64,000 nt of DNA from Oricola sp. GTDB lineage: Bacteria; Pseudomonadota; Alphaproteobacteria; Rhizobiales; Rhizobiaceae. This document shows, piece after piece, positions 1 through 64,000 of this stretch. Location of the stretch: NCBI RefSeq assembly GCF_022763245.1, contig NZ_JALEGV010000012.1, forward strand, positions 1-64,000. Direction: 5' to 3'. The position numbers and the translations under genes are program-made. The notes under the pieces are model-generated. The model had not been told where the DNA came from. It saw only the letters and a program-made list of their open reading frames with translations, and did not search any database. How positions within the stretch are numbered: the stretch's first letter is position 1; each line of letters begins with the position of its first letter.

Positions 1-2
1 CC

Positions 3-392
3 GAAGTCCCGCCGGCCGCGACACCGCGCGTGCCCGCCTTCCGCCTGACCGATCCGCCGCGCCGCTTCGACCCGAAGGGCTGGGACGGCTGGCGCCCCTT
101 TCCCGACACCGGTTTCACGCAGGCAGACCCGGACGAGGAGGTCAGCGCCGGAGCGCTCTGCCGCCGCATCGAGGCGCTGAAGCGCGCGCTCGACGATCTC
201 GACGGCCATGCACGGCGCTTCGCCCGCCGGCAGGCGCGGCGCGCGCAGATGGCCCGGGCCGCACGCCGCTCGCCGCTGCGCGCCGGTCTCCCGCCCGGCC
301 ACGACAAGCGCGCCGCGCGCGCCGTCGACCACGTGCTCGCCGAATGCCACGGCCTCGCGCTTCAGGCGCTCAGGCCGCCGGACACCTCGTGA
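3..392 (+). CDS. Hypothetical protein, 5' end outside the window
   Basis: The reading frame is open from the first bases to a TGA at 390-392, so the gene probably begins upstream; the first possible start inside is GTG at 30. The visible part is very rich in Arg and Ala. A central helical stretch contains IEALKRALDDLDGHARRFAR, and a basic tail follows with SPLRAGLPPGHDKRAARAVD and then a HVLAECHGLALQAL segment. I recall similar tails in uncharacterised rhizobial proteins of about 200 residues, but I assign no function. No signal peptide or membrane segment is visible in this part. Codon use (G/C third positions) is normal for the window. Confidence 0.55.
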   Translation, partial: EVPPAATPRVPAFRLTDPPRRFDPKGWDGWRPFPDTGFTQADPDEEVSAGALCRRIEALKRALDDLDGHARRFARRQARRAQMARAARRSPLRAGLPPGHDKRAARAVDHVLAECHGLALQALRPPDTS

Positions 393-504
393 GAGCAAGA
401 GGGCGAAACGGGAGTTTCGAACCGGCTTGCGACGGCAGGCGCGGTCGCGATCGCGCGCGCGCTTGCCTCCGTCCCGGCAGGGCCGTCAGCCCCGCGCCCC
501 GTCC

Positions 505-583
505 CGAAACAATCGAAACACACGCGCCTGCCCCCCGAAACACGGGTGAAACGGGCCGCCGGCATAGTCGCCCCATCGAAACT
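505..583 (+). promoter_or_regulatory. Cluster of CGAAAC repeats upstream of a small gene
   Basis: CGAAACA occurs at 505-511, 514-520 and 536-542, and CGAAACT at 577-583, in the leader of the 43-residue ORF that starts at 605. The spacing is irregular (9, 22 and 41 bp). It may be a regulator binding region or just low-complexity sequence. The rest of the 393-604 gap shows nothing else I can name. Confidence 0.2.
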
Positions 584-604
584 GATCCATGAGGAGACAA
601 GACC

Positions 605-736
605 ATGCAGACCAAGACCTTCCCCGCCGCGCGCGCCATCGTCATCGACCCGATCCACCCGGTCGGCCCGGAACGCGCCCGCGTCTTTTCCCACCCGAAC
701 GCCGCCCCGGTCTGGGAGCGCGCCTTCAAGCGATAA
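605..736 (+). CDS. Small 43-residue protein, unknown function
   Basis: ATG at 605 is preceded by GAGGAG at 591-596 with an 8-nt spacer, an excellent ribosome binding site, and the ORF ends in TAA at 734-736 about 33 bp before an intrinsic terminator. The product begins MQTKTFPAARAIVIDPIHPV and ends WERAFKR. It is basic with several prolines, and has no membrane helix, signal peptide or Cys. The own RBS, flanking gaps of more than 200 and 240 bp, and the terminator suggest a single-gene transcript encoding a real small protein. I do not recognise a family. A dual role as a regulatory RNA cannot be excluded. Confidence 0.6.
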   Translation: MQTKTFPAARAIVIDPIHPVGPERARVFSHPNAAPVWERAFKR

Positions 737-769
737 GCCTGCCCCTCCGAACCTCCCTCCCGTCAAAAG

Positions 770-798
770 GCCGCCCGCTCCCCCGCGGGTGGCTTTTT
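770..798 (+). terminator. Intrinsic terminator of the 43-residue gene
   Basis: A 9-bp stem GCCGCCCGC / GCGGGTGGC (770-778 with 785-793, one G-T pair) has a six-base loop and is followed by TTTTT at 794-798. Confidence 0.8.
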
Positions 799-869
799 CG
801 CTGGTGGGCCGGCGGGTCGGCCGATCGAGAAGTGTCTGGCAAATGGAGGCGCGGCGCCAATCCCACGCG

Positions 870-919
870 CTACCTTCTCCCCCCGTGGGAGAAGGTGGCA
901 CGAAGTGCCGGATGAGGGG
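870..919. repeat. REP-like palindromic intergenic element
   Basis: Two adjacent small dyads: CCTTCTCCC...GGGAGAAGG, then GGCACGAAGTGCC, followed by GGATGAGGGGG. This double-hairpin pattern, with GAAGGTGGC then a GAAG-centred dyad and GGATGAGGGG, resembles the short interspersed intergenic elements common in rhizobial genomes, by recollection. It lies in the gap before the TAXI gene. There is only one copy in this window. Confidence 0.55.
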
Positions 920-979
920 GCTGGAACTCGGTCTTGAAACGAGGGGGCCGTCGGCAAACATCGAGCGGCCCTTGATCGC

Positions 980-2011
980 CTATTCCTGCAGCCGCCGCTT
1001 CAGGAGGTCGAGATATTCGTCGTTGCCGCTCGTGTCGGCCGGTTCTGGCTGCGACACGCAATGCGGCGTGTAGTCCAGCGCCATGCCGGCCTTGACGCAC
1101 GTGCCCACCTGCCAGCCCGGCGGCAGGGCGGTCAGGTCCACGGTCTTCCATTTCGGATGGCCGGTCTCCTTCAGCGTGCCGAGCCCCGACAGGATCAGGC
1201 TGGAGAAATCCGAGACCGTGTCGCAGCTCTCGCGGTGATAGGCGTTGCGGTCGGGATCGTAGTCATAGGTCATCAGCACGGCCTTGACCGCGACGAGGTC
1301 GACCGCGTCCGCCTGGAACCCGTAGGTGCCAGCGGGAATCGTCGCCTTGGTATAGGTCGCCAGCAGCGGCGCCTCGGTGATCGGCAGGAGATGGAACCGC
1401 TCGGCGTCGATCTCGGCATTCGCGAACAGCGAGGCCGGCGCGCCGGCGACGTAGAAGAAGGCGTCGATCTCGCCGGCGAGAAGCTTCGGCAGCGCCTGGT
1501 CGGGGTTCAGCGGCAGCCGCTCGGCCGCCTTGACCTGCAGGATGTCGAGCACCAGCGAGGCGGTCAGGAACGTGCCGCTGTCCTTCACGCCGATCGCGAC
1601 CTTCTTGCCGGCGAGATCCTTCACCCCGGCAATGTCGGCGCTGGCCAGCACATGCACCTCTTCATTGTAGAGCGGGAACATGATGCGCACGCCGCGCACC
1701 GCGTCCTGCACCTCGGCGTCGCCTGCCTCGAAGGTCTTCAGATATTCCAGCACGTCGCTCTGCACGATGCCGAACTGCGTGTTGCGCCGCTTGCGCACGC
1801 CGATGAAATTCTCGAGCGAGCCGGCGCTTTCCACCACGTTAAGCGTCAGCCCGCATTGCGCGCCCAGCCCGGCGATGTCGCGGCCGATCTGGATATAGGT
1901 GCCGGTCGGGCCGCCGGTCATGATGTTGCGCTCGAATTCCGCCGCGCCGGCCGAACCGGCTGCCAGAAGCGCCAGCGCAGCGGCGGCGAAGCGAAGGATG
2001 AAGGCTTTCAC
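980..2011 (-). CDS. TAXI family TRAP transporter solute-binding protein
   Basis: This is a 343-residue exported binding protein of the TAXI class. An N-terminal signal peptide (about residues 1-22, hydrophobic AAAALALLAAGSAGA, cleavage near AEF) is followed by the family opening NIMTGGPTGTYIQIGRDIAG and the conserved GVKDSGTFLTA and YVAGAPASLF regions. TAXI proteins bind small organic acids in the periplasm and normally deliver them to a fused DctQM membrane partner; none is encoded nearby. GTG at 2011 is chosen because GAGAGGAG sits about 8 nt upstream and the signal peptide then starts cleanly. It lies 17 bp downstream of the coiled-coil protein gene and is probably co-transcribed with it. 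An extra Cys-containing tail (QVGTCVKAG, TPHCVSQ) is visible. The substrate is unknown. Confidence 0.85.
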   Translation of the reverse strand: MKAFILRFAAAALALLAAGSAGAAEFERNIMTGGPTGTYIQIGRDIAGLGAQCGLTLNVVESAGSLENFIGVRKRRNTQFGIVQSDVLEYLKTFEAGDAEVQDAVRGVRIMFPLYNEEVHVLASADIAGVKDLAGKKVAIGVKDSGTFLTASLVLDILQVKAAERLPLNPDQALPKLLAGEIDAFFYVAGAPASLFANAEIDAERFHLLPITEAPLLATYTKATIPAGTYGFQADAVDLVAVKAVLMTYDYDPDRNAYHRESCDTVSDFSSLILSGLGTLKETGHPKWKTVDLTALPPGWQVGTCVKAGMALDYTPHCVSQPEPADTSGNDEYLDLLKRRLQE

Positions 2012-2028
2012 GGGTCGGTCTCCTCTCG

Positions 2029-2985
2029 TCAGCAGCCGCTGTTCAGGTCGCGGATCAGGTTGCGCAGCGCCAGGATCGGCACGTCGGCAAAGACGGCTTC
2101 CAGCGCGGTCGTCACGCACTCGCCGGCGACGAGCGCGTCCTTCAGCCTTTGCCTGTCGGCTTGCGACAAGGTGGCGAGGCCGGGGGCGTTGCGCAAGGCC
2201 GCCTCGACCTCGGCCGGATCGCGCGCCGCCTGCGCTGTGGCGTCGGCGGGTTCGGTCGTCTCGCCTGCCGCCGGTTCGGTCCGCTCGGGCTGCGTCGCCG
2301 TCTCGGCGGGCCGCGCCTGCGCCTCGGCCAGCGCCTGCCGCGCGGCGGCAAGCTCGCTTTCCAGCGTCGAAATCCGCGCCTCGGCATCCGCCTTGGCGCC
2401 GTCGAGCGCCGCGACCTGCGCTTCCAGCTCGCCTGCCCGGCCGTTCGCCGCTTCCAGTTCCTGCGCCAGCCGGTCCCGCTCGTCGGTCAGTTCCGGAATG
2501 ACCCCGTCGCGCAGCCGCGCCAGTTCGTCGGCCAGTTCGCCCTGCCCGGCGCTCGCGCTGTCGCGCAGTGCTGCGAGTTCGTCCTGCAAGGCCGCGACCG
2601 CGTCGGCCTGCGCTTCGGCGTCAGTGACGGCGGCTTGCCGCTCGTCGCTGACGGTGGCGAGCTGTTCGGTGAGCGCGTCCAGGTCGCGGGCCTGGCGGTC
2701 GATCGTCTCGCGAAGCCCGGTCTCGTCGGCGTCCTGCTGCGCCGTCGCGGCGGCCTGCGCCTGCGACAGTTCGGCCTCGGCCGCCTTCAATTCGTTTTCC
2801 AGCCGGGCAGTCTCGCCCGTCAGCCGCTCGATCGTCGCGCTGTCGTTCGGGCCGAACAGCCGCGACAGCAGATATCCGCCGGCAAGGCCGATATCCATCG
2901 CGATGAAAACGGCAAGAGCGAGTATCACGCGCCGGCCGGGCCCGCCCGATTGACCGCCGCTGTCCCTGCCCCATTGATTGGCCAC
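2029..2985 (-). CDS. Single-span membrane protein with long coiled coil
   Basis: The 318-residue product has a short polar, glycine-rich N terminus and one hydrophobic span (VILALAVFIAMDIGLAGGYL, about residues 20-40). A roughly 200-residue Glu/Ala/Gln/Arg-rich heptad region (ELKAAEAELSQAQAAA, RLRDGVIPELTDERDRLAQE) follows, then a Pro/Glu/Thr-rich linker and a compact C-terminal segment of about 50 residues ending IRDLNSGC with two cysteines. The topology suggests an inner-membrane anchor with the coiled coil in the periplasm. GTG at 2985 with GGGAAGAG upstream is preferred over the longer ORF. It sits directly before the TAXI binding protein gene, so a shared role is likely, but the family is not known to me. 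Confidence 0.7.
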   Translation of the reverse strand: MANQWGRDSGGQSGGPGRRVILALAVFIAMDIGLAGGYLLSRLFGPNDSATIERLTGETARLENELKAAEAELSQAQAAATAQQDADETGLRETIDRQARDLDALTEQLATVSDERQAAVTDAEAQADAVAALQDELAALRDSASAGQGELADELARLRDGVIPELTDERDRLAQELEAANGRAGELEAQVAALDGAKADAEARISTLESELAAARQALAEAQARPAETATQPERTEPAAGETTEPADATAQAARDPAEVEAALRNAPGLATLSQADRQRLKDALVAGECVTTALEAVFADVPILALRNLIRDLNSGC

Positions 2986-3069
2986 GATCGCTCTTCCCCG
3001 TTTGTCCGCCTGCAGCCCCGGCGTAACCCGAATTCCCGGCCCTCGCAAGCAAACGGGCCGCCTCGCGGG

Positions 3070-3801
3070 CTAGCCGTAGCGCGTGACGAAGTTTCGCAGG
3101 ATCCTCGCCCCCGCCTCCGGGTTGCCGCGCCGCGCCGCCTCGGTCAGGTGCTCGGCGTCGGCGGGATCGAAATAGCCCTTGTCGCGATAGATGCGGATGC
3201 GCAGCGCGAACACCTCGCCATCGGCTTCGGGGTGGAACTGCGTCGCATAGACATTGTCCCGGTAGCGGATCATCTGGAACGGACAGGCGTCGCCCGCGAC
3301 CAGCTGCACGCAGCCCTCCGGCAGCGCCTGGACCGCTTCCTTGTGGCCGACGAAAGCGTCGAACGGCCCCTCGATCCCGGTCAGCAGCGGATCGGCCCGC
3401 CCCTCCTCGGTCGCTTCCGCCCGAACCACGGACACAGGCTCGCCAAAGCGCTCCTTGGAAACCGCGCCGCCCAGGTGATGCGCCAGAATGCCGATGCCGT
3501 AGCAGCAGCCGAGAAACGGAATGTCGCGCTCGGTGATCGCCGGCATCAGGCTCATCACCTCGTCCTCGATGTGCTTTTCCATCGGGCTCTTGTCTTCCGG
3601 CGCGTCGGAGACGCAGCCCGGCCCGCCGCCGACGATCACGCCGGCATAGTCACCCGGATCGAGCGGCGGCAGTTCCTCGCGCTCCAGCCGGATGCGGCGA
3701 ACGCGGTCCTCGGTCAGCCCGCCCTTTTGCAGGATGGCGTGAAACTCGTCGTCGGAGGCTTCCGCCTCGGGGCGCAATTGCAGGATCAGAAAGGGCTTCA
3801 T
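3070..3801 (-). CDS. Class I glutamine amidotransferase (GATase1) protein
   Basis: A stand-alone class I glutamine amidotransferase of 243 residues. The nucleophile elbow LGCCYGIG gives Cys100 as the likely catalytic residue (GxCxG), and QFHPE at about 189-192 supplies the His and Glu of the triad. GVIVGGGPGCVSD near residue 55 fits the oxyanion-strand region. Such free-standing proteins resemble the amidotransferase part of GMP synthase and are usually annotated as glutamine amidotransferase without a known acceptor. There is no synthetase domain here and no obvious partner next to it, so the substrate is open. About 220 bp separate it from the divergent sulfurtransferase gene. Confidence 0.85.
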   Translation of the reverse strand: MKPFLILQLRPEAEASDDEFHAILQKGGLTEDRVRRIRLEREELPPLDPGDYAGVIVGGGPGCVSDAPEDKSPMEKHIEDEVMSLMPAITERDIPFLGCCYGIGILAHHLGGAVSKERFGEPVSVVRAEATEEGRADPLLTGIEGPFDAFVGHKEAVQALPEGCVQLVAGDACPFQMIRYRDNVYATQFHPEADGEVFALRIRIYRDKGYFDPADAEHLTEAARRGNPEAGARILRNFVTRYG

Positions 3802-3980
3802 GGCAGTCGTCCGGACAGGAAACGCCGCTTAATGGGCCAATCGCCGGAACCCGTCAAATGCGCGGCCGCGAAACGACGTTCCACGCATCGGCGATCTCGC
3901 GAAAAGCTTTTTCCCGCCGCGCCCGAAAAAAGGGCCTGCCGACTTATCCACCGGCGCTTCCAGCGCCCATATTATGCTGA

Positions 3981-3998
3981 GCCCGGCTTTCGCCGGGC
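3981..3998. other. Perfect 7-bp hairpin in the sulfurtransferase leader
   Basis: GCCCGGC-TTTC-GCCGGGC ends 24 bp before the ATG at 4023. No T-run follows directly, so it is not a clear terminator; it could affect translation or mRNA stability. The rest of the 3802-4022 gap must hold the divergent promoters, but I cannot place them. Confidence 0.4.
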
Positions 3999-4022
3999 GT
4001 GTCGGTTTTGGAAAGGCGGCCC

Positions 4023-4463
4023 ATGGCCCGGATAGCCCAGCTCGAAAAGAACGTCTTCGTGGCCTCGCAGCTCACCGAGGACGATTTCGCGGAAATCGCC
4101 GCGCGCGGCATCCGCTCGGTCGTCAACAACCGGCCGGACGGCGAAGCCGACGACCAGTTGCCGAGCGCAGAGGCCGAAGCCATCGCCCGCCGCCACGGCC
4201 TCGACTATCGCTTCCTGCCCGTCGCCAGCCATGACGTGACCGACGACGAACCGGTCGACGCCCAGACCGAGGCGCTGCGCGCCCTGCCCGGGCCGGTCCT
4301 GTTCTACTGCCGCTCCGGCAACCGCTCCACCATCCTGTGGACCCAGGCGGCCGCCGCGCGGCTGGGCGCGGACACCGTTCTCGACCGTGCCGCCGGCGCC
4401 GGCTTCGATCTCGAGGAACTGCGCGAATTCGTCGAGGACCGCGCCGAGGCCATGGCCGCCTGA
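4023..4463 (+). CDS. DUF442 / TIGR01244 family sulfurtransferase-like protein
   Basis: This 146-residue product matches the DUF442 group (the beta-lactamase-hydrolase-like / Blh phosphatase-fold domain). It opens with the typical NVFVASQLTEDDFAEIA and GIRSVVNNRPDGE, then has a FYCRSGNRS loop with Cys96 and Arg101. The six-residue loop C-X4-R matches sulfurtransferases rather than C-X5-R phosphatases, so persulfide chemistry is more likely than dephosphorylation. In related bacteria members are tied to sulfide detoxification, but no sulfide:quinone reductase or persulfide dioxygenase is adjacent. ATG at 4023 fits an AAAGG-like site; a GTG at 3999 would add eight residues. Confidence 0.8.
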   Translation: MARIAQLEKNVFVASQLTEDDFAEIAARGIRSVVNNRPDGEADDQLPSAEAEAIARRHGLDYRFLPVASHDVTDDEPVDAQTEALRALPGPVLFYCRSGNRSTILWTQAAAARLGADTVLDRAAGAGFDLEELREFVEDRAEAMAA

Positions 4464-4483
4464 AAAGCCTGAACCTGTCAATC

Positions 4484-4610
4484 TTTTACAAATTTACTGG
4501 CCGCGACATCGCATCGCAACATTTAGACACGAATTGAAAGCCAGATTTCCGGGATTTCCGTGACATTCCCCTCTCTTCGCTGCATTGCGGCGTGACAGAT
4601 TTTTACAAAT
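4484..4610 (+). promoter_or_regulatory. Repeated TTTTACAAAT boxes before isocitrate lyase
   Basis: The decamer TTTTACAAAT is present exactly at 4484-4493 and 4601-4610, 117 bp apart (about 11 helical turns), framing the aceA upstream region. Glyoxylate-shunt genes are commonly under acetate- or acyl-CoA-sensing regulators, so these could be operator sites. The second box is 18 bp before the ATG, where a repressor would block the start. Confidence 0.35.
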
Positions 4611-4628
4611 CGACGAGAGGAAGCCCAC

Positions 4629-6224
4629 ATGTCATACACGCAGGATATTCAGGAAGCCCGCGATCTGATCACCGGCCGCGGCAACAGCTGGAACGCCATC
4701 GACGCCGAGGCGGTCGCCCGCATGCGCGTCCAGAACAAGTTCAAGACCGGCCTCGACATCGCCCGCTACACGGCCAAGATCATGCGCCGCGACATGGCGG
4801 CCTATGACGCCGATCCGGCCAACTACACCCAGTCGCTCGGCTGCTGGCACGGCTTCATCGGCCAGCAGAAGATGATCTCCATCAAGAAGCATTTCGGCAC
4901 GACCAAGGGCCGCTACCTCTATCTCTCCGGCTGGATGGTCGCCGCGCTGCGCTCCGAATTCGGCCCGCTGCCGGACCAGTCCATGCACGAGAAGACCTCG
5001 GTTCCGGCGCTGATCGGCGAGCTCTACACCTTCCTGCGCCAGGCCGATTCGCGTGAACTGAACATCCTGTTCCGCGACCTCGACGCCGCCCGCGACGCCG
5101 GCGACGTGAACAAGGCCGCCGAGATCCAGCACAGGATCGACAATCACGAGACCCACATCGTCCCGATCATCGCGGACATCGATGCCGGCTTCGGCAATGC
5201 CGAGGCGACCTACCTGCTCGCCAAGAAGATGATCGAGGCCGGCGCCTGCGCGCTGCAGATCGAAAACCAGGTCTCAGACGAAAAGCAGTGCGGCCACCAG
5301 GACGGCAAGGTCACGGTCCCGCACGAGGAATTCCTCGCCAAGGTCCGCGCCTGCCGCTACGCCTTCCTGGAACTCGGCGTCGATGACGGCGTCATCGTCA
5401 CCCGGACGGATTCGCTCGGCGCGGGCCTGACCAAGCAGATCGCCTTTTCGCGTGAGCCGGGCGACCTCGGCGACCAGTACAACGCCTTCCTCGATTGCGA
5501 GGAAATCACCGCCGACGATCTCGCCCCGTCGGACGTCGTCATCAAGCGCGACGGCAAGCTGATGCGCCCGAAGCGCCTGCCCTCCAACCTGTTCCAGTTC
5601 CGCTCGGGAACCGGCGAGGACCGCTGCGTCCTCGATAGCATCACCTCGCTGCAGAACGGCGCGGACCTGATCTGGATCGAGACCGAGAAGCCGCATATCG
5701 GCCAGATCGGCGGCATGATGAACCGCATCCGCGAGGTCGTCCCGAACGCCAAGCTGGTCTACAACAACTCGCCGTCCTTCAACTGGACGCTGAACTTCCG
5801 CCAGCAGGTCTATGATGCCTGGGAGGCCGAGGGTCGCGACGTTTCCGCCTATGATCGCGGCACGCTGATGAGCGCGGCATATGACGGGTCGGAACTGGCG
5901 GCCGAGGCCGACGAGCGCATCCGCACCTTCCAGGCGGACGCGGCCCGCGAGGCCGGCATCTTCCACCACCTGATCACGCTGCCGACCTATCACACGGCGG
6001 CGCTGTCCACGGACAATCTGGCGAAGGAGTATTTCGGCGACCAGGGCATGCTCGGCTACGTCAAGAACGTCCAGCGCCAGGAAATCCGCCAGGGCATCGC
6101 CTGCGTCAAGCACCAGAACATGGCCGGCTCCGACATCGGCGACGACCACAAGGAATGGTTCGCCGGCGAAGCGGCCCTCAAGGCCGGCGGCAAGGACAAC
6201 ACGATGAACCAGTTCGCCGCCTGA
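4629..6224 (+). CDS. aceA: Isocitrate lyase
   Basis: First enzyme of the glyoxylate shunt; cleaves isocitrate to succinate and glyoxylate, allowing growth on acetate, fatty acids or C2 units. The 531-residue product is of the long Pseudomonas-like type. It carries the active-site loop DEKQCGHQDGK with Cys221 (KQCGH in place of the KKCGH seen in shorter enzymes), the metal-binding IADIDAGFGNAEA near 181, and the conserved YNNSPSFNWT and HHLITLPTYHTAALSTDNLA blocks. A strong GAGAGGAAG site lies upstream of ATG 4629. It is monocistronic: a terminator follows at 6278. Malate synthase, its usual partner, is not in the window. Confidence 0.96.
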   Translation: MSYTQDIQEARDLITGRGNSWNAIDAEAVARMRVQNKFKTGLDIARYTAKIMRRDMAAYDADPANYTQSLGCWHGFIGQQKMISIKKHFGTTKGRYLYLSGWMVAALRSEFGPLPDQSMHEKTSVPALIGELYTFLRQADSRELNILFRDLDAARDAGDVNKAAEIQHRIDNHETHIVPIIADIDAGFGNAEATYLLAKKMIEAGACALQIENQVSDEKQCGHQDGKVTVPHEEFLAKVRACRYAFLELGVDDGVIVTRTDSLGAGLTKQIAFSREPGDLGDQYNAFLDCEEITADDLAPSDVVIKRDGKLMRPKRLPSNLFQFRSGTGEDRCVLDSITSLQNGADLIWIETEKPHIGQIGGMMNRIREVVPNAKLVYNNSPSFNWTLNFRQQVYDAWEAEGRDVSAYDRGTLMSAAYDGSELAAEADERIRTFQADAAREAGIFHHLITLPTYHTAALSTDNLAKEYFGDQGMLGYVKNVQRQEIRQGIACVKHQNMAGSDIGDDHKEWFAGEAALKAGGKDNTMNQFAA

Positions 6225-6277
6225 CGGCGAGACTGGCCCCATGCGCCGCCTGACCCGGCGTTGCGGAGGAGGAGAAG

Positions 6278-6303
6278 GAGGCGGGTTCCGGCCCGCCTCT
6301 TTC
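6278..6303 (+). terminator. Intrinsic terminator after isocitrate lyase
   Basis: Perfect 8-bp stem GAGGCGGG / CCCGCCTC (6278-6285 with 6292-6299), loop TTCCGG, then a short T-run. Confidence 0.75.
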
Positions 6304-6365
6304 CATTTCGGTCCGAACACGCGATAGATGGTAAGACTGCGTTCCTGACAGGTGATCGTCTCCCG

Positions 6366-7925
6366 ATGCGAGTATTTCCGTGTGTTGCCGCCTGTCTTTT
6401 CATGACCGTACATGCACAGGCGATCGATCTCGACGCGCTGGAATATACAAGCGACCAGGTCGCCGAGGACGTTGCCTTCGTTTACGAGAGGATCGCCGAT
6501 CATCATCCGAACGCCTACGAATATGTCCTTGACACCGACTTCCAGGCTTACGCCGAAGACCGCTACTACGACGCGGAAGAGACGCTGAGCTTCTACCAGG
6601 CCTTCTACATCGTCCAGCAGGTCGCTTCCTTCGTCTGCGACGGCAACACCTGGCTCGACATCCCGACAGCACACATCCTCGATACCCGAAAGAAGACGGT
6701 CGCCGCGCCGTTCTTCAGCGTCGGGCCGGACGCAATGACCTATCTTGGAAGGGGGTCCCTGGCCTCGCGCGAAGTCTACGATTTCGAGGGCAGCAGGCCC
6801 GCCGAGCTCCACCATTGGCTCTACAGCGCCAGCGTCGCCGACGGCTGCGTCAACGACATGACCTACGATCTCTCCGCCGCCAGGCCGGACCTGGTCAAGA
6901 TCGTCGGCGCCTTGATGGGCTTTCCCGAACGCTTTCACTACACGACCGGCACGACCTGGCATCCGCCCGGCGTGGACATCGAGGGTTGGTCGTGCTGCGA
7001 GCTACTTGCAGACGAGTTTGCCGTTTCGCTGGCGGCTGTTCCGCCCGACCAGATGAATCGGGTCATGCAGGCGCTGGCGTCGGGGTTCATCTCGCCCGAC
7101 CCGCTGCTCTTCTCCACCGGACGGATCGCGGATGCGCTGCGCGGGTCCTATCGCGCCGAGAACGCCGCCCTTGAAGCCGAATATCTCATGATATCGACCT
7201 TCGGCGGCTCGCAACTGGACACCGGCATGCTGCGGGAGAGGGTCGGCCACATCCGGGAAAACGATCGCGCCCATCTGATCGTCGATCTCACCGGCAATGT
7301 CGGCCGCGACTGGACCGGTCTGGAGAGCGTCCTCGACGCCTTCGAACTGTCGCTGAGCTGGTACGCGCCGGCCTGGTACGAGCGTCTGAAGAAGGAGCGT
7401 ACCGGCTTCCATCCGAAAGACCCCGACGCCGCGACCGAAGAAGCGCAGTCATGCGACACGTTCGATATCCGGCAGGGCTATTGCGACATCTACCTGACGC
7501 AGGATCGCGAATACGATCGGTCCTGGGCGCATCGCTACAGGACCATGCAGGTCCTGATCGACCAGCGCACCGGCGGCGCCGCCCTTGCCATGGCGCGCGT
7601 CCTGCAAATCGAATTCGACGCGACGATCATCGGCAGCACCTTGGACAATGCGGTGCGTTCGCAATGCCTGGGGCCCGAGGGCTACTTCGAACTGCCCAAC
7701 CTTCCCGTGCGCCTGATGATGCCGTTCCGCTGCCTCCAGTGGTACGAAGCCTTCCACACGCCCCTGACGCCCGACATTCCCATTGCGAGCGGCATCGACG
7801 AGAATGGCCGCGTCAATCCGGTCCGGGTGCGGGCCCTGCTGCGCGCGGTCGACGAGATCAGGCGCAGCAATGCGACCGCCCCGGCGCCGGAGGAATTCGA
7901 CTATCCGTGGATGCCACGCGGCTGA
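6366..7925 (+). CDS. Secreted S41 peptidase-like protein lacking catalytic Ser
   Basis: 519 residues with a short signal peptide (MRVFPCVAACLFMTVHAQA). The order of blocks follows tail-specific (S41) protease relatives. The N-terminal cap has DVAFVYERIADHHPNAYEY and VASFVCDGNTWL. The core has HLIVDLTGNVGRDWTGLESV (303-322), then VLIDQRTGGAALAMARVL (397-413), then YFELPNLPVRLMMPF and PLTPDIPIASG. In active members the block after VLxDxxT contains the serine (SSA or FSA); here it is G403-G404-A405, so peptidase activity is unlikely. It may be a binding or scaffold protein. Several Cys (C91, C161, C210, C211, C363, C373) suit a periplasmic protein. The ATG at 6366 has only a weak AGGTGA upstream. 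No clear operon partner. Confidence 0.6.
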   Translation: MRVFPCVAACLFMTVHAQAIDLDALEYTSDQVAEDVAFVYERIADHHPNAYEYVLDTDFQAYAEDRYYDAEETLSFYQAFYIVQQVASFVCDGNTWLDIPTAHILDTRKKTVAAPFFSVGPDAMTYLGRGSLASREVYDFEGSRPAELHHWLYSASVADGCVNDMTYDLSAARPDLVKIVGALMGFPERFHYTTGTTWHPPGVDIEGWSCCELLADEFAVSLAAVPPDQMNRVMQALASGFISPDPLLFSTGRIADALRGSYRAENAALEAEYLMISTFGGSQLDTGMLRERVGHIRENDRAHLIVDLTGNVGRDWTGLESVLDAFELSLSWYAPAWYERLKKERTGFHPKDPDAATEEAQSCDTFDIRQGYCDIYLTQDREYDRSWAHRYRTMQVLIDQRTGGAALAMARVLQIEFDATIIGSTLDNAVRSQCLGPEGYFELPNLPVRLMMPFRCLQWYEAFHTPLTPDIPIASGIDENGRVNPVRVRALLRAVDEIRRSNATAPAPEEFDYPWMPRG

Positions 7926-7934
7926 ACGCCAAAA

Positions 7935-7954
7935 CCGTCACAAAAACGTCAAGA
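7935..7954 (+). promoter_or_regulatory. Pho-box-like direct repeat before ppk2
   Basis: CCGTCAC-AAAA-ACGTCAA gives two 7-bp repeats separated by 4 bp, the PhoB box layout (consensus CTGTCAT with an A/T-rich spacer), with about 13 of 18 positions matching. It ends about 45 bp before the PPK2 start, a sensible place for PhoB activation. Confidence 0.5.
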
Positions 7955-7998
7955 GTCGCACCGTAACAAGCCGTCCGACACGCAGGGAGAATTGAGCC

Positions 7999-8919
7999 AT
8001 GGCAGACGAGCCCAATCTGATGGACGGTAACGACTGGCTGGAGGCCGAACTCGCCGACACGCTGGACGAGGATTACGAGCTCGAGCTGGAAGACGCGGCG
8101 CTGTCGCTGGAGATCAAGAAGATCTACCAGCGCGCCCATGGCGCGACGATCCCCCGGCAGGATTACTTTCGCGGGCTCCTGAACCTGCAGGCCGAACTGA
8201 TCAAGCTGCAGGATTGGGTCATCCACACCGGTCAGCGGGTGGTCGTCCTCTTCGAGGGGCGCGATTCGGCCGGCAAGGGCGGCGTCATCAAGCGCATCAC
8301 GCAGCGGCTCAACCCGCGCGTCGTCCGCGTCGTCGCGCTGCCCGCCCCTTCCGACCGCGAGAAGACCCAGTGGTATTTCCAGCGCTACGTGCCGCATCTG
8401 CCGGCCGCCGGCGAGATCGTTCTCTTCGACCGCTCCTGGTACAACCGCGCCGGCGTCGAGCGCGTCATGGGCTTCGCCTCCAAGGACCAGGTCCAGCAGT
8501 TCTTCAATGACGTCCCGGAATTCGAGCGCATGCTGGTGCGCGACGGCGTGCATCTGGTGAAATACTGGTTCTCGATCACCGACGAGGAACAGCAATTGCG
8601 CTTCCTCATGCGCATTCACGATCCGCTCAAGCAGTGGAAACTGTCGCCGATGGACCTGCAGTCGCGGGTGCGCTGGGAGCAATACACCAAGGCCAAGGAG
8701 GAGATGTTCGCCCGCACTAACATCCCCGAGGCGCCCTGGTACATTGTCGAGGGCAACGACAAGAAGCGCGCGCGCCTGAACTGCATCGACCACCTGCTGA
8801 CGCTGTTCCCCTATGAGGACGTCCCGAGCGAGGATGTCGCCCTGCCCGACCGCGTCTTCAATCCGGACTACGAGCGCGCCGTGCTGCCGCGGGAACTCTA
8901 CGTTCCGAGCAAATACTGA
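7999..8919 (+). CDS. ppk2: Polyphosphate kinase 2 (PPK2, single domain)
   Basis: Transfers phosphate between polyphosphate and nucleoside diphosphates (or AMP, depending on subclass). The 306-residue length and single kinase domain fit class I PPK2 (NDP phosphorylation). Walker A is FEGRDSAGKGGVIKRI near residues 85-100; the lid/Walker B region is LFDRSWYNRAGVERVMGF. The tail WYIVEGNDKKRARLNCI is also typical. An acidic N-terminal extension of about 45 residues precedes the domain. GGGAGA lies before the ATG, and a Pho-box-like repeat lies upstream, suggesting phosphate-starvation control. It ends 3 bp from the convergent lipid kinase gene. Confidence 0.93.
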   Translation: MADEPNLMDGNDWLEAELADTLDEDYELELEDAALSLEIKKIYQRAHGATIPRQDYFRGLLNLQAELIKLQDWVIHTGQRVVVLFEGRDSAGKGGVIKRITQRLNPRVVRVVALPAPSDREKTQWYFQRYVPHLPAAGEIVLFDRSWYNRAGVERVMGFASKDQVQQFFNDVPEFERMLVRDGVHLVKYWFSITDEEQQLRFLMRIHDPLKQWKLSPMDLQSRVRWEQYTKAKEEMFARTNIPEAPWYIVEGNDKKRARLNCIDHLLTLFPYEDVPSEDVALPDRVFNPDYERAVLPRELYVPSKY

Positions 8920-8922
8920 CGG

Positions 8923-9837
8923 TCACTGACCGCGCCGGGCATGGTCCTCGTCCGGCGCGATCACCGTCAGCGCGCCCGGCGCCGTGCGAATTTCGACGGG
9001 TCCGTGCATGTGCACCAATTCGCCGTCCATCGCGGCCCGGATCGTCCCGCGCCGCGTCAGCCGCAGGCGAGTCGTCGTGAAGCGCTCCATCTGCGGCATG
9101 CCCGCCCAGTCGCCGGTCGAAAGCCGTGCCGCGATCGCGGCCAGTTCCGCCGGCCGCACCGTATGCGCCAGGTAGACGCCGAGCACGCCCCCGTCCACGC
9201 GGTCGGCATAGGGCAAGTGCCCTTCGCCGAAGGGATTGTTGGAGATCGCAAGGCCGGCCGTCACGAGCCGGCGCTCATTTCCATGCCCGTCGTCGAACCA
9301 CACCCTGACCCGCGGCGGCCGCATCAGCACGCGCCACAGGGAAGCGACGCTGCCCATCAGCTTGCCGATGCGCGAACCGAAACTCTGCCGGTCCCGCAAC
9401 GCGATCATCTTCGGACGCAGCCCGAGCGAGAATTCGTGGATGAACGGCCGGTCATTGGCAAACGCGATGTCGGCCTTTGCCGGCTTTCCGCTCGCGACCG
9501 CGTCGACGGCCGCTTCCAGGTCGAGCGGAATGCCCAGCGAACGGGCGAACAGGTTCATGTTGCCGCCGGGCAGGATCGCGAGCGCCTTCTTCGCGTCATG
9601 TGCGATACCGGCCGCCAGCGAGATCGTGCCGTCGCCGCCCCCGGCCAGGATCGCGTCCGCTTCCGCGGAACGCGCGGCTTCGCCGAGCGCCTCCGGCAGG
9701 TCCTTGCCCTCGTGCAAGGTGACGGAAATCGTGTGACCTTCCTCGCCAAAGCGCGTCTCGATCTGCTCGACGAGCGCATCGAGGTCGGCCGTCTTCAGGC
9801 TGGAAGCATCACGATTGAGGACAGCGATATATCTCAA
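8923..9837 (-). CDS. Diacylglycerol/sphingosine kinase-like lipid kinase
   Basis: A DAGK catalytic-domain protein of about 304 residues, expected to phosphorylate a lipid such as diacylglycerol. It shows the nucleotide-binding GGGDGTISLAAG motif, the LPGGNMNLFARSLGI block (variant of LPxGTxNxfA), and the C-terminal AAMDGELVHMHGPVEIR sheet. The start is uncertain. TTG at 9837 gives MRYIAVLNRD, the normal family start, with AAGAGGG four bases upstream; in-frame codons further upstream (up to 9936) would add up to 33 residues with no family similarity. It converges with ppk2; the adjacent luxR is divergent. Whether it is recycling or modifying membrane lipid cannot be told. Confidence 0.85.
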   Translation of the reverse strand: MRYIAVLNRDASSLKTADLDALVEQIETRFGEEGHTISVTLHEGKDLPEALGEAARSAEADAILAGGGDGTISLAAGIAHDAKKALAILPGGNMNLFARSLGIPLDLEAAVDAVASGKPAKADIAFANDRPFIHEFSLGLRPKMIALRDRQSFGSRIGKLMGSVASLWRVLMRPPRVRVWFDDGHGNERRLVTAGLAISNNPFGEGHLPYADRVDGGVLGVYLAHTVRPAELAAIAARLSTGDWAGMPQMERFTTTRLRLTRRGTIRAAMDGELVHMHGPVEIRTAPGALTVIAPDEDHARRGQ

Positions 9838-9940
9838 GATACCCTCTTGTCTCACACCCGGATCATCGGCACTGGCGATTGAACCATCGCGCGCCAGGCC
9901 TGTCACTTCTCGGTGCAGCGACGCCGGCCCGGCCACTCGG

Positions 9941-9983
9941 CAGTTGTGATATGCAAACAGATTGGCCTACAATTAGTTGCATA
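9941..9983. promoter_or_regulatory. Dyad elements upstream of luxR
   Basis: TATGCAA (9950-9956) and TTGCATA (9977-9983) form a perfect 7-bp inverted repeat with a 20-bp spacer. Overlapping it, 9941-9960 is an imperfect 20-bp dyad (6 of 10 positions) of lux-box size. It lies between the divergent lipid kinase gene and luxR, so it may be the quorum-sensing operator or a site for another regulator. Confidence 0.35.
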
Positions 9984-10059
9984 GATTCTTCATCATGGGG
10001 ACCGCATGCGCTGCATGCGAAGATGATCGAATTTCGGCCAAAGGGGGGCCTACCGCCAA

Positions 10060-10800
10060 ATGTATCGCGTACTGGTTGCGCCTGACTTTGTCATCGCGCC
10101 CTCCAATCCGGATTTTCCGCCGGCCATTCTCGAAGCGATGAAGATCGCGCGCGATCAGACGCAGAGCAACTACATCTCCTTCTGGGCGCGGCTGGAGGGC
10201 AACGGCCTTGCCTCCAACATCATCGTGACCACCTACCCGGCGCATTGGCTGGAGCGCTATACGGAACGCAACTACGCCCATATCGATCCGGTCATCGTCA
10301 AAGGCCTGGATTCGGTGGGTGCCGTCATCTTCGATCATCGCCATCCCGAACATGCCGGCCTGACGGAAATGGCCGAAGGCGCCATCGAGTTCGACATCGG
10401 CCTCTACACGGTCGGCATCCCCATCCACATCTCCCCGGGCATTCACTCGGTCACGACGTTTGCAACCGATGTCGATGTGACCGGGGCGACGGACGAAGCG
10501 GCCGGCCTGATGGCCAAGTTCCGCGAGCATGCCCATATCATCGCCCTGACGGTCACCGAGCGTTTCCTGAAGAACGATCCGCCCAAGGTCGCGCTCAGCG
10601 ACCGGGAGATCGAGGTGCTCTACTGGGGCGCGCAGGGCAAGACCGACAAGGAGATCGGCGAGACGATGAAACTCTCGCGCTGGACGATCGTCGCCCACAT
10701 GCAAAGCGCCAAGAGCAAGTTGCACGTGGCCAACAAGCCCGCCGCCATCGCCCGCGCCATAGAGTTGAATCTATTCAGTCGATACGAGCATAAGTTGTAA
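10060..10800 (+). CDS. LuxR family acyl-homoserine-lactone receptor
   Basis: 246-residue quorum-sensing transcription factor. The N-terminal autoinducer-binding domain has the expected ligand-pocket residues: Trp63 and Tyr67 (HWLERY) and Asp76-Pro77 (HIDP). The later aromatic residue that is Trp85 in TraR appears to be Phe91. The C-terminal GerE helix-turn-helix spans about 179-235, with LSDREIEVLYWGAQGKTDKE and LSRWTIVAHMQSAKSKL. ATG 10060 is preceded by an AAGGGGGG stretch. It is followed 49 bp later by the luxI synthase gene on the same strand, so the two form a receptor-synthase pair. The exact signal is unknown. Confidence 0.92.
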   Translation: MYRVLVAPDFVIAPSNPDFPPAILEAMKIARDQTQSNYISFWARLEGNGLASNIIVTTYPAHWLERYTERNYAHIDPVIVKGLDSVGAVIFDHRHPEHAGLTEMAEGAIEFDIGLYTVGIPIHISPGIHSVTTFATDVDVTGATDEAAGLMAKFREHAHIIALTVTERFLKNDPPKVALSDREIEVLYWGAQGKTDKEIGETMKLSRWTIVAHMQSAKSKLHVANKPAAIARAIELNLFSRYEHKL

Positions 10801-10849
10801 TCCTCCTCCAGTTGAGATATGACAGCCTTCGATGTAACCGGAGGTTGCA

Positions 10850-11548
10850 ATGATCATCCATGTCGAGACGCATGACCGTCCACGATACACGCGCGAGGTC
10901 TCGGCCTATTTTCGGTTGCGCAAGACGGTATTCCACGACCAGCTCGGCTGGGACGTTCCCGTGCATGGCGACGAGGAGCGCGACCCGCTGGACGAGATGC
11001 CCTGCACCTATGCGCTGTCGGTAGATGCGGCCGGCGCGGTCAATGCCGGCATCAGACTGATCCCGACGACGCAGACCACCCTGCTCGATCTCGCCTTCGA
11101 CGGCCTCGTGCCGGAAGGCCTCCATTTCAGTTCGCCGACGATCTGGGAACTGTCCCGCTTCTGCGTCGATCGCCGGAATGCCGGGGGCCGGTTGCCGGTG
11201 GGGCTCGGTCTCGCGACGCTGGAACTGTCACTCGCCAATTTCGAATATGCTCGGCGCAACGGCATCACGCATTACATCACCGTGACGGAGCAGCGCATCT
11301 TCGAGCTCACCCGCGTCTTCGACCTCGGCTGCGAACTGCTGGGCCATCAGACGATCGACGGCTGTCCGGTGGTCTGCTGTCTCATCCAGATCGACGAGCA
11401 TGTCCGGCGACTGACGGAACGCTACCGCCCGCTCATGCAGGCGCGACAGCCTTCTTGTAGAGATGCCACGTCGCATGCCCCAGCACCGGCAGCGTCACAA
11501 CCAGACCGAGAAATACCGGTACCGACGAGACGATCACCGCAAGCGTGA
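10850..11548 (+). CDS. Acyl-homoserine-lactone synthase (LuxI family)
   Basis: Makes an acyl-homoserine lactone from S-adenosylmethionine and an acyl donor. All canonical residues are present at nearly canonical positions: Arg24, Phe28, Trp34, Glu43, Asp45, Asp48, then GIRLIPTT with Arg69, and IWELSRFCVD with Glu100 and Arg103. GGAGG lies 7 nt before the ATG. The 232-residue length exceeds the usual 190-215. About the last 38 residues (Pro, Ser, Arg-rich, no family similarity) are encoded antisense to the 3' end of the convergent DUF2189 gene, which suggests a lost ancestral stop. It lies directly downstream of luxR. Confidence 0.93.
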   Translation: MIIHVETHDRPRYTREVSAYFRLRKTVFHDQLGWDVPVHGDEERDPLDEMPCTYALSVDAAGAVNAGIRLIPTTQTTLLDLAFDGLVPEGLHFSSPTIWELSRFCVDRRNAGGRLPVGLGLATLELSLANFEYARRNGITHYITVTEQRIFELTRVFDLGCELLGHQTIDGCPVVCCLIQIDEHVRRLTERYRPLMQARQPSCRDATSHAPAPAASQPDREIPVPTRRSPQA

Positions 11549-12233
11549 CGAACAAGCCCCATCCCAGCATCGGGATCGGGCTGGTGGAGACCGACTTCAC
11601 GCTGGTGATCATCGCCGTGACGAAATCGGCCTCGCGGTCGAGAAGCAGCGGGATGGAGATGACGGTGATCGAGAACAGCACCATCGCAAGCACCGCGCCC
11701 ACCACATGGCCGACCCCGAGGAAGATCCAGCCCTGGGTCGTGGTGAAGATGACGTCCAGAAACCGGTCGAGCGTCGAGAAGGAGGATCGCGCCAGGATGA
11801 TCGCCACGAGCAGGCGTACCTGGTACATCCACACCCAGAAGACGAACAGCATCACGAAGGCCATCCACGCCAGTTCGCGTTGCCGCTGCAGCCAGATCAC
11901 GCCCAGCACCTCGCCCCAGTTCAGGGGCTGGCCGGCCTGCAGCCTGCGGCTGACTTCGTAGAGCCCCACCGCGACGAACGGGCCGATCAGCGGGAAGCCG
12001 ATCGCCACCGGGTAGATCATCCACGGAATGTCCCAGACGGTCAGCGACAGGGCGATGACGATGCCGCCCAGCGCATAGACCCCGCCGAAAAACAGCCCGA
12101 ACAGCGGCGCCGACGCGAAGTCGGACAGGCCCTTGCGCAGCACCTCAGCGAGGTCGCGCAATTCTATTCTGTTGACCTTCGGCATGCCCGGCGCCCGCCG
12201 GACCGCGCCTGCCACTTCGTTGTCGTCCGCCAT
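11433..12233 (-). CDS. DUF2189 integral membrane protein
   Basis: 266-residue polytopic membrane protein, with about six hydrophobic spans starting near FGLFFGGVYALGGIVIALSL and ending with VIVSSVPVFLGLVVTLPVLG. A soluble head precedes it (KVNRIELRDLAEVLRKGLSDF), and the conserved family end GHATWHLYKKAV closes it. Pfam DUF2189 members are putative membrane proteins without known activity. ATG 12233 has a strong GGGAGGAG about 7 nt upstream. A perfect FNR/FixK box lies 58 bp upstream, so induction at low oxygen is likely. The last 116 bp overlap the 3' end of luxI on the other strand, yet the conserved C-terminal sequence shows that this reading frame is the older one. Confidence 0.88.
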   Translation of the reverse strand: MADDNEVAGAVRRAPGMPKVNRIELRDLAEVLRKGLSDFASAPLFGLFFGGVYALGGIVIALSLTVWDIPWMIYPVAIGFPLIGPFVAVGLYEVSRRLQAGQPLNWGEVLGVIWLQRQRELAWMAFVMLFVFWVWMYQVRLLVAIILARSSFSTLDRFLDVIFTTTQGWIFLGVGHVVGAVLAMVLFSITVISIPLLLDREADFVTAMITSVKSVSTSPIPMLGWGLFVTLAVIVSSVPVFLGLVVTLPVLGHATWHLYKKAVAPA

Positions 12234-12290
12234 GATGTCTCCTCCCGCTCCCACCTGCGACAGATTGATGCGGGCGGCAATTGCGCTCAT

Positions 12291-12304
12291 TGACGCATGT
12301 CAAA
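12291..12304. promoter_or_regulatory. Perfect FNR/FixK-type box
   Basis: TTGACGCATGTCAA matches the FNR/FixK consensus TTGAY-N4-RTCAA and is a full palindrome in its arms. It lies between two divergent genes, 58 bp from the DUF2189 start and 69 bp from the small membrane protein start, distances that would allow activation in either direction. Confidence 0.65.
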
Positions 12305-12372
12305 CGCACAAGCTCCATGCGCGGCAAACTGTTGCGCTTGGAAGCCGAACCGGCATCGGATAACCTGAAAAC

Positions 12373-12558
12373 ATGAGCGAGAAGGCGATCAACGACCAGA
12401 CTTCGATGTCTTCGGCGGCCCTGCCGGAGGGCCGCGTGCTGCTCGTGGGCGCCCTGATGACCGCGCTGATCGGGCTCATCGGTTTCGCCGGCTGGGTGCT
12501 GCATGGCGACACGCTTTTCTGGTCGCTTCTCCAGGCGGGTCTCGCCTGGTGCGGGTAG
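12373..12558 (+). CDS. Small membrane protein of unknown function
   Basis: 61 residues with a polar N terminus of about 20 residues followed by VLLVGALMTALIGLIGFAGWVL and a second hydrophobic stretch (TLFWSLLQAGLAW), so one or two membrane spans. No family recognised. No strong Shine-Dalgarno is visible, which lowers confidence. Its place between a FixK-type box and a SCO gene, on the same strand with an 83-bp gap, suggests a respiratory accessory protein. Confidence 0.5.
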   Translation: MSEKAINDQTSMSSAALPEGRVLLVGALMTALIGLIGFAGWVLHGDTLFWSLLQAGLAWCG

Positions 12559-12641
12559 CCCTGCCCGCCGCGCCGAAATGACGGGATGAAATCTCGCCCC
12601 TGCGCGCCTAAATGGAAGCCGAAACATTCAAGAGGTTTGAA

Positions 12642-13220
12642 ATGCGCACGATCATCGCCGCCCTCATTGTCGTGTTGGGCGCGACAGGCGCCTGGCTTGG
12701 CTACGAGATCTACCGCCAGTCCGCCACGGACGCAGGCGAGGCCTATGGCGTCGCCTTCAACCTGGTCGACCAGGATGGCGATCCGATCAGCGAACAGGCG
12801 TTCCGCGGCAACCCCACGGTCCTGTTCTTCGGCTTCACCCACTGCCCGGAAATCTGCCCGACGACGCTCTACGAGTTGAGCAGCTGGTTTGGCGAACTCG
12901 GCGACGACGGCGCAGACATCAAGGCCTATTTCGTGTCCATCGATCCGGAACGCGACACGCCCGACATTCTCGGCGACTACATCTCCAACGTGACCGATCG
13001 CGTCCGCGGCATCACCGGCGATCCGGATGCGGTGCGCGACATGGCACGCGGCTTCAACATCTATTTCAAGCGCGTCGATCTCGACGACGGCGACTACACG
13101 ATGGACCACACCGCCTCGATCCTGCTGCTCGACAGCGAGGGACGGTTCCGCAAGACCATCGCCTGGGGCGAGAACACCGACACCGCGCTGCAGAAGCTGC
13201 GCGATCTGGCCAAGACCTGA
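12642..13220 (+). CDS. SCO family copper chaperone / thioredoxin-like protein
   Basis: 192 residues. SCO1/SenC proteins deliver copper to the CuA site of cytochrome c oxidase, or act as a redox partner there. One N-terminal membrane anchor (IIAALIVVLGATGAWLGYEI) is followed by a periplasmic thioredoxin fold. The copper-binding HCPEICPTT (CxxxC) is at about residues 67-75, and the partner His is in MDHTASILL near 160. DIKAYFVSIDPERDTPDIL is the typical third block. ATG 12642 with AAGAGGT upstream is preferred over the ATG at 12612, because it puts the anchor at the N terminus. Oxidase subunits are not in the window; the upstream FixK-type box points to oxygen control. Confidence 0.92.
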   Translation: MRTIIAALIVVLGATGAWLGYEIYRQSATDAGEAYGVAFNLVDQDGDPISEQAFRGNPTVLFFGFTHCPEICPTTLYELSSWFGELGDDGADIKAYFVSIDPERDTPDILGDYISNVTDRVRGITGDPDAVRDMARGFNIYFKRVDLDDGDYTMDHTASILLLDSEGRFRKTIAWGENTDTALQKLRDLAKT

Positions 13221-13318
13221 ACGATCGGCCCCAAGCTTGGGACGGACCCCGTGCGCGCCTTGCCGAACGCGGCGCGAAGCCGATATGACCGTGTGAACGG
13301 CAATCGAGGCGCGCGGTC

Positions 13319-15166
13319 ATGGAACACATAGCGGTCAAGCTGGCCTTCGTCGCCGCAGCCGGCATTGCCGCCCAATGGCTGGCGTGGCGTCTTCGGCTTC
13401 CAGCGATCGTGCTGCTTCTGGCGGCCGGCTTTCTCGCCGGCCCGGTCACCGGATTCATCGTGCCGGCGCGCGATTTCGGCGACGTCTACCAGCCGGCGAT
13501 CGGCCTTGCCGTCGCGATCATCCTCTTCGAGGGCGGGCTGACACTCAATTTCCGCGAGATCCGCGAGACGTCCAAGGCCGTGCGCCGCATCGTCATTCTG
13601 GGTGGCCCGCTGACCTGGATCGGCGCGGCGCTCGCCGGCCGCTATGTCGGCGGCCTGGAATGGCCGGTCGCGATCATCCTCGGCGCTCTGCTCGTCGTCA
13701 CCGGGCCGACGGTGATCATGCCGCTGCTGCGCTCGGCGAAACTCACCGCACGGCCGGCCTCGCTGCTGCGCTGGGAAGCGATCGTCAACGATCCCATCGG
13801 CGCCCTCTTCGCCGTGATTTCACTGGAGATCTTTCTCGCCCTGCATGGCGGACACGGTGCCGACAACCTCTTCCTCGAGATCGTCGCCGCCTTCGCCTTC
13901 GCGGTCGTCGCCGGCGTCGGGGTCGGCCAGTTTTTCGTCTGGGCGTTCGTGCGTGGGCATGTGCCCGAATATCTCAAGGCCCCCGTCCTGTTCGCCTCGG
14001 TGCTCGCGCTCTTCTCCCTGTCGAACCTGATCCTCGAGGAATCCGGCCTTCTGACGGTGACGGTCATGGGCATCCGCATGGCCAACTCACGCCTCGCCTC
14101 GCTCACCGAATTGCGCCGCTTCAAGGAAACGATCACCGTGTTGCTCGTCTCGGGCCTGTTCGTGATCCTCACCGCGGCACTGGAATGGCGCGTGATCGAA
14201 GCGCTCGACTGGCGCGCCGTCGCCTTCGTCGTCGCCCTGCTCTTCGTCGTCCGGCCCGCGGCCATCTTCGTATCCACCGTCGGGGCGGGCCTCACCTGGC
14301 AGGAGCGGCTGCTTACCGCCTGGATCGCGCCGCGCGGCATCGTCGCCGTCGCCGTGGCCAGCCTGTTCGGCGCGCTTCTGACCGCCTCGCAGGTGCCGGA
14401 CGGCGAACGCATGGTCGCCTTCACATTCGCCGTGGTGACGGCGACGATCTTCCTGCACGGCTTTTCGCTCGCCCCGCTCGCGCGCATTCTCGGCCTGCGC
14501 ATGTCGGGCAAGCCGGGCGTCCTGATCGTCGGCGGTTCGCGCTGGGCGACCGCGCTCGCCGAAAAGCTGAAGGCGATGGAGGTTCCCGTCACCATCGCCG
14601 ACGCCAACTGGAACCATCTCACCGACGCCCGCCAGGCCGGCCTGGACACCCATTTCGGCGAACCGCTCTCAGAACACGCCCATCACAATCTCAATGTCGG
14701 CCGCTTCGACGCGTTGATCGCGGCAACCGACAATGACGCCTACAACGCGCTGATCTGTACCGATTTCGGCCCGGAACTTGGCCGCAACAATGTCTACGAG
14801 ATCGGCGATTCGCGTGAACGTTCGGACCGCCGCGCCATGCATTTCACCATTGGCGGCCGGCAATTGTTCAAGCCCGGCCTGCATTTTCGCGAGCTGCGCC
14901 GCCGCCACGACATGGGCTGGAGCTTCCAGTCCACCCGGCTGACCGACGAATTCACCTTCGAGGACTATCTGGAAAGCCGGCCGGAGGACACACGGGTCAT
15001 ACTGTGGCGCAAGCCGGACGGCGCGCTGATCTTCCACTGCAACTGCAACGGTTCGAAGCCGCATCCAGACGACGAGATTTTGAGCTTCGCTCCGCCGCGG
15101 CCTGCTGATAAGGCTGGCGACCGCGACCCGAAACCGGCCAAGACCGCCGACAACAAGACCGACTGA
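13319..15166 (+). CDS. CPA1-type cation/proton antiporter with TrkA-N-like tail
   Basis: 615 residues. The N-terminal ~400 residues form a Na+/H+ exchanger domain with about 12 spans. LAVAIILFEGGLTLNFREI is the typical helix pair, and WEAIVNDPIGAL supplies the Asn-Asp (ND) transport motif of electroneutral or CPA1 exchangers. The cytoplasmic tail starts KPGVLIVGGSRWATALAEKL and looks like a nucleotide-binding (TrkA-N/RCK) fold (IADANWNHLTDARQAG, ALIAATDNDAYNAL), suggesting ligand gating. A disordered Lys/Pro/Asp end follows. Na+ versus K+ specificity is not decidable. The stop is 1 bp before prmA, so the two are co-transcribed. Confidence 0.9.
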   Translation: MEHIAVKLAFVAAAGIAAQWLAWRLRLPAIVLLLAAGFLAGPVTGFIVPARDFGDVYQPAIGLAVAIILFEGGLTLNFREIRETSKAVRRIVILGGPLTWIGAALAGRYVGGLEWPVAIILGALLVVTGPTVIMPLLRSAKLTARPASLLRWEAIVNDPIGALFAVISLEIFLALHGGHGADNLFLEIVAAFAFAVVAGVGVGQFFVWAFVRGHVPEYLKAPVLFASVLALFSLSNLILEESGLLTVTVMGIRMANSRLASLTELRRFKETITVLLVSGLFVILTAALEWRVIEALDWRAVAFVVALLFVVRPAAIFVSTVGAGLTWQERLLTAWIAPRGIVAVAVASLFGALLTASQVPDGERMVAFTFAVVTATIFLHGFSLAPLARILGLRMSGKPGVLIVGGSRWATALAEKLKAMEVPVTIADANWNHLTDARQAGLDTHFGEPLSEHAHHNLNVGRFDALIAATDNDAYNALICTDFGPELGRNNVYEIGDSRERSDRRAMHFTIGGRQLFKPGLHFRELRRRHDMGWSFQSTRLTDEFTFEDYLESRPEDTRVILWRKPDGALIFHCNCNGSKPHPDDEILSFAPPRPADKAGDRDPKPAKTADNKTD

Positions 15167-15167
15167 C

Positions 15168-16052
15168 ATGCCGCAAACCCGCCTTCACCTCTCCGCCCAA
15201 AAGAATGAAGCGGACCGTATCTTCGCGCTCCTGGAACAGGAGTTCGAGGAAGACGGCCTCGCCCTCGCCAACATGGAAATCGACGAGGCGGCACTGCTCT
15301 ACGAGGTCTCGGTCTACGTGGACGGGGAGGACGAAGACATCGCCGCCGTCGAGGACAGGATCGCGTCGTGCCTCGGCTCGGACGGCTTCGGCCTGGACAT
15401 CGGCCGCGAAGTGCTGCCGGAAATCGATTGGGTGGCCAAATCGCTGGAGGGGCTGAAACCGGTGCGCGCCGGGCGCTTCCTGGTCCATGGAAGCCATGAC
15501 CGCGACGCCGTGCGCGCCAACGACATCGCCCTCGAGATCGAGGCCGGCCAGGCCTTCGGCACGGGCCACCACGGCACCACGGCCGGCTGCCTGATCGTCC
15601 TGGAGCAGCTCATCGCCGCGCGGCAGCCCGCCAACGCGCTCGATCTCGGCACCGGCAGCGGCGTGCTGGCGATCGCGCTTGCAAAACGCGCCCACTGCCC
15701 GGTGCTCGCCACCGATATCGATCCGGTGGCGACCCGCGTGGCGAAGGCCAATGCCCGCCTCAACGGCGAAACCGGTGTCATCCGTTTCGAGACGGCGACC
15801 GGGTTCAGCCATCGCGCCTTCGTCGAGGAAGGCCCCTTCGACCTGATCGTCGCCAACATCCTGGCACGACCGCTGATGCGCATGGCGCCGAAGATCGCGG
15901 ACAATCTGGCTCCGGGCGGACGCGTCGTTCTTTCGGGCATCCTGGCGACTCAACGCTGGAAGGTGCTCGCGGCCTTCCGGCAGGCCGGTCTCTTCCATCG
16001 GCGCACCCTGTGGCGCGACGAATGGGTCACCCTGCACCTCGAGGGCCACTGA
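15168..16052 (+). CDS. prmA: Ribosomal protein L11 methyltransferase
   Basis: 294 residues. Methylates lysines and the N terminus of ribosomal protein L11 with S-adenosylmethionine. Visible motifs are FGTGHHGTTAGCL (the family's substrate-proximal block), ALDLGTGSGVLAIALAK (SAM site, motif I), VLATDIDPVA (motif II), and DLIVANILARPL (motif IV with the NPPY-like N-I-L). The N-terminal third is the variable L11-recognition domain. It follows the antiporter by one base. A terminator shared with the convergent DUF1127 gene lies just after the stop. Confidence 0.94.
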   Translation: MPQTRLHLSAQKNEADRIFALLEQEFEEDGLALANMEIDEAALLYEVSVYVDGEDEDIAAVEDRIASCLGSDGFGLDIGREVLPEIDWVAKSLEGLKPVRAGRFLVHGSHDRDAVRANDIALEIEAGQAFGTGHHGTTAGCLIVLEQLIAARQPANALDLGTGSGVLAIALAKRAHCPVLATDIDPVATRVAKANARLNGETGVIRFETATGFSHRAFVEEGPFDLIVANILARPLMRMAPKIADNLAPGGRVVLSGILATQRWKVLAAFRQAGLFHRRTLWRDEWVTLHLEGH

Positions 16053-16058
16053 AACGAC

Positions 16059-16086
16059 AAAGGGCGGCCCCGAAGGACCGCCCCCA
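16059..16086 (-). terminator. Hairpin terminator with UUCG tetraloop
   Basis: On the minus strand GGGCGGTCC-TTCG-GGGCCGCCC is a 9-bp stem (one mispair/wobble) closed by a stable C(UUCG)G loop, followed by TTT. It ends the DUF1127 transcript and probably also serves prmA from the other side. Confidence 0.65.
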
Positions 16087-16110
16087 ATCTCAATGGCGCA
16101 GCGCGCGAAC

Positions 16111-16296
16111 CTAGAACGGATAGAAAGCCGTCGGCTTGCGGCGAAGCTGCTTGCGGTCGTAGCCATAGGACTTCAGCGTGTCGTCGTCGAGCATCAAAAG
16201 TGCACCGTTGACATAGGACGAAGCCTGGCGTGCGCGAGCGTTGACCATTGCGTCAAAGGCATTGTGAAGCATGCCCTTTTTCGATTTGACGGTCAT
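16111..16296 (-). CDS. DUF1127-like small protein
   Basis: 61 residues. Starts MTVKSKKGMLHNAFDAMVNA; the core RARQASSYVNGALLMLDDDT and LKSYGYDRKQLRR follows the DUF1127 (YjiS-like) pattern of an Arg-rich helix and a short D-D-x-x-L-x-x-x-G hinge. In alphaproteobacteria such small proteins are linked to RNA turnover and to phosphate, carbon or stress responses. ATG 16296 has CAGGAGACC upstream. A 16-bp palindrome lies 100 bp upstream. Function here is inferred from family only. Confidence 0.75.
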   Translation of the reverse strand: MTVKSKKGMLHNAFDAMVNARARQASSYVNGALLMLDDDTLKSYGYDRKQLRRKPTAFYPF

Positions 16297-16395
16297 ATCT
16301 GGTCTCCTGAATCTTACCCGGTGATACCGATGCACCAAATATGCGGATGGTCATGCGGATTGACTACGACCAATGTCGCAGGGCAGCCATGCGTC

Positions 16396-16411
16396 TTTCG
16401 CATATGCGAAA
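16396..16411. promoter_or_regulatory. Perfect 16-bp palindrome between DUF1127 and pepP
   Basis: TTTCGCATATGCGAAA is its own reverse complement. A second short dyad ATTGC...GCAAT follows at 16415-16430. The two are in the 221-bp divergent gap and look like an operator for a dimeric regulator. The regulator is unknown. Confidence 0.45.
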
Positions 16412-16517
16412 TGGATTGCTGCACTGCAATAGGCATCGATTCTCGGCCGGCGCGGATTGATCCCTCACCGGCCGGCGCTTAACGTCCGGCGCGGAACAGG
16501 GCAGCAAAGGCGCATTG

Positions 16518-18353
16518 ATGTTTCAGAAATTCTCCGAAAAGAGCGACCCGTCTTCAGGCAGGGCGCGGGTGACCGCATTGCGCGCGCGCATGCCGGCCGA
16601 CGGTCTCGACGCGTTCCTGGTGCCCCACGCCGACGAACATCAAAACGAGTATCTGCCGGAACGCGCCGAACGGCTCGCCTGGCTGACCGGCTTCACCGGA
16701 TCGGCCGGAAGCGCGATCATCCTGATGGACGCTGCCCATGTGTTCACCGATGGCCGCTATACGCTGCAGTTGCGTGCCCAGACCGATCCGGAGGTCTTCA
16801 CGCCCGAAGACATGATCGCGACGCCGCCCCATGACTGGCTGGCCGAGCATCTGCGGCCCGGCATGCGCATCGGCTTCGATCCGTGGCTCCACACGGTCGA
16901 CGGGGCAGACAGGCTTTCAGAGGTCTGTGAGGCCGCAAAAGCCGAACTCGTCGCCGTGGATCGCAATCTCGTGGACGCCATCCGCAACGACCTGCCGGCG
17001 CCGCCGCTGGAAACGGTGACGATCCACCCGCTCGACTATGCAGGCGAAACCGCCCGCGACAAGACGGGAAGGATCACCGATGCGGTGAAGGAAAAACAGG
17101 CCGACGCGCTTGTGATGACCGATCCCGCATCCATCTGCTGGCTGTTCAACATCCGCGGCGGCGACGTCTCCCACACCCCGTTGGCGCTTGCCTTTGCGGT
17201 TCTGCCCGTCGAGGGGGAGCCGACGCTCTTCATCGACAAGCGCAAGCTTCCCGTGCGCACGGAAGCCTATCTGACCCAGCTTGCCACGCTCCGCCCGCCA
17301 TCCGAGTTCGAGGACGGGCTGAAGGCGTTGGGCGAAGCCGGGCTGAAGGTAATGATCGACCCCGGCCTCACCGCTCGCGCCATCGCCGATACGCTGCGGC
17401 AGTCCGGTGCGGCTCTGGTCGAGGCGCCGGATCCCGTACGCCTGCCACGCGCCTGCAAGAACACGGCCGAACAGGCCGGCGCCCGCAACGCCCAGCGTCG
17501 TGACGGCGCCGCGCTGGCAGCCTTTCTCGCATGGCTCGACGCGCAAGGACCGGAAACGCTCGACGAGATCGCGGTCGTCACGGCCCTCGAGGATTTCCGC
17601 GCAAAGACTGGCGAGCGGCTCGGCATGGACCTGGCCGACATCTCTTTCGACACGATCTGCGGTTCCGGTCCGAACGGCGCCGTCATCCATTATCGCGTCA
17701 CCGAGAAGACCAACCGCAAGCTCCACTCCGGAGAACTGCTGCTGGTCGATTCAGGCGGCCAGTATCACGACGGAACCACCGACATCACCCGCGTCATTCC
17801 GTTGGGCGAGCCCTCGTCGGAGCATCGGCGTCATTTCACGCTCGTCCTGAAGGGCATGATCGCGATCTCCATGGCCCGATTTCCGAAAGGCACGCGCGGC
17901 GTCGATATCGACGCATTCGCCCGCAGCGCGCTCTGGCAGGCAGGCCTCGACTATGCCCATGGCACCGGCCATGGCGTCGGCTCGTTCCTCGGCGTGCATG
18001 AAGGCCCGCAGACGATTTCGCGACGCGGCATGCAGACCCTCCTGCCCGGCATGATCGTCTCCAATGAGCCCGGCTACTACAAGGCCGGCTCGCACGGCAT
18101 TCGCATCGAGAACCTCGTCATGGTGCGTCCGGCCGAAACGCCGGAAGGCGGCGAGATCGCGATGCACGACTTCGAAACGCTGACGCTCTGCCCGATCGAC
18201 CGCCGCCTCATCGAGGTACCGCTGCTGAGCGACGCTGAACTCGACTGGCTGAACGCCTATCACGCGCGGGTGCGCGAAGAAGTCGGCCCCCTGGTCGATG
18301 ACGCCGATGTCTCGGCCTGGCTGGAAGGAATGACCGCGCCGCTCAGCCGATGA
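16518..18353 (+). CDS. Aminopeptidase P family metalloprotease (long form)
   Basis: 611 residues, matching the long eukaryotic-like Xaa-Pro aminopeptidases (two N-terminal creatinase-like domains plus a pita-bread catalytic domain). It removes an N-terminal residue preceding proline. Metal ligands are visible: Asp in LLLVDSGGQYHDG and TTDITRVI, His in HGTGHGVGSFLGVHEGP, Glu in VSNEPGYY, and Glu in IRIENLV. No signal peptide, so it is cytoplasmic. The 3' end overlaps the convergent azlD by 11 bp. ATG 16518 is chosen; a TTG codon just before it is also in frame. Confidence 0.93.
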   Translation: MFQKFSEKSDPSSGRARVTALRARMPADGLDAFLVPHADEHQNEYLPERAERLAWLTGFTGSAGSAIILMDAAHVFTDGRYTLQLRAQTDPEVFTPEDMIATPPHDWLAEHLRPGMRIGFDPWLHTVDGADRLSEVCEAAKAELVAVDRNLVDAIRNDLPAPPLETVTIHPLDYAGETARDKTGRITDAVKEKQADALVMTDPASICWLFNIRGGDVSHTPLALAFAVLPVEGEPTLFIDKRKLPVRTEAYLTQLATLRPPSEFEDGLKALGEAGLKVMIDPGLTARAIADTLRQSGAALVEAPDPVRLPRACKNTAEQAGARNAQRRDGAALAAFLAWLDAQGPETLDEIAVVTALEDFRAKTGERLGMDLADISFDTICGSGPNGAVIHYRVTEKTNRKLHSGELLLVDSGGQYHDGTTDITRVIPLGEPSSEHRRHFTLVLKGMIAISMARFPKGTRGVDIDAFARSALWQAGLDYAHGTGHGVGSFLGVHEGPQTISRRGMQTLLPGMIVSNEPGYYKAGSHGIRIENLVMVRPAETPEGGEIAMHDFETLTLCPIDRRLIEVPLLSDAELDWLNAYHARVREEVGPLVDDADVSAWLEGMTAPLSR

Positions 18354-18645
18354 GCGCGCGGAATGCCAGAATGGCCGCCCATCCGAGCGCGAACACGGCC
18401 ATGGCGGGCAGGTAGAAGGTCGCAACGACCGCAACGATGATCGTGGCGATTTCGGCCGGGCCGCTGAACACGGCAGCGGGTGCGACCAGCGTGGTCAGAA
18501 CCGCCGCCGGCACGGCGTCGAGCGCCGCCTGCACTCGCGGATGAATGCGCTTGAAGCGCGACAGCACCACATGCCCGCCGATGCGGGTCAGATAGGTTGC
18601 GAGCGCTGCCGCGAGAACGATCCAGGCCGTGGTCGAAAGTTCCAT
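18343..18645 (-). CDS. azlD: AzlD family amino-acid export subunit
   Basis: 100 residues with about four membrane spans (WIVLAAALATYLTRIGGHVV, LTTLVAPAAVFSG, IATIIVAVVATFYLPAMAVF). Small partner of AzlC in branched-chain amino-acid (or azaleucine) export. It starts 4 bp after the azlC stop, and its last 11 bp overlap pepP on the opposite strand. Confidence 0.88.
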   Translation of the reverse strand: MELSTTAWIVLAAALATYLTRIGGHVVLSRFKRIHPRVQAALDAVPAAVLTTLVAPAAVFSGPAEIATIIVAVVATFYLPAMAVFALGWAAILAFRALIG

Positions 18646-18649
18646 CGGA

Positions 18650-19351
18650 CTATCCTTCCTCGGCAGGCGCTGCCGGGGCGCCGATCACCGCCGCGACGAC
18701 GATGCCTGCCAGCGCCCCGAGGGAGACATGCCAGGGCGAGCCAACCAGCGCGTAGGCGGCGATGGACGCGGCAGCGCTGGCGATGACGACCGGCAACCAG
18801 TTCGCCCGCTTGCGGAAGCCCATGACGAGGCCGAGGAAATAGATCGGCAACAGGAAATCGACCCCATAGGCGGCCGGATTTTCGACCAGCCGACCGAAGA
18901 CCGCGCCAAGCCACCCTTCGACGACCCACATGATGTAGAACGCGACGCCGCCGGTGATGAACCAGACGAAGGTGATCGGCCTGCCCGTCTCCGCGCGCTT
19001 CTCCGTCTCCGCGTAATGCGGATCGATGAGAACGAAGAAGCCGAGATAGCGCTGCAGCGTCGACCAGCCACGCATGTGCCGGCTCATCGCCGCCGAATAG
19101 AGAACGTGGCGGAAATTCACAGCGAAGATCGAAAGGACGATCAGCCAGGGCGCGACGCGGTCGCCGAACAGGTCGATGCCCACCATCTGGCTGGCGCCCG
19201 CGAACACCGTCGCACTCATCAAAACGGCCTCGCCGACCGTGAAGCCATTGTCGACCGCGAGCGCGCCGAACAGCAATCCGAACGGCGTCGCCGCCAGCAT
19301 CCCGGGCGTGGCCGCTCGGATACCCTCGATGATGTCCCGTCTCGCATTCAT
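18650..19351 (-). CDS. azlC: AzlC family amino-acid exporter subunit
   Basis: 233 residues. The large membrane subunit of the AzlCD exporter. ATPFGLLFGALAV, SATVFAGASQMVGIDLFG and AVNFRHVLYSAAMSRHMRGW are hallmark blocks. ATG 19351 gives the family start MNARRDIIEGIRAATPG with GGAG about 8 nt upstream. The two genes form an operon. A 10-bp direct repeat upstream may be the operator. Confidence 0.92.
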   Translation of the reverse strand: MNARRDIIEGIRAATPGMLAATPFGLLFGALAVDNGFTVGEAVLMSATVFAGASQMVGIDLFGDRVAPWLIVLSIFAVNFRHVLYSAAMSRHMRGWSTLQRYLGFFVLIDPHYAETEKRAETGRPITFVWFITGGVAFYIMWVVEGWLGAVFGRLVENPAAYGVDFLLPIYFLGLVMGFRKRANWLPVVIASAAASIAAYALVGSPWHVSLGALAGIVVAAVIGAPAAPAEEG

Positions 19352-19393
19352 GGTGATCGCTCCGCGCGCGGTATAGGTCAACGATGCTGACGC

Positions 19394-19418
19394 GTCACGG
19401 GGAGAATTGTCACGGGGA
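19394..19418. promoter_or_regulatory. 10-bp direct repeat upstream of azlCD
   Basis: GTCACGGGGA occurs at 19394-19403 and again at 19409-19418 (15-bp period), between the azlC start and the ligA stop. It could be a site for an Lrp-type regulator, which often controls azl genes. Confidence 0.35.
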
Positions 19419-19432
19419 CAAACCGCGCCCGG

Positions 19433-23309
<3,877 letters not shown>

Positions 23310-23338
23310 GATCGGTCAAAATCCCGTGGCCGGAAGCC

Positions 23339-24208
23339 TTAGCTTCCGAAGATGCCCCGGCCTGCGCGCGAAATCCAGGAACCCTTGTTTTCACGCGGCT
23401 GCACTCCGCCGGATTGCAGCAACGCATAGGAATCCGAGTACCACTGGCTGTCGGGGAAGTTGTGGCCGAGCACCGCTGCCGCTGTCTGGGCCTCCGAGAC
23501 GAGCCCCATGGCCATGTAAGTCTCGACGAGGCGGGCCAAGGCTTCTTCAACATGACGGGTGTTGGCGTAGTCCTGCACGACCGTGCGGAAACGGTTGAGC
23601 GCGCCAGGATACTCGCGACGCTCCAGATAGTAGCGCCCGATCTGCATTTCCTTGCCGGCCAACTGGTCGCGTGCCGCGCGCATCTTGGTCCTGGCGTCTT
23701 CGACATAGATCGAATCGGGATAGCGCTCGATCAGTTCGTTGAAGTTCTGCAGGGCCAGCTTCGTGTCGCGCTGGTCGCGGGTCACTTCCGGTATCTGGGC
23801 GTAGTAGGACAGGCCGATGATGTACTGCGCATAAGCCGCGTCTTCATCGGTCGGATAGAGATTGACGAAGCGCCGCGCGGCCTGGATCGCGTCATCGAAA
23901 TTGCCGAGCTTGTAGGAGGTGAAGGCCCCCATCACATTGGCCTTGCGGGCGTATTCCGAATAGGGATGCTGACGGTCGACGGCCTCGAATTTCTTCGCTG
24001 CCTCGCGCAGGCGTCCCTGCTCCATGTTCGCCAGCGCCTGATTGTAGAGAACGTCGGCGGGCTCGATCGTGTCCACATAGGCTTGAAGGTCGACGCCCTT
24101 GTCCTTGCCGGCGCAGGCGCCGAGCAGTCCGGCGCACACCGCCACACTGGCGAGTTGGAGGACCATCCGGCCGGTTCGCGCAGCAGTTCCAACAATCAAC
24201 ATCGCCAT
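23339..24208 (-). CDS. bamD: Outer membrane assembly lipoprotein BamD
   Basis: 289 residues. Essential part of the BAM complex that inserts beta-barrel proteins. A signal peptide ends in the lipobox LLGACAG (Cys32), then TPR repeats ([40 protein letters not shown]). A second ATG two codons later is an equally good start. A basic C-terminal extension after the last TPR ([18 protein letters not shown]) is visible. It lies between lpxC and recN. Confidence 0.94.
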
Positions 24209-24392
24209 TCTTTCAGTTCCCGTCCTGACCGCGCACGGCTCGTTAGCCGGACGCGACGCCGTCCCTTACCGAGTCACGCGGTAACCAGCAACGCCGTGCG
24301 ACCGGAATGTCGCGATTTTGTGGCGCGACGTCAATCATCCGCTGCCGCGTTCGCCGCAGCGATCCCTTAGCGGTCGAAAACGAAGGTCGTCC

Positions 24393-25346
24393 TCAGAGGA
24401 TCCAGGGCGCGTGCATCGGGCCCTGCGCAGCCGCGACCGCGACGAAATCACCCGAAAACACGCGCTCGCGCCGTTCCGGTGTCTCGACAATGTCATAGGC
24501 GCTGCGATCGATGAGCAATGCCTTCAACGCCGTTGCATTGAGGCGGTGCCCGCCGCGATAAGAAGCGTAGCAGCCGATGAACTGCGCGCCAGCAAGCGCC
24601 AGATCGCCAACGGCGTCCAACGTCTTGTGACGAACGAATTCGTCGCTGTGGCGCAGTCCTTCCGGATTGATCACCGTGTGCTCGTCGCTGATGACCACCG
24701 AATTGTCGAGCGACGAACCCAGCGCGTGACCAGAGGCCCACAGGCGCTCCACATCCTTCATGAAGCCGAAGGTGCGGGCATTGGCCAGTTCCGTGCGGAA
24801 CACGTCGCCGTCGATGTCGGCCTTGAATTCCTGCCGTCCGATCAGCGGGCTGTCAAAATCGATGACGACCTCGAACCGCGTACCCGGATGCGGACGAAAC
24901 TCAGCCCAGGAACCGCCGATCTCCACGCGCACGGTCTTCTTGACCCGCACATAACGCCGCTTCACGGCGTGGCGAGAAATCCCGGCCGCGTCGATCGCCT
25001 CGATGAAAACCTGGCTCGAGCCGTCCATCACCGGCACTTCGTTGCCGTCGATCTCGACGATCACATTGTCGAGACCCGTTGCCCAGAAGGCAGCCATGAT
25101 GTGTTCGATCGTCGCAACATGCGCACCTGCGGGATCACCCAGCATGGTGCAGAGGTCGGTCGCGCCGACCTGGGCGGCAACCGCGGAGAACTCCGCGACA
25201 GAGCCGTCTTCATAAATTCGCCTGAATTTCACCCCAGTGTCGGGCGGTGCGGGGAGAAGCGTGATCGAGACCTGTTCACCGCTGTGAACGGCAATGCCGG
25301 ACAGTGTCGCCTTTTCACAGAGCGTGGCTTGGTATCCCAACAACAT
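24393..25346 (-). CDS. lpxC: UDP-3-O-acyl-N-acetylglucosamine deacetylase
   Basis: 317 residues. First committed step of lipid A synthesis; a zinc deacetylase. Zinc ligands are seen in TIEHIMAAFWATGLDN (His) and FVRHKTLDAVGDLALAG (His and Asp). The start ATG 25346 gives MLLGYQATLCEKATLSGIAV, which matches the family N terminus; the frame extends 21 residues further upstream without similarity. It follows ftsZ but is separated from it by a strong terminator, so it likely has its own promoter in 25347-25560. Confidence 0.96.
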   Translation of the reverse strand: MLLGYQATLCEKATLSGIAVHSGEQVSITLLPAPPDTGVKFRRIYEDGSVAEFSAVAAQVGATDLCTMLGDPAGAHVATIEHIMAAFWATGLDNVIVEIDGNEVPVMDGSSQVFIEAIDAAGISRHAVKRRYVRVKKTVRVEIGGSWAEFRPHPGTRFEVVIDFDSPLIGRQEFKADIDGDVFRTELANARTFGFMKDVERLWASGHALGSSLDNSVVISDEHTVINPEGLRHSDEFVRHKTLDAVGDLALAGAQFIGCYASYRGGHRLNATALKALLIDRSAYDIVETPERRERVFSGDFVAVAAAQGPMHAPWIL

Positions 25347-25560
25347 TGGTCCCCATCGATATGCCCGCTTGCGCAACCCTGAAATCGTTTGCGGCGGACT
25401 TGCACACAACCTGGCCCGAATGAAATGATTCGACCCGGCTCACCCCTCTTCGCAGGACAATATCCGCGAGTCGCCACCGGGGCCAAATCACGCTTTTTTA
25501 CCGACTGTTACCGAGGGGTCGGCCGGCCCTCCGGCTAAAAAGCTTTTATTTACAAATATT

Positions 25561-25594
25561 TAAAAAAACAGGAGGCCGGCTCTCGCCGACCTCC
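25561..25594 (-). terminator. Strong intrinsic terminator after ftsZ
   Basis: On the minus strand, a 10-bp stem GGAGGTCGGC / GCCGGCCTCC with a GAGA (GNRA) tetraloop is followed by TGTTTTTTT. It sits 29 bp downstream of the ftsZ stop and should end the division transcript before lpxC. Confidence 0.88.
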
Positions 25595-25622
25595 CTTCAC
25601 CGTTTGTTACAGCCTTCGGCAA

Positions 25623-27413
25623 TCAGTTTGCCTGACGGCGCAGGAAGGCCGGAATTTCCAGGTGATCGTCTTCCGCGGAAGCCGGCGCATGCGCGGACCG
25701 GCGGCCGTGATCATCCAGTTGTCCCTTTCGCGGCGCATAGAGCTGGGCGTCCTGCGAGAGCGCACGGCGCGGCTCGGCCGGGCGGCGTTCCAGGTCGTGG
25801 TCGGCCGGCTGCAGCTTCGGCGAAGCAGCCGCCTTCTCCTCGCGCGACAATCCATGCGTCAGCCGCTTCAGGAGACCGAGCGGGCCACGCTCGTCGTCCT
25901 CTGCCGCGTGCGAACGCGTGGTCGCGGCCGATTCCATCTCGGCCTGCACCATCGGCGGGAAGTCCTCGACGCGCGGCATGCGCGACACTTCGCGCACCGG
26001 CGCTTCACGCTCGATCGGTTCACGCATCACCGGCTCGCGCTGCACGGGCTCCCGCTGGATCGGCTCGGGCTGGGGCGCACGCTCGCGAGCGATCGGAGCA
26101 GTGGCCGGCGCTGCACGCATCGGCTGCTGCGCCGACGTGAACAGCCGGCTCTTCGGCGCGAAGGTCGGGGCCGACGATCCGCCGCTCGCAGCGACCTTTT
26201 CCTCGAAGGCGGCCATGTCGCGCTCGGTTTCGCGGATCACGTCACTCATCTCGTCATCGGAGAAGATCGGATCGGGCGAAGACGCCTTGGGGGCCGGAGC
26301 CGGGGCCGCTGCCGGAGCGACGGCCGAAGGCGTCAGCGACGAGGTCGTCGCCGATGCGGGCGCTGCGGCGGGACGCGGCGCGATGGTCGGAGCAGCCGGA
26401 CGCGGCTTGGCGCGCAGTTCGGTGTCCGGACGGACGGCGACACCCGGCTGGGTCTCGATGCCGGTCGCCACGACCGAAACGCGGATGATGCCTTCCAGCG
26501 TCTCGTCGAAGGTGGCGCCGAGGATGATGTTGGCGTCCTGATCGACTTCCTCGCGAATGCGGGTCGCCGCCTCGTCGACCTCGAACAGGGTCATGTCGCG
26601 GCCGCCGGTGATCGAGATCAGCAGGCCCTGCGCGCCCTTCATCGAGGTCTCGTCGAGCAGCGGATTGGCGATCGCGGCTTCGGCAGCGGTCATCGCGCGT
26701 CCTTCGCCGGAGGCTTCGCCGGTGCCCATCATCGCCTTGCCCATCTCGCGCATCACCGAGCGGACGTCGGCGAAGTCGAGGTTGATCAGGCCTTCCTTGA
26801 CCATCAGGTCGGTGATGCAGGCAACGCCGGAATAGAGAACCTGGTCGGCCATGCCGAAGGCGTCGGCGAAGGTCGTCTTGTCGTTCGCGATGCGGAACAG
26901 GTTCTGGTTGGGAATGACGATCAGCGTATCGACGTTCTTCTGCAGTTCCTCGATGCCGGCTTCGGCGGTGCGCATGCGGCGCTGGCCTTCGAAGTCGAAC
27001 GGCTTGGTGACGACGCCGACGGTCAGGATGCCTTTTTCGCGCGCGGCGCGTGCCACCACCGGTGCGGCGCCCGTGCCCGTGCCGCCGCCCATGCCGGCGG
27101 TCACGAAGCACATATGCGTGCTGTTCAGGTGGTCGACGATCTCGTCGATGCACTCTTCGGCCGCGGAGCGGCCGATGTCGGGCTGCGATCCCGCGCCCAG
27201 TCCCTCGGTGACACCGAGGCCGAGCTGGATGATGCGTTCCGCCTTGTTCATCGACAGGGCCTGCGCGTCGGTGTTGGCGACCACGAAATCGACGCCCTGC
27301 AGACCGGCGTTGATCATGTTGTTGACCGCGTTGCCGCCGCCGCCCCCGACACCGAATACCGTGATGCGCGGCTTCAGCTCAGTGATATCCGGCTTTTTGA
27401 GATTGATCGTCAT
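25623..27413 (-). CDS. ftsZ: Cell division GTPase FtsZ
   Basis: 596 residues. Tubulin homologue forming the Z ring. The GTPase core has the signature [15 protein letters not shown] and the N-terminal [14 protein letters not shown]; the T7 synergy loop is INLDFADVR. The core ends near residue 320. The rest is a Pro, Ala, Glu, Arg-rich disordered linker of about 250 residues, ending in the FtsA-binding peptide [10 protein letters not shown]. The long tail is typical of rhizobial FtsZ. ATG 27413 is chosen from AAGGA 8 nt upstream. It lies 72 bp after ftsA. Confidence 0.98.
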
Positions 27414-27485
27414 TATGTCCATCCTTTCTGATGCCGGATGCGCCGCCACACCCGCTTGCGGGCGTCGCCCGCAGTTTCCCCGAAA

Positions 27486-28808
27486 CTAAAAACTGTCTTT
27501 CAACCATTGCGTGACGCGCCCGAGAGGGCCGTCGGTTCCCGTTCCCGCCAACCGGAACGGATGTGCGAATTTCATCGAGCTGTGGTCGTTCTCGGCCACC
27601 TGCGGATAGATCATCAGCCCGGCAACCGCCGCGAAAGCCGGCCCCTTGGTCGCCGTCGGCAGACCGCTGACGCCGAGCGGCCGTCCGATGCGCACATTGC
27701 GCCCGAGGATACGCCGCGCCAGTTCCGGAAGCCCGGTCAGTTGCGCTGCGCCGCCGGTGAGCACCACCCGCTTGCCGACCACGCTCGAATAGCCTGACTT
27801 GTTGATCCGGTCGCGCAGTATCTCCAGCGTCTCCTCCACCCGCGCCGCGATGATGCGGTTCAGGAGGCTGCGCGGCACTTGCGTCGCCTGGGTCATGTCG
27901 TCGTCGCCGATCGCCGGCACCTGAATGACGTCTCTCTCGTCGGCAGGCGTCGCCAGAGCCGAGCCCTGCATCACCTTCAGCCGCTCCGCGACGTCCAGCC
28001 GGCAGGAAAATCCGCGCGCGATGTCCATCGTCACATGATGACCGCCGATAGGAATGGAATCGGCGTGAATGAACGCCCGGTCGGCGAAGATGGCGACCGA
28101 GGTCGTCCCGCCGCCCATGTCGACGCAGGCGCAACCCAGATCGAGTTCGTCGTCCACCAGCGCGGACAACCCGCTCGCATAGGGCGTCGCGACCATCGCC
28201 TCGACGCTCAAGTGAGCCCGGTTCACGCACATCTCAATATTGCGCAGCGGCGCGGCGTCGGCCGTAAGCACATGCAGGTTCAGCGACAATTCGCGCCCGA
28301 TCATGCCGCGCGGATCGACAATCCCGCGCTCGCCGTCGAGCATGTGATCGACAGGCAGCATGTGCAGAACCGTGCGATCGACGTTCCCCGCCCGCGCGAC
28401 ACCGGCCTTCAGCACCTTCTGGATGTCCGACCGCGAAATCGGGCGATCCTCGTCGAGCTCGATCGATGCACTGGAGATATGGCTGGACAGCCGCCCCGCG
28501 CTGACATTGACGATCATCGAATCGACGGTCAGGCCCGCCATGCGCTCGGCCGCATCCACCGCCTGGCGGACGGATTGTTCGGCTGCTTCCAGATCGTTGA
28601 TCAGGCCGGATTTCACGCCATGCGACTTGGTGTGGCCGATGCCGATCACCTCCGGCGCATGGGTGCGGCCATGCAGGTATTGTCCTGCTTCGCACGGCAC
28701 CATGCGCGCGATCACGCACACGGTCTTCGTGCTGCCGATATCCAGCACCGTGACGACGGTGGACCGTCGGGCCTTCTTCTGTTCGGGAGCGCGGGACTTT
28801 GACGGCAT
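27486..28808 (-). CDS. ftsA: Cell division protein FtsA
   Basis: 440 residues. Actin-like ATPase tethering FtsZ to the membrane. It shows VTVLDIGSTKTVCVIARM (phosphate 1), CVDMGGGTTSVAIFAD (phosphate 2) and VVLTGGAAQLTGLPELARRI (adenosine). A C-terminal amphipathic membrane-targeting helix is plausible at GRVTQWLKDSF. The start codon overlaps the ftsQ stop in TGATG. Confidence 0.97.
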   Translation of the reverse strand: MPSKSRAPEQKKARRSTVVTVLDIGSTKTVCVIARMVPCEAGQYLHGRTHAPEVIGIGHTKSHGVKSGLINDLEAAEQSVRQAVDAAERMAGLTVDSMIVNVSAGRLSSHISSASIELDEDRPISRSDIQKVLKAGVARAGNVDRTVLHMLPVDHMLDGERGIVDPRGMIGRELSLNLHVLTADAAPLRNIEMCVNRAHLSVEAMVATPYASGLSALVDDELDLGCACVDMGGGTTSVAIFADRAFIHADSIPIGGHHVTMDIARGFSCRLDVAERLKVMQGSALATPADERDVIQVPAIGDDDMTQATQVPRSLLNRIIAARVEETLEILRDRINKSGYSSVVGKRVVLTGGAAQLTGLPELARRILGRNVRIGRPLGVSGLPTATKGPAFAAVAGLMIYPQVAENDHSSMKFAHPFRLAGTGTDGPLGRVTQWLKDSF

Positions 28809-29722
28809 CAGATGCTGCTCCGCCTTGCGGCCTTGATGGCCTTGTCGCGCGCCTTCAGGACGGCTTCGCGCCGCGCCATCGCGTTTTCGGTCAGGGCCAC
28901 GGTCGTGCGATCGGACAGGCGCAGATCGATCGACGCGATGTCGCGCGACAGGATCTGCGTTTCCGCGTCCATGGCGAGGAGCCGTTCCACAGCCTGTCCG
29001 GGATTGTCGGCCGGCAGCTTGACGGTGATCCCGCTGGCGAGCCGGACATCCCAGCGCCGCTCGCCGATATGGATGAGTGCTTTCACCTGCGTCGCGAAAT
29101 CCGGATAGGCGGCCAGCCGCTCCATGAAGGGCGCAGCGGCTTCGCCCGCCCCCGGTCCGACAACCAGCGGAAGCGTGTTGAAGCCGACGCCGGCATAGGC
29201 CCCGATCACACGGCCGTCGCGCTCGATCAGCGAGAGGGTCTCGCCCGTCTGCCAGATGGCGAAGGCCTCGCGCTCGGTGATGCTGATCTCCAGCTTGCCG
29301 GGATAGACCTTGCGCACCTGCGCCGCCTTCACCCAGGGCAAGCCCTGCAGCGCGGTGCGGGCCGCGCGAACGTTGACGGTGGCAAGTGACGACGATTCGT
29401 CGATGCCGAGTGCCGAAATGACGGCGACTTCGGAGGTGTTCACCTGACCGGAGATTTCGACCTCGGAGACCGCGAGACCCAGAAAAGCCGTCACCTGATT
29501 CGCGGCCGAGCCGAATTGCCCGCCGACGACCGAGCCGTAAAGCGCAGTCGCCGCGAAGATGGATGCGAGCCCGGCGCCTTCGACATAGCGCGGAATGACA
29601 ATGTCGCCGGCGAAGACCTTGGAGAAGAAGCGGGCAGGACGCCGCAGAACGCGCGGCAGCACGACGCCGCCGTCTCGCGCGGTGCGGGTGCTTTCCCTGC
29701 TTTTTCTCTTCAACGCAAACAA
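28808..29722 (-). CDS. ftsQ: Cell division protein FtsQ
   Basis: About 304 residues. Bitopic divisome protein linking early and late proteins. The N-terminal cytoplasmic basic region is followed by one span ([17 protein letters not shown]), a POTRA domain ([20 protein letters not shown]) and the FtsQ domain ([20 protein letters not shown]). The start is TTG at 29722, since GGTGGAGGA lies 6 nt upstream; a TTG at 29743 is the longest option but lacks an RBS. The start overlaps the ddlB stop by 13 bp. Confidence 0.94.
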
Positions 29723-30645
29723 GATGCGTCCTCCACCATCCAACTCAAGAGCTCCCCGAAGGAATGCCCGGCATAAGCGGCCAGTTCGGGAACCAGCGAC
29801 GTCGCCGTCATCCCCGGTTGGGTGTTGATTTCCAGCCAGACGACTTCGCCATTTTCGGAGAACCGGTCGTCGTAACGGAAGTCAGAACGGGTAACGCCCC
29901 GACACCCAAAAGCCTGATGCGCTTTGAGGGCCAGCTTGGTTATCGTTTGGTTAATTTTTGGTGAAATTTCCGCCGGACAGACATGATTTGATCCACCTGC
30001 AACATATTTGGAATCGTAGTCGTAGAACTGGTGTCCCTGCGGGATGATCTCGGTGACGCCCAGCGCCACGTCGCCCATCACCGCGCAGGTCAGTTCGCGA
30101 CCGTGAACGTAGCGTTCCACCATCACCCGATCGCCATATTTCCAGTCGGGAGACGTGAGGATCTGGGGCGGATGCGCCTGATCCTCCTTGACGATCACGA
30201 CGCCGAAACTGGACCCTTCCGCCACGGGCTTGACCACGTAAGGCGGCTTCATCGGATGCGTCGAGGTGAAGTCGTGCCGGTCCATGACCTTGGATTCCGC
30301 CACGGGGATGCCGTGCGTCTTCGCCACGCGCTTGGCGATTTCCTTGTCCATCGTCACCGCTGCCGCCAACACGCCGGAATGCGTGTAGGGGATCTGCAGA
30401 TATTCCAGGATTCCCTGGATCCTTCCGTCCTCGCCGAACGGGCCGTGCAGCGCATTGAACGCAACGTCCGGCCGAATTTCGGCCAGCTGTTGGGCCACGT
30501 CGTGCCCGACATCCAGACGGGTCACCTGGTAGCCGCAGCGTTCCAGTTCATCCGCACAAGCCGTTCCCGACATCAGGCTGACAGGACGTTCGGACGAGAA
30601 TCCGCCCATCAGTACCGCGACATGCTTGTGCTGACTTCCGCTCAT
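29710..30645 (-). CDS. ddlB: D-alanine--D-alanine ligase
   Basis: 311 residues. ATP-grasp enzyme making the D-Ala-D-Ala dipeptide for peptidoglycan. [17 protein letters not shown] (N-terminal glycine loop), [16 protein letters not shown] and [16 protein letters not shown] (ATP lid) are characteristic, as is the metal-binding end [13 protein letters not shown]. The ATG at 30645 starts [15 protein letters not shown]. Upstream is a 189-bp gap with three GANTC sites that probably contains the ddlB-ftsQAZ promoter. Confidence 0.96.
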
Positions 30646-30733
30646 GCTGCACTACCCTTTCACCCGAACGCCAGGATCGAAAACCAAGACCCACCCGCAC
30701 CGGCTCGCACATTGACGTGACACGAACGCGGCT

Positions 30734-30798
30734 GGGCGCGAACGGCGCCCGAATCAGTCGACCAAGGAACTGGGTGAAAAGAATCAGAGCTTTGATTC
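30734..30798. promoter_or_regulatory. GANTC cluster and hairpins in the ddlB upstream gap
   Basis: GAATC at 30751 and 30781 and GATTC at 30794 are CcrM-type GANTC sites. GAATCA...TGATTC (30781-30798) is itself a 6-bp inverted repeat. GGGCGC...GCGCCC at 30734-30750 is another. In alphaproteobacteria GANTC methylation with GcrA times division-gene promoters. Confidence 0.4.
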
Positions 30799-30834
30799 GC
30801 TGACAAGCGCCAGCGCACAAAAACGCGCCGGCGG

Positions 30835-32241
30835 TCAGCTCTGTGGCTTCGGCCGCAACAGCATGAAACGGCCGTTCAGCGACACGGCAGCCAGGCCAAG
30901 ACCGGCAGCCAGACCGCTCCAGACGCCGACGCCGCCGAGGCCTGCGATAAACGCGAGACCATAAGCCATCGGAAAGCCGACGCCCCAATAGCTCGCGATC
31001 GCAAGCAGCATCGGCACGCGCGTGTCTTTCAGTCCGCGCAGCAGCCCGGCGCCGACCGCCTGGGCGCTGTCGAGAAGCTGGAAGGCGGCAGCAACCATCA
31101 GCAGCGGCACGGCATAGGCGATGACCCGCGGCGCCTGCGGCTCCGCATTGTCGAGAAACAGGGAGATCAGGAATTCTGGCAGGACCCAGAACAGGACCCC
31201 GCTCATCGAGGCGAAGACCAGACAGATCGCAAGCGCCGAACCTGCGGCCCGGTTGAGGGCCATGGCGTCGCCTCTGCCATGGGCGCGTCCGACCCGCACG
31301 GTCGCCGCCTGCGACATGCCGAGCGGCACCATGAAGGCGATCGACGTGATCTGCATGGCGATGCCATGCGCGGCAAGCGCAGCCACACCGATCCAACCCA
31401 TCAGGATCGACGAGACGACGAACATGCCGACTTCGGCCAGAATCATGATCGAAATCGGCAGGCCCAAGCGCAGCACCTCGCGCAGATCCGGCCAGTCCGG
31501 GCGCCAGAAGCGCGCGAAAACCTCGTATTCAGACGCCTTCCGGTCGAAGCGCACATAGGCGACGAGGACAGCGAGGGTCAGCACGGTCGTGCCGAGCGAC
31601 GCGATCGCCGCGCCACGCACGCCCATTTCCGGGGCGCCCCAATTGCCGAAGATCAAGGCCCAGTTGAGCCCGGCGTTCAAAATCGCGCCGGCGACCGTCG
31701 ACCAGAAAATGACCCGCGGCCTCTCCACCGCCGACAGGAACGCCCTCAGCCCCTGTGCGACCAGTGTCGGCAGCATCGCCCATTGGGCGATACGCATGTA
31801 GTCGCCAGCGGGCGCGGCGACGCCCGGGTCCTGGCCCAGCGCCAGCAGGATGTCCTCGGTGAACCAGAGAAGCGCCATGACCAGCGCCGAATAGGCGATC
31901 GCGACCCAGAGCCCCATGCGCACTGCGCGGCGCACGCCTCTTGTGTCGCCACGGCCTTCCGCCTGCGCGGCAATCGGCATCACTGCCTGGCTGAAACCCG
32001 AACCGAATATCATCACGGTGAAGAACATCGGCGTCGCCAGCACGGCGGCCGCAAGCGCCTCGATCGAATACCAACCGAGCATCACGGTGTCGGTCGTGTT
32101 GATGAGCGTCAGACCGATCTGCGACCCGACAAGTGGCCCGCCAAGCTTCAACGTCGCGCGCAGATGCCCGCCCCAGCCCATGGGGACAGACGTATCCTGC
32201 GGCCGTTCTGGACGGCGAAGCGTGTGGATCGTGTCGGTCAT
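30835..32241 (-). CDS. MATE family efflux transporter
   Basis: 468 residues with about 12 membrane spans in two MatE halves. Na+ or H+ coupled exporter of cationic or toxic compounds. Typical blocks are GGPLVGSQIGLTLINTTDTV, VFVILP-like WAMLPTLVAQGLRAFLSAVERP, and the second-half mirror ILAEVGMFVVSSILMGWIG. ATG 32241 starts MTDTIHT; the frame runs 12 residues further. It sits between murB and ddlB, interrupting the cell-wall run by about 1.4 kb. Whether it transports a cell-wall metabolite is open; MOP-superfamily lipid II flippases (MurJ) are distant relatives, but this one looks like the MATE/NorM branch. Confidence 0.9.
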   Translation of the reverse strand: MTDTIHTLRRPERPQDTSVPMGWGGHLRATLKLGGPLVGSQIGLTLINTTDTVMLGWYSIEALAAAVLATPMFFTVMIFGSGFSQAVMPIAAQAEGRGDTRGVRRAVRMGLWVAIAYSALVMALLWFTEDILLALGQDPGVAAPAGDYMRIAQWAMLPTLVAQGLRAFLSAVERPRVIFWSTVAGAILNAGLNWALIFGNWGAPEMGVRGAAIASLGTTVLTLAVLVAYVRFDRKASEYEVFARFWRPDWPDLREVLRLGLPISIMILAEVGMFVVSSILMGWIGVAALAAHGIAMQITSIAFMVPLGMSQAATVRVGRAHGRGDAMALNRAAGSALAICLVFASMSGVLFWVLPEFLISLFLDNAEPQAPRVIAYAVPLLMVAAAFQLLDSAQAVGAGLLRGLKDTRVPMLLAIASYWGVGFPMAYGLAFIAGLGGVGVWSGLAAGLGLAAVSLNGRFMLLRPKPQS

Positions 32242-32307
32242 TGCCGCGCTATGCCCGATTTCGACACGCGGCGCCATGAATTTCAGTCGGCAGTTGGTCG
32301 ATGCCGC

Positions 32308-33279
32308 CTACAGCATCCGCCCGAGGAACGTCTGGACCTCCTGCCCCGGCCTGAACAGTCCGATGCGCTTGATCTCCCATTCGAGCCGGATGCCGGAAGT
32401 TTCCATCACCCGTGCGCGCACCGTCTCGCCCAACGTCTCCAGGTCATGGCTGGTCGCCGTGCCGGTGTTGATCATGAAATTGCAGTGCATCGGGCTCATC
32501 TGCGCCCCGCCGATCATCAGCCCGCGACAGCCGGCCTTGTCGACCTCTTTCCAGGCCGACGTCCCCTCCGGGTTCTTGAAGGTCGAGCCACCGGTCTTTT
32601 CCTTCACCGGCTGCACCGTCTCGCGATGATGCTGGACCGCGTCCATGGCTGCCCGGATCTCGTCGCGATCCGCCGGCGCGCCCTCGAACAGCGCCCCGGT
32701 GAAGATCAGATCCTTCGCGGCGCCGGAATGACGATAGGAATAGCCCATCGCATCATTGGTCAGCACATGCCGCTCGCCCTGCCGGTCGATGGCATGCACC
32801 TCGAGCACGCGGTTACGTGTTTCGACGCCATTGGCGCCGGCATTCATGCGCAACGCGCCGCCGATGCCGCCCGGGATGCCGTGGTAGAAATGAAACCCGC
32901 CAATGCCGGCTTCCAATGCCACCGCAGCCAGCCGCTTGTCGGGGATCGCCGCGCCGGCACGAATGCGCGTCGGCGACACGACGTCAGCCTGGCCGAAACC
33001 CTTCGCCGAAAGCCGGATCACGACGCCGGGAATGCCCCCGTCGCGCACCAGCAGATTGGAGCCGACCCCCACAACCATCACCGGAACATCCTCCGGCAGC
33101 GCCTTCAGAAACGCGGAGAGATCGTCCTCGTCGGCCGGTTGGAACAGCAATTCCGCCGGTCCGCCGGCGCGAAACCAGGTGATCTGGTCCATCGGCGCAT
33201 TCGGCGCCAATCGCCCACGAATCCCGTCCAAGCTGCCGGACAGTCTCTCCAGAAGCGCCTCGCCGTCGATCGCCGTCAT
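32308..33279 (-). CDS. murB: UDP-N-acetylenolpyruvoylglucosamine reductase
   Basis: 323 residues. FAD enzyme that reduces the enolpyruvyl group to give UDP-MurNAc. [19 protein letters not shown] (FAD), [37 protein letters not shown] (catalytic Ser) and [10 protein letters not shown] (catalytic Glu) are visible. ATG 33279 overlaps the murC stop in ATGA. Confidence 0.96.
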
Positions 33280-34688
33280 GAAACCGGCTCGCCGCCAAGT
33301 TCGCCGGGCAGGGCATAAGCCCACTGGGTGATGTTGCCGGCACCGAGGAAGATGACGAAATCTCCGGGCTGAGCCGTGTCGCGGATCGTCTGAGCGATTG
33401 CCTCCGGCCCTTCGATGAGCCGCGCGTCGCGGTGTCCGCCCGCCTTCATCCGCGAGACGAGTTCAGCCGAGCCCACGCCCTCGATCGGCTTCTCGCCGGC
33501 CGGATAGACCGGCGCGATCAGGACCGTCTCGGCGTCATTGAAACAGGAGGCAAAATCGTCGAACAGGTCGCGCAGGCGGGTGTAGCGATGCGGCTGCATG
33601 ATAGCGATCACACGCCCCTCGCCGGCAGCATCCCGCGCCGCCCGCAGCACCGCCCGGATCTCGACCGGATGGTGGCCATAGTCGTCGAAGATGCGCACGC
33701 CGTTCCAGGTTCCGGTCGCGGTGAAGCGGCGTTTCACCCCGCCGAAGGCGCCGAGGCCCCGCTTGATGCCGTCGGCATCCATGCCGAGTTCATGTGCCAC
33801 CGAAATCGCGGCGGTCGCGTTGGAGACATTGTGATGGCCGGGCATCGGCAGCCGCAGGTCGCGAATCTCGGTCACAGTGCCGGTCTTGCGGTCGCGGATC
33901 GTCACGTCGAAGACCGAGGTCGCGCCGTCCATGTGATGGTTGGAGAAGCGCACGTCGGCCTGCGGGTTCTCGCCATAGGTGACGACACGCCGGTCTGTAA
34001 TGCGCGACACCAGCGCCTGCACCTCCGGATGGTCGATGCACATCACGCCAAAGCCGTAGAAGGGCACGTTTTCGACGAACTGCCCGAAGGCCTCTCGCAC
34101 CTTGTCGAAGGAGCCGTAATGATCGAGATGCTCGGGATCGATGTTGGTGACGACCGCGATGTCGGCCGGCAGTTTCAGGAAGGTGCCGTCGCTCTCGTCG
34201 GCTTCCACGACCATCCAGTCGCCCTCGCCCATCCGCGCATTCGTGCCGTAAGCGTTGATGATGCCGCCATTGATCACGGTCGGGTCCAGCCCGCCGGCTT
34301 CCAGAAGCGTCGCCACCATGGATGTCGTGGTCGTCTTGCCATGCGTGCCGCCGATCGCCACCGCGTTGCGGAAGCGCATGATCTCCGCCAGCATTTCGGC
34401 GCGCCGCACGATCGGCAGCAGGCGCTCGCGTGCCGCGACCACCTCGGCGTTGTCAGGCCTGATCGCCGTCGACACCACGACCACTTCGGCGTCGCCCAGA
34501 TGTTCGGCCTCGTGACCGACAAAGACCTCGATGCCCTTGGCGCGCAATCGCTGCACATTGGCGTTGTCGGACTGGTCGGACCCCTGCACCCGATAGCCGA
34601 GATTGTGCAGGACTTCGGCGATGCCGCTCATGCCGATACCGCCGATCCCGATGAAATGCACAAGGCCGATCGTCTGCGGCATCTTCAT
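33276..34688 (-). CDS. murC: UDP-N-acetylmuramate--L-alanine ligase
   Basis: 470 residues. Adds L-Ala to UDP-MurNAc. The N-terminal Rossmann loop [17 protein letters not shown], the ATP P-loop [14 protein letters not shown] and the Mur-ligase C-terminal start [21 protein letters not shown] are typical. It follows murG by 24 bp and overlaps murB. Confidence 0.97.
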
Positions 34689-34712
34689 GTCGAGTGTCCT
34701 GCGTCTAGAATT

Positions 34713-35831
34713 TCAGCCGGCCTTGAACTCGGCCGCTGTCCGGCCCGAGGCAATAGCCTCTACCAGATCGGCAAGCAAGGCGGTGGCCTCGGGCTTGCCG
34801 GCCCTGCGCGCCGCCTCGGCCATGGCCGACAGACGGTCCGGATCGGCGAGAAGTTCGACCAAGAGGCCGGACACTTTCGCCGCGTCGAGATCCTGCTCGC
34901 GCCGCACCAATGCGCCGCCCGCAGCCTCCAGCGCCGCGGCATTGGCCGCCTGGTCGTGATCCAGCGCATACGGATAAGGCACGAGGATCGCAGGCCGGCC
35001 GATCGCGGCGATTTCCGAAACCGTGGACGCGCCAGAGCGCGACATGACCAGATGTGCCGCGGCGACCCGCGCCGGCAGGTCGGAGAAGAAAGGCGACACG
35101 TCGGCCGTCACGCCCAGTTCCGCATAGCGCGCCCTGACCCGCTCCTCGTCCTCGGGCCTGGCCTGTTGGGTGATCTCGATCCGTCCGCGCAAATCGTCGG
35201 GAAGCTGTGCGATCGCGTCGGGCACCGCGTCGGAGAAGAACCGCGCGCCCTGGCTGCCGCCGAAGACTACGAACCTGAGCGGCCCGGTCCGATCCGGCGC
35301 GAAATAAGGCGCCTGCGACGCGGCGATCACGGCCGGACGGACCGGATTGCCGGTTTCGACGATCCTGTCGGCCAGCGCTCCTTCCGCCTTGAGGAAGCCG
35401 CCGGCAATCGCGGTCATGCGTCGCGCCAGCATCTTGTTGGCGCGCCCCATCACGGCGTTCTGTTCATGGATCACGGTCGGAAACGCGCCCGCCGCCGACC
35501 ACAGGGGCGGCACCGTCGGATAGCCGCCGAAGCCGACCACCGCCTTGGGCTTCAGGACGTTCAGAAGCGCGCTCGACTGGCGCATGCCCTTGAACAGGCT
35601 CCACAGCGCCCGTACGACGGTCACGGGGTTCTTGCCCGACACCGTCGCCGACTGGATGACGTGCAGCCGGTCTTCCGGGAACCGGTCGGCGTAGCGCGTC
35701 GCGCGCTCGTCCGTCGCCAGCGGCACCGACCATCCGCGCGCCTTCAGCTCATGTGCGAGCGCCTCTGCCGGAAACAGGTGGCCGCCGGTACCGCCGGCCG
35801 AGATCAGGATCGTGCCCTTCGAGGTCTCCAT
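34713..35831 (-). CDS. murG: Lipid II synthase glycosyltransferase MurG
   Basis: 372 residues. Peripheral membrane GT28 enzyme adding GlcNAc to lipid I. The G-loop [31 protein letters not shown], and the UDP-GlcNAc site [20 protein letters not shown] then [12 protein letters not shown] are present. It starts 9 bp after ftsW. Confidence 0.97.
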
Positions 35832-35840
35832 GCATGCACC

Positions 35841-36995
35841 TCAAGCCGCCGGCTGGAACCGCGACGCGGCATGGAAGCGGATGCGGCTGGCCCGGCTCTC
35901 GGGGCGGCGACGCGTGAGCGCCAGCAGCATGCCCGCCGTGAGCGCGACCGCGATCATCGACGATCCGCCATAGGACACGAAGGGCAGCGTCATGCCCTTG
36001 GCCGGCATCAGTTGCAGATTGACCGCAATGTTGATCGTCGACTGAAAGCCGATCAGCACCGCCAGCCCGCTGACTGCGAAGCGCTGGAACGGGTCCTGGT
36101 CGTGCATCGCGCGGATCAGCGCGCGAACCACGATGAAGGCGAAGACCGAGACCAGCACCGCGCAGAGGAGAATGCCGAATTCCTCCGCGAGGACAGAGAA
36201 GACGAAGTCGGTATGGCTGTCCGGCAGGATGCGTTTCACCGTCCCCTCGCCCGGACCCTGGCCCAACCAGCCGCCGCGCACGATCGCCTCATGCGCGCGG
36301 TCCACCTGCCAGGTGTCGCCCTCGCCCGTCAGGAACCGGTTGATGCGCCCCGCCACATGCGGAAACACGTAATAGGCGCCGACCATGCCGGAGGCGGCGA
36401 CGCCGCCGAGCACGATGATCCACAGCCAGGACAGGCCGGCGATGAAGAACATCGCACCCCAGGTGCCGGCGAGCAGCACCGTCTGACCGAGATCCGGCTG
36501 CGCGATCAAGAGGGCCGACATGGCGCCGAACAGGATCATCGCAATCAGGCTGCCGGGGATTTCCGGCCGGCGCTTCGATTCCGCGAACAACCATGCGCAC
36601 AAGATCACGAAGGCCGGCTTCATGAATTCCGACGGCTGCAGCGACATGCCGGCGAGCCGCACCCAGCGCCGCGATCCCTTGATCTCGGTGCCGAAGAACA
36701 GCGCCATGACCATCAGCGCCACGGAAATGAGCAGAACGATCAACGCAAGGCGGCGGATCTGGCGCGCGTCGAGAAACGACACGCCGATCATCACGACGAG
36801 CGCGGGCGCCAGGAACAGCGCGTGGCGCTTGACGAAGTGATAGGTGTCGAGGTCGATGCGTTCGGCCACCGCGGGGCTCGCCGCAAAGGACAACACGACG
36901 CCAAAGCCTATCAGGATGATGAAGGCCGCCAGGAACCAGCGGTCGATCGTCCACCACCATTCGGCGACAGGGCTGCGGTCGCTGCGCGTGTACAT
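35841..36995 (-). CDS. ftsW: Septal peptidoglycan glycosyltransferase FtsW
   Basis: 384 residues, ten-span SEDS protein that polymerises glycan strands with FtsI. RWVRLAGMSLQPSEFMKPAF carries the SEDS signature with QPSE, and GKGMTLPFVSYGGSSMIAVA the late-loop signature. The start overlaps the murD stop by one base. Confidence 0.97.
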   Translation of the reverse strand: MYTRSDRSPVAEWWWTIDRWFLAAFIILIGFGVVLSFAASPAVAERIDLDTYHFVKRHALFLAPALVVMIGVSFLDARQIRRLALIVLLISVALMVMALFFGTEIKGSRRWVRLAGMSLQPSEFMKPAFVILCAWLFAESKRRPEIPGSLIAMILFGAMSALLIAQPDLGQTVLLAGTWGAMFFIAGLSWLWIIVLGGVAASGMVGAYYVFPHVAGRINRFLTGEGDTWQVDRAHEAIVRGGWLGQGPGEGTVKRILPDSHTDFVFSVLAEEFGILLCAVLVSVFAFIVVRALIRAMHDQDPFQRFAVSGLAVLIGFQSTINIAVNLQLMPAKGMTLPFVSYGGSSMIAVALTAGMLLALTRRRPESRASRIRFHAASRFQPAA

Positions 36996-38350
36996 TATGC
37001 TTCGCTCCCCGTTTGTCCGGCCATCACAGGCTCAACGTCCATCAATGCCATGACCGCATTAACAAAGGCTTCACCACGTTTTTCGAAGTTCCGGAACTGG
37101 TCGAAACTGGCCGCCGCGGGCGCCAGCAGCACGACCGGCTCCGGCGAGGAAGAGCGTTCGGCCGCCGCCGCCGCATGGGCCACCGCCGCGTCCAGCGTGC
37201 CGGAAATCTCGTAGGGCGTCGCCTCGCCCAGGGTCGCAGCGAATTGCGGCGCGGCCTCGCCGATCAGATAGGCCTTCTCGATGCGCCCGAACAGCGGCCG
37301 CAATGCCTCGATCCCGCCCTCCTTGGGCAGGCCGCCGGCAACCCAGTGGATCGCATCGAAGCTCGACAGGGATTTCTCCGCCGCGTCGGCGTTCGTCGCC
37401 TTGGAATCGTTGACGAAGAGCGTTCGGCCCCGCCGGGCGACGATCTGCATGCGATGCGCCAGCCCCGGAAAGCTGTTCAGGCCTGCGGTGATCTCGTCGG
37501 TCGACAGTCCGAACGACCGACAGACGGCCGCCGCGGCGAGCGCGTTTTGCAGATTGTGGTCGCCGCGCAGCGACGGCGCGCCGGACAGGTCGATCGAGCC
37601 GCCACCGCCGTTGACCGACACGCTTTCGACCATCTTGCCGTCATGCTCCAACCCGATGGCGATGCGCCGGCAGAAATCGTCGTCGATGCCGCAAACCGCG
37701 TAGTCGCTGCCCTGCAAGAGCCGCGCCTTGATGGCGGCGTAGTTCTCCATGCTGCCATGCCGGTCGAGATGGTCCGGGGACAGGTTGAGCAGCACCCCGA
37801 CGCTCGGGTCGAGCGAAGGTGCGAGATCAATCTGATAGGACGAACATTCGACGACATGGAAACGATGCGGCGCCGGCGGCTCCAGATCGAGGATCGGCGT
37901 GCCGATATTGCCTCCGAGCTGCACGTCGCGGCCGGTTTCACGCAAAATATGCGCGATCAGCGCCGTGGTCGTCGATTTGCCGTTGGTCCCGGTGATCGCG
38001 ACGAAAGGCGATTTCGGGGCCAGCACGCGGCGCTCGCGGCAGAAAAGCTCCACGTCGCCGATGACCTCGACACCGGCGGCCGCGGCGAGATCGACCGACC
38101 AGTGCGGCTTCGGATGCGTCAGGGGCACGCCGGGCGCAAGCACCAGTCCGTCGAGCGCGCTCCAGTCAAGATCGCGCAGGTCGCCGGTCTCGATCCCCTC
38201 GGCCTGGGCCCGTGCCACCGCGTCGGGATTGTCGTCCCAGGCGGTCAGGCGCGCTCCGCCGGCGATCAGCGCGCGCGCCGTCGAAAGGCCCGACCCGCCG
38301 AGGCCGAACAGGGCGATGCGCCGGTCTTTGGCTGTCGTGACGGGGATCAT
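36995..38350 (-). CDS. murD: UDP-MurNAc-L-Ala--D-glutamate ligase
   Basis: 451 residues. Adds D-Glu. The N-terminal Rossmann start [20 protein letters not shown], the P-loop [39 protein letters not shown] and [20 protein letters not shown] are typical. ATG 38350 overlaps the mraY stop. A much longer upstream extension of the frame is antisense-free noise inside mraY and is not used. Confidence 0.97.
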
Positions 38351-39429
38351 CTGAGCTTCAGCGTCGACAGGCCGATCAAAGCCAGGATCACGGCGATGAT
38401 CCAGAAACGGATCACGATCTGGCTCTCCGTCCAGCCGAGTTTCTCGTAGTGATGGTGTATCGGCGCCATCAGGAAGACGCGCCGGCCGGTCATCTTGAAA
38501 TAGGCGACCTGGATGATCACCGACAGCGCCTCGACCACGAACAGTCCGCCGATGATCCCCATGACGATCTCGTGCTTCGTGGCGACCGCAACCGTGCCGA
38601 TCAGCCCGCCCAGAGCAAGCGAGCCCGTGTCGCCCATGAAGATCGCCGCCGGCGGCGCGTTGAACCAAAGGAAGCCGAGCCCTGCGCCGATCACGGAGCC
38701 AAGGATCACGGAAAGTTCGCCCGTGCCCGGCACGAAATGGATCTGCAGATACTCCGCGAAGATCGCGTTGCCCGACAGATAGGCGATCACGCCGAAGGAG
38801 GCGGCGGCGATCATGATCGGCACGATCGCAAGCCCGTCCAGCCCGTCGGTAAGATTGACGGCATTGCCGGCCCCGACCACGACAAACGCGCCGAAGGGAA
38901 TGAAGAACCAGCCGAGATTGATGATCCAGTCCTTGAAGAATGGGAAGGTCAGGCTTGATGAAAACGGCGCGTCGCCGGCCTGCAGGATCGTGTAGGTCGC
39001 AATGCCCGCGATCACGAATTCCAGCCCCAGACGCGCGCGGCCCGAAAAGCCCTTGTCGCTCTGCTTGGTGACCTTCAGATAGTCGTCGTAGAAGCCGATC
39101 AGCCCGAAGCCGAGCGTCACCAGCACGACCACCCAGACATAGACGCTGGTCAGGTTGCCCCACAGCAGCGTCGATCCGATGATGCCCGACAGGATCATCA
39201 GCCCGCCCATCGTCGGTGTGCCGGCCTTCTTGAAATGGGTCTGCGGTCCGTCCGCACGGATCGGCTGCCCCTTGCCCTGCCGGATGCGCAGGCCCGCGAT
39301 GATACGCGGCCCGAACAGGAACACGATGAAAGCGGACGTGATCAGAGCGGCGCCGGTTCGAAACGTGAGATATCGAAACAGGTTGAAGATCTGAAAATGC
39401 TCGGAATATTCCGTCAGCCAGTAAAACAT
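38347..39429 (-). CDS. mraY: Phospho-MurNAc-pentapeptide translocase MraY
   Basis: 360 residues, ten spans. Makes lipid I from undecaprenyl phosphate. [22 protein letters not shown], the [13 protein letters not shown] active-site block, [12 protein letters not shown] and [11 protein letters not shown] are all present. ATG 39429 with GGGAGAGGG upstream is preferred. Confidence 0.97.
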
Positions 39430-39475
39430 GCCGTCAATCCCTCTCCCGGCGCGCCGGTTGATGTCCCCACAACCC

Positions 39476-40909
39476 CTACTCCGCCACGGCCGGATACGTG
39501 TCCAGGAACGCCTTGACGATGCGCGAAAAGCCAAGGCCGTTCGAAGACTTGACCATGAACACGTCGCCGGGCTGCGGCGCCGCGATCAGGGAAGCGGTCA
39601 GGTCGTCGACGGTCGGCTGGTACTCGCACGCAAGGTCGTCCGGCACCGCGCCCGCGAGCGCCGCCATCTCAGGACCGGCCAGATAAAGCCGATCGACGCC
39701 GGCCGCGGTCACCGCGCCGGCAAGTCCCTCATGCAAGGCGCGTGCATGATCGCCGAGTTCGAGCATGTCGCCGAGAACGGCGATGCGCCGGCCATGCCCC
39801 TCGACGGGCGCGGATGCCAACAATTCGAGCGCGACCTCCATCGAGGTCGGGTTCGCATTGTAGCTCTCGTCGATCAGTGTAAAGGCGCCCTCGCCGACCG
39901 CCAACATGTGGCGCTGGCCGCGCCCCTTTTCCGGGCGAAGCGAAGCGAGCGACTGTCCGGCCATGGCAAGGTCCGCGCCCGCCAGATGCGCCGCGCCGAG
40001 CACCGCAAGGCAATTCTGCACCATGTGCCGACCGGGTGCGCCGATCATCGCGGTGACGTCTTCGTCGAACACCCGCGCTGTCACCGCGGACCCGTCGTCA
40101 AAATACTTCGCGTTCAGGAGCCGGACCTTCGCCCGCTCATGCGCACCGAAACCGTGAATGTTGTTCACGCCCGCCTGCCTGGCGAGGTCCTGCAGCAGAT
40201 TGAAGCGCGGATCGTCGCGATTGATCAGGGCGTGGCCGCCCGGCTCGACGCCGGTGAAGATCTCGGCCTTGGCGCGGGCGATAGCGTCGAGATCCTCGAA
40301 ATAGCCCAGATGCGCGGCGGCGATCAGCGTCACGATGGCGACATGCGGACGCACGAGCGCAACCAGCGGCGTGATCTCGCCCGGATGGTTCATGCCGATT
40401 TCGAAGACGGCGAAATCCGTGTCTGCAGGCATGCGCGCCAGCGTCAGCGGCACGCCCCAGTGGTTGTTGAAGGAGGCAGCCGAGGCATGCACCCTGCCCG
40501 ACGGCGCCAGCGCAAGGCGCAGCGCTTCCTTCGTCGTCGTCTTGCCGGCCGAGCCCGTCACCGCGACGACCTTGGCCTTCGACCGCGCCCGCGCTGCAGC
40601 ACCCAACCGGCCAAGCGCGTCGAGGACGTCGTCGACGACCAGCATCGGAATGGTCAGCCGACCGAGCGCAGGCAGCCTGGCTTCCGAAACGACGAGCAAG
40701 GATGCGCCGGCGGCGACTGCGGCCGTCGCGAAATCATGTCCGTCGAACCGGTCACCCTTGATTGCGAAATAGGCTTCGCCCGGCTGCAGCGAGCGCGTGT
40801 CGATGGAGATGCCGGTGACCGCTTCGGGCAGGCCGTGCACCGGCCGCGCGCCCATCGCATCGACCATCGCCTGACCCGTCCAGAGCGGTTCGGTCGTCGT
40901 TTCCGTCAT
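39476..40909 (-). CDS. murF: UDP-MurNAc-tripeptide D-Ala-D-Ala ligase
   Basis: 477 residues. Adds the D-Ala-D-Ala dipeptide made by DdlB. The P-loop [36 protein letters not shown], and the Mur-ligase C domain opening with [20 protein letters not shown] are seen. The start overlaps the murE stop (ATGA); 46 bp separate it from mraY. Confidence 0.97.
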
Positions 40910-42363
40910 GCTGTCTCCCTGCTGACGGCCGCGCGCGCTTCCTCGTGGTCGGAGAAATGCGTCGTCACGCCATTTGCCGTCTGGCCGGTCTCATGCCCCT
41001 TGCCCGCGATGATCAGCGTGTCGCCGCGTTTCAGGGACGCGACCGCGGCGCGGATTGCCTCGCGCCTGTCGCCGATTTCGATCGCGCCAGGCGCGGCCTC
41101 CATGATCGCCGCGCGGATTGCGGCAGGATCCTCGGATCGCGGGTTGTCGTCCGTCACATAGACCCGATCGGCAAGCCGGCTGGCGATCTCACCCATGATC
41201 GGGCGCTTGCCGGTGTCGCGATCGCCGCCCGCGCCGAAGACGACGATGACCTCGCCGGAGGTAAAGGGCCTGACCGAGGTCAAGACCTGTTCCAGGGCGT
41301 CCGGCTTGTGGGCGTAATCGACATAGACAAGCGCGCCCGCTTCGGTATGCGCAACGAGTTCCAGCCGGCCCGAAGCGCCCTGCAGCTTCTCAAGCGCAGA
41401 GAAAGCGGTTGCCGGCGCCACGCCTGTCGAGATGGCGAGCCCGGCGGAAACGAGCGCGTTGGACACCTGGAATTCGCCCGCCAGCGGCAACTCGATCCGG
41501 TAGGTTTCGCCGGCATGTACCACTTCGATGATCTGCCGGTAGCGCTCATGCTCCACCCGCTTCAGCGAGATGAAGCCGCCCTTGCGGCCAACCGTCAGGA
41601 CGTCAAGACCGGCCGCGGTCGCTGCATTGATCGCCCGATCCGAAAAGGCGTCGTCTGCGAAGATCACCGCGGGCGCCCCCTTGGCGAGCAGCGTGTCGAA
41701 CAATCGCATCTTGGCGCCGAAATAGTCGTCGACCGTCGGATGATAATCCATGTGGTCACGGCCGAGATTCGTGAATCCGCCGGCCGCAAGCCGAACGCCG
41801 TCGAGGCGTCGCTGGTCGAGGCCGTGGCTGGATGCTTCCATCGCGACATGGGTCGTGCCGGCCTGCGCCAGATCGCGCAAGATCGTGTGCAGCATCACCG
41901 GGTCCGGCGTGGTCAGCGAATCCGTAATCCGGATCTTCGGCGAGATGACGCCGGTCGTCCCGAGGCTCGCAGCCTCGAAACCGGCCTCTGCATAGATCTG
42001 GCGTGTGAAAGAGGCGACGGATGTCTTGCCGGCGGTTCCGGTGACCGCCACCACCGTGTCGGGCTGCGGACCGAAAAAGCGGGCTGCGATCAGCGCCAGG
42101 GCCCGTCGCGGATCCGGCGTGCGGATCACGGGCGCTGCCAGCTCTCCCACATCCGCGTCCGTACCGCAGATGACGGCGACGGCGCCGGCCGCAACAGCGG
42201 CCTTCGCATAGGCCGCGCCGTCCTGCTTGACGCCGGCCAGCGCGACGAACACGTCACCGGCGGCGACCTGCCGCGAATCCGCCGTCACGCCGGAGAATTC
42301 GACATCGACCGTCGACGCCCCAGCGTTTGCAAAAGACAGCCCGTCGATTTCCTGCAAACGCAT
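40906..42363 (-). CDS. murE: UDP-MurNAc-dipeptide meso-diaminopimelate ligase
   Basis: About 485 residues. Adds the third amino acid. The specificity motif DDNPRSEDP (DNPRxE) marks meso-diaminopimelate rather than lysine. The P-loop is [22 protein letters not shown] 42363 gives [11 protein letters not shown], the usual family start. The frame also opens at TTG 42417, right at the ftsI stop, which would add 18 residues and couple translation; neither has a convincing RBS. Confidence 0.95.
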
Positions 42364-42413
42364 GGCGATGTCCCGGTCTACGCTCCGAATCGTTTCCCAC
42401 GCCTGTTTATACG

Positions 42414-44090
42414 TCAATATGACACGAGCAAGGTATCATCGCCTTCGCCGAACTGCGGCGTAAGCCCCAGCAGCGGCGCGGCGCGGCGGATGATCGCGCC
42501 GGCGGCCGGCGCCGCGTTGGAGGCCGCCGTCGCGCCCTGACCGGAGCCGGGCACCGGTTTCGGCTCGTCGACGATGACAAGAACCACATAGCGCGGATCG
42601 TTGATCGGGAAGGCGGCGAGATAGGCGTTGAAGCGCTTGTTGCCGACATAGCGCCCGTTGACGACCTTCTCGGCCGTGCCGGTCTTGCCGCCGACCGCGT
42701 AGCCCTCGACCAGCGCCTGACGGCCCGATCCGTGCTCGCCATTGAGATCGAACAGCGCGCGCATGTTGTCGCTGGTCTGGCCGGAAATCACCCGCTGCGC
42801 CAAGGCCTTGGCGTCTTCCTCGCTGCGCGGCAGGAAAGTCGGCGGGATCAGCCATCCGCCATTCATCAGCGCCGCGCCGGCAACCGCCGTGTTCAGCGGC
42901 GTCGTCGCCACGCCGTGACCGAAGGAGATCGTCATCGAGTTGATCTTCTTCCACTCATGCGGCTGCGTCGGGGTGGCGACCTCCGGCAATTCCGTGTCCA
43001 GCCGGCTCAGAAGCCCCAGCCGCGTCAGGAACGCCTTGTGGCCTTCCACGCCGACCATGTCCGCCTCGCGCGCCGAGCCCACATTGGAGGAATACTTGAA
43101 GATCTCGGGCACCGTCAGCGAGCTGCCCTTGTTGTGGAATTCCTTGATCGTGTAGCCGGCGACACGGAACGGCCGGGTGTCGACCCTGTCCGTCATGTTC
43201 ACAACACCCGAATCGAGCGCCATCGCGGTGGTGAAGCTCTTGAAGGTCGACCCCATCTCGAACACGCCGCCCGACATGCGGTTCAGACGATCCTTGTCAT
43301 TGGCGTTGAACGGATTGTTCGGGTCGTAATCGGGAAGCGACGCCATCGCCACGACTTCGCCCGTGCGCACGTCGATGATGACGCCGCCGGCGGCGATCGC
43401 CTGGTAGCGTTCCAGCGCCTGGCTCAGTTCGTCGCGCACCGCATATTGCACGCGCGCGTCGATCGACAACTGCACCGGCGGCAGGTCCACCCCGACATCG
43501 AGGCCGAGGTCCTGCATGGTGCCAAGCCCCTGGTCGTCGATATATTTCTCCAGCCCGGCGATCCCGGCATTGTCGACGTCGACAAGCCCGAGAATATGCG
43601 AGGCAACCGGCCCGCCGGGATAGAAGCGCCGCTTCTCGGTGCGGAATCCGAGGCCGGGGATGCCGAGCGCCAGAACGTCAGCCTGCTGGCGCGGCGTCAA
43701 TTCGCGGCGCAGCCAGACGAAGGCCGCGCCAGACGACAATTTGCGATGCCAGTCCTTGTAGTCAACATCCGGCAGCACCGTGGACAGCGCTTCCACCGCC
43801 TCGTCGGCATCGACGATGTTGCGCGGCTCGCCGTAAAGCGAGGCGACACGAATGTCGGTCGCCAGCACGTCGCCATTACGATCGACAATATCCGGCCGCG
43901 AGGCAAGGCTGCGGTCGATGGTTGCGTAGTGTTGGACGTCGTCGATGTCGGCGAACCCGTATTGCACGAGGCGGCCGGCGATGGTCGCGTAGACGGCGAG
44001 GAAGCAGACCACGGCGATCACCGTGCGCGAACGCACCTGCGCGACGCTCTCGCGCGCCGGACTTTTCGTGTTCACGCCCGTGGCGGCCAT
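42414..44090 (-). CDS. ftsI: Septal transpeptidase FtsI (PBP3)
   Basis: 558 residues. Class B penicillin-binding protein that cross-links septal peptidoglycan. One N-terminal span ([20 protein letters not shown]), a dimerisation domain, and the transpeptidase motifs: GSTFKSFTT (SxxK), KYSSNVGSA (SxN), GKTGTAEKV (KTG). It follows ftsL by 1 bp. Confidence 0.97.
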
Positions 44091-44091
44091 A

Positions 44092-44463
44092 TCAGTTGCC
44101 TCCCACGCTGCCGGTGGTCATCGGATCGGGGGCGCTGCCGGCGATGATGTCGGCGACGCCGTCGCTCATGGGCAGTTCCGGCGCCGCCGGCAATTCCTGC
44201 GGATGCACGATCTGGCGCGGCTCGGTCTGCTGCAACTGCAGTTCCTCGCCATAAAGGTCGGAGAGCGTCTTCAGCCGCGCGGGCTGGCTGAGATAGGACC
44301 AGTCCGCCTCCAGAAGATTGATCGTCTCCTTCTCCAGCCCGATGCGCCGCTCCAGTTCGGCGATCTCCGCGACCCGGCGCTCGGCCGTGTATTTGACCGC
44401 GTAGGTCCAGGTGGCCGCGCCGAGCATCAGGACGATGAGCACGATATTGACGATCCGCATCAT
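44092..44463 (-). CDS. ftsL: Cell division protein FtsL
   Basis: 123 residues. A single N-terminal span ([20 protein letters not shown]) is followed by a coiled coil ([20 protein letters not shown], with [15 protein letters not shown]) and a disordered tail. Bitopic member of the FtsQLB complex; sequence is poorly conserved, so the call rests on topology and its place between rsmH and ftsI. GGAGGAG lies 6 nt before ATG 44463, which overlaps the rsmH stop. Confidence 0.9.
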
Positions 44464-45464
44464 GATGCGCTCCTCCGGCTTCCCGGCAGATTGGGCCAGG
44501 GCAGGTCAGGCAGGCCGAACAGACCCATTTCGACGGCCCGCGCGGGCGCGTCCGTGCGGATGCCGGCGCGCAGCTTGGCGGAACGGGCGCGCGGGTTGCG
44601 CTCCGCTTCGGCCTCCGACGCCTTCACCATCGCCTTGCCTCGAATTTCGAATGTTGCCGCCTTTTCGGCGACCTCCGGCATGTGCCGCGATCCGCCAGCG
44701 CCGCCGGCCCGGTCCTGGAAGAAGCGCTTGGCGATGCGGTCCTCCAGCGAGTGGAAGGTGACGACGACGAGCCGTCCGCCCGGCTTCAGGATGCGCTCGG
44801 CGGCAAACAGCGCGCGCGCCAATTCGCCGAGTTCGTCATTGACGAAGATGCGCAGCCCCTGGAAGGTCCGCGTCGCCGGATGGATCCGGTCCTTCGGGCC
44901 CCGGCCGACCGCCTTTTCGACGATCCGGGCCAGATGGCCCGTCGTCTCGATCGCCCCGACGGCGCGTTCACGCTCGATCGCGCGGGCGACGCGCCCGGCG
45001 TGGCGTTCCTCGCCGAGAATGCCGACGATGCGGGTCAGGTCGGACACGGCAAAGCCGTTGACCACGTCGGCGGCGCTGAGGCCAGACTGCGCCATACGCA
45101 TGTCCAAAGGCCCGTCCGCCTGGAAGGAAAAGCCGCGTTCGGCCTGATCGATCTGCATGGACGAGACGCCGATATCGAGAACGACGCCATCGACGCTGCC
45201 GGCGTCGAAATGGTCGCCCATCTGCGAGAACGGCGCCTCGACGAGATCGAGACGGTCGCCGAATTCGGCCAGCATCGGTTCGGCGCCGCGGATCACGTCC
45301 GGGTCGCGGTCGAAGCCGGTCACCCGGGCGCCGCGTTCCAACAGCGCGCGCGAATAGCCGCCCGCCCCGAACGTGCCGTCGACGACATGTTCGCCGACAC
45401 CGGTCGAAAGCGCGGCGACGACCTCGTCCAGCATCACCGGAACATGGCGGGCCGCATCGCTCAT
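44460..45464 (-). CDS. rsmH: 16S rRNA m4C1402 methyltransferase
   Basis: 334 residues. N4-methylates C1402 of 16S r[34 protein letters not shown] (SAM site), [38 protein letters not shown] and [16 protein letters not shown] are the family blocks. ATG 45464 overlaps the mraZ stop; the frame runs open upstream through mraZ but is not coding there. Confidence 0.97.
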
Positions 45465-45910
45465 GCCTGCGCCTCGCGCTGGGCGCGCAGCCGCGCCCGC
45501 ACTTCCTCGCGATAGGCGCGAAAGGTGTCCGGCCGCCACATCTGGAAGAAATGCCCTCGCCCGACGAAGGCGACCTCGTCGGATATGCCGGTGTGCTCGC
45601 GCACGAAATCCGTGACCGTCATGCGTCCCTCGCCGTCCAGCTTCAGAAACGCGCCATCCCCGTGAAAGAAGAGCGACATGTCGTCGGAGGAGCGCAGAAA
45701 CGGGTCGTCCTGCGCCAGCCTCTGCTCGTAGCGTTCGAGAAGATCCGTGCCGCCGGTGTCGATCGCCGGCATGTCGATCGCCTGCAGCGCGTAGAGCTCG
45801 CCCAGGCCGCGCTTCTGCAGCACGTTGCGAAACAGGGCCGGCACCGAGACCCGACCCTTGGAATCGATCCTGTTCACTGCATTCGACAGAAACCGGTCCA
45901 CGCCCGACAC
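45461..45910 (-). CDS. mraZ: Transcriptional regulator MraZ
   Basis: 149 residues with two AbrB-like halves: [20 protein letters not shown] and [20 protein letters not shown] (each with the D-x-x-GR pattern). In E. coli it represses its own dcw promoter by binding repeated TGGGN boxes. GTG at 45910 gives [10 protein letters not shown]. First gene of the large block. TGGGA repeats lie about 226 bp upstream. Confidence 0.95.
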
Positions 45911-46326
45911 TCACCGCTTCCGCCCCGCTGAAGGCCCGTCCCGCAGCCATCGACAAAGACTTTCGTTCACCGCGCCGCGCAAGGCGGCTTGACCTCACGC
46001 CGACCATCCAGAAGCGCCGTGTAAAGGACGAAAGGCGCCGCACGAGGCGACATGCCCCGCCGCGATCGCCCTTTGCGAGCGGCGTTCAATTCCTGATGGA
46101 GGAGGCAATCCTGCCCGGTCCGACATGTGTGTTTTTGGGATATCATGGGACTGCCTGGGAATCAATGGGAGCGCACGACACTTTCCGCCTCTGCCGCCTG
46201 CGCAAGGGTCCTCTTTAGTGTGCGGGCGTTAACCTTAAGGAATGGTTGAAACCGCCCGCAGCTCCGGCTTGACAGCGGCGCGGACGCAGGTACCGAGAAG
46301 AGGCGGACGTCGCGGAGGAGGAACCC
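45911..46326. promoter_or_regulatory. Divergent regulatory gap with TGGGA x4 array
   Basis: This 416-bp region separates mraZ (minus) from the cytochrome P450 gene (plus) and holds no credible gene. TGGGA stands at 46136, 46146, 46156 and 46166, exactly 10 bp apart, which is the E. coli MraZ operator layout (TGGGN, 5-bp spacers). The repeats read on the plus strand, opposite to mraZ. TTAACCTTAA near 46213 carries two CtrA-like half sites. The long distance to mraZ implies a long leader or a second promoter. Confidence 0.6.
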
Positions 46327-47496
46327 ATGTCGAACGCACCGGTCCATGACATCGATCCGCAGGCCTTCTGGCGCGATCCCTATCCCGAGTTGAAGATCAT
46401 GCGGCGCGACTGCCCGGTCGCCTATGTGCCGCAACTGGGCGCGACGCTGATGACGAGGCGCGACGCCATCTTCGTCAACGAGAAGCGCACCGACATCTTC
46501 TCCTCGCTCCAGCCCGGCGGCCTGATGACGCAGCTGATGGGCGAGAACATGATGCGCAAGGACGGCGAGGCCCACGCGGTCGAGCGCAAGGCGATCTTCC
46601 CGACCGTCTCGCCGAAGACCGTCAAGACGGTGTGGCTGGAGCAATTCTCGCGCGACGCCGACCGCATTCTCGACGGCATTGCGCAGCGCGGCGAGGCCGA
46701 TCTCGTCGCCGATTATGCCATGCCGCTCTCGGCGGAGGCGCTGAAGGCGATCACCGGGCTCACCAACATGCATTTCGCCGAGATGAACCGCGTCAGCCAG
46801 GGCATGATCGACGGCTGCGCCAATTACGCCGGCGACCCGGCCGTCGAGGCGCGCTGCAACGACTGCACGGCCTCCATCGACCGCCATATCGACGAGCGCA
46901 TTCCACAGGTGGAAGCCGCGCCGGATTTCTCGCTCCTGTCGGTGCAGATGCGCGCCGGCCTGTCGCAAGACCAGCTGCGCGCCAACATCAAGCTCGCCAT
47001 TTCCGGCGGCCAGAACGAGCCACGTGACGCGATTGCCGGCGCGGCCTGGGCCCTGCTCGCCCATCCCGGGCAGAGGGCGCTGGTCGATAGCGGCCAGGCG
47101 ACGTGGCTCCAGGCCTTCGAGGAATATGCGCGCTGGATCTCGCCAATCGGCATGTCGCCGCGCCGCATCGCCCGCGACGCCGAGCTCGACGGCGTCAGAT
47201 ACGAGGCCGAGGAGCGCTTCTTCTTCATGTTCGGCTCGGGCAATCGCGACGAGGACGTCTTCGAGGACGCCGACGAATTTCGCATCACCCGCGACCTGTC
47301 GAAATCGATCTCGTTCGGCGCGGGTCCGCATTTCTGCGCCGGCGCCTGGGCCTCGCGCGCCCTGATCGCCGAGGTGGCGCTGCCGAAACTCTTCGCCCGC
47401 CTGCCCGGCCTGCGCCTCGCCGAGGGCGCGGACGTGCCCTTCGTCGGCTGGGCCTTTCGCGGGCCGCTGAAGGTCCCGGTCGTCTGGAACGCATGA
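46327..47496 (+). CDS. Cytochrome P450
   Basis: 389 residues, soluble bacterial P450. The heme-binding loop is FGAGPHFCAGAW with Cys337 as the iron ligand; the K-helix ExxR is Glu266-Arg269. The I helix reads ISGGQNEPRD (225-234), so the usual acid/alcohol Thr that helps proton delivery is absent and replaced by the NEPRD form. It has no fused reductase, so it needs a ferredoxin partner; none is nearby. GGAGGAGGA lies upstream of ATG. The substrate is unknown. It converges with rnpB. Confidence 0.92.
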   Translation: MSNAPVHDIDPQAFWRDPYPELKIMRRDCPVAYVPQLGATLMTRRDAIFVNEKRTDIFSSLQPGGLMTQLMGENMMRKDGEAHAVERKAIFPTVSPKTVKTVWLEQFSRDADRILDGIAQRGEADLVADYAMPLSAEALKAITGLTNMHFAEMNRVSQGMIDGCANYAGDPAVEARCNDCTASIDRHIDERIPQVEAAPDFSLLSVQMRAGLSQDQLRANIKLAISGGQNEPRDAIAGAAWALLAHPGQRALVDSGQATWLQAFEEYARWISPIGMSPRRIARDAELDGVRYEAEERFFFMFGSGNRDEDVFEDADEFRITRDLSKSISFGAGPHFCAGAWASRALIAEVALPKLFARLPGLRLAEGADVPFVGWAFRGPLKVPVVWNA

Positions 47497-47506
47497 GGGA
47501 AAGAGT

Positions 47507-47919
47507 ACCAGCCGGCCTGTAAGCCGGGTTCTGTACGGCGCAAGCGCCGTGACGGCCATTCCTCTGGGACGGACATTGCTGCCCGCCTCTAGCAACCTAC
47601 CCGGACGACATCCCGGAAACAGGATCGGGCCGAAGCCCTGTGCCGTCCCTATTCGGTCTTGCTCCCGGTGGGGTTTGCCGTGCCATGCCTGTTGCCAGCC
47701 ATGCGGTGGGCTCTTACCCCACCCTTTCACCCTTGCCCCGCCTGGTTTTGCGCTGCCGTTTCAGCGCAAAAGGCAGACGGGGCGGTTTGCTTTCTGTGGC
47801 ACTTTCCCTAGGGTTGCCCCCGCCGGACGTTATCCGGCACCGTGTCTCCATGGAGCCCGGACTTTCCTCGCCCGCCGCCTTTCGGCTCATGACAGGCGCG
47901 GCCGTCCGGCCGGCTGGTC
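47507..47919 (-). ncRNA. rnpB: RNase P RNA
   Basis: Catalytic RNA that trims tRNA 5' ends. Read on the minus strand it begins near GGGACCAGCCGG, has the conserved CR-I block GAGGAAAGTCCGGGCTC, the AGGGTGAAAGGGTGGGGTAA stretch, the AGAGGAATGGCCGTCAC region, and ends ACAGAACCCGGCTTACAG before GGCCGGCTGG pairs with the 5' end. Type A, about 410 nt. It begins about 8 nt after the msrQ stop. Confidence 0.93.
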
Positions 47920-47924
47920 CCGCT

Positions 47925-47953
47925 CATCTATTGGCGAACGGCCTCGCGCGCAA
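47925..47953 (-). promoter_or_regulatory. Candidate sigma-70 promoter of rnpB
   Basis: On the minus strand TTGCGC (47953-47948), a 17-bp spacer and TAGATG (47930-47925) precede the predicted RNase P RNA 5' end by 6-7 nt. The msrQ stop codon TAG is the first half of the -10 hexamer. Confidence 0.55.
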
Positions 47954-48563
47954 GGCCCGGGCTGCCGCCGCGCGCCCTGCGCGCCGGCTTCACGAAGCGC
48001 AAAGCCAGCAGGCCGACGACGATGACGAGATAGATGATCGGCTCCGGCGGCCACGCCTTGACCAGCAGCAGGTAATGCACCGCGCCGAACAGCACCGCCG
48101 GATAGACCAGCCTGTGCAGTTTGCGCCATCCGGCCGCACCCATCTTGCGGATCGACAGCCGGTTGGAGGTCACCGCCAGCGGCACCAGCAGAACGAAGGC
48201 CGCCATGCCGATGGTGATGTAGGGCCGCTTGACGATATCCGCCCCGATCTCGCCCCAGAAGAACTGCTTGTCGAGCACCAGATAGACGCCGAGATGCAGC
48301 ACGACATAGATGAAGGCGACCAGCCCCAGCGCCCGGCGATACTTCACCAGATTGATCCGCGCCAGCCGCATGAGCGGCGTCACCGCCAGTCCCAGGATCA
48401 GGAACCGGAGCGCCCATTCGCCGAGCCCGTTTTCCAGGATACGCAGCGGATCCGCGCCGAGTGCGTTGGAGAAAGCCCGCACGAACAGGTCGGCGGCCGG
48501 AACGAGGCCGACCGCGTAGACGGCCCATTCGGGCGCGGCGGTCCAGAGTTTCGATTGCGCCAT
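47928..48563 (-). CDS. msrQ: MsrQ heme membrane subunit of methionine sulfoxide reductase
   Basis: 211 residues. Six-span b-type heme protein (ferric-reductase-like domain) passing electrons from quinol to MsrP. Spans such as ALGLVAFIYVVLHLGVYLVL and GWRKLHRLVYPAVLFGAVHY carry heme-ligand His. ATG 48563 starts MAQSKLWTAAPEWAVY. It lies 19 bp after msrP in an operon. Its stop is embedded in the rnpB promoter. Confidence 0.94.
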   Translation of the reverse strand: MAQSKLWTAAPEWAVYAVGLVPAADLFVRAFSNALGADPLRILENGLGEWALRFLILGLAVTPLMRLARINLVKYRRALGLVAFIYVVLHLGVYLVLDKQFFWGEIGADIVKRPYITIGMAAFVLLVPLAVTSNRLSIRKMGAAGWRKLHRLVYPAVLFGAVHYLLLVKAWPPEPIIYLVIVVGLLALRFVKPARRARGGSPGLAREAVRQ

Positions 48564-48582
48564 CTGTCGGAACCGTCGGGTC

Positions 48583-49524
48583 TCAGAAATACTTAGACAG
48601 GTCCATGCCCTCGTAGAGCGAGGCGACCTGGTCGGCATAGCCGTTGAACATCTGCGTCTCGACACGTTTGGCGAACAGCCCGCCGCCGATGCGCCGTTCC
48701 GTCGCCTGGCTCCAGCGCGGATGGTCCACCTGCGGATTGACGTTGGAATAGAAGCCGTATTCGCGCGGGTTCTGGAGGTTCCAGGTCGCCGGCGGCTCTT
48801 CCTCGGTGAACTTGATCGACACGATCGACTTGATGCTCTTGAAGCCGTATTTCCACGGCACGACGAGCCGCACCGGCGCCCCGTTCTGGTTGGGAAGCAC
48901 CTCGCCATGCAGGCCGACGGCGAGAATGGTCAGCGGGTGCATCGCCTCGTCCAGGCGAAGCCCTTCCACATAGGGCCAGGGCAGAATGCGGTAGCCGGCG
49001 CGCTGACCGGGCATTTCCTCCGGCCGCACGAGCGTTTCGAAAGCGACATATTTGGCGCTGCCCTGGACGTCGAACTTCTCCAGCACGCTCGCCAGCGGAA
49101 TGCCGACCCATGGCACGACCATCGACCAGGCCTCGACGCAGCGAAGGCGGTAGATCCGGTCTTCCAGCGTGTAATTGGTCATCAGGTCGTCGATATCCAG
49201 CGTGCCGGGATTGTTGACCAGCCCGCCGACCTCGATCGTCCATGGCCGCGTCGTCAGGTCGCCCGCATAGCTGGCCGGATCGCCCTTGCCCGTGCCGAAT
49301 TCGTAGAAATTGCAGTAGCCGGATATGTCGTCGAGCGGGTTCGGCGCCTCGTCGGTCGAAAACGGACTGGCGACGGTTGTCAGCTTCTCGGCCGCCCGCG
49401 CCGGCGCGACCTGCGAGGCGAACGCCAGCCCGGCGGCCCCGGCCATGAAGGCCCTGCGGTTGAGCACGACGGATTTCGGCGTGATTTCGGATGCGGGCGG
49501 AACGGGGTAGCGATAGACGGACAA
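48583..49524 (-). CDS. msrP: MsrP periplasmic methionine sulfoxide reductase (Mo)
   Basis: About 313 residues. Molybdopterin enzyme repairing oxidised methionine in periplasmic proteins. Tat signal ([20 protein letters not shown]), the Mo ligand Cys in [16 protein letters not shown], and [32 protein letters not shown] are diagnostic. TTG at 49524, with GGGAGG 5 nt upstream, gives [16 protein letters not shown], the usual start; ATG 49554 would add ten residues without an RBS. Confidence 0.95.
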
Positions 49525-49734
49525 TGAAGCCTCCCTGAGCGTGACGACTGCCATCTATATAGCGCGCGCCCTTGCGCCTGCACTTCACAACTTCTCCGCG
49601 CCGAGTCACGGCTTGGTGACACGCCTGTGAGGCCGCGGAGGCTGGGATCCATCCCGCGACGCAAGCTGGCCGGCTGCCTGCGCGCTCGCCCCTGAGTAGA
49701 AATTTGGTAGATCCATCGACGAGGGGGAAATCCG

Positions 49735-50244
49735 ATGCGTCTCACCCGACTGCGGCTGCTCGCCGGGCTTGTCGCCCTTGCCGGCCTCCTGGCCGGCTGC
49801 GTGCAGGGCGCCGATCCCGACCTGGAGGGGACAACCACGACGATCATCGCGGTGCGTCACGGCGACCGGAACAACTCTCTGGAGGATCGCCTGAACGAAA
49901 AGGGGCGCGCCCGCGCCCAGGCTCTCGCCGCCGCTCTGAAGGGTACGCGCATCGACGCGATCTACATTCCGGACACGCAGCGCAATCGCGAAACCGCGGC
50001 CCCGCTCGCCGCCGCCCGCGGTCTCGAGCCGCGCGTCGTCCCGACGACCAATCTGGCTGGAACGCTTCTGAGCGGCAATGCCGGCAAGACCGTGCTCTGG
50101 ATCGGCAACAAGCCCAATCTGTCCGCGCTCTGGACAAGCCTGAAGGCAAAGGATCCGCCGCCGCTCGACTATGGCGACCTCTTCATCGTGCAGGTGGAAG
50201 GCAGGACAGCGACGCGCGTCAGGCGCCGTCATTTCGGCGACTGA
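49735..50244 (+). CDS. Lipoprotein histidine phosphatase family protein
   Basis: 169 residues. Signal peptide with lipobox LLAGCVQG (Cys near 22), then the phosphoglycerate-mutase-like core: TIIAVRHGDRN (RHG with the phospho-His), YIPDTQRNRETAAPLA, and TVLWIGNKPNLSALWTSLK, where the later His of active members is not clear (G-N-K in place of G-H-x-N). Activity may therefore be weak. Exported and membrane-anchored. GAGGGGGAAA lies before the ATG. Divergent to msrP. Confidence 0.78.
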   Translation: MRLTRLRLLAGLVALAGLLAGCVQGADPDLEGTTTTIIAVRHGDRNNSLEDRLNEKGRARAQALAAALKGTRIDAIYIPDTQRNRETAAPLAAARGLEPRVVPTTNLAGTLLSGNAGKTVLWIGNKPNLSALWTSLKAKDPPPLDYGDLFIVQVEGRTATRVRRRHFGD

Positions 50245-50252
50245 GGCCGCGC

Positions 50253-50435
50253 CTACTCGTCGTCGAGATTTTCCTCGGCCTCGGTCACCGGGATGGCATA
50301 GCTTCCGGACAGCCACCGGTTGAGGTCGATGTCCTTGCAGCGCTGCGAACAGAACGGATAGGTCTCGCGCCGGCTTTCACGGCCGCATTCCGGGCACTTG
50401 CGCTTCGGACGCAGCGGTTCGACTTTCGCACTCAT
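50253..50435 (-). CDS. yacG: DNA gyrase inhibitor / zinc protein YacG
   Basis: 60 residues. Zinc ribbon with CPECG and [14 protein letters not shown] supplying four Cys; in E. coli YacG binds GyrB and blocks DNA binding. The 4-bp gap to maf indicates one operon (infA-maf-yacG). Confidence 0.94.
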
Positions 50436-50439
50436 CGGA

Positions 50440-51066
50440 TCAGGCCGTCACCCGCGGCCAGCGCGCATGCACATTGTAGCCCTCGCCGCCGAGCAGCGAC
50501 ACGGTCTCGTAGATCGGCAGTCCGACCACGTTGGAATAGGAGCCGACAAGCCGCACGACGAAGGTGCCCGCCAGGCCCTGGATGGCGTAGCCGCCGGCCT
50601 TGTCGCGCCATTCGCCCGTCGCGAGATAGGCCTTCATCTCTTCAGAGGTCAGCCGCTTGAAGCGCACGCGGCTTTCCACGACCCGCTGGCGGATCTTGCC
50701 CTTCGGCGTGATCAGGCAGAGCCCGGTATGCACCTTGTGGTTTCGGCCGGACAGGAGCCGCAGGCATTGCGACGCCTCGTCCAGCAGGTCCGGCTTGGGC
50801 AGGCACAACCGCCCGACCGACACGACCGTGTCGGCGGCAAGGACGAACGCGTTGTGATGGGCGTCGCTGTCGCGCAGATGCTCCCAGCCGGTCTCCGCCT
50901 TGACCCGGCTCAGACGGCGGGCCAGCGAACGCGGATGCTCCGACTTCAGCGGCGTTTCATCGACATTCGTCGGCAGCAGCCGATCCGGCGACGCCCCGGC
51001 CTGCTCCAGGAGTTCGACACGCCGCGGCGAGCCGGAAGCCAGCACGAATATCTGATCCTGGCTCAT
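50440..51066 (-). CDS. maf: Maf family nucleotide pyrophosphatase
   Basis: 208 residues. House-cleaning hydrolase of modified nucleotides such as dTTP/UTP analogues. [16 protein letters not shown] is the N-terminal signature; [20 protein letters not shown] and [20 protein letters not shown] are the later blocks. Lies 54 bp after infA. Confidence 0.95.
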
Positions 51067-51120
51067 GGTCGCAGAAGAAACCCCGTTTCGCGCAAGCGCG
51101 GCACCGGCCCGAAAGGTCGG

Positions 51121-51339
51121 CTATTTGAATCGATAGGTGATGCGGCCCTTCGTGAGGTCGTAGGGCGTCATCTCGACAAGCACCTTGTCGCCGGCGAGAA
51201 CCCGGATACGGTTCTTGCGCATCTTGCCGGCGGTGTGGGCAATGATTTCGTGATCGTTTTCCAGCTTCACCCGGAAGGTGGCGTTCGGCAACAATTCCGT
51301 CACCACGCCGGGAAATTCAAGAACTTCTTCTTTCGCCAT
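51121..51339 (-). CDS. infA: Translation initiation factor IF-1
   Basis: 72 residues, the normal size. OB-fold protein at the ribosomal A site. [20 protein letters not shown] and [20 protein letters not shown] with [13 protein letters not shown] are near-invariant. It starts 122 bp after the caspase gene, behind a terminator, so it likely has its own promoter. Confidence 0.98.
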
Positions 51340-51361
51340 TCGGTCTCTTTTCTTCCAACGC

Positions 51362-51388
51362 AAAAAGGCTGCCTTTCTGGCGCAGCCT
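51362..51388 (-). terminator. Terminator after the caspase gene
   Basis: On the minus strand AGGCTGC-GCCAGAAAG-GCAGCCT is followed by TTTT; a 7-bp perfect stem. It separates the caspase gene from infA. Confidence 0.75.
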
Positions 51389-51460
51389 CGTTTTCCGCCA
51401 TCTCATATAGTGTCAGCCTTGCAGCGACAACACCCTTGTGTCGAATTGGTTCCGGCAAAC

Positions 51461-53671
51461 TCAGGGGTCGCCGCGGTCCATCCTCACGAAGACGACATCG
51501 CCGCCCTCGTGGCCGGATTTCTCGATGGCGCGATATTGCGGCTCCTGCGCGGCCCGGCCGATGACCATCGGCACGATGAAGCCGTCGAACAGCTCGCGCG
51601 CCGAAAAGGCGTCGTCGACATTCTCCTCGAGCCCCGTCAGCAGGGCGCGCGCGAACACCGAATGCCCGCCCCCGCCGGTGTCGGCGACCGGCTCGTTGCC
51701 GCCGGAGGTGATCAGGATTCGCGACCGGCGGTCGGACAGCCGTTGAAGAGCCAGCAGCCGGTCCTCCGCGATCACCTTGGCCGGCCCCTCGCCGCCCCGC
51801 AGAAGCTGGCCGGAATAGCAGCTGTCGGAAATGACGATGACATTGCCCGCCTGGATGCGCGTCAACGCCTTGGAGAGATTGTCGGGATCGTAATAGGAGG
51901 GCGGATAGCCGGCCCGCGCGTCGGCAGGCACCCAGAAGGCGGCGCCCGTCACCTGCTCGTAGATCCCGTGCCCGGCGTAATAGATCAGCACGCTGTCGGC
52001 GTCGCCCGCGAACTGGCTGACCTGGAACAGGACGTCGGCGATCTGCGGCCCGCTCGCGTCCTTCAGCACCAGGGGAACGGTGCGCCCGTCGAAGGACGCC
52101 TCGGTCACGTAGCCGTATTTGTCCGTCAGGATCGCGGCCAGCGCGTCGATGTCGGCGAACGGCGTCTCCAGCCGCGCCATGCCCGACTGTTCCGAATAGT
52201 TCTGGTTGGCGATCAGCACGGCGTAGCGCGTTCCCGTCCCGGTCAGTGCTTCGCGGTCACCCTCATAGACGATCTCCGTCACCAGCTCGTGGAACACGAC
52301 GTCCCGGGTCAGGGCCGAGATGGTGATCTCGTTTCGGCCCGGCTTCAGCTTCACGGGAAGCGAGAAACGACCGTCGGGCGTCAATTGCGCCTGCCGCCCG
52401 TCGACCGTCACGATCATGGTCTGCGCCGGCCATTCGACCAGGCCGCGAATCTCGATCTCCGGCGTCTTCTTCGGCGCCGCGGACCGCGTCGGCGCCGGGT
52501 TGGTCAGCTTGATCGCCTTGCGCGACGGCGTGGCCGGCGGCCGCTGCTCGGCGATGATGGCGACCGACGGATCGGTCGTCTCGAAGATGTAGCGGCGGTT
52601 GAGATCGCGCCCCTCGGCGCCGTCATGCGCCGCAAGCGACACCGTCTCCACCCGCCGCGCCAGATCGGGCACCGTCGCCTTGCCGTTGGACAGAAGCGCC
52701 ACCGCGATCTTGTAGGAGAAGATGCCGTAGGTCTCGCCGTCGGGATCGCCGGTCGGCAGCTTCATCTCGAAGGCCGGGTCGGTGCGCCCCGCCGCGTAGA
52801 ATGTGGTCAGCCCGCCATGCCCGGCCGAAAGCCTCGTCGCCTCGGGAAATTCGATCGCCTCGTCGGCCGTTTCCGGCGCGAACGGGATCTGCGTTTCCGT
52901 CCACAGCCGCGCCGGGTCGATCTGCGCCTGGCGCGCCTGTAGGTCGGTGTCCGCCACGAGGCGCGAATCCAGGATGACGACCACATTGGCCATGCGGTTG
53001 CGAAACTGCGTGACCAGTTCAGACAGTGCCGGCGCGGAAACCAGTTGCGCCTGCCCGGCCGAAACCTGGTTCAGCGCCAGAAAGGGCCCCGCTTCCACCA
53101 GCCGCGCAAGATCCGAGGCATTCGGGTTGCGGTCGGAATATTCGGCAAGCGGCACGCCCCTTTCGCCGCGATCGAAGGGCGCCTGCCCCGACAGCCCGAA
53201 GGCCAGTTCGCCGGCCATGAAGGTCGTGCCGGAGAAATGGAGGACGACGGTGTCGTCGCAGCCGACTTTGCGCAACAGGTCGAGCGCCGCGGCGGCCAGT
53301 CCCGCCCTGCTCGCACGGTCCCCGGCAAGCGTCACGATGTTCTCGTCGGACGCGCCGCCCGCGACGAGCGCGGACCGTAGAAGTGCGGCGTCGTTCGCCG
53401 GCCCCTCCAGAAAATACTGGTCGTACTGGCCGAACCGGTCGGCGGCGATGATCAGCGCATGCGTCCGGCGCGGCGCCGCTGCGTCGCAGCGTGGCGACGC
53501 GAGGTCCGGCGCGTCGAACAGAAAGCCCTCGAGGCCCGGAAAGGCCGCGAGGAACCGCTCGCGATACTCGGCCGGCGCCATCATCGACGGTTCCGAACCC
53601 ACCGGTTTGACACCCGCACATGCCGGTGCCGCGCACAACAGCATCGCAGCGCACATCAATGCCCTGATCAT
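51461..53671 (-). CDS. Secreted tandem caspase-like protein, second domain active
   Basis: 736 residues. Signal peptide at 1-20 (MIRALMCAAMLLCAAPACAG). Domain 1 (about 68-320) has the caspase fold (THALIIAADRFGQ, VGCDDTVVLHFSGTTF, VVVILDSRLVADTD), but the His position is Thr149 and the Cys position is Arg237, so it is dead. A Lys/Pro linker and an Ig-like segment (403-460, ALTPDGRFSLP-like QAQLTPDGRFSLPVKLKPGR) follow. Domain 2 (480-736) has RYAVLIANQNYSEQSGMARL, IYYAGHGI with His568, and VISDSCYSG with Cys618, an intact dyad of Clan CD. Expected to cleave after a basic or acidic residue; the target is unknown. It sits between UPF0262 and infA, in a housekeeping block. GAGGGAA lies upstream of ATG 53671. 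Confidence 0.85.
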   Translation of the reverse strand: MIRALMCAAMLLCAAPACAGVKPVGSEPSMMAPAEYRERFLAAFPGLEGFLFDAPDLASPRCDAAAPRRTHALIIAADRFGQYDQYFLEGPANDAALLRSALVAGGASDENIVTLAGDRASRAGLAAAALDLLRKVGCDDTVVLHFSGTTFMAGELAFGLSGQAPFDRGERGVPLAEYSDRNPNASDLARLVEAGPFLALNQVSAGQAQLVSAPALSELVTQFRNRMANVVVILDSRLVADTDLQARQAQIDPARLWTETQIPFAPETADEAIEFPEATRLSAGHGGLTTFYAAGRTDPAFEMKLPTGDPDGETYGIFSYKIAVALLSNGKATVPDLARRVETVSLAAHDGAEGRDLNRRYIFETTDPSVAIIAEQRPPATPSRKAIKLTNPAPTRSAAPKKTPEIEIRGLVEWPAQTMIVTVDGRQAQLTPDGRFSLPVKLKPGRNEITISALTRDVVFHELVTEIVYEGDREALTGTGTRYAVLIANQNYSEQSGMARLETPFADIDALAAILTDKYGYVTEASFDGRTVPLVLKDASGPQIADVLFQVSQFAGDADSVLIYYAGHGIYEQVTGAAFWVPADARAGYPPSYYDPDNLSKALTRIQAGNVIVISDSCYSGQLLRGGEGPAKVIAEDRLLALQRLSDRRSRILITSGGNEPVADTGGGGHSVFARALLTGLEENVDDAFSARELFDGFIVPMVIGRAAQEPQYRAIEKSGHEGGDVVFVRMDRGDP

Positions 53672-53753
53672 GTTCCGAATTCCCTCGCCGCCCGTGGTCC
53701 GCGCGATAGTTCCGGCACTTTCCGACGGTTTCAAGGCACGGTTTGCCGAGGCG

Positions 53754-54245
53754 TCAGCCGCGCCAGTGCAGCACGCAGACCAGCGTGAACAGCCGCCGCG
53801 CCGTGTCGAAGTCCATCTCGACCTTGCCGGCCAGCCGATCCATCAGCGTTTGCGATCCCTCGTTGTGGACGCCGCGCCGCGCCATGTCGATCGTCTCGAT
53901 CTGGCCGGGCGTCGACATCTTGATCGCCTCGTAATAGCTGTCGCAGATCATGTAGTAGTCCTTGATGATTCGCCGGAACGGCCCGAGGGCCAGGATGTGC
54001 GTGGCGACCTTTTCGCCGTCTTCGCGGGTGACGTCGAAGACCAGCCGCCCCTCGACGATGGAAAGCGACAGCTTGTAGGGCCCGCTGGCCTCGTCGCCGA
54101 CGACCCGGAACCTGTTTTCTTCCAGCAGGTCGAAGATCGCGACGGCGCGCTCATGCTCGACATCCGGCGTGGACCGGCCGATCGACTCGTCGAGGACGAC
54201 ATCGATCAGTCGTGCATCGGGTCCGAGTGTTTCGCCGTCCGCCAT
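53754..54245 (-). CDS. UPF0262 family protein
   Basis: 163 residues. [34 protein letters not shown], and a C-terminal WRG after LFTLVCVLH are the family pattern. Conserved in alphaproteobacteria next to hisD; function unknown. ATG 54245 is 17 bp after hisD. The frame runs open further upstream inside hisD, but those residues are not family-like. Confidence 0.9.
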
Positions 54246-54262
54246 CGCCGCAAACCGAACCG

Positions 54263-55561
54263 CTACAGGTTGAGCCGGATGGCAACCGAACGGCCATGCG
54301 CATCGAGGCCCTCGGCTTCCGCCAGCGCGATCGCGGCCGGCGCGAGTTCGCGCAACTGGTCGGGGCCGAGTTGCAGAAGCGAGGTCCGCTTGACGAAATC
54401 CATGACCGACAGGCCCGAGGAGAACCGGGCCGAGCGCGCCGTCGGCAGAACGTGGTTCGATCCGCCGACATAGTCGCCGATCACTTCCGGCGTATAGCGG
54501 CCGATAAAGATCGCGCCGGCGTTGCGCACCTTGGCGACCGCGTCTTCCGCGCCGTCGAAGGCCAGTTCCAGATGCTCCGCCGCAATGCGGTTGGCGATGG
54601 TGAAGGCCTGATCGCTGTCGACCGCCTCGACCTGGATGATCGCGCCGTAATCGCGCCAACTCGCCGCCGCCGTCTCCGCGCGCGGCAGCGACTTCAACTG
54701 CGCCTCGACCGCGTCCGTCACGCGCGACGCGAAGTCGGCGTCATCGGTGATCAGAATCGACTGCGCCGCCGTGTCATGCTCGGCCTGGGCGAGCAGGTCG
54801 GCCGCGATCCAGTCGGGATCGTTCTCGCCGTCGGCCATGACAAGCACTTCCGACGGACCCGCGATCATGTCGATGCCGACCGTGCCGAACACCCGCCGCT
54901 TGGCCGCGGCGACAAAAGCGTTGCCCGGTCCGACGATCTTGGCGACCGGCGCGATCGTCTCCGTGCCGTAGGCCAGCGCGGCGATCGCCTGCGCGCCGCC
55001 GATCCGGTAGATCTCGCGAACGCCGGCCAGATGCGCGGCCACCAGCACCAGCGGGTTGAGCACGCCGCCCGGCGACGGCACCACCATCGCGATCCGTTCC
55101 ACACCGGCCACGACCGCCGGCACCGCGTTCATCAGCACCGAACTCGGATAGGAGGCCGTTCCGCCCGGCACGTAGAGGCCGACGGCCTCGACCGCCGTCC
55201 AGCGCGAGCCGAGCCGAACGCCGATCGGATCGACATAGATGTCGTCCTTCGGCATCTGCCGCTCATGGTGCGAGCGTATCCGGTCGCGCGCCAGCCGCAG
55301 CGCATCGACCACCGAGGGGTCGGCCGCTTCCAGCGCCGCCTCGATCTCGTCCTCGCCGACGCGCATCGCGGTTTCGGCCAGGTCGAGGCGATCGAATTTC
55401 CTGGTGTATTCGGCCACTGCCGCGTCGCCGCGCGTCCGCACATCGTCGAGGATCGCGCGCACGGTCGCGTCCACGTCCTCCGAAACCTCGCGCTTGGTGG
55501 CGAGAAGCTCGGCGAACCGGGAGTCGAAATCGGCATCACTGGCATTGAGAAGGAGCGGCAA
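54263..55561 (-). CDS. hisD: Histidinol dehydrogenase
   Basis: About 432 residues. Last two steps of histidine synthesis, zinc- and NAD-dependent. [72 protein letters not shown] and [11 protein letters not shown] (catalytic Glu-His) are all present. TTG at 55561 with GGAGAA 5 nt upstream gives the right length; longer starts lack similarity. It is 17 bp after DUF2948. Confidence 0.96.
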
Positions 55562-55578
55562 ATCGGTTCTCCGCTGGA

Positions 55579-56022
55579 TCAGGCTACGGGGTGGCGCGGC
55601 TTGAAACGCGTTTCCCAGGCGGCGCCGAGATCTTCGAGCTGCGCCTCGACGCATTCGACATCGAGCTGGATGATCGGCCCGTCGGCAAAGACCAGTTCAA
55701 CCGTGCCGGCCGGCGCGTCCGTCTCGGAAAAACGGATTGCGAGCAAGGAAAGCACCTGGCCGTCATCGCCGCGTCGCACGCCGTTTGTACGCACCTTGAG
55801 CACACGCGCAAAGGACAGCACGGCCTGGCGGCGCTCATAGCCCTCGCCGTCTCGCGTCTTGCGCCCGGCCGCGTCCCAGGCGAAGCGGTTGATAACGAGG
55901 GTGAAACGTTTCTCGCGGGGCCGGTAGTCGAGCGCGTCGGGCCGGGTCACGGCGTCCTGGACCTGCGCCGAGATCACGGCTAGGTCTTGCGCATCCAGGG
56001 CCATCAGTTTGAGCCGGTCCAT
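55579..56022 (-). CDS. DUF2948 family protein
   Basis: 147 residues. MDRLKLMALDAQDLAVISAQ, then KRFTLVINRFAWDAA and FADGPIIQLDVECVEAQLED match the alphaproteobacterial DUF2948 family found between murA and hisD. Function unknown. ATG 56022 is chosen over an upstream ATG at 56112. Confidence 0.92.
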   Translation of the reverse strand: MDRLKLMALDAQDLAVISAQVQDAVTRPDALDYRPREKRFTLVINRFAWDAAGRKTRDGEGYERRQAVLSFARVLKVRTNGVRRGDDGQVLSLLAIRFSETDAPAGTVELVFADGPIIQLDVECVEAQLEDLGAAWETRFKPRHPVA

Positions 56023-56138
56023 TGTCTTCGACACCAGGGAGACCGCGCGTCGCACGCTGTCAATTGGCTGTGCTGATACGGCTTTCCATGCTGCAACGCA
56101 ACCGGACCGCAAGCCCCGATTGCGGTTGATGTCGCGCG

Positions 56139-57428
56139 TCAGCCGGAAACGCGTTCGATATCCGCACCGCAGGCCTGCAACTTGGCTTCGAGCCGCTCGA
56201 AGCCGCGATCGAGATGGTAGACGCGATTGACCACCGTCTCGCCTTCCGCCGCCAGGCCGGCGATGACCAGCGACACCGAGGCGCGCAGATCCGTCGCCAT
56301 GACGGGCGCGCCCTTGAGGACCGGAACGCCGTGCACGGTCGCCTGCTGGCCGGACAGCGAAATGTCCGCGCCCAGCCGCGCAAGCTCCTGCACATGCATG
56401 AAGCGGTTTTCGAAAATCGTCTCGGTGATGCGCGACGTGCCGTTGGCGCGCGTCATCAGGCCCATGAACTGCGCCTGCAGGTCGGTCGGAAATCCGGGAT
56501 AGGGATCGGTGCGCACGTCCACCGGCATCAGCCCGTTGCCGTTGCGATAGACGCGAATGCCGTCCTCGACATCGGTGATCTCGATGCCCGCCTCGCGCAG
56601 CACGTCGAGCGCGCTGTCGAGCAGGTCGGCCCGCGCGCCCTTCAGAACGACGTCGCCGCCGGTCATGCCGACGGCCATCGCATAGGTTCCGGTCTCGATC
56701 CGGTCGGGGATCACCCTGTGGCGCGCGCCCGACAGCGACGTGACGCCGGTGATGCGGATTTCCTCGCTGCCGGCGCCTTCAATCCTGGCACCCATTGCGT
56801 TGAGGCATTCCGCGAGATTGACGACTTCCGGCTCGCGCGCCGGGTTCTCGAGGATCGTGTCGCCCTTGGCGAGCACGGCCGCCATCAGCGCCACATGGGT
56901 CGCGCCGACCGACACTTTGGGGAAACGGTAGCGCGTGCCGATCAGCCCGTTCTTGGCCGTCGCGTGCACATAGCCGCTCTGGATGTCGATGTCGGCGCCG
57001 AGCGCCTCCAGGCAGGAGATGAAGAGATCGACCGGACGCGTGCCGATGGCGCAGCCGCCGGGCAGCGAGACGCGCGCCTCGCCCATGCGTGCCAGAAGCG
57101 GCCCGATCACCCAGAAGCTCGCCCGCATCTTGGAGACGAGCTCGTAAGGCGCGGTGATGTCGACGATGTTGCGCGCGGTGAAATGCACGGTGCGCGCATA
57201 GTCGGACGCCTCCGACTGCCGACGGCCGGTGACCGAATAATCGACGCCGTGATTGGACAGGATGCGGATCAGCGATTCCACATCCGCCAGATGCGGCACG
57301 TTCTCCAGCGTCAGCGTGTCGTCGGTCAGCAGGCTCGCGATCATCAGCGGCAGGCTCGCGTTCTTCGCGCCGGAAATCGGAATGACGCCGTTGAGCGCAT
57401 TGCCGCCCGTGATTCTGATCTGGTCCAT
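56139..57428 (-). CDS. murA: UDP-N-acetylglucosamine 1-carboxyvinyltransferase
   Basis: 429 residues. First committed step of peptidoglycan synthesis; target of fosfomycin. [18 protein letters not shown] (catalytic Lys of NAS region), [20 protein letters not shown] with the fosfomycin-sensitive Cys, and [20 protein letters not shown] are diagnostic. First gene of the block running to yacG; it supplies MurB in the dcw cluster. Confidence 0.97.
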
Positions 57429-57705
57429 ATGTGCTTTTCCAATCCCCTCGGCGGGCTCGAACGAGCCTGAAGTGCAGGTTTTCGGCGTTTAACGCATCGC
57501 CATGGCCGCTTCAAGGCAACGCCGCCCTTCTCCACGATCACGATATGCCGACGCGCATAAACCATCGCGCAGCGCTCGAAATCGGCGCCTAAACTTCGGT
57601 TATAGGAGCCGGTTTACCAACCTCCGGTCAATGGCGGGTGCACCGTTTCATTCCCAGTTTCGTCGCGTCCGATACGGACCGAAAACGAAACGAAAGGAAG
57701 ACCCC

Positions 57706-58017
57706 ATGAAACGCATCATCCCCCTGCTCGTCCTGCCGCTCGCCCTACCCTTCGCCGCGATCGCCTTCCAGGCCCCCGCCACCGCAGCGACCGGCATTGC
57801 CGTCGGCGACATGGTCGGGACGACCGAGACCGCCATCCGCGACAAGCTGGAGGCGCTCGGCGGCACGGTCGACGATATCGAGACGGAGGACGGCGTCATC
57901 GAAGCCGAGGTCGTGATGAACGGCACGAGCGCCGAGATCGGCATCGATCCGGAGACCGGCAAGGTCCTCAAGATCGACAATGACGACGAGGGTGACGAGG
58001 AAACCGACGACGACTGA
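57706..58017 (+). CDS. Secreted PepSY domain-like small protein
   Basis: 103 residues. Signal peptide MKRIIPLLVLPLALPFAAIA, cleaved near the TAATG region, then one PepSY-type alpha/beta repeat (AIRDKLEALGGTVDDIETED, IEAEVVMNGTSAEIGIDPET, GKVLKIDNDDE) and a very acidic end. PepSY modules often bind or inhibit periplasmic proteases or act as sensors; role here is inferred. GAAAGGAAG lies upstream of ATG 57706. Divergent to murA; the 277-bp gap shows no other feature I can name. Confidence 0.75.
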   Translation: MKRIIPLLVLPLALPFAAIAFQAPATAATGIAVGDMVGTTETAIRDKLEALGGTVDDIETEDGVIEAEVVMNGTSAEIGIDPETGKVLKIDNDDEGDEETDDD

Positions 58018-58028
58018 TCGTCGGTCGA

Positions 58029-58060
58029 GGGCTGCCGGCGGCCAACCCGGCAGCCCTTTC
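58029..58060 (+). terminator. Intrinsic terminator after the PepSY gene
   Basis: GGGCTGCCGG (58029-58038) pairs with CCGGCAGCCC (58047-58056), a 10-bp perfect stem, then TTTC. Confidence 0.8.
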
Positions 58061-58120
58061 ATTGCGTAACGGAAGCGCCCGCGCTAGCTAGCGACGGCAC
58101 GATCGAAAGCGGAGATGACG

Positions 58121-58639
58121 ATGCCGGCACTCGCCGCCAAACGCCTCGGACTGACCGGGCTCTTTGTCCTGCAGGGCCTGTGCGCCACGTTTCTCGGCTT
58201 CGAGATGCTGGCCGATCTCGCCGGCTGGGAAAGCCGCACGAGCCTGCGCGAGAACGACATGTTCGAATATGCGGTCGTCACCGCTCTGCTCGTCAGCCTC
58301 GTCTTCACGGGCCGCGAGATCTTCAGGCTTGCGGCCCGCAACACCCGCATCGAACGGCAGCTCCAGGCCGCCTCCGGCGCCTTCCAGGAATTGCTGGCCG
58401 AGCATTTCGACGAGTGGGACCTGACCACGTCCGAGCGCGACGTCGCGCTTCTGGCGATCAAGGGCCTGTCGATCAACGACATTGCCGGCGTGCGCAACAC
58501 CCGCGACGGCACGGTCAAGGCGCAGCTCAACGCCATCTACCGCAAGGCCGGCGTCACCGGCCGTCCGCAACTGATCAGCCTCTTCATCGAAGAACTGATG
58601 GGACGCACGCCGCAGGCGGAGGGCACGCCGGCCGAATAG
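58121..58639 (+). CDS. Membrane-anchored LuxR-type HTH regulator
   Basis: 172 residues. Two N-terminal spans (GLTGLFVLQGLCATFLGFEM and YAVVTALLVSLVFTGREIF), a coiled-coil linker (NTRIERQLQAASGAFQELLA) and a GerE-type helix-turn-helix (LTTSERDVALLAIKGLSIND, GTVKAQLNAIYRKAGV, then GRPQLISLFIEELM). No sensor domain beyond the membrane part, so it may sense membrane state or a membrane partner. ATG 58121 has GGAG 6 nt upstream; ATG 58115 is two codons earlier. It converges with the ABC importer operon. Confidence 0.8.
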   Translation: MPALAAKRLGLTGLFVLQGLCATFLGFEMLADLAGWESRTSLRENDMFEYAVVTALLVSLVFTGREIFRLAARNTRIERQLQAASGAFQELLAEHFDEWDLTTSERDVALLAIKGLSINDIAGVRNTRDGTVKAQLNAIYRKAGVTGRPQLISLFIEELMGRTPQAEGTPAE

Positions 58640-58657
58640 GATCGGCCGGCAGCGGCG

Positions 58658-59425
58658 TCAGTGTTCGGCGCGTTCCGCCCAGCCCGCAAAAGTCCGCTCC
58701 AGGAAGACCACGGCGTAGTAGAGCACGATGCCGAGGAAGGCGAGCGCGATCAGCACGGCGAACATCAGCGGATAATCGCCATTCGTCTCGCCGGATTTGA
58801 ACAGCGCGCCCAGGCCGCGCCCGTGCGGGGAGACGATCTCCACCAGGTTCGTGCCGATGAAGGCGAGCGTCACGGCGACTTTCAGCGCGCCGAAGAATTC
58901 CGGCAGCGTCTTCGGCAGGGCGATCTTCGTGAAGATCGTGTAGCGCGAAGCCCCGAGCGAACGCAGGATGTCGCGATATTCCGGCTCAAGCGTCGACAGG
59001 CCGATGCCCACCGACACCGCGATCGGGAAGAACGAGATCATGAAGGCCATCAGCACGGTGTTGAAATTGTGCTGACCGATGAAGATCAGCGCGATCACCG
59101 GCACGAGGGTCGCCTTCGGAATGGCGTTGAAGCCGACAAGCAGCGGATAGAGCGCCGCACGCATGATCCTGGAAAAGCCCATCAGCATGCCAAGGAACGT
59201 GCCCACGAGCACGGCAATGGCGAGGCCGGCGACCGTGCGCCACAGCGTCTGCCAGCTCATGATCAGGAACAGGTTCCAGTATTTCGCGAAGGCCGGCGGC
59301 AGGTCTGAGGGCGACGCCATCTTGTAGTTCGGCCAGCCATTGGCCCAGACGAGCAGTTCCCAGAGGATGAGGAAGACGACGATCGCGGCGATTGGAACGC
59401 CGATCTTGCGCAGCGCGTCGTTCAT
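58658..59425 (-). CDS. ABC transporter permease (SsuC/TauC class)
   Basis: 255 residues, about six spans; the EAA loop is SLGASRYTIFTKIALPKTLP (EAA-like G at the turn). Inner-membrane channel for the ATPase and binding protein upstream. The start overlaps the ATPase stop in ATGA. The class imports nitrate, sulfonates, taurine, thiamine precursors or riboflavin; the substrate is not decidable here. Confidence 0.92.
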   Translation of the reverse strand: MNDALRKIGVPIAAIVVFLILWELLVWANGWPNYKMASPSDLPPAFAKYWNLFLIMSWQTLWRTVAGLAIAVLVGTFLGMLMGFSRIMRAALYPLLVGFNAIPKATLVPVIALIFIGQHNFNTVLMAFMISFFPIAVSVGIGLSTLEPEYRDILRSLGASRYTIFTKIALPKTLPEFFGALKVAVTLAFIGTNLVEIVSPHGRGLGALFKSGETNGDYPLMFAVLIALAFLGIVLYYAVVFLERTFAGWAERAEH

Positions 59426-60213
59426 GCCGCTTCCTCCTCGGAGCGCCCCTGGGCGATGCGGATCTGGTCGCGCAGCGTATGCAGCATGTCGGAACATTCC
59501 GGCGTGTAGAGCCCGTCGATCACCCGCGGTCCCGGATAGGTGACGTCGAGCACATATTGGGTGGTCGCGGGCCGTCCCGAGAGCACGATCACCTGGTCGC
59601 CGAGAAAGACGCTCTCGCGCAGGTCGTGGGTGATCAGGACGCAGGTGAACGGCTCCTTCGCGCGCAGGTCATGCATGGTCTGCCACAGATCCTCGCGCGT
59701 GAAGGCGTCGAGCGCGCCGAAGGGTTCGTCCATGATGAGCACGTCGGGCTTGTGGACGATCGCCCGGCACAAAGAGGCGCGCTGGCGCATCCCGCCGGAC
59801 AGTTCAGAAGGCCGTTTCGTTTCGAAGCCCTCGAGCCCGACCATGGACAGCAATTCGAGCGCCCGGGCCTCGCGATCGCGCTTCGGCATGGAGGGCGCCA
59901 CGATTTCGAGCGGCAGGATGACGTTTTGCAGGATGGTCCGCCATTCCAGCAGCACCGGGTTCTGGAAGGCCATGCCGACGGTCTTGCGCGGCCCCTTCAC
60001 CAGTTCGCCATGCAGCCAGACTTCGCCCTCGTCCGGCTTCATCAGCCCGGCGATCAGCCGCGTCAGCGTCGACTTGCCGCAGCCCGACGGCCCGACCACG
60101 GCGCAGAATTCGCCTTCCGGCACCGCGACATTGAGATTTTCGAGCACCGGCAGCGGCCCGTTCGGTGTCCGGTAGGCGTGCGTCACGCCCTTGATTTCGA
60201 TGAGATTGGCCAC
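59422..60213 (-). CDS. ABC transporter ATP-binding protein
   Basis: 263 residues. Walker A GPSGCGKSTLTRLIAGL, Q-loop AFQNPVLLEWRTILQNV, signature LSGGMRQRASLCRAI, Walker B VLIMDEPFGALDAFT, and H-loop VLITHDLRESVFLGD. Drives the permease. 57 bp after the binding protein gene, with a strong hairpin in that gap. Confidence 0.95.
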   Translation of the reverse strand: MANLIEIKGVTHAYRTPNGPLPVLENLNVAVPEGEFCAVVGPSGCGKSTLTRLIAGLMKPDEGEVWLHGELVKGPRKTVGMAFQNPVLLEWRTILQNVILPLEIVAPSMPKRDREARALELLSMVGLEGFETKRPSELSGGMRQRASLCRAIVHKPDVLIMDEPFGALDAFTREDLWQTMHDLRAKEPFTCVLITHDLRESVFLGDQVIVLSGRPATTQYVLDVTYPGPRVIDGLYTPECSDMLHTLRDQIRIAQGRSEEEAA

Positions 60214-60233
60214 CCGCGCCCCCGCAGAGAAAT

Positions 60234-60259
60234 CCGCCCGCCGAAAAACCGGCGGGCGG
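60234..60259 (-). other. Intercistronic hairpin between binding protein and ATPase
   Basis: A perfect 10-bp stem CCGCCCGCCG / CGGCGGGCGG with a six-base loop. No T-run follows on the minus strand, so it more likely shields the upstream mRNA from 3' exonucleases, giving more binding protein than ATPase. Confidence 0.6.
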
Positions 60260-60270
60260 CAGGATTGTCG

Positions 60271-61275
60271 TTACTGCAGCATGAAAGGCTCAGCCGGCAG
60301 AAAGGACGGGTCGAAATAGAGCGAAGCGTCCGGCTCGGTCTGGAACTCGTAGACCGACTTGGTCTGCTCGATGGACTTAGCCATGCGTTCGTCGTCGATG
60401 CCGCCGAGCCCGTTTTCCTTCACGTAGTCGGTCAGCACGTTGTCGGCGATCGACATCTCCAGGCGCTCGGTCTCAAGCGAGGCGTCGGCGGCCGGATTGC
60501 GCTTGGTCAGGTACTCGATCGCCGCTGCCGGGTCGGCGACGGCGTCCTTCCAGCCCATGGCCACGGCCTTGACGAAACCCTTGACCAGTTCCGGCTTTTC
60601 CTTGGCATAATCCGTGTTGACGAGGATGGCGTTGCCGTAGAGGGCGACGCCGTAATCCGTCATCAGAAGCACGGTCTGCTCTTCCAGCGGAATGCCGAGA
60701 CGCTTCAGGTTCAGGGTCGAGGAGAAGGAATAGCCCGTCACAGCGGCCACCTTGCCTTCGGCAAGCATCGGCTCGCGCGTCGGGAACCCGACCGGCTCGA
60801 CCGTGATCTTGTCCATGTCGAGATCGTTCTCGGCGGCGAAGATCGGGAACTGCGCCCATGCGCCGTCCGGCGGCGGCGCGCCCAGCACCTTGCCTTCCAG
60901 GTCCTTCGGCGCCTCGATGCCGAGATCCTTGCGGCCGACGACCGCGAAGGGCGGGCTGTCATAGATCATCATGATCGCGGTGACCGGCGCGCCGGGGTTC
61001 TGGTCGAGGAAGCGCATCAGCGAGTTGATGTCTGCCAGGCCGAACTTGTAGGCGCCGGTGGCGACTTTCGGGATGGCGTCGAGCGAGCCCGCGCCCTCGG
61101 CGATCTCCACGGACAGGCCCTCGGCTTCGAAATAGCCCTTGTCGATGGCGATGAGATAGGGCGCGGCCGGTCCCTCGAATTTCCAGTCGAGCGCATAGGA
61201 GACCTTCTCCTGCGCTCCGGCCTGCGAGACGGCGGCGGCCAGCACCGCGGCCGCCATGAAGAGTTTCTTGATCAC
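60271..61275 (-). CDS. ABC transporter substrate-binding protein (NMT1/THI5 class)
   Basis: 334 residues. Signal peptide MIKKLFMAAAVLAAAVSQAG, then the NMT1/THI5-like fold: VSYALDWKFEGPAAPYLIAI, KGYFEAEGLSVEIAEGAGSL, and GADINSL-like FGLADINSLMRFL. Periplasmic capture of a small ligand for the two downstream genes. WKFEGPAAPYL resembles binders of HMP or other N-heterocycles, but this is not certain. First gene of the operon; a dyad lies about 62 bp upstream. Confidence 0.92.
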   Translation of the reverse strand: MIKKLFMAAAVLAAAVSQAGAQEKVSYALDWKFEGPAAPYLIAIDKGYFEAEGLSVEIAEGAGSLDAIPKVATGAYKFGLADINSLMRFLDQNPGAPVTAIMMIYDSPPFAVVGRKDLGIEAPKDLEGKVLGAPPPDGAWAQFPIFAAENDLDMDKITVEPVGFPTREPMLAEGKVAAVTGYSFSSTLNLKRLGIPLEEQTVLLMTDYGVALYGNAILVNTDYAKEKPELVKGFVKAVAMGWKDAVADPAAAIEYLTKRNPAADASLETERLEMSIADNVLTDYVKENGLGGIDDERMAKSIEQTKSVYEFQTEPDASLYFDPSFLPAEPFMLQ

Positions 61276-61336
61276 GTCGGTCTCCCTGGATCTGTCTTTG
61301 CACCATGATTGATGCTGCGGCGCACATCGAAGCTCA

Positions 61337-61353
61337 TGATCAATTTTTGATCA
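61337..61353. promoter_or_regulatory. Inverted repeat TGATCAA-TTT-TTGATCA
   Basis: The 7-bp arms are perfect and 62 bp upstream of the ABC importer's first ATG. The pattern suits a GntR- or LysR-size dimeric regulator. Confidence 0.5.
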
Positions 61354-61415
61354 AGTGGAAAATTTGCGCAATTTGTGCCCATAAAGTCGACATCGAGCAC
61401 CGCGGCGTGACGACG

Positions 61416-61595
61416 TCAGGCCTGATCGTCGCTTTCGCCTGCGTCGCTCTCGCCCGCGGCATTGAGGCCCTCCGGCCGCGAATCGGCGTCGCCGGCCCGC
61501 TTCGCGCGCGCCTGCGCCTTGCGCCGGGCCAGATTGGCGCGCAGTTGCTGCGCCAGCCTTTCTTCCCGATCGCTCTTGTCCGAAACCTTGGCCAT
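61416..61595 (-). CDS. Small charged protein, 59 residues
   Basis: Starts MAKVSDKSDREERLAQQLRA, continues NLARRKAQARAKRAGD, and ends in an acidic tail (ESDAGESDDQA). The LRxNLxRRKAQARxK pattern recurs in small alphaproteobacterial proteins by recollection. Highly charged, helical, with no membrane part. RBS is weak (CAGG only). It lies upstream of the ABC operon, on the same strand, 140 bp away. Confidence 0.65.
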   Translation of the reverse strand: MAKVSDKSDREERLAQQLRANLARRKAQARAKRAGDADSRPEGLNAAGESDAGESDDQA

Positions 61596-61750
61596 GCCTG
61601 AAGCTATGACGTATTTCGCGGCAACGGCAAAGCCCCGGCCAGAAGCCCGCCAATGGGCAAGGCTTGAACACGCAATGTGAATTGCCGGTGATTACGCCTT
61701 GCGCTCCCAAACCGCTTGTGGCAGAAGCCGGCCACGATTTTCCCGGACAC

Positions 61751-61825
61751 GCTGCCGTAGCTCAGGGGTAGAGCACTCCCTTGGTAAGGGAGAGGCCGAG
61801 AGTTCAAATCTCTCCGGCAGCACCA
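61751..61825 (+). tRNA. tRNA-Thr (anticodon GGT)
   Basis: Acceptor stem GCTGCCG / CGGCAGC, D-arm AGCTCAGGGGTAGAGC, anticodon stem CTCCC / GGGAG with loop TTGGTAA (anticodon GGT), T-loop GTTCAAATC, and an encoded CCA. 75 nt. The following 269 bp show no gene I can support. Confidence 0.97.
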
Positions 61826-62094
61826 TCCAGGGTCAGTGACCATCGGCCAGCGCTTCGGCGAACCGCCTGACCTTCGCACCGGGCATACCTCCACAGACCG
61901 ACATCCAGCGCGGATGCCCTGATTCGCCTGGAACACTGCTGTTTCACGACAGGTTCAGAGGCAATCCTCTTTTGCCGTGTCGATCAGGAGCCGGCGACGG
62001 AAGGTGCAGATCGCACCCGTGCGAGTTGCGTCACGGCGTCTGATCCTCCAACAATTCCAGTTGTTCCGATGGCTGATTCAACCCAAGGAGGAAA

Positions 62095-63033
62095 ATGCCG
62101 ACCATGAGACGGGCGAAGCATCCTCGATCGGTTGATGACGAGCGCACCTTCCTGGCCAGGCTGAGCCTCGCTGGCGTGATCGGATTCTTCGTGTTTCTCG
62201 TCGCGGTTGCGGCCGCCCTTTCGGTCGGCGTCATGGCTTTGCTGACCTTTCTGACTTCCGGCGGCATGCTGACGGATCCGATGACGCTGGCGGTCGACAG
62301 CTTCTATGCGATCCTGGGCGGCGAGATCAGCGAGACGTTCCGGCAGGTGCCCTACAGCCGGGCGATCGAGATACTTCTCAAGTTTTTATCCATCCTGCTG
62401 CCCAGTCTCCTGCTCGGCGCCGTCGTCTACAAGATGACGCGCCCGCGACGCCGGATGACCATCTTTCGCCAGACGATCAACCTGGATCCCGACACCGAAT
62501 CCCTGGAAGGCACGTTCTACATCGCGACGCGGTTGAGCGTTTACGACCTGCAGATCAACACCTACGCCCGATACTACAAGACCCATCTGGATGATGGCGC
62601 TCCGAACCCCTATCCCCTCAAGACCGTGCAACTGAGCCAGCGCACGATACCGCAGCCCTTCTCCTTCGTGCCGACGCGCGTGGCGGTTCCCGCTCGCGTC
62701 GCTCGAAGCGTCGAGGACTATGACGCCCTGGTCGAAAGCACAGCCCTCGCGAACGGCGAGGCGCCGAGCCTGTTGTTCCTCGTCGAGAACGATCGGGTCA
62801 GCCGGGTCCATGTCGACGGCGAGTCCATCGACCCGAGGCAAGGCGACACATGCCGCCTGAGCATCATCGTGTCGGGCGTCGTGCCCGAGGCGCAGTTCCA
62901 GCTCATCGAGACCGAGGGCTTCGATCTGAGACGGGACGTCAAGATCGAGGCCGCGCCCGAATTTCCGTCCGAGTTCCGGCCTGACAGGAAAACCTATGTC
63001 ACCACGAACTGGGATGCGTTCGGCGAACTCTGA
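62095..63033 (+). CDS. Two-span membrane protein, channel-like, unknown
   Basis: 312 residues. TM1 (about 26-54, VIGFFVFLVAVAAALSVGVM), a DSFYAILGGEISETF re-entrant-like segment and TM2 (ILLKFLSILLPSLLLGAVVY) give the two-span pore layout. The beta-rich cytoplasmic part (FRQTINLDPDTESLEGTFYI and onward) resembles the Kir cytosolic domain in length and position. The K+ filter TVGYG is absent, so it may be a degenerate channel or a look-alike. AGGAGG lies just before the ATG; ATG 62104 is nine bases later. It follows tRNA-Thr. Confidence 0.5.
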   Translation: MPTMRRAKHPRSVDDERTFLARLSLAGVIGFFVFLVAVAAALSVGVMALLTFLTSGGMLTDPMTLAVDSFYAILGGEISETFRQVPYSRAIEILLKFLSILLPSLLLGAVVYKMTRPRRRMTIFRQTINLDPDTESLEGTFYIATRLSVYDLQINTYARYYKTHLDDGAPNPYPLKTVQLSQRTIPQPFSFVPTRVAVPARVARSVEDYDALVESTALANGEAPSLLFLVENDRVSRVHVDGESIDPRQGDTCRLSIIVSGVVPEAQFQLIETEGFDLRRDVKIEAAPEFPSEFRPDRKTYVTTNWDAFGEL

Positions 63034-63206
63034 GAGACGCGCAGATTGGCCGGCCGGTGAAGTTCACCCGGGCCGCACCCGGCCCGGTCAGGGTATTGAA
63101 TCGCCCGGCCACCATCACATCTGCACATGCTAAGACCGGCCTCGGACGGAATGACGCGATTTCAACACGCTTGTCGATGAGATGGAAAGATCGGACGACA
63201 AATCGG

Positions 63207-64000
63207 ATGGTGCGAGACGTGATCAGCTGCGAGTGCCTCGAAAGGATCAGCGGGAGCCTGCCACAAGACAGGCTGGACGCCTGCGAGTACGAGGTCGTGT
63301 CCGAAACCCGGCTTGACGGGATGGCCCGGCTCGAAATCCGCTATTCCGTCGACGAGACGCTTGAAGTTCCGGCGACTGTCCTCCTGCCGGACCGTCGCGG
63401 CTTTCGGACGGCCGTCCTCGCCCTGCATCAGACCACCATACCCCAGGCGCTTGGCCGGCGCGAGGTCGTCGGGCCTGGCGGCCGGGAGGACATGCATTAC
63501 GGCCGTGAGCTCGCGATGCGGGGATTCGCGGTCATTGCACCGGACTACCCGCTCTTCGGCGACTATGAGATCGACTGGCGGCGGATCTACGACGAATTCG
63601 GCTATGAAAGCGTCACGGCCAAGGGCATCGCCAACCATGTGGTCGCGATGAATGTCTGCGCGGCGATGACGGAGGAGCCGCAATGCGATTTCGTGTCGAT
63701 CGGCCACTCGCTGGGGGGATCGAACAGCCTGTTCGTAGGCGCGCAAGACCCCAGGGTTGTCGCGTCTGTATCAAGCGCCGGCTTCGGCAGCTTCCATACA
63801 TACGCCGAAGCCTCGAAGACCGGCGACCTCACAGGTTGGGCCCGGGCCGACAAGTACATGCCGTTGATCGAAAGCCGTTTCGGCCTGTCCGCGGAGCGGC
63901 TGGGGTTTGATTTCGACGAGATTCTGGCTTGCCACAACACCGGCAAGCTCTTCTTGAACGTCCCCGTCTTCGATGACGTGTTTCCGTTCGACCGTCAGAA
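63207..64000 (+). CDS. Alpha/beta hydrolase, 3' end outside the window
   Basis: Frame open from ATG 63207 (or ATG 63177) to the window end; at least 264 residues. TAVLALHQTTIPQALGR contains the LHxT oxyanion region, YGRELAMRGFAVIAPDYPLF the typical strand before the lid, and VSIGHSLGGSNSLFVGAQ the nucleophile elbow with Ser168. It looks like a dienelactone-hydrolase or acetyl-xylan-esterase-like fold. The catalytic Asp/His are beyond the visible part. No RBS of note. The 174-bp gap before it holds only a GC-rich hairpin near 63069-63086. Confidence 0.7.
   Translation, partial: MVRDVISCECLERISGSLPQDRLDACEYEVVSETRLDGMARLEIRYSVDETLEVPATVLLPDRRGFRTAVLALHQTTIPQALGRREVVGPGGREDMHYGRELAMRGFAVIAPDYPLFGDYEIDWRRIYDEFGYESVTAKGIANHVVAMNVCAAMTEEPQCDFVSIGHSLGGSNSLFVGAQDPRVVASVSSAGFGSFHTYAEASKTGDLTGWARADKYMPLIESRFGLSAERLGFDFDEILACHNTGKLFLNVPVFDDVFPFDRQ

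Follow-up and report, generated by a model that had tools for sequence, protein, structure and literature searches.

The window analysed here is a 64,000-nt stretch of contig NZ_JALEGV010000012.1 (positions 1-64,000, forward strand) of Oricola sp. (GCF_022763245.1). It contains a gene for a caspase-domain protein, which is flanked by UPF0262 and infA and has hisD, a DUF2948 gene and maf nearby (Table 1). An earlier note had described the product as two caspase domains in one chain, one dead (D1) and one intact (D2), joined by an Ig-like segment. The residues are as claimed there, with Thr149 and Arg237 replacing the dyad of D1 and the His568/Cys618 dyad present in the sequence of D2, and structure prediction of the halves, which that note had proposed, gave a caspase-type fold for both. 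The joining segment was also borne out, as a PF09136 Ig-like domain lies ahead of D2, which itself has a Pfam C14 match. The interpretation offered in that note found partial support. Homologues of the protein have hydrophobic N-termini of a similar kind, and the signal-like N-terminus suggests that this dead-plus-live protein is probably exported. Neither promoters nor terminators were found in a scan of positions 51300-53900.

Table 1. Features of the caspase gene and its product (positions within the window)
Feature	Position	Strand	Remark
Whole gene, 736 aa	51461..53671	-	In order: signal-like N-terminus, D1 (dead caspase), Ig-like linker, D2 (intact caspase)
Signal-peptide-like N-terminal segment, residues 1-19	53615..53671	-	A-C-A at 17-19; assigned by eye
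D1, residues ~69-380	52532..53467	-	Metacaspase-like fold without catalytic dyad (T149, R237)
Cys62	53486..53488	-	Kept in 13/13; putative disulfide partner of Cys138
Cys138	53258..53260	-	Kept in 13/13; non-Cys in 15/15 intact relatives
Thr149	53225..53227	-	Catalytic-His position of D1
Arg237	52961..52963	-	Catalytic-Cys position of D1
Ig-like linker, residues ~387-469	52265..52513	-	PF09136 match at 406-457
D2, residues ~475-732	51476..52249	-	Intact paracaspase/orthocaspase-like domain
His568	51968..51970	-	Catalytic-position His of D2
Cys618	51818..51820	-	Catalytic-position Cys of D2

A search for the same dead-plus-active order, also proposed in the earlier note, showed this order to be kept in all 13 genomes with both halves. 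These carriers are the window genome, 11 of the 57 loci from GTDB contigs (L059-L069) and genome G187. They span two orders, Hyphomicrobiales and Rhodobacterales, and the 11 loci include Tabrizicola, Mesorhizobium qingshengii, Primorskyibacter, Oceanicola, Aquibium and several MAGs. The genome searches used strict E-value limits and the best two, five or seven matches per genome, and absences in them are soft. Within the order, 2 of 397 genomes matched at E<=1e-60 (best two matches per genome), namely the window's own and G187, in which D1 is visible in the full frame. Within the family, 34 of 151 genomes gave some match (best seven matches per genome) and five the whole protein, these being the window's own, L061, L066, L067 and L069. 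Within the class, E<=1e-25 was reached by 25 of 385 genomes (best two matches per genome). The window genome matched along the entire protein, 23 others solely from profile position 339 onward (the end of D1, the linker and D2) and G907 in D1 alone. No free-standing dead D1 was found when the 385 class genomes were searched with a D1 profile (best five matches per genome). The four genomes matching at E<=1e-12 in this search were the window genome, through the dead-plus-live gene and its homologue on contig C20 (motifs LHFSGHG and DSCHSG), and G907, G546 and G813, whose matches have the GHG and DxC motifs. Searches for mobile carriage gave no support for it: six plasmid records matched, none over 80% of the query and each with its best place starting at residue 406 at least, and no relative was present among 22 candidate viral stretches. 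The first domain table was made without 11 of the 57 loci (L078, L082, L085, L087, L095, L096, L101, L104, L107, L111 and L113), a later scan took in all loci from L059 on, and one D2 alignment left out L090 and L114.

The D2 half has the caspase fold with the His-Cys dyad that defines C14 membership, and His and Cys occupy its site in 13/13 carriers. Its best structural match is the paracaspase MALT1, which is also matched by sequence profile (E 4.5e-4 with the 13 D2s and 2.1e-11 with a broader profile). MALT1 has an Ig-like domain ahead of its caspase domain, a further likeness to D2. Unlike in MALT1, the Ig-like domain here is of the PF09136 type, no Pfam death domain is present and a dead metacaspase-like domain stands in front. 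By alignment, D507 and D616 are the S1 aspartates of D2; both are unchanged in 13/13 and correspond to Asp in MALT1 and metacaspase-4, and D2 is probably a peptidase cutting after Arg or Lys. In the available text of PMC6426788, a paracaspase is defined by an Ig domain of PF00047, PF13895 or PF13927 before p20, and the window protein has PF09136 and none of the three listed. The model for the EACC1-associated caspase, NF047832, scored 92.9 bits, under its curated cut-off of 140; the neighbouring genes, which bear on the adjacent-EACC1 criterion of that family, are those given above.

The predicted fold of D1 is metacaspase-like, with fold and sequence-profile matches to Arabidopsis MCA4 and MCA9 and to yeast Yca1. 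In contrast to these metacaspases, D1 of the window protein is without both catalytic residues, and the Cys is missing in 13/13 carriers. The catalytic-Cys column reads R, T, S, V, T, P, P, N, L, S, L, S and A, i.e. eight different residues in 13 genomes, while His is missing from its column in 10/13 and retained in 3/13 (L061, L067 and G187). What is fixed in D1 is thus the missing nucleophile. A changed nucleophile, Ser, is found in 3/13 and offers no general explanation, the other ten residues being R, T, V, T, P, P, N, L, L and A. In terms of C14 membership, D1 has the caspase fold and lacks the His-Cys dyad. It also conforms to the pseudo-orthocaspase description in the available text of PMC6426788, a p20 domain with a substituted dyad. 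D1 alone is under the Pfam cut-off, and its 12.9 bits are a Pfam C14 score, the limit of 35.2 in the available text of PMC6426788 belonging to that paper's own p20 model.

Mean pairwise identity over the 13 genomes is 30.7% for D1, 38.5% for the Ig-like domain and 55.5% for D2. A single open frame spans D1 and D2 in 13/13, and 11 positions in the D1 alignment are invariant, including C138, R224, N225, D235, G286 and Y292. In four pairs, beginning with the closest, dN/dS was 0.24, 0.32, 0.51 and 0.56 for D1 and 0.17, 0.16, 0.32 and 0.33 for D2, rough values given that dS in D1 was 0.82 for the closest pair and exceeded 1.1 for the remaining three (0.82 to 1.8). The ratio was higher in D1 than in D2 in all four pairs and stayed below 0.6 in D1 throughout; the value of 0.24 in the closest pair shows that D1 is constrained. 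The lower conservation of D1 than of D2 might fit a recognition module. Cys62 and Cys138, both present in 13/13, make up with Cys618 all the cysteines of the window protein beyond the signal segment, and Cys62 sits ahead of the region aligned to intact relatives. Their conservation, in a protein that is probably exported, suggests a Cys62-Cys138 disulfide in D1. By alignment, the S1 aspartates of D1 are D235 (13/13) and D94 (11/13), and E302 is kept in 12/13. The DGxDE motif is found in 0/13 D1 domains vs 15/15 intact relatives. Residues 160-183 of D1 form a region of variable length and are of low confidence in the whole-chain model.

An intact metacaspase-like family is the nearest match of the D1 profile (E 3.9e-29), and D2 is a distant one (E 1.1e-8). 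Members of this family have frames of mostly 740-880 aa, and one of them, with the motifs LHFSGHG and DSCHSG, is an 841-aa frame in the window genome (C20:214973). The two E-values make a fusion likelier than an internal duplication and disfavour D1 as an internal duplicate of D2. In a tree, the D1 domains form one clade (99/100) and the D2 domains another (100/100), with D1 placed between two parts of the intact family at a support of 82/89 under a midpoint root only. Four pairs group in both halves of the tree (L059-L062, L061-L065, L063-L064 and L067-L069), two of them weakly in the D1 half (88/67 and 80/26), which fits inheritance of D1 and D2 as one chain. G187 is long-branched in both halves; such joins in a tree may be false, and its position is unsure.

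D2-type relatives occur also in Deltaproteobacteria, Nitrospinota, Acidobacteria and other groups. Five hand-picked D2-type proteins have varied fronts by Pfam: a DctP solute-binding domain (L070), three Ig-like repeats (L072), LpoB/CsgG (L076), ankyrin repeats (L075) and Sel1 with SH3 (L097). PF09136 precedes a caspase domain without D1 in L070, L072 and L076, and is just under the cut-off in L075. Among 79 frames in the fetched loci with D2 above 100 bits, 15 have a separate D1 (13 distinct proteins, window and G187 being counted twice) and 64 have none, some of the latter ending upstream at contig ends or short flanks. These varied front modules and the 64 D2 frames lacking D1 are the main ground for regarding D1 as one more front-end module. 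The L070 protein (3690-5981, Desulfobacterales), in which a DctP-type domain, an Ig-like domain and a D2-type caspase follow one another, is a possible ligand-sensing protease.

The reading preferred here, to which we give an even chance, is that of a probably exported protease in which D1 is kept as a non-catalytic module directing or gating D2. On the anatomy of the protein, the dead-plus-live chain would be exported, D2 would cleave after basic residues and D1 would direct or gate D2. D1 would then be a metacaspase-type domain whose nucleophile was lost, most simply once in a common ancestor, and which has since been kept folded, perhaps disulfide-pinned, and non-catalytic; it may recognise a partner or substrate, or relay a signal. 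The computed basis consists of the predicted folds of both halves, the intact D2 with a dead D1 in 13 genomes, the constraint on D1 and its being nearer to another family than to D2; we infer export, Arg/Lys specificity, the disulfide and a role in recognition or control. A bolder proposal, possible although doubtful, is that an old fusion made a disulfide-locked dead metacaspase the obligate control partner of a live paracaspase-like half outside the cytoplasm. If true, bacteria would have their own counterpart of cFLIP/caspase-8, built as one chain.

Caspases, like MALT1, become active when two caspase domains pair. The covalently attached dead D1 might thus pair with D2 and set its active site, like cFLIP-L and caspase-8 in one chain; this is unlikely, although the dead and live domains share one fold and, with the Ig-like linker, are kept together in 13 genomes. 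Both the fold and the nearest family of D1 are metacaspase-like, the fold of D2 comes closest to MALT1, and the 64 other D2 frames without D1 indicate that D2-type domains in general need none. Metacaspases, moreover, are mostly described as monomers, which counts against such pairing. In the whole-chain model (pTM 0.56) the placement of D1 relative to D2, and with it any interface, is unreliable. The precedent of cFLIP-L as a dimerisation partner of caspase-8 speaks for the pairing (available text of PMC6426788). It is distinctly unlikely that D1 is an auto-inhibitory prodomain, an idea of the earlier note, covering or distorting the D2 active site until the linker is cleaved. The N-terminal place of D1 and a stretch with basic residues between it and the Ig-like domain would suit a prodomain, but the Ig-like domain is itself conserved and also precedes caspases without D1, and is thus no simple spacer.

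Substrate capture by the dead half was likewise suggested in that note. The three acidic residues kept in D1 are what a retained basic-residue pocket holding substrates for D2 would show, and pocket aspartates are likewise retained in pseudo-orthocaspases (available text of PMC6426788). However, the absence of DGxDE from every D1, in a region of variable length and low model confidence, vs its presence in every intact relative makes such a trap quite improbable. Decay of D1 into a functionless remnant is very improbable: its identity is far below that of D2, its dN/dS is the higher in 4/4 pairs and Pfam barely detects it, but it shares an open frame with D2 in every carrier, has dN/dS below 1 in 4/4 pairs and has kept its invariant positions and predicted fold.

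cFLIP-L and caspase-8 are separate chains, unlike the single chain of the window protein, whose model gives no reliable interface. The shared trait is that a dead caspase domain goes together with a live one (available text of PMC6426788). The same paper (Klemencic et al., 2019), in its available text, reports 862 bacterial pseudo-orthocaspases with their function left open, places 561 of 582 alphaproteobacterial ones in Rhizobiales and 14 in Rhodobacterales, and notes that a few proteins have several p20 domains. D1 resembles these in having a p20-type domain with substituted His/Cys and kept S1 aspartates. The partners described in that text differ, being C-terminal extensions, TPR, trypsin-like and DUF4384 domains, with no fusion of a dead to a live caspase. 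Pseudo-orthocaspases are also tied there to phototrophic groups, whereas a Photo_RC search of six of the 13 carrier genomes found reaction-centre genes in one (G049) and none in the window genome. This suggests that pseudo-caspases of this class need not accompany phototrophy. For bacterial conflict systems, the available text of PMC7159879 calls about 70% of effector-position caspase domains inactive and describes another component in which a live FtsH copy follows a dead N-terminal one; that dead-plus-live chain is an ATPase, and no caspase chain of this kind is mentioned in it. A dead-plus-live caspase chain in bacteria was not found in the literature searched, a search with most subscription papers outside it. 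In these 13 genomes one chain joins a dead caspase, its Cys-less state fixed, to a live caspase with an invariant site, and a broken and an intact domain paired in this way lend themselves naturally to testing the role of dead proteases.

Two congeneric genomes have UPF0262 and infA side by side, with about 130 bp between them. The window matches both congeners on either side of the caspase gene, save about 80 bp before and 25-55 bp after it, and positions 51340-53756 are thus a single-gene presence/absence between UPF0262 and infA. The matching flanks point to gain of a single gene here or its loss there, with no larger island. A conserved gene neighbourhood was mostly rejected, since none of eight window flanking genes searched for recurs in the sequence fetched around the gene in the other 12 carriers, mostly some 5 kb on each side. 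In three of 13, an intact metacaspase-like frame on the minus strand lies head-to-head with the dead-plus-live gene (L060 2578-5010, L067 2271-4682 and L069 2322-7199). These three share local gene order, with a polA-type gene on the other side, and the head-to-head arrangement may therefore be one event. Other shared neighbours named by Pfam are general metabolic, respiratory and transport genes and a LysR regulator, several frames being unmatched.

Caspase matches number 15 in the window genome. Contig C20 accounts for ten, and on it four caspase-domain matches follow one another on one strand (G000 contig C20, 303448-310095; L058). In G907 (contig C155, L143, 3591-7999), an intact metacaspase-like frame is convergent with an adjoining second caspase-like frame, the front of which resembles beta-propeller repeats by eye.
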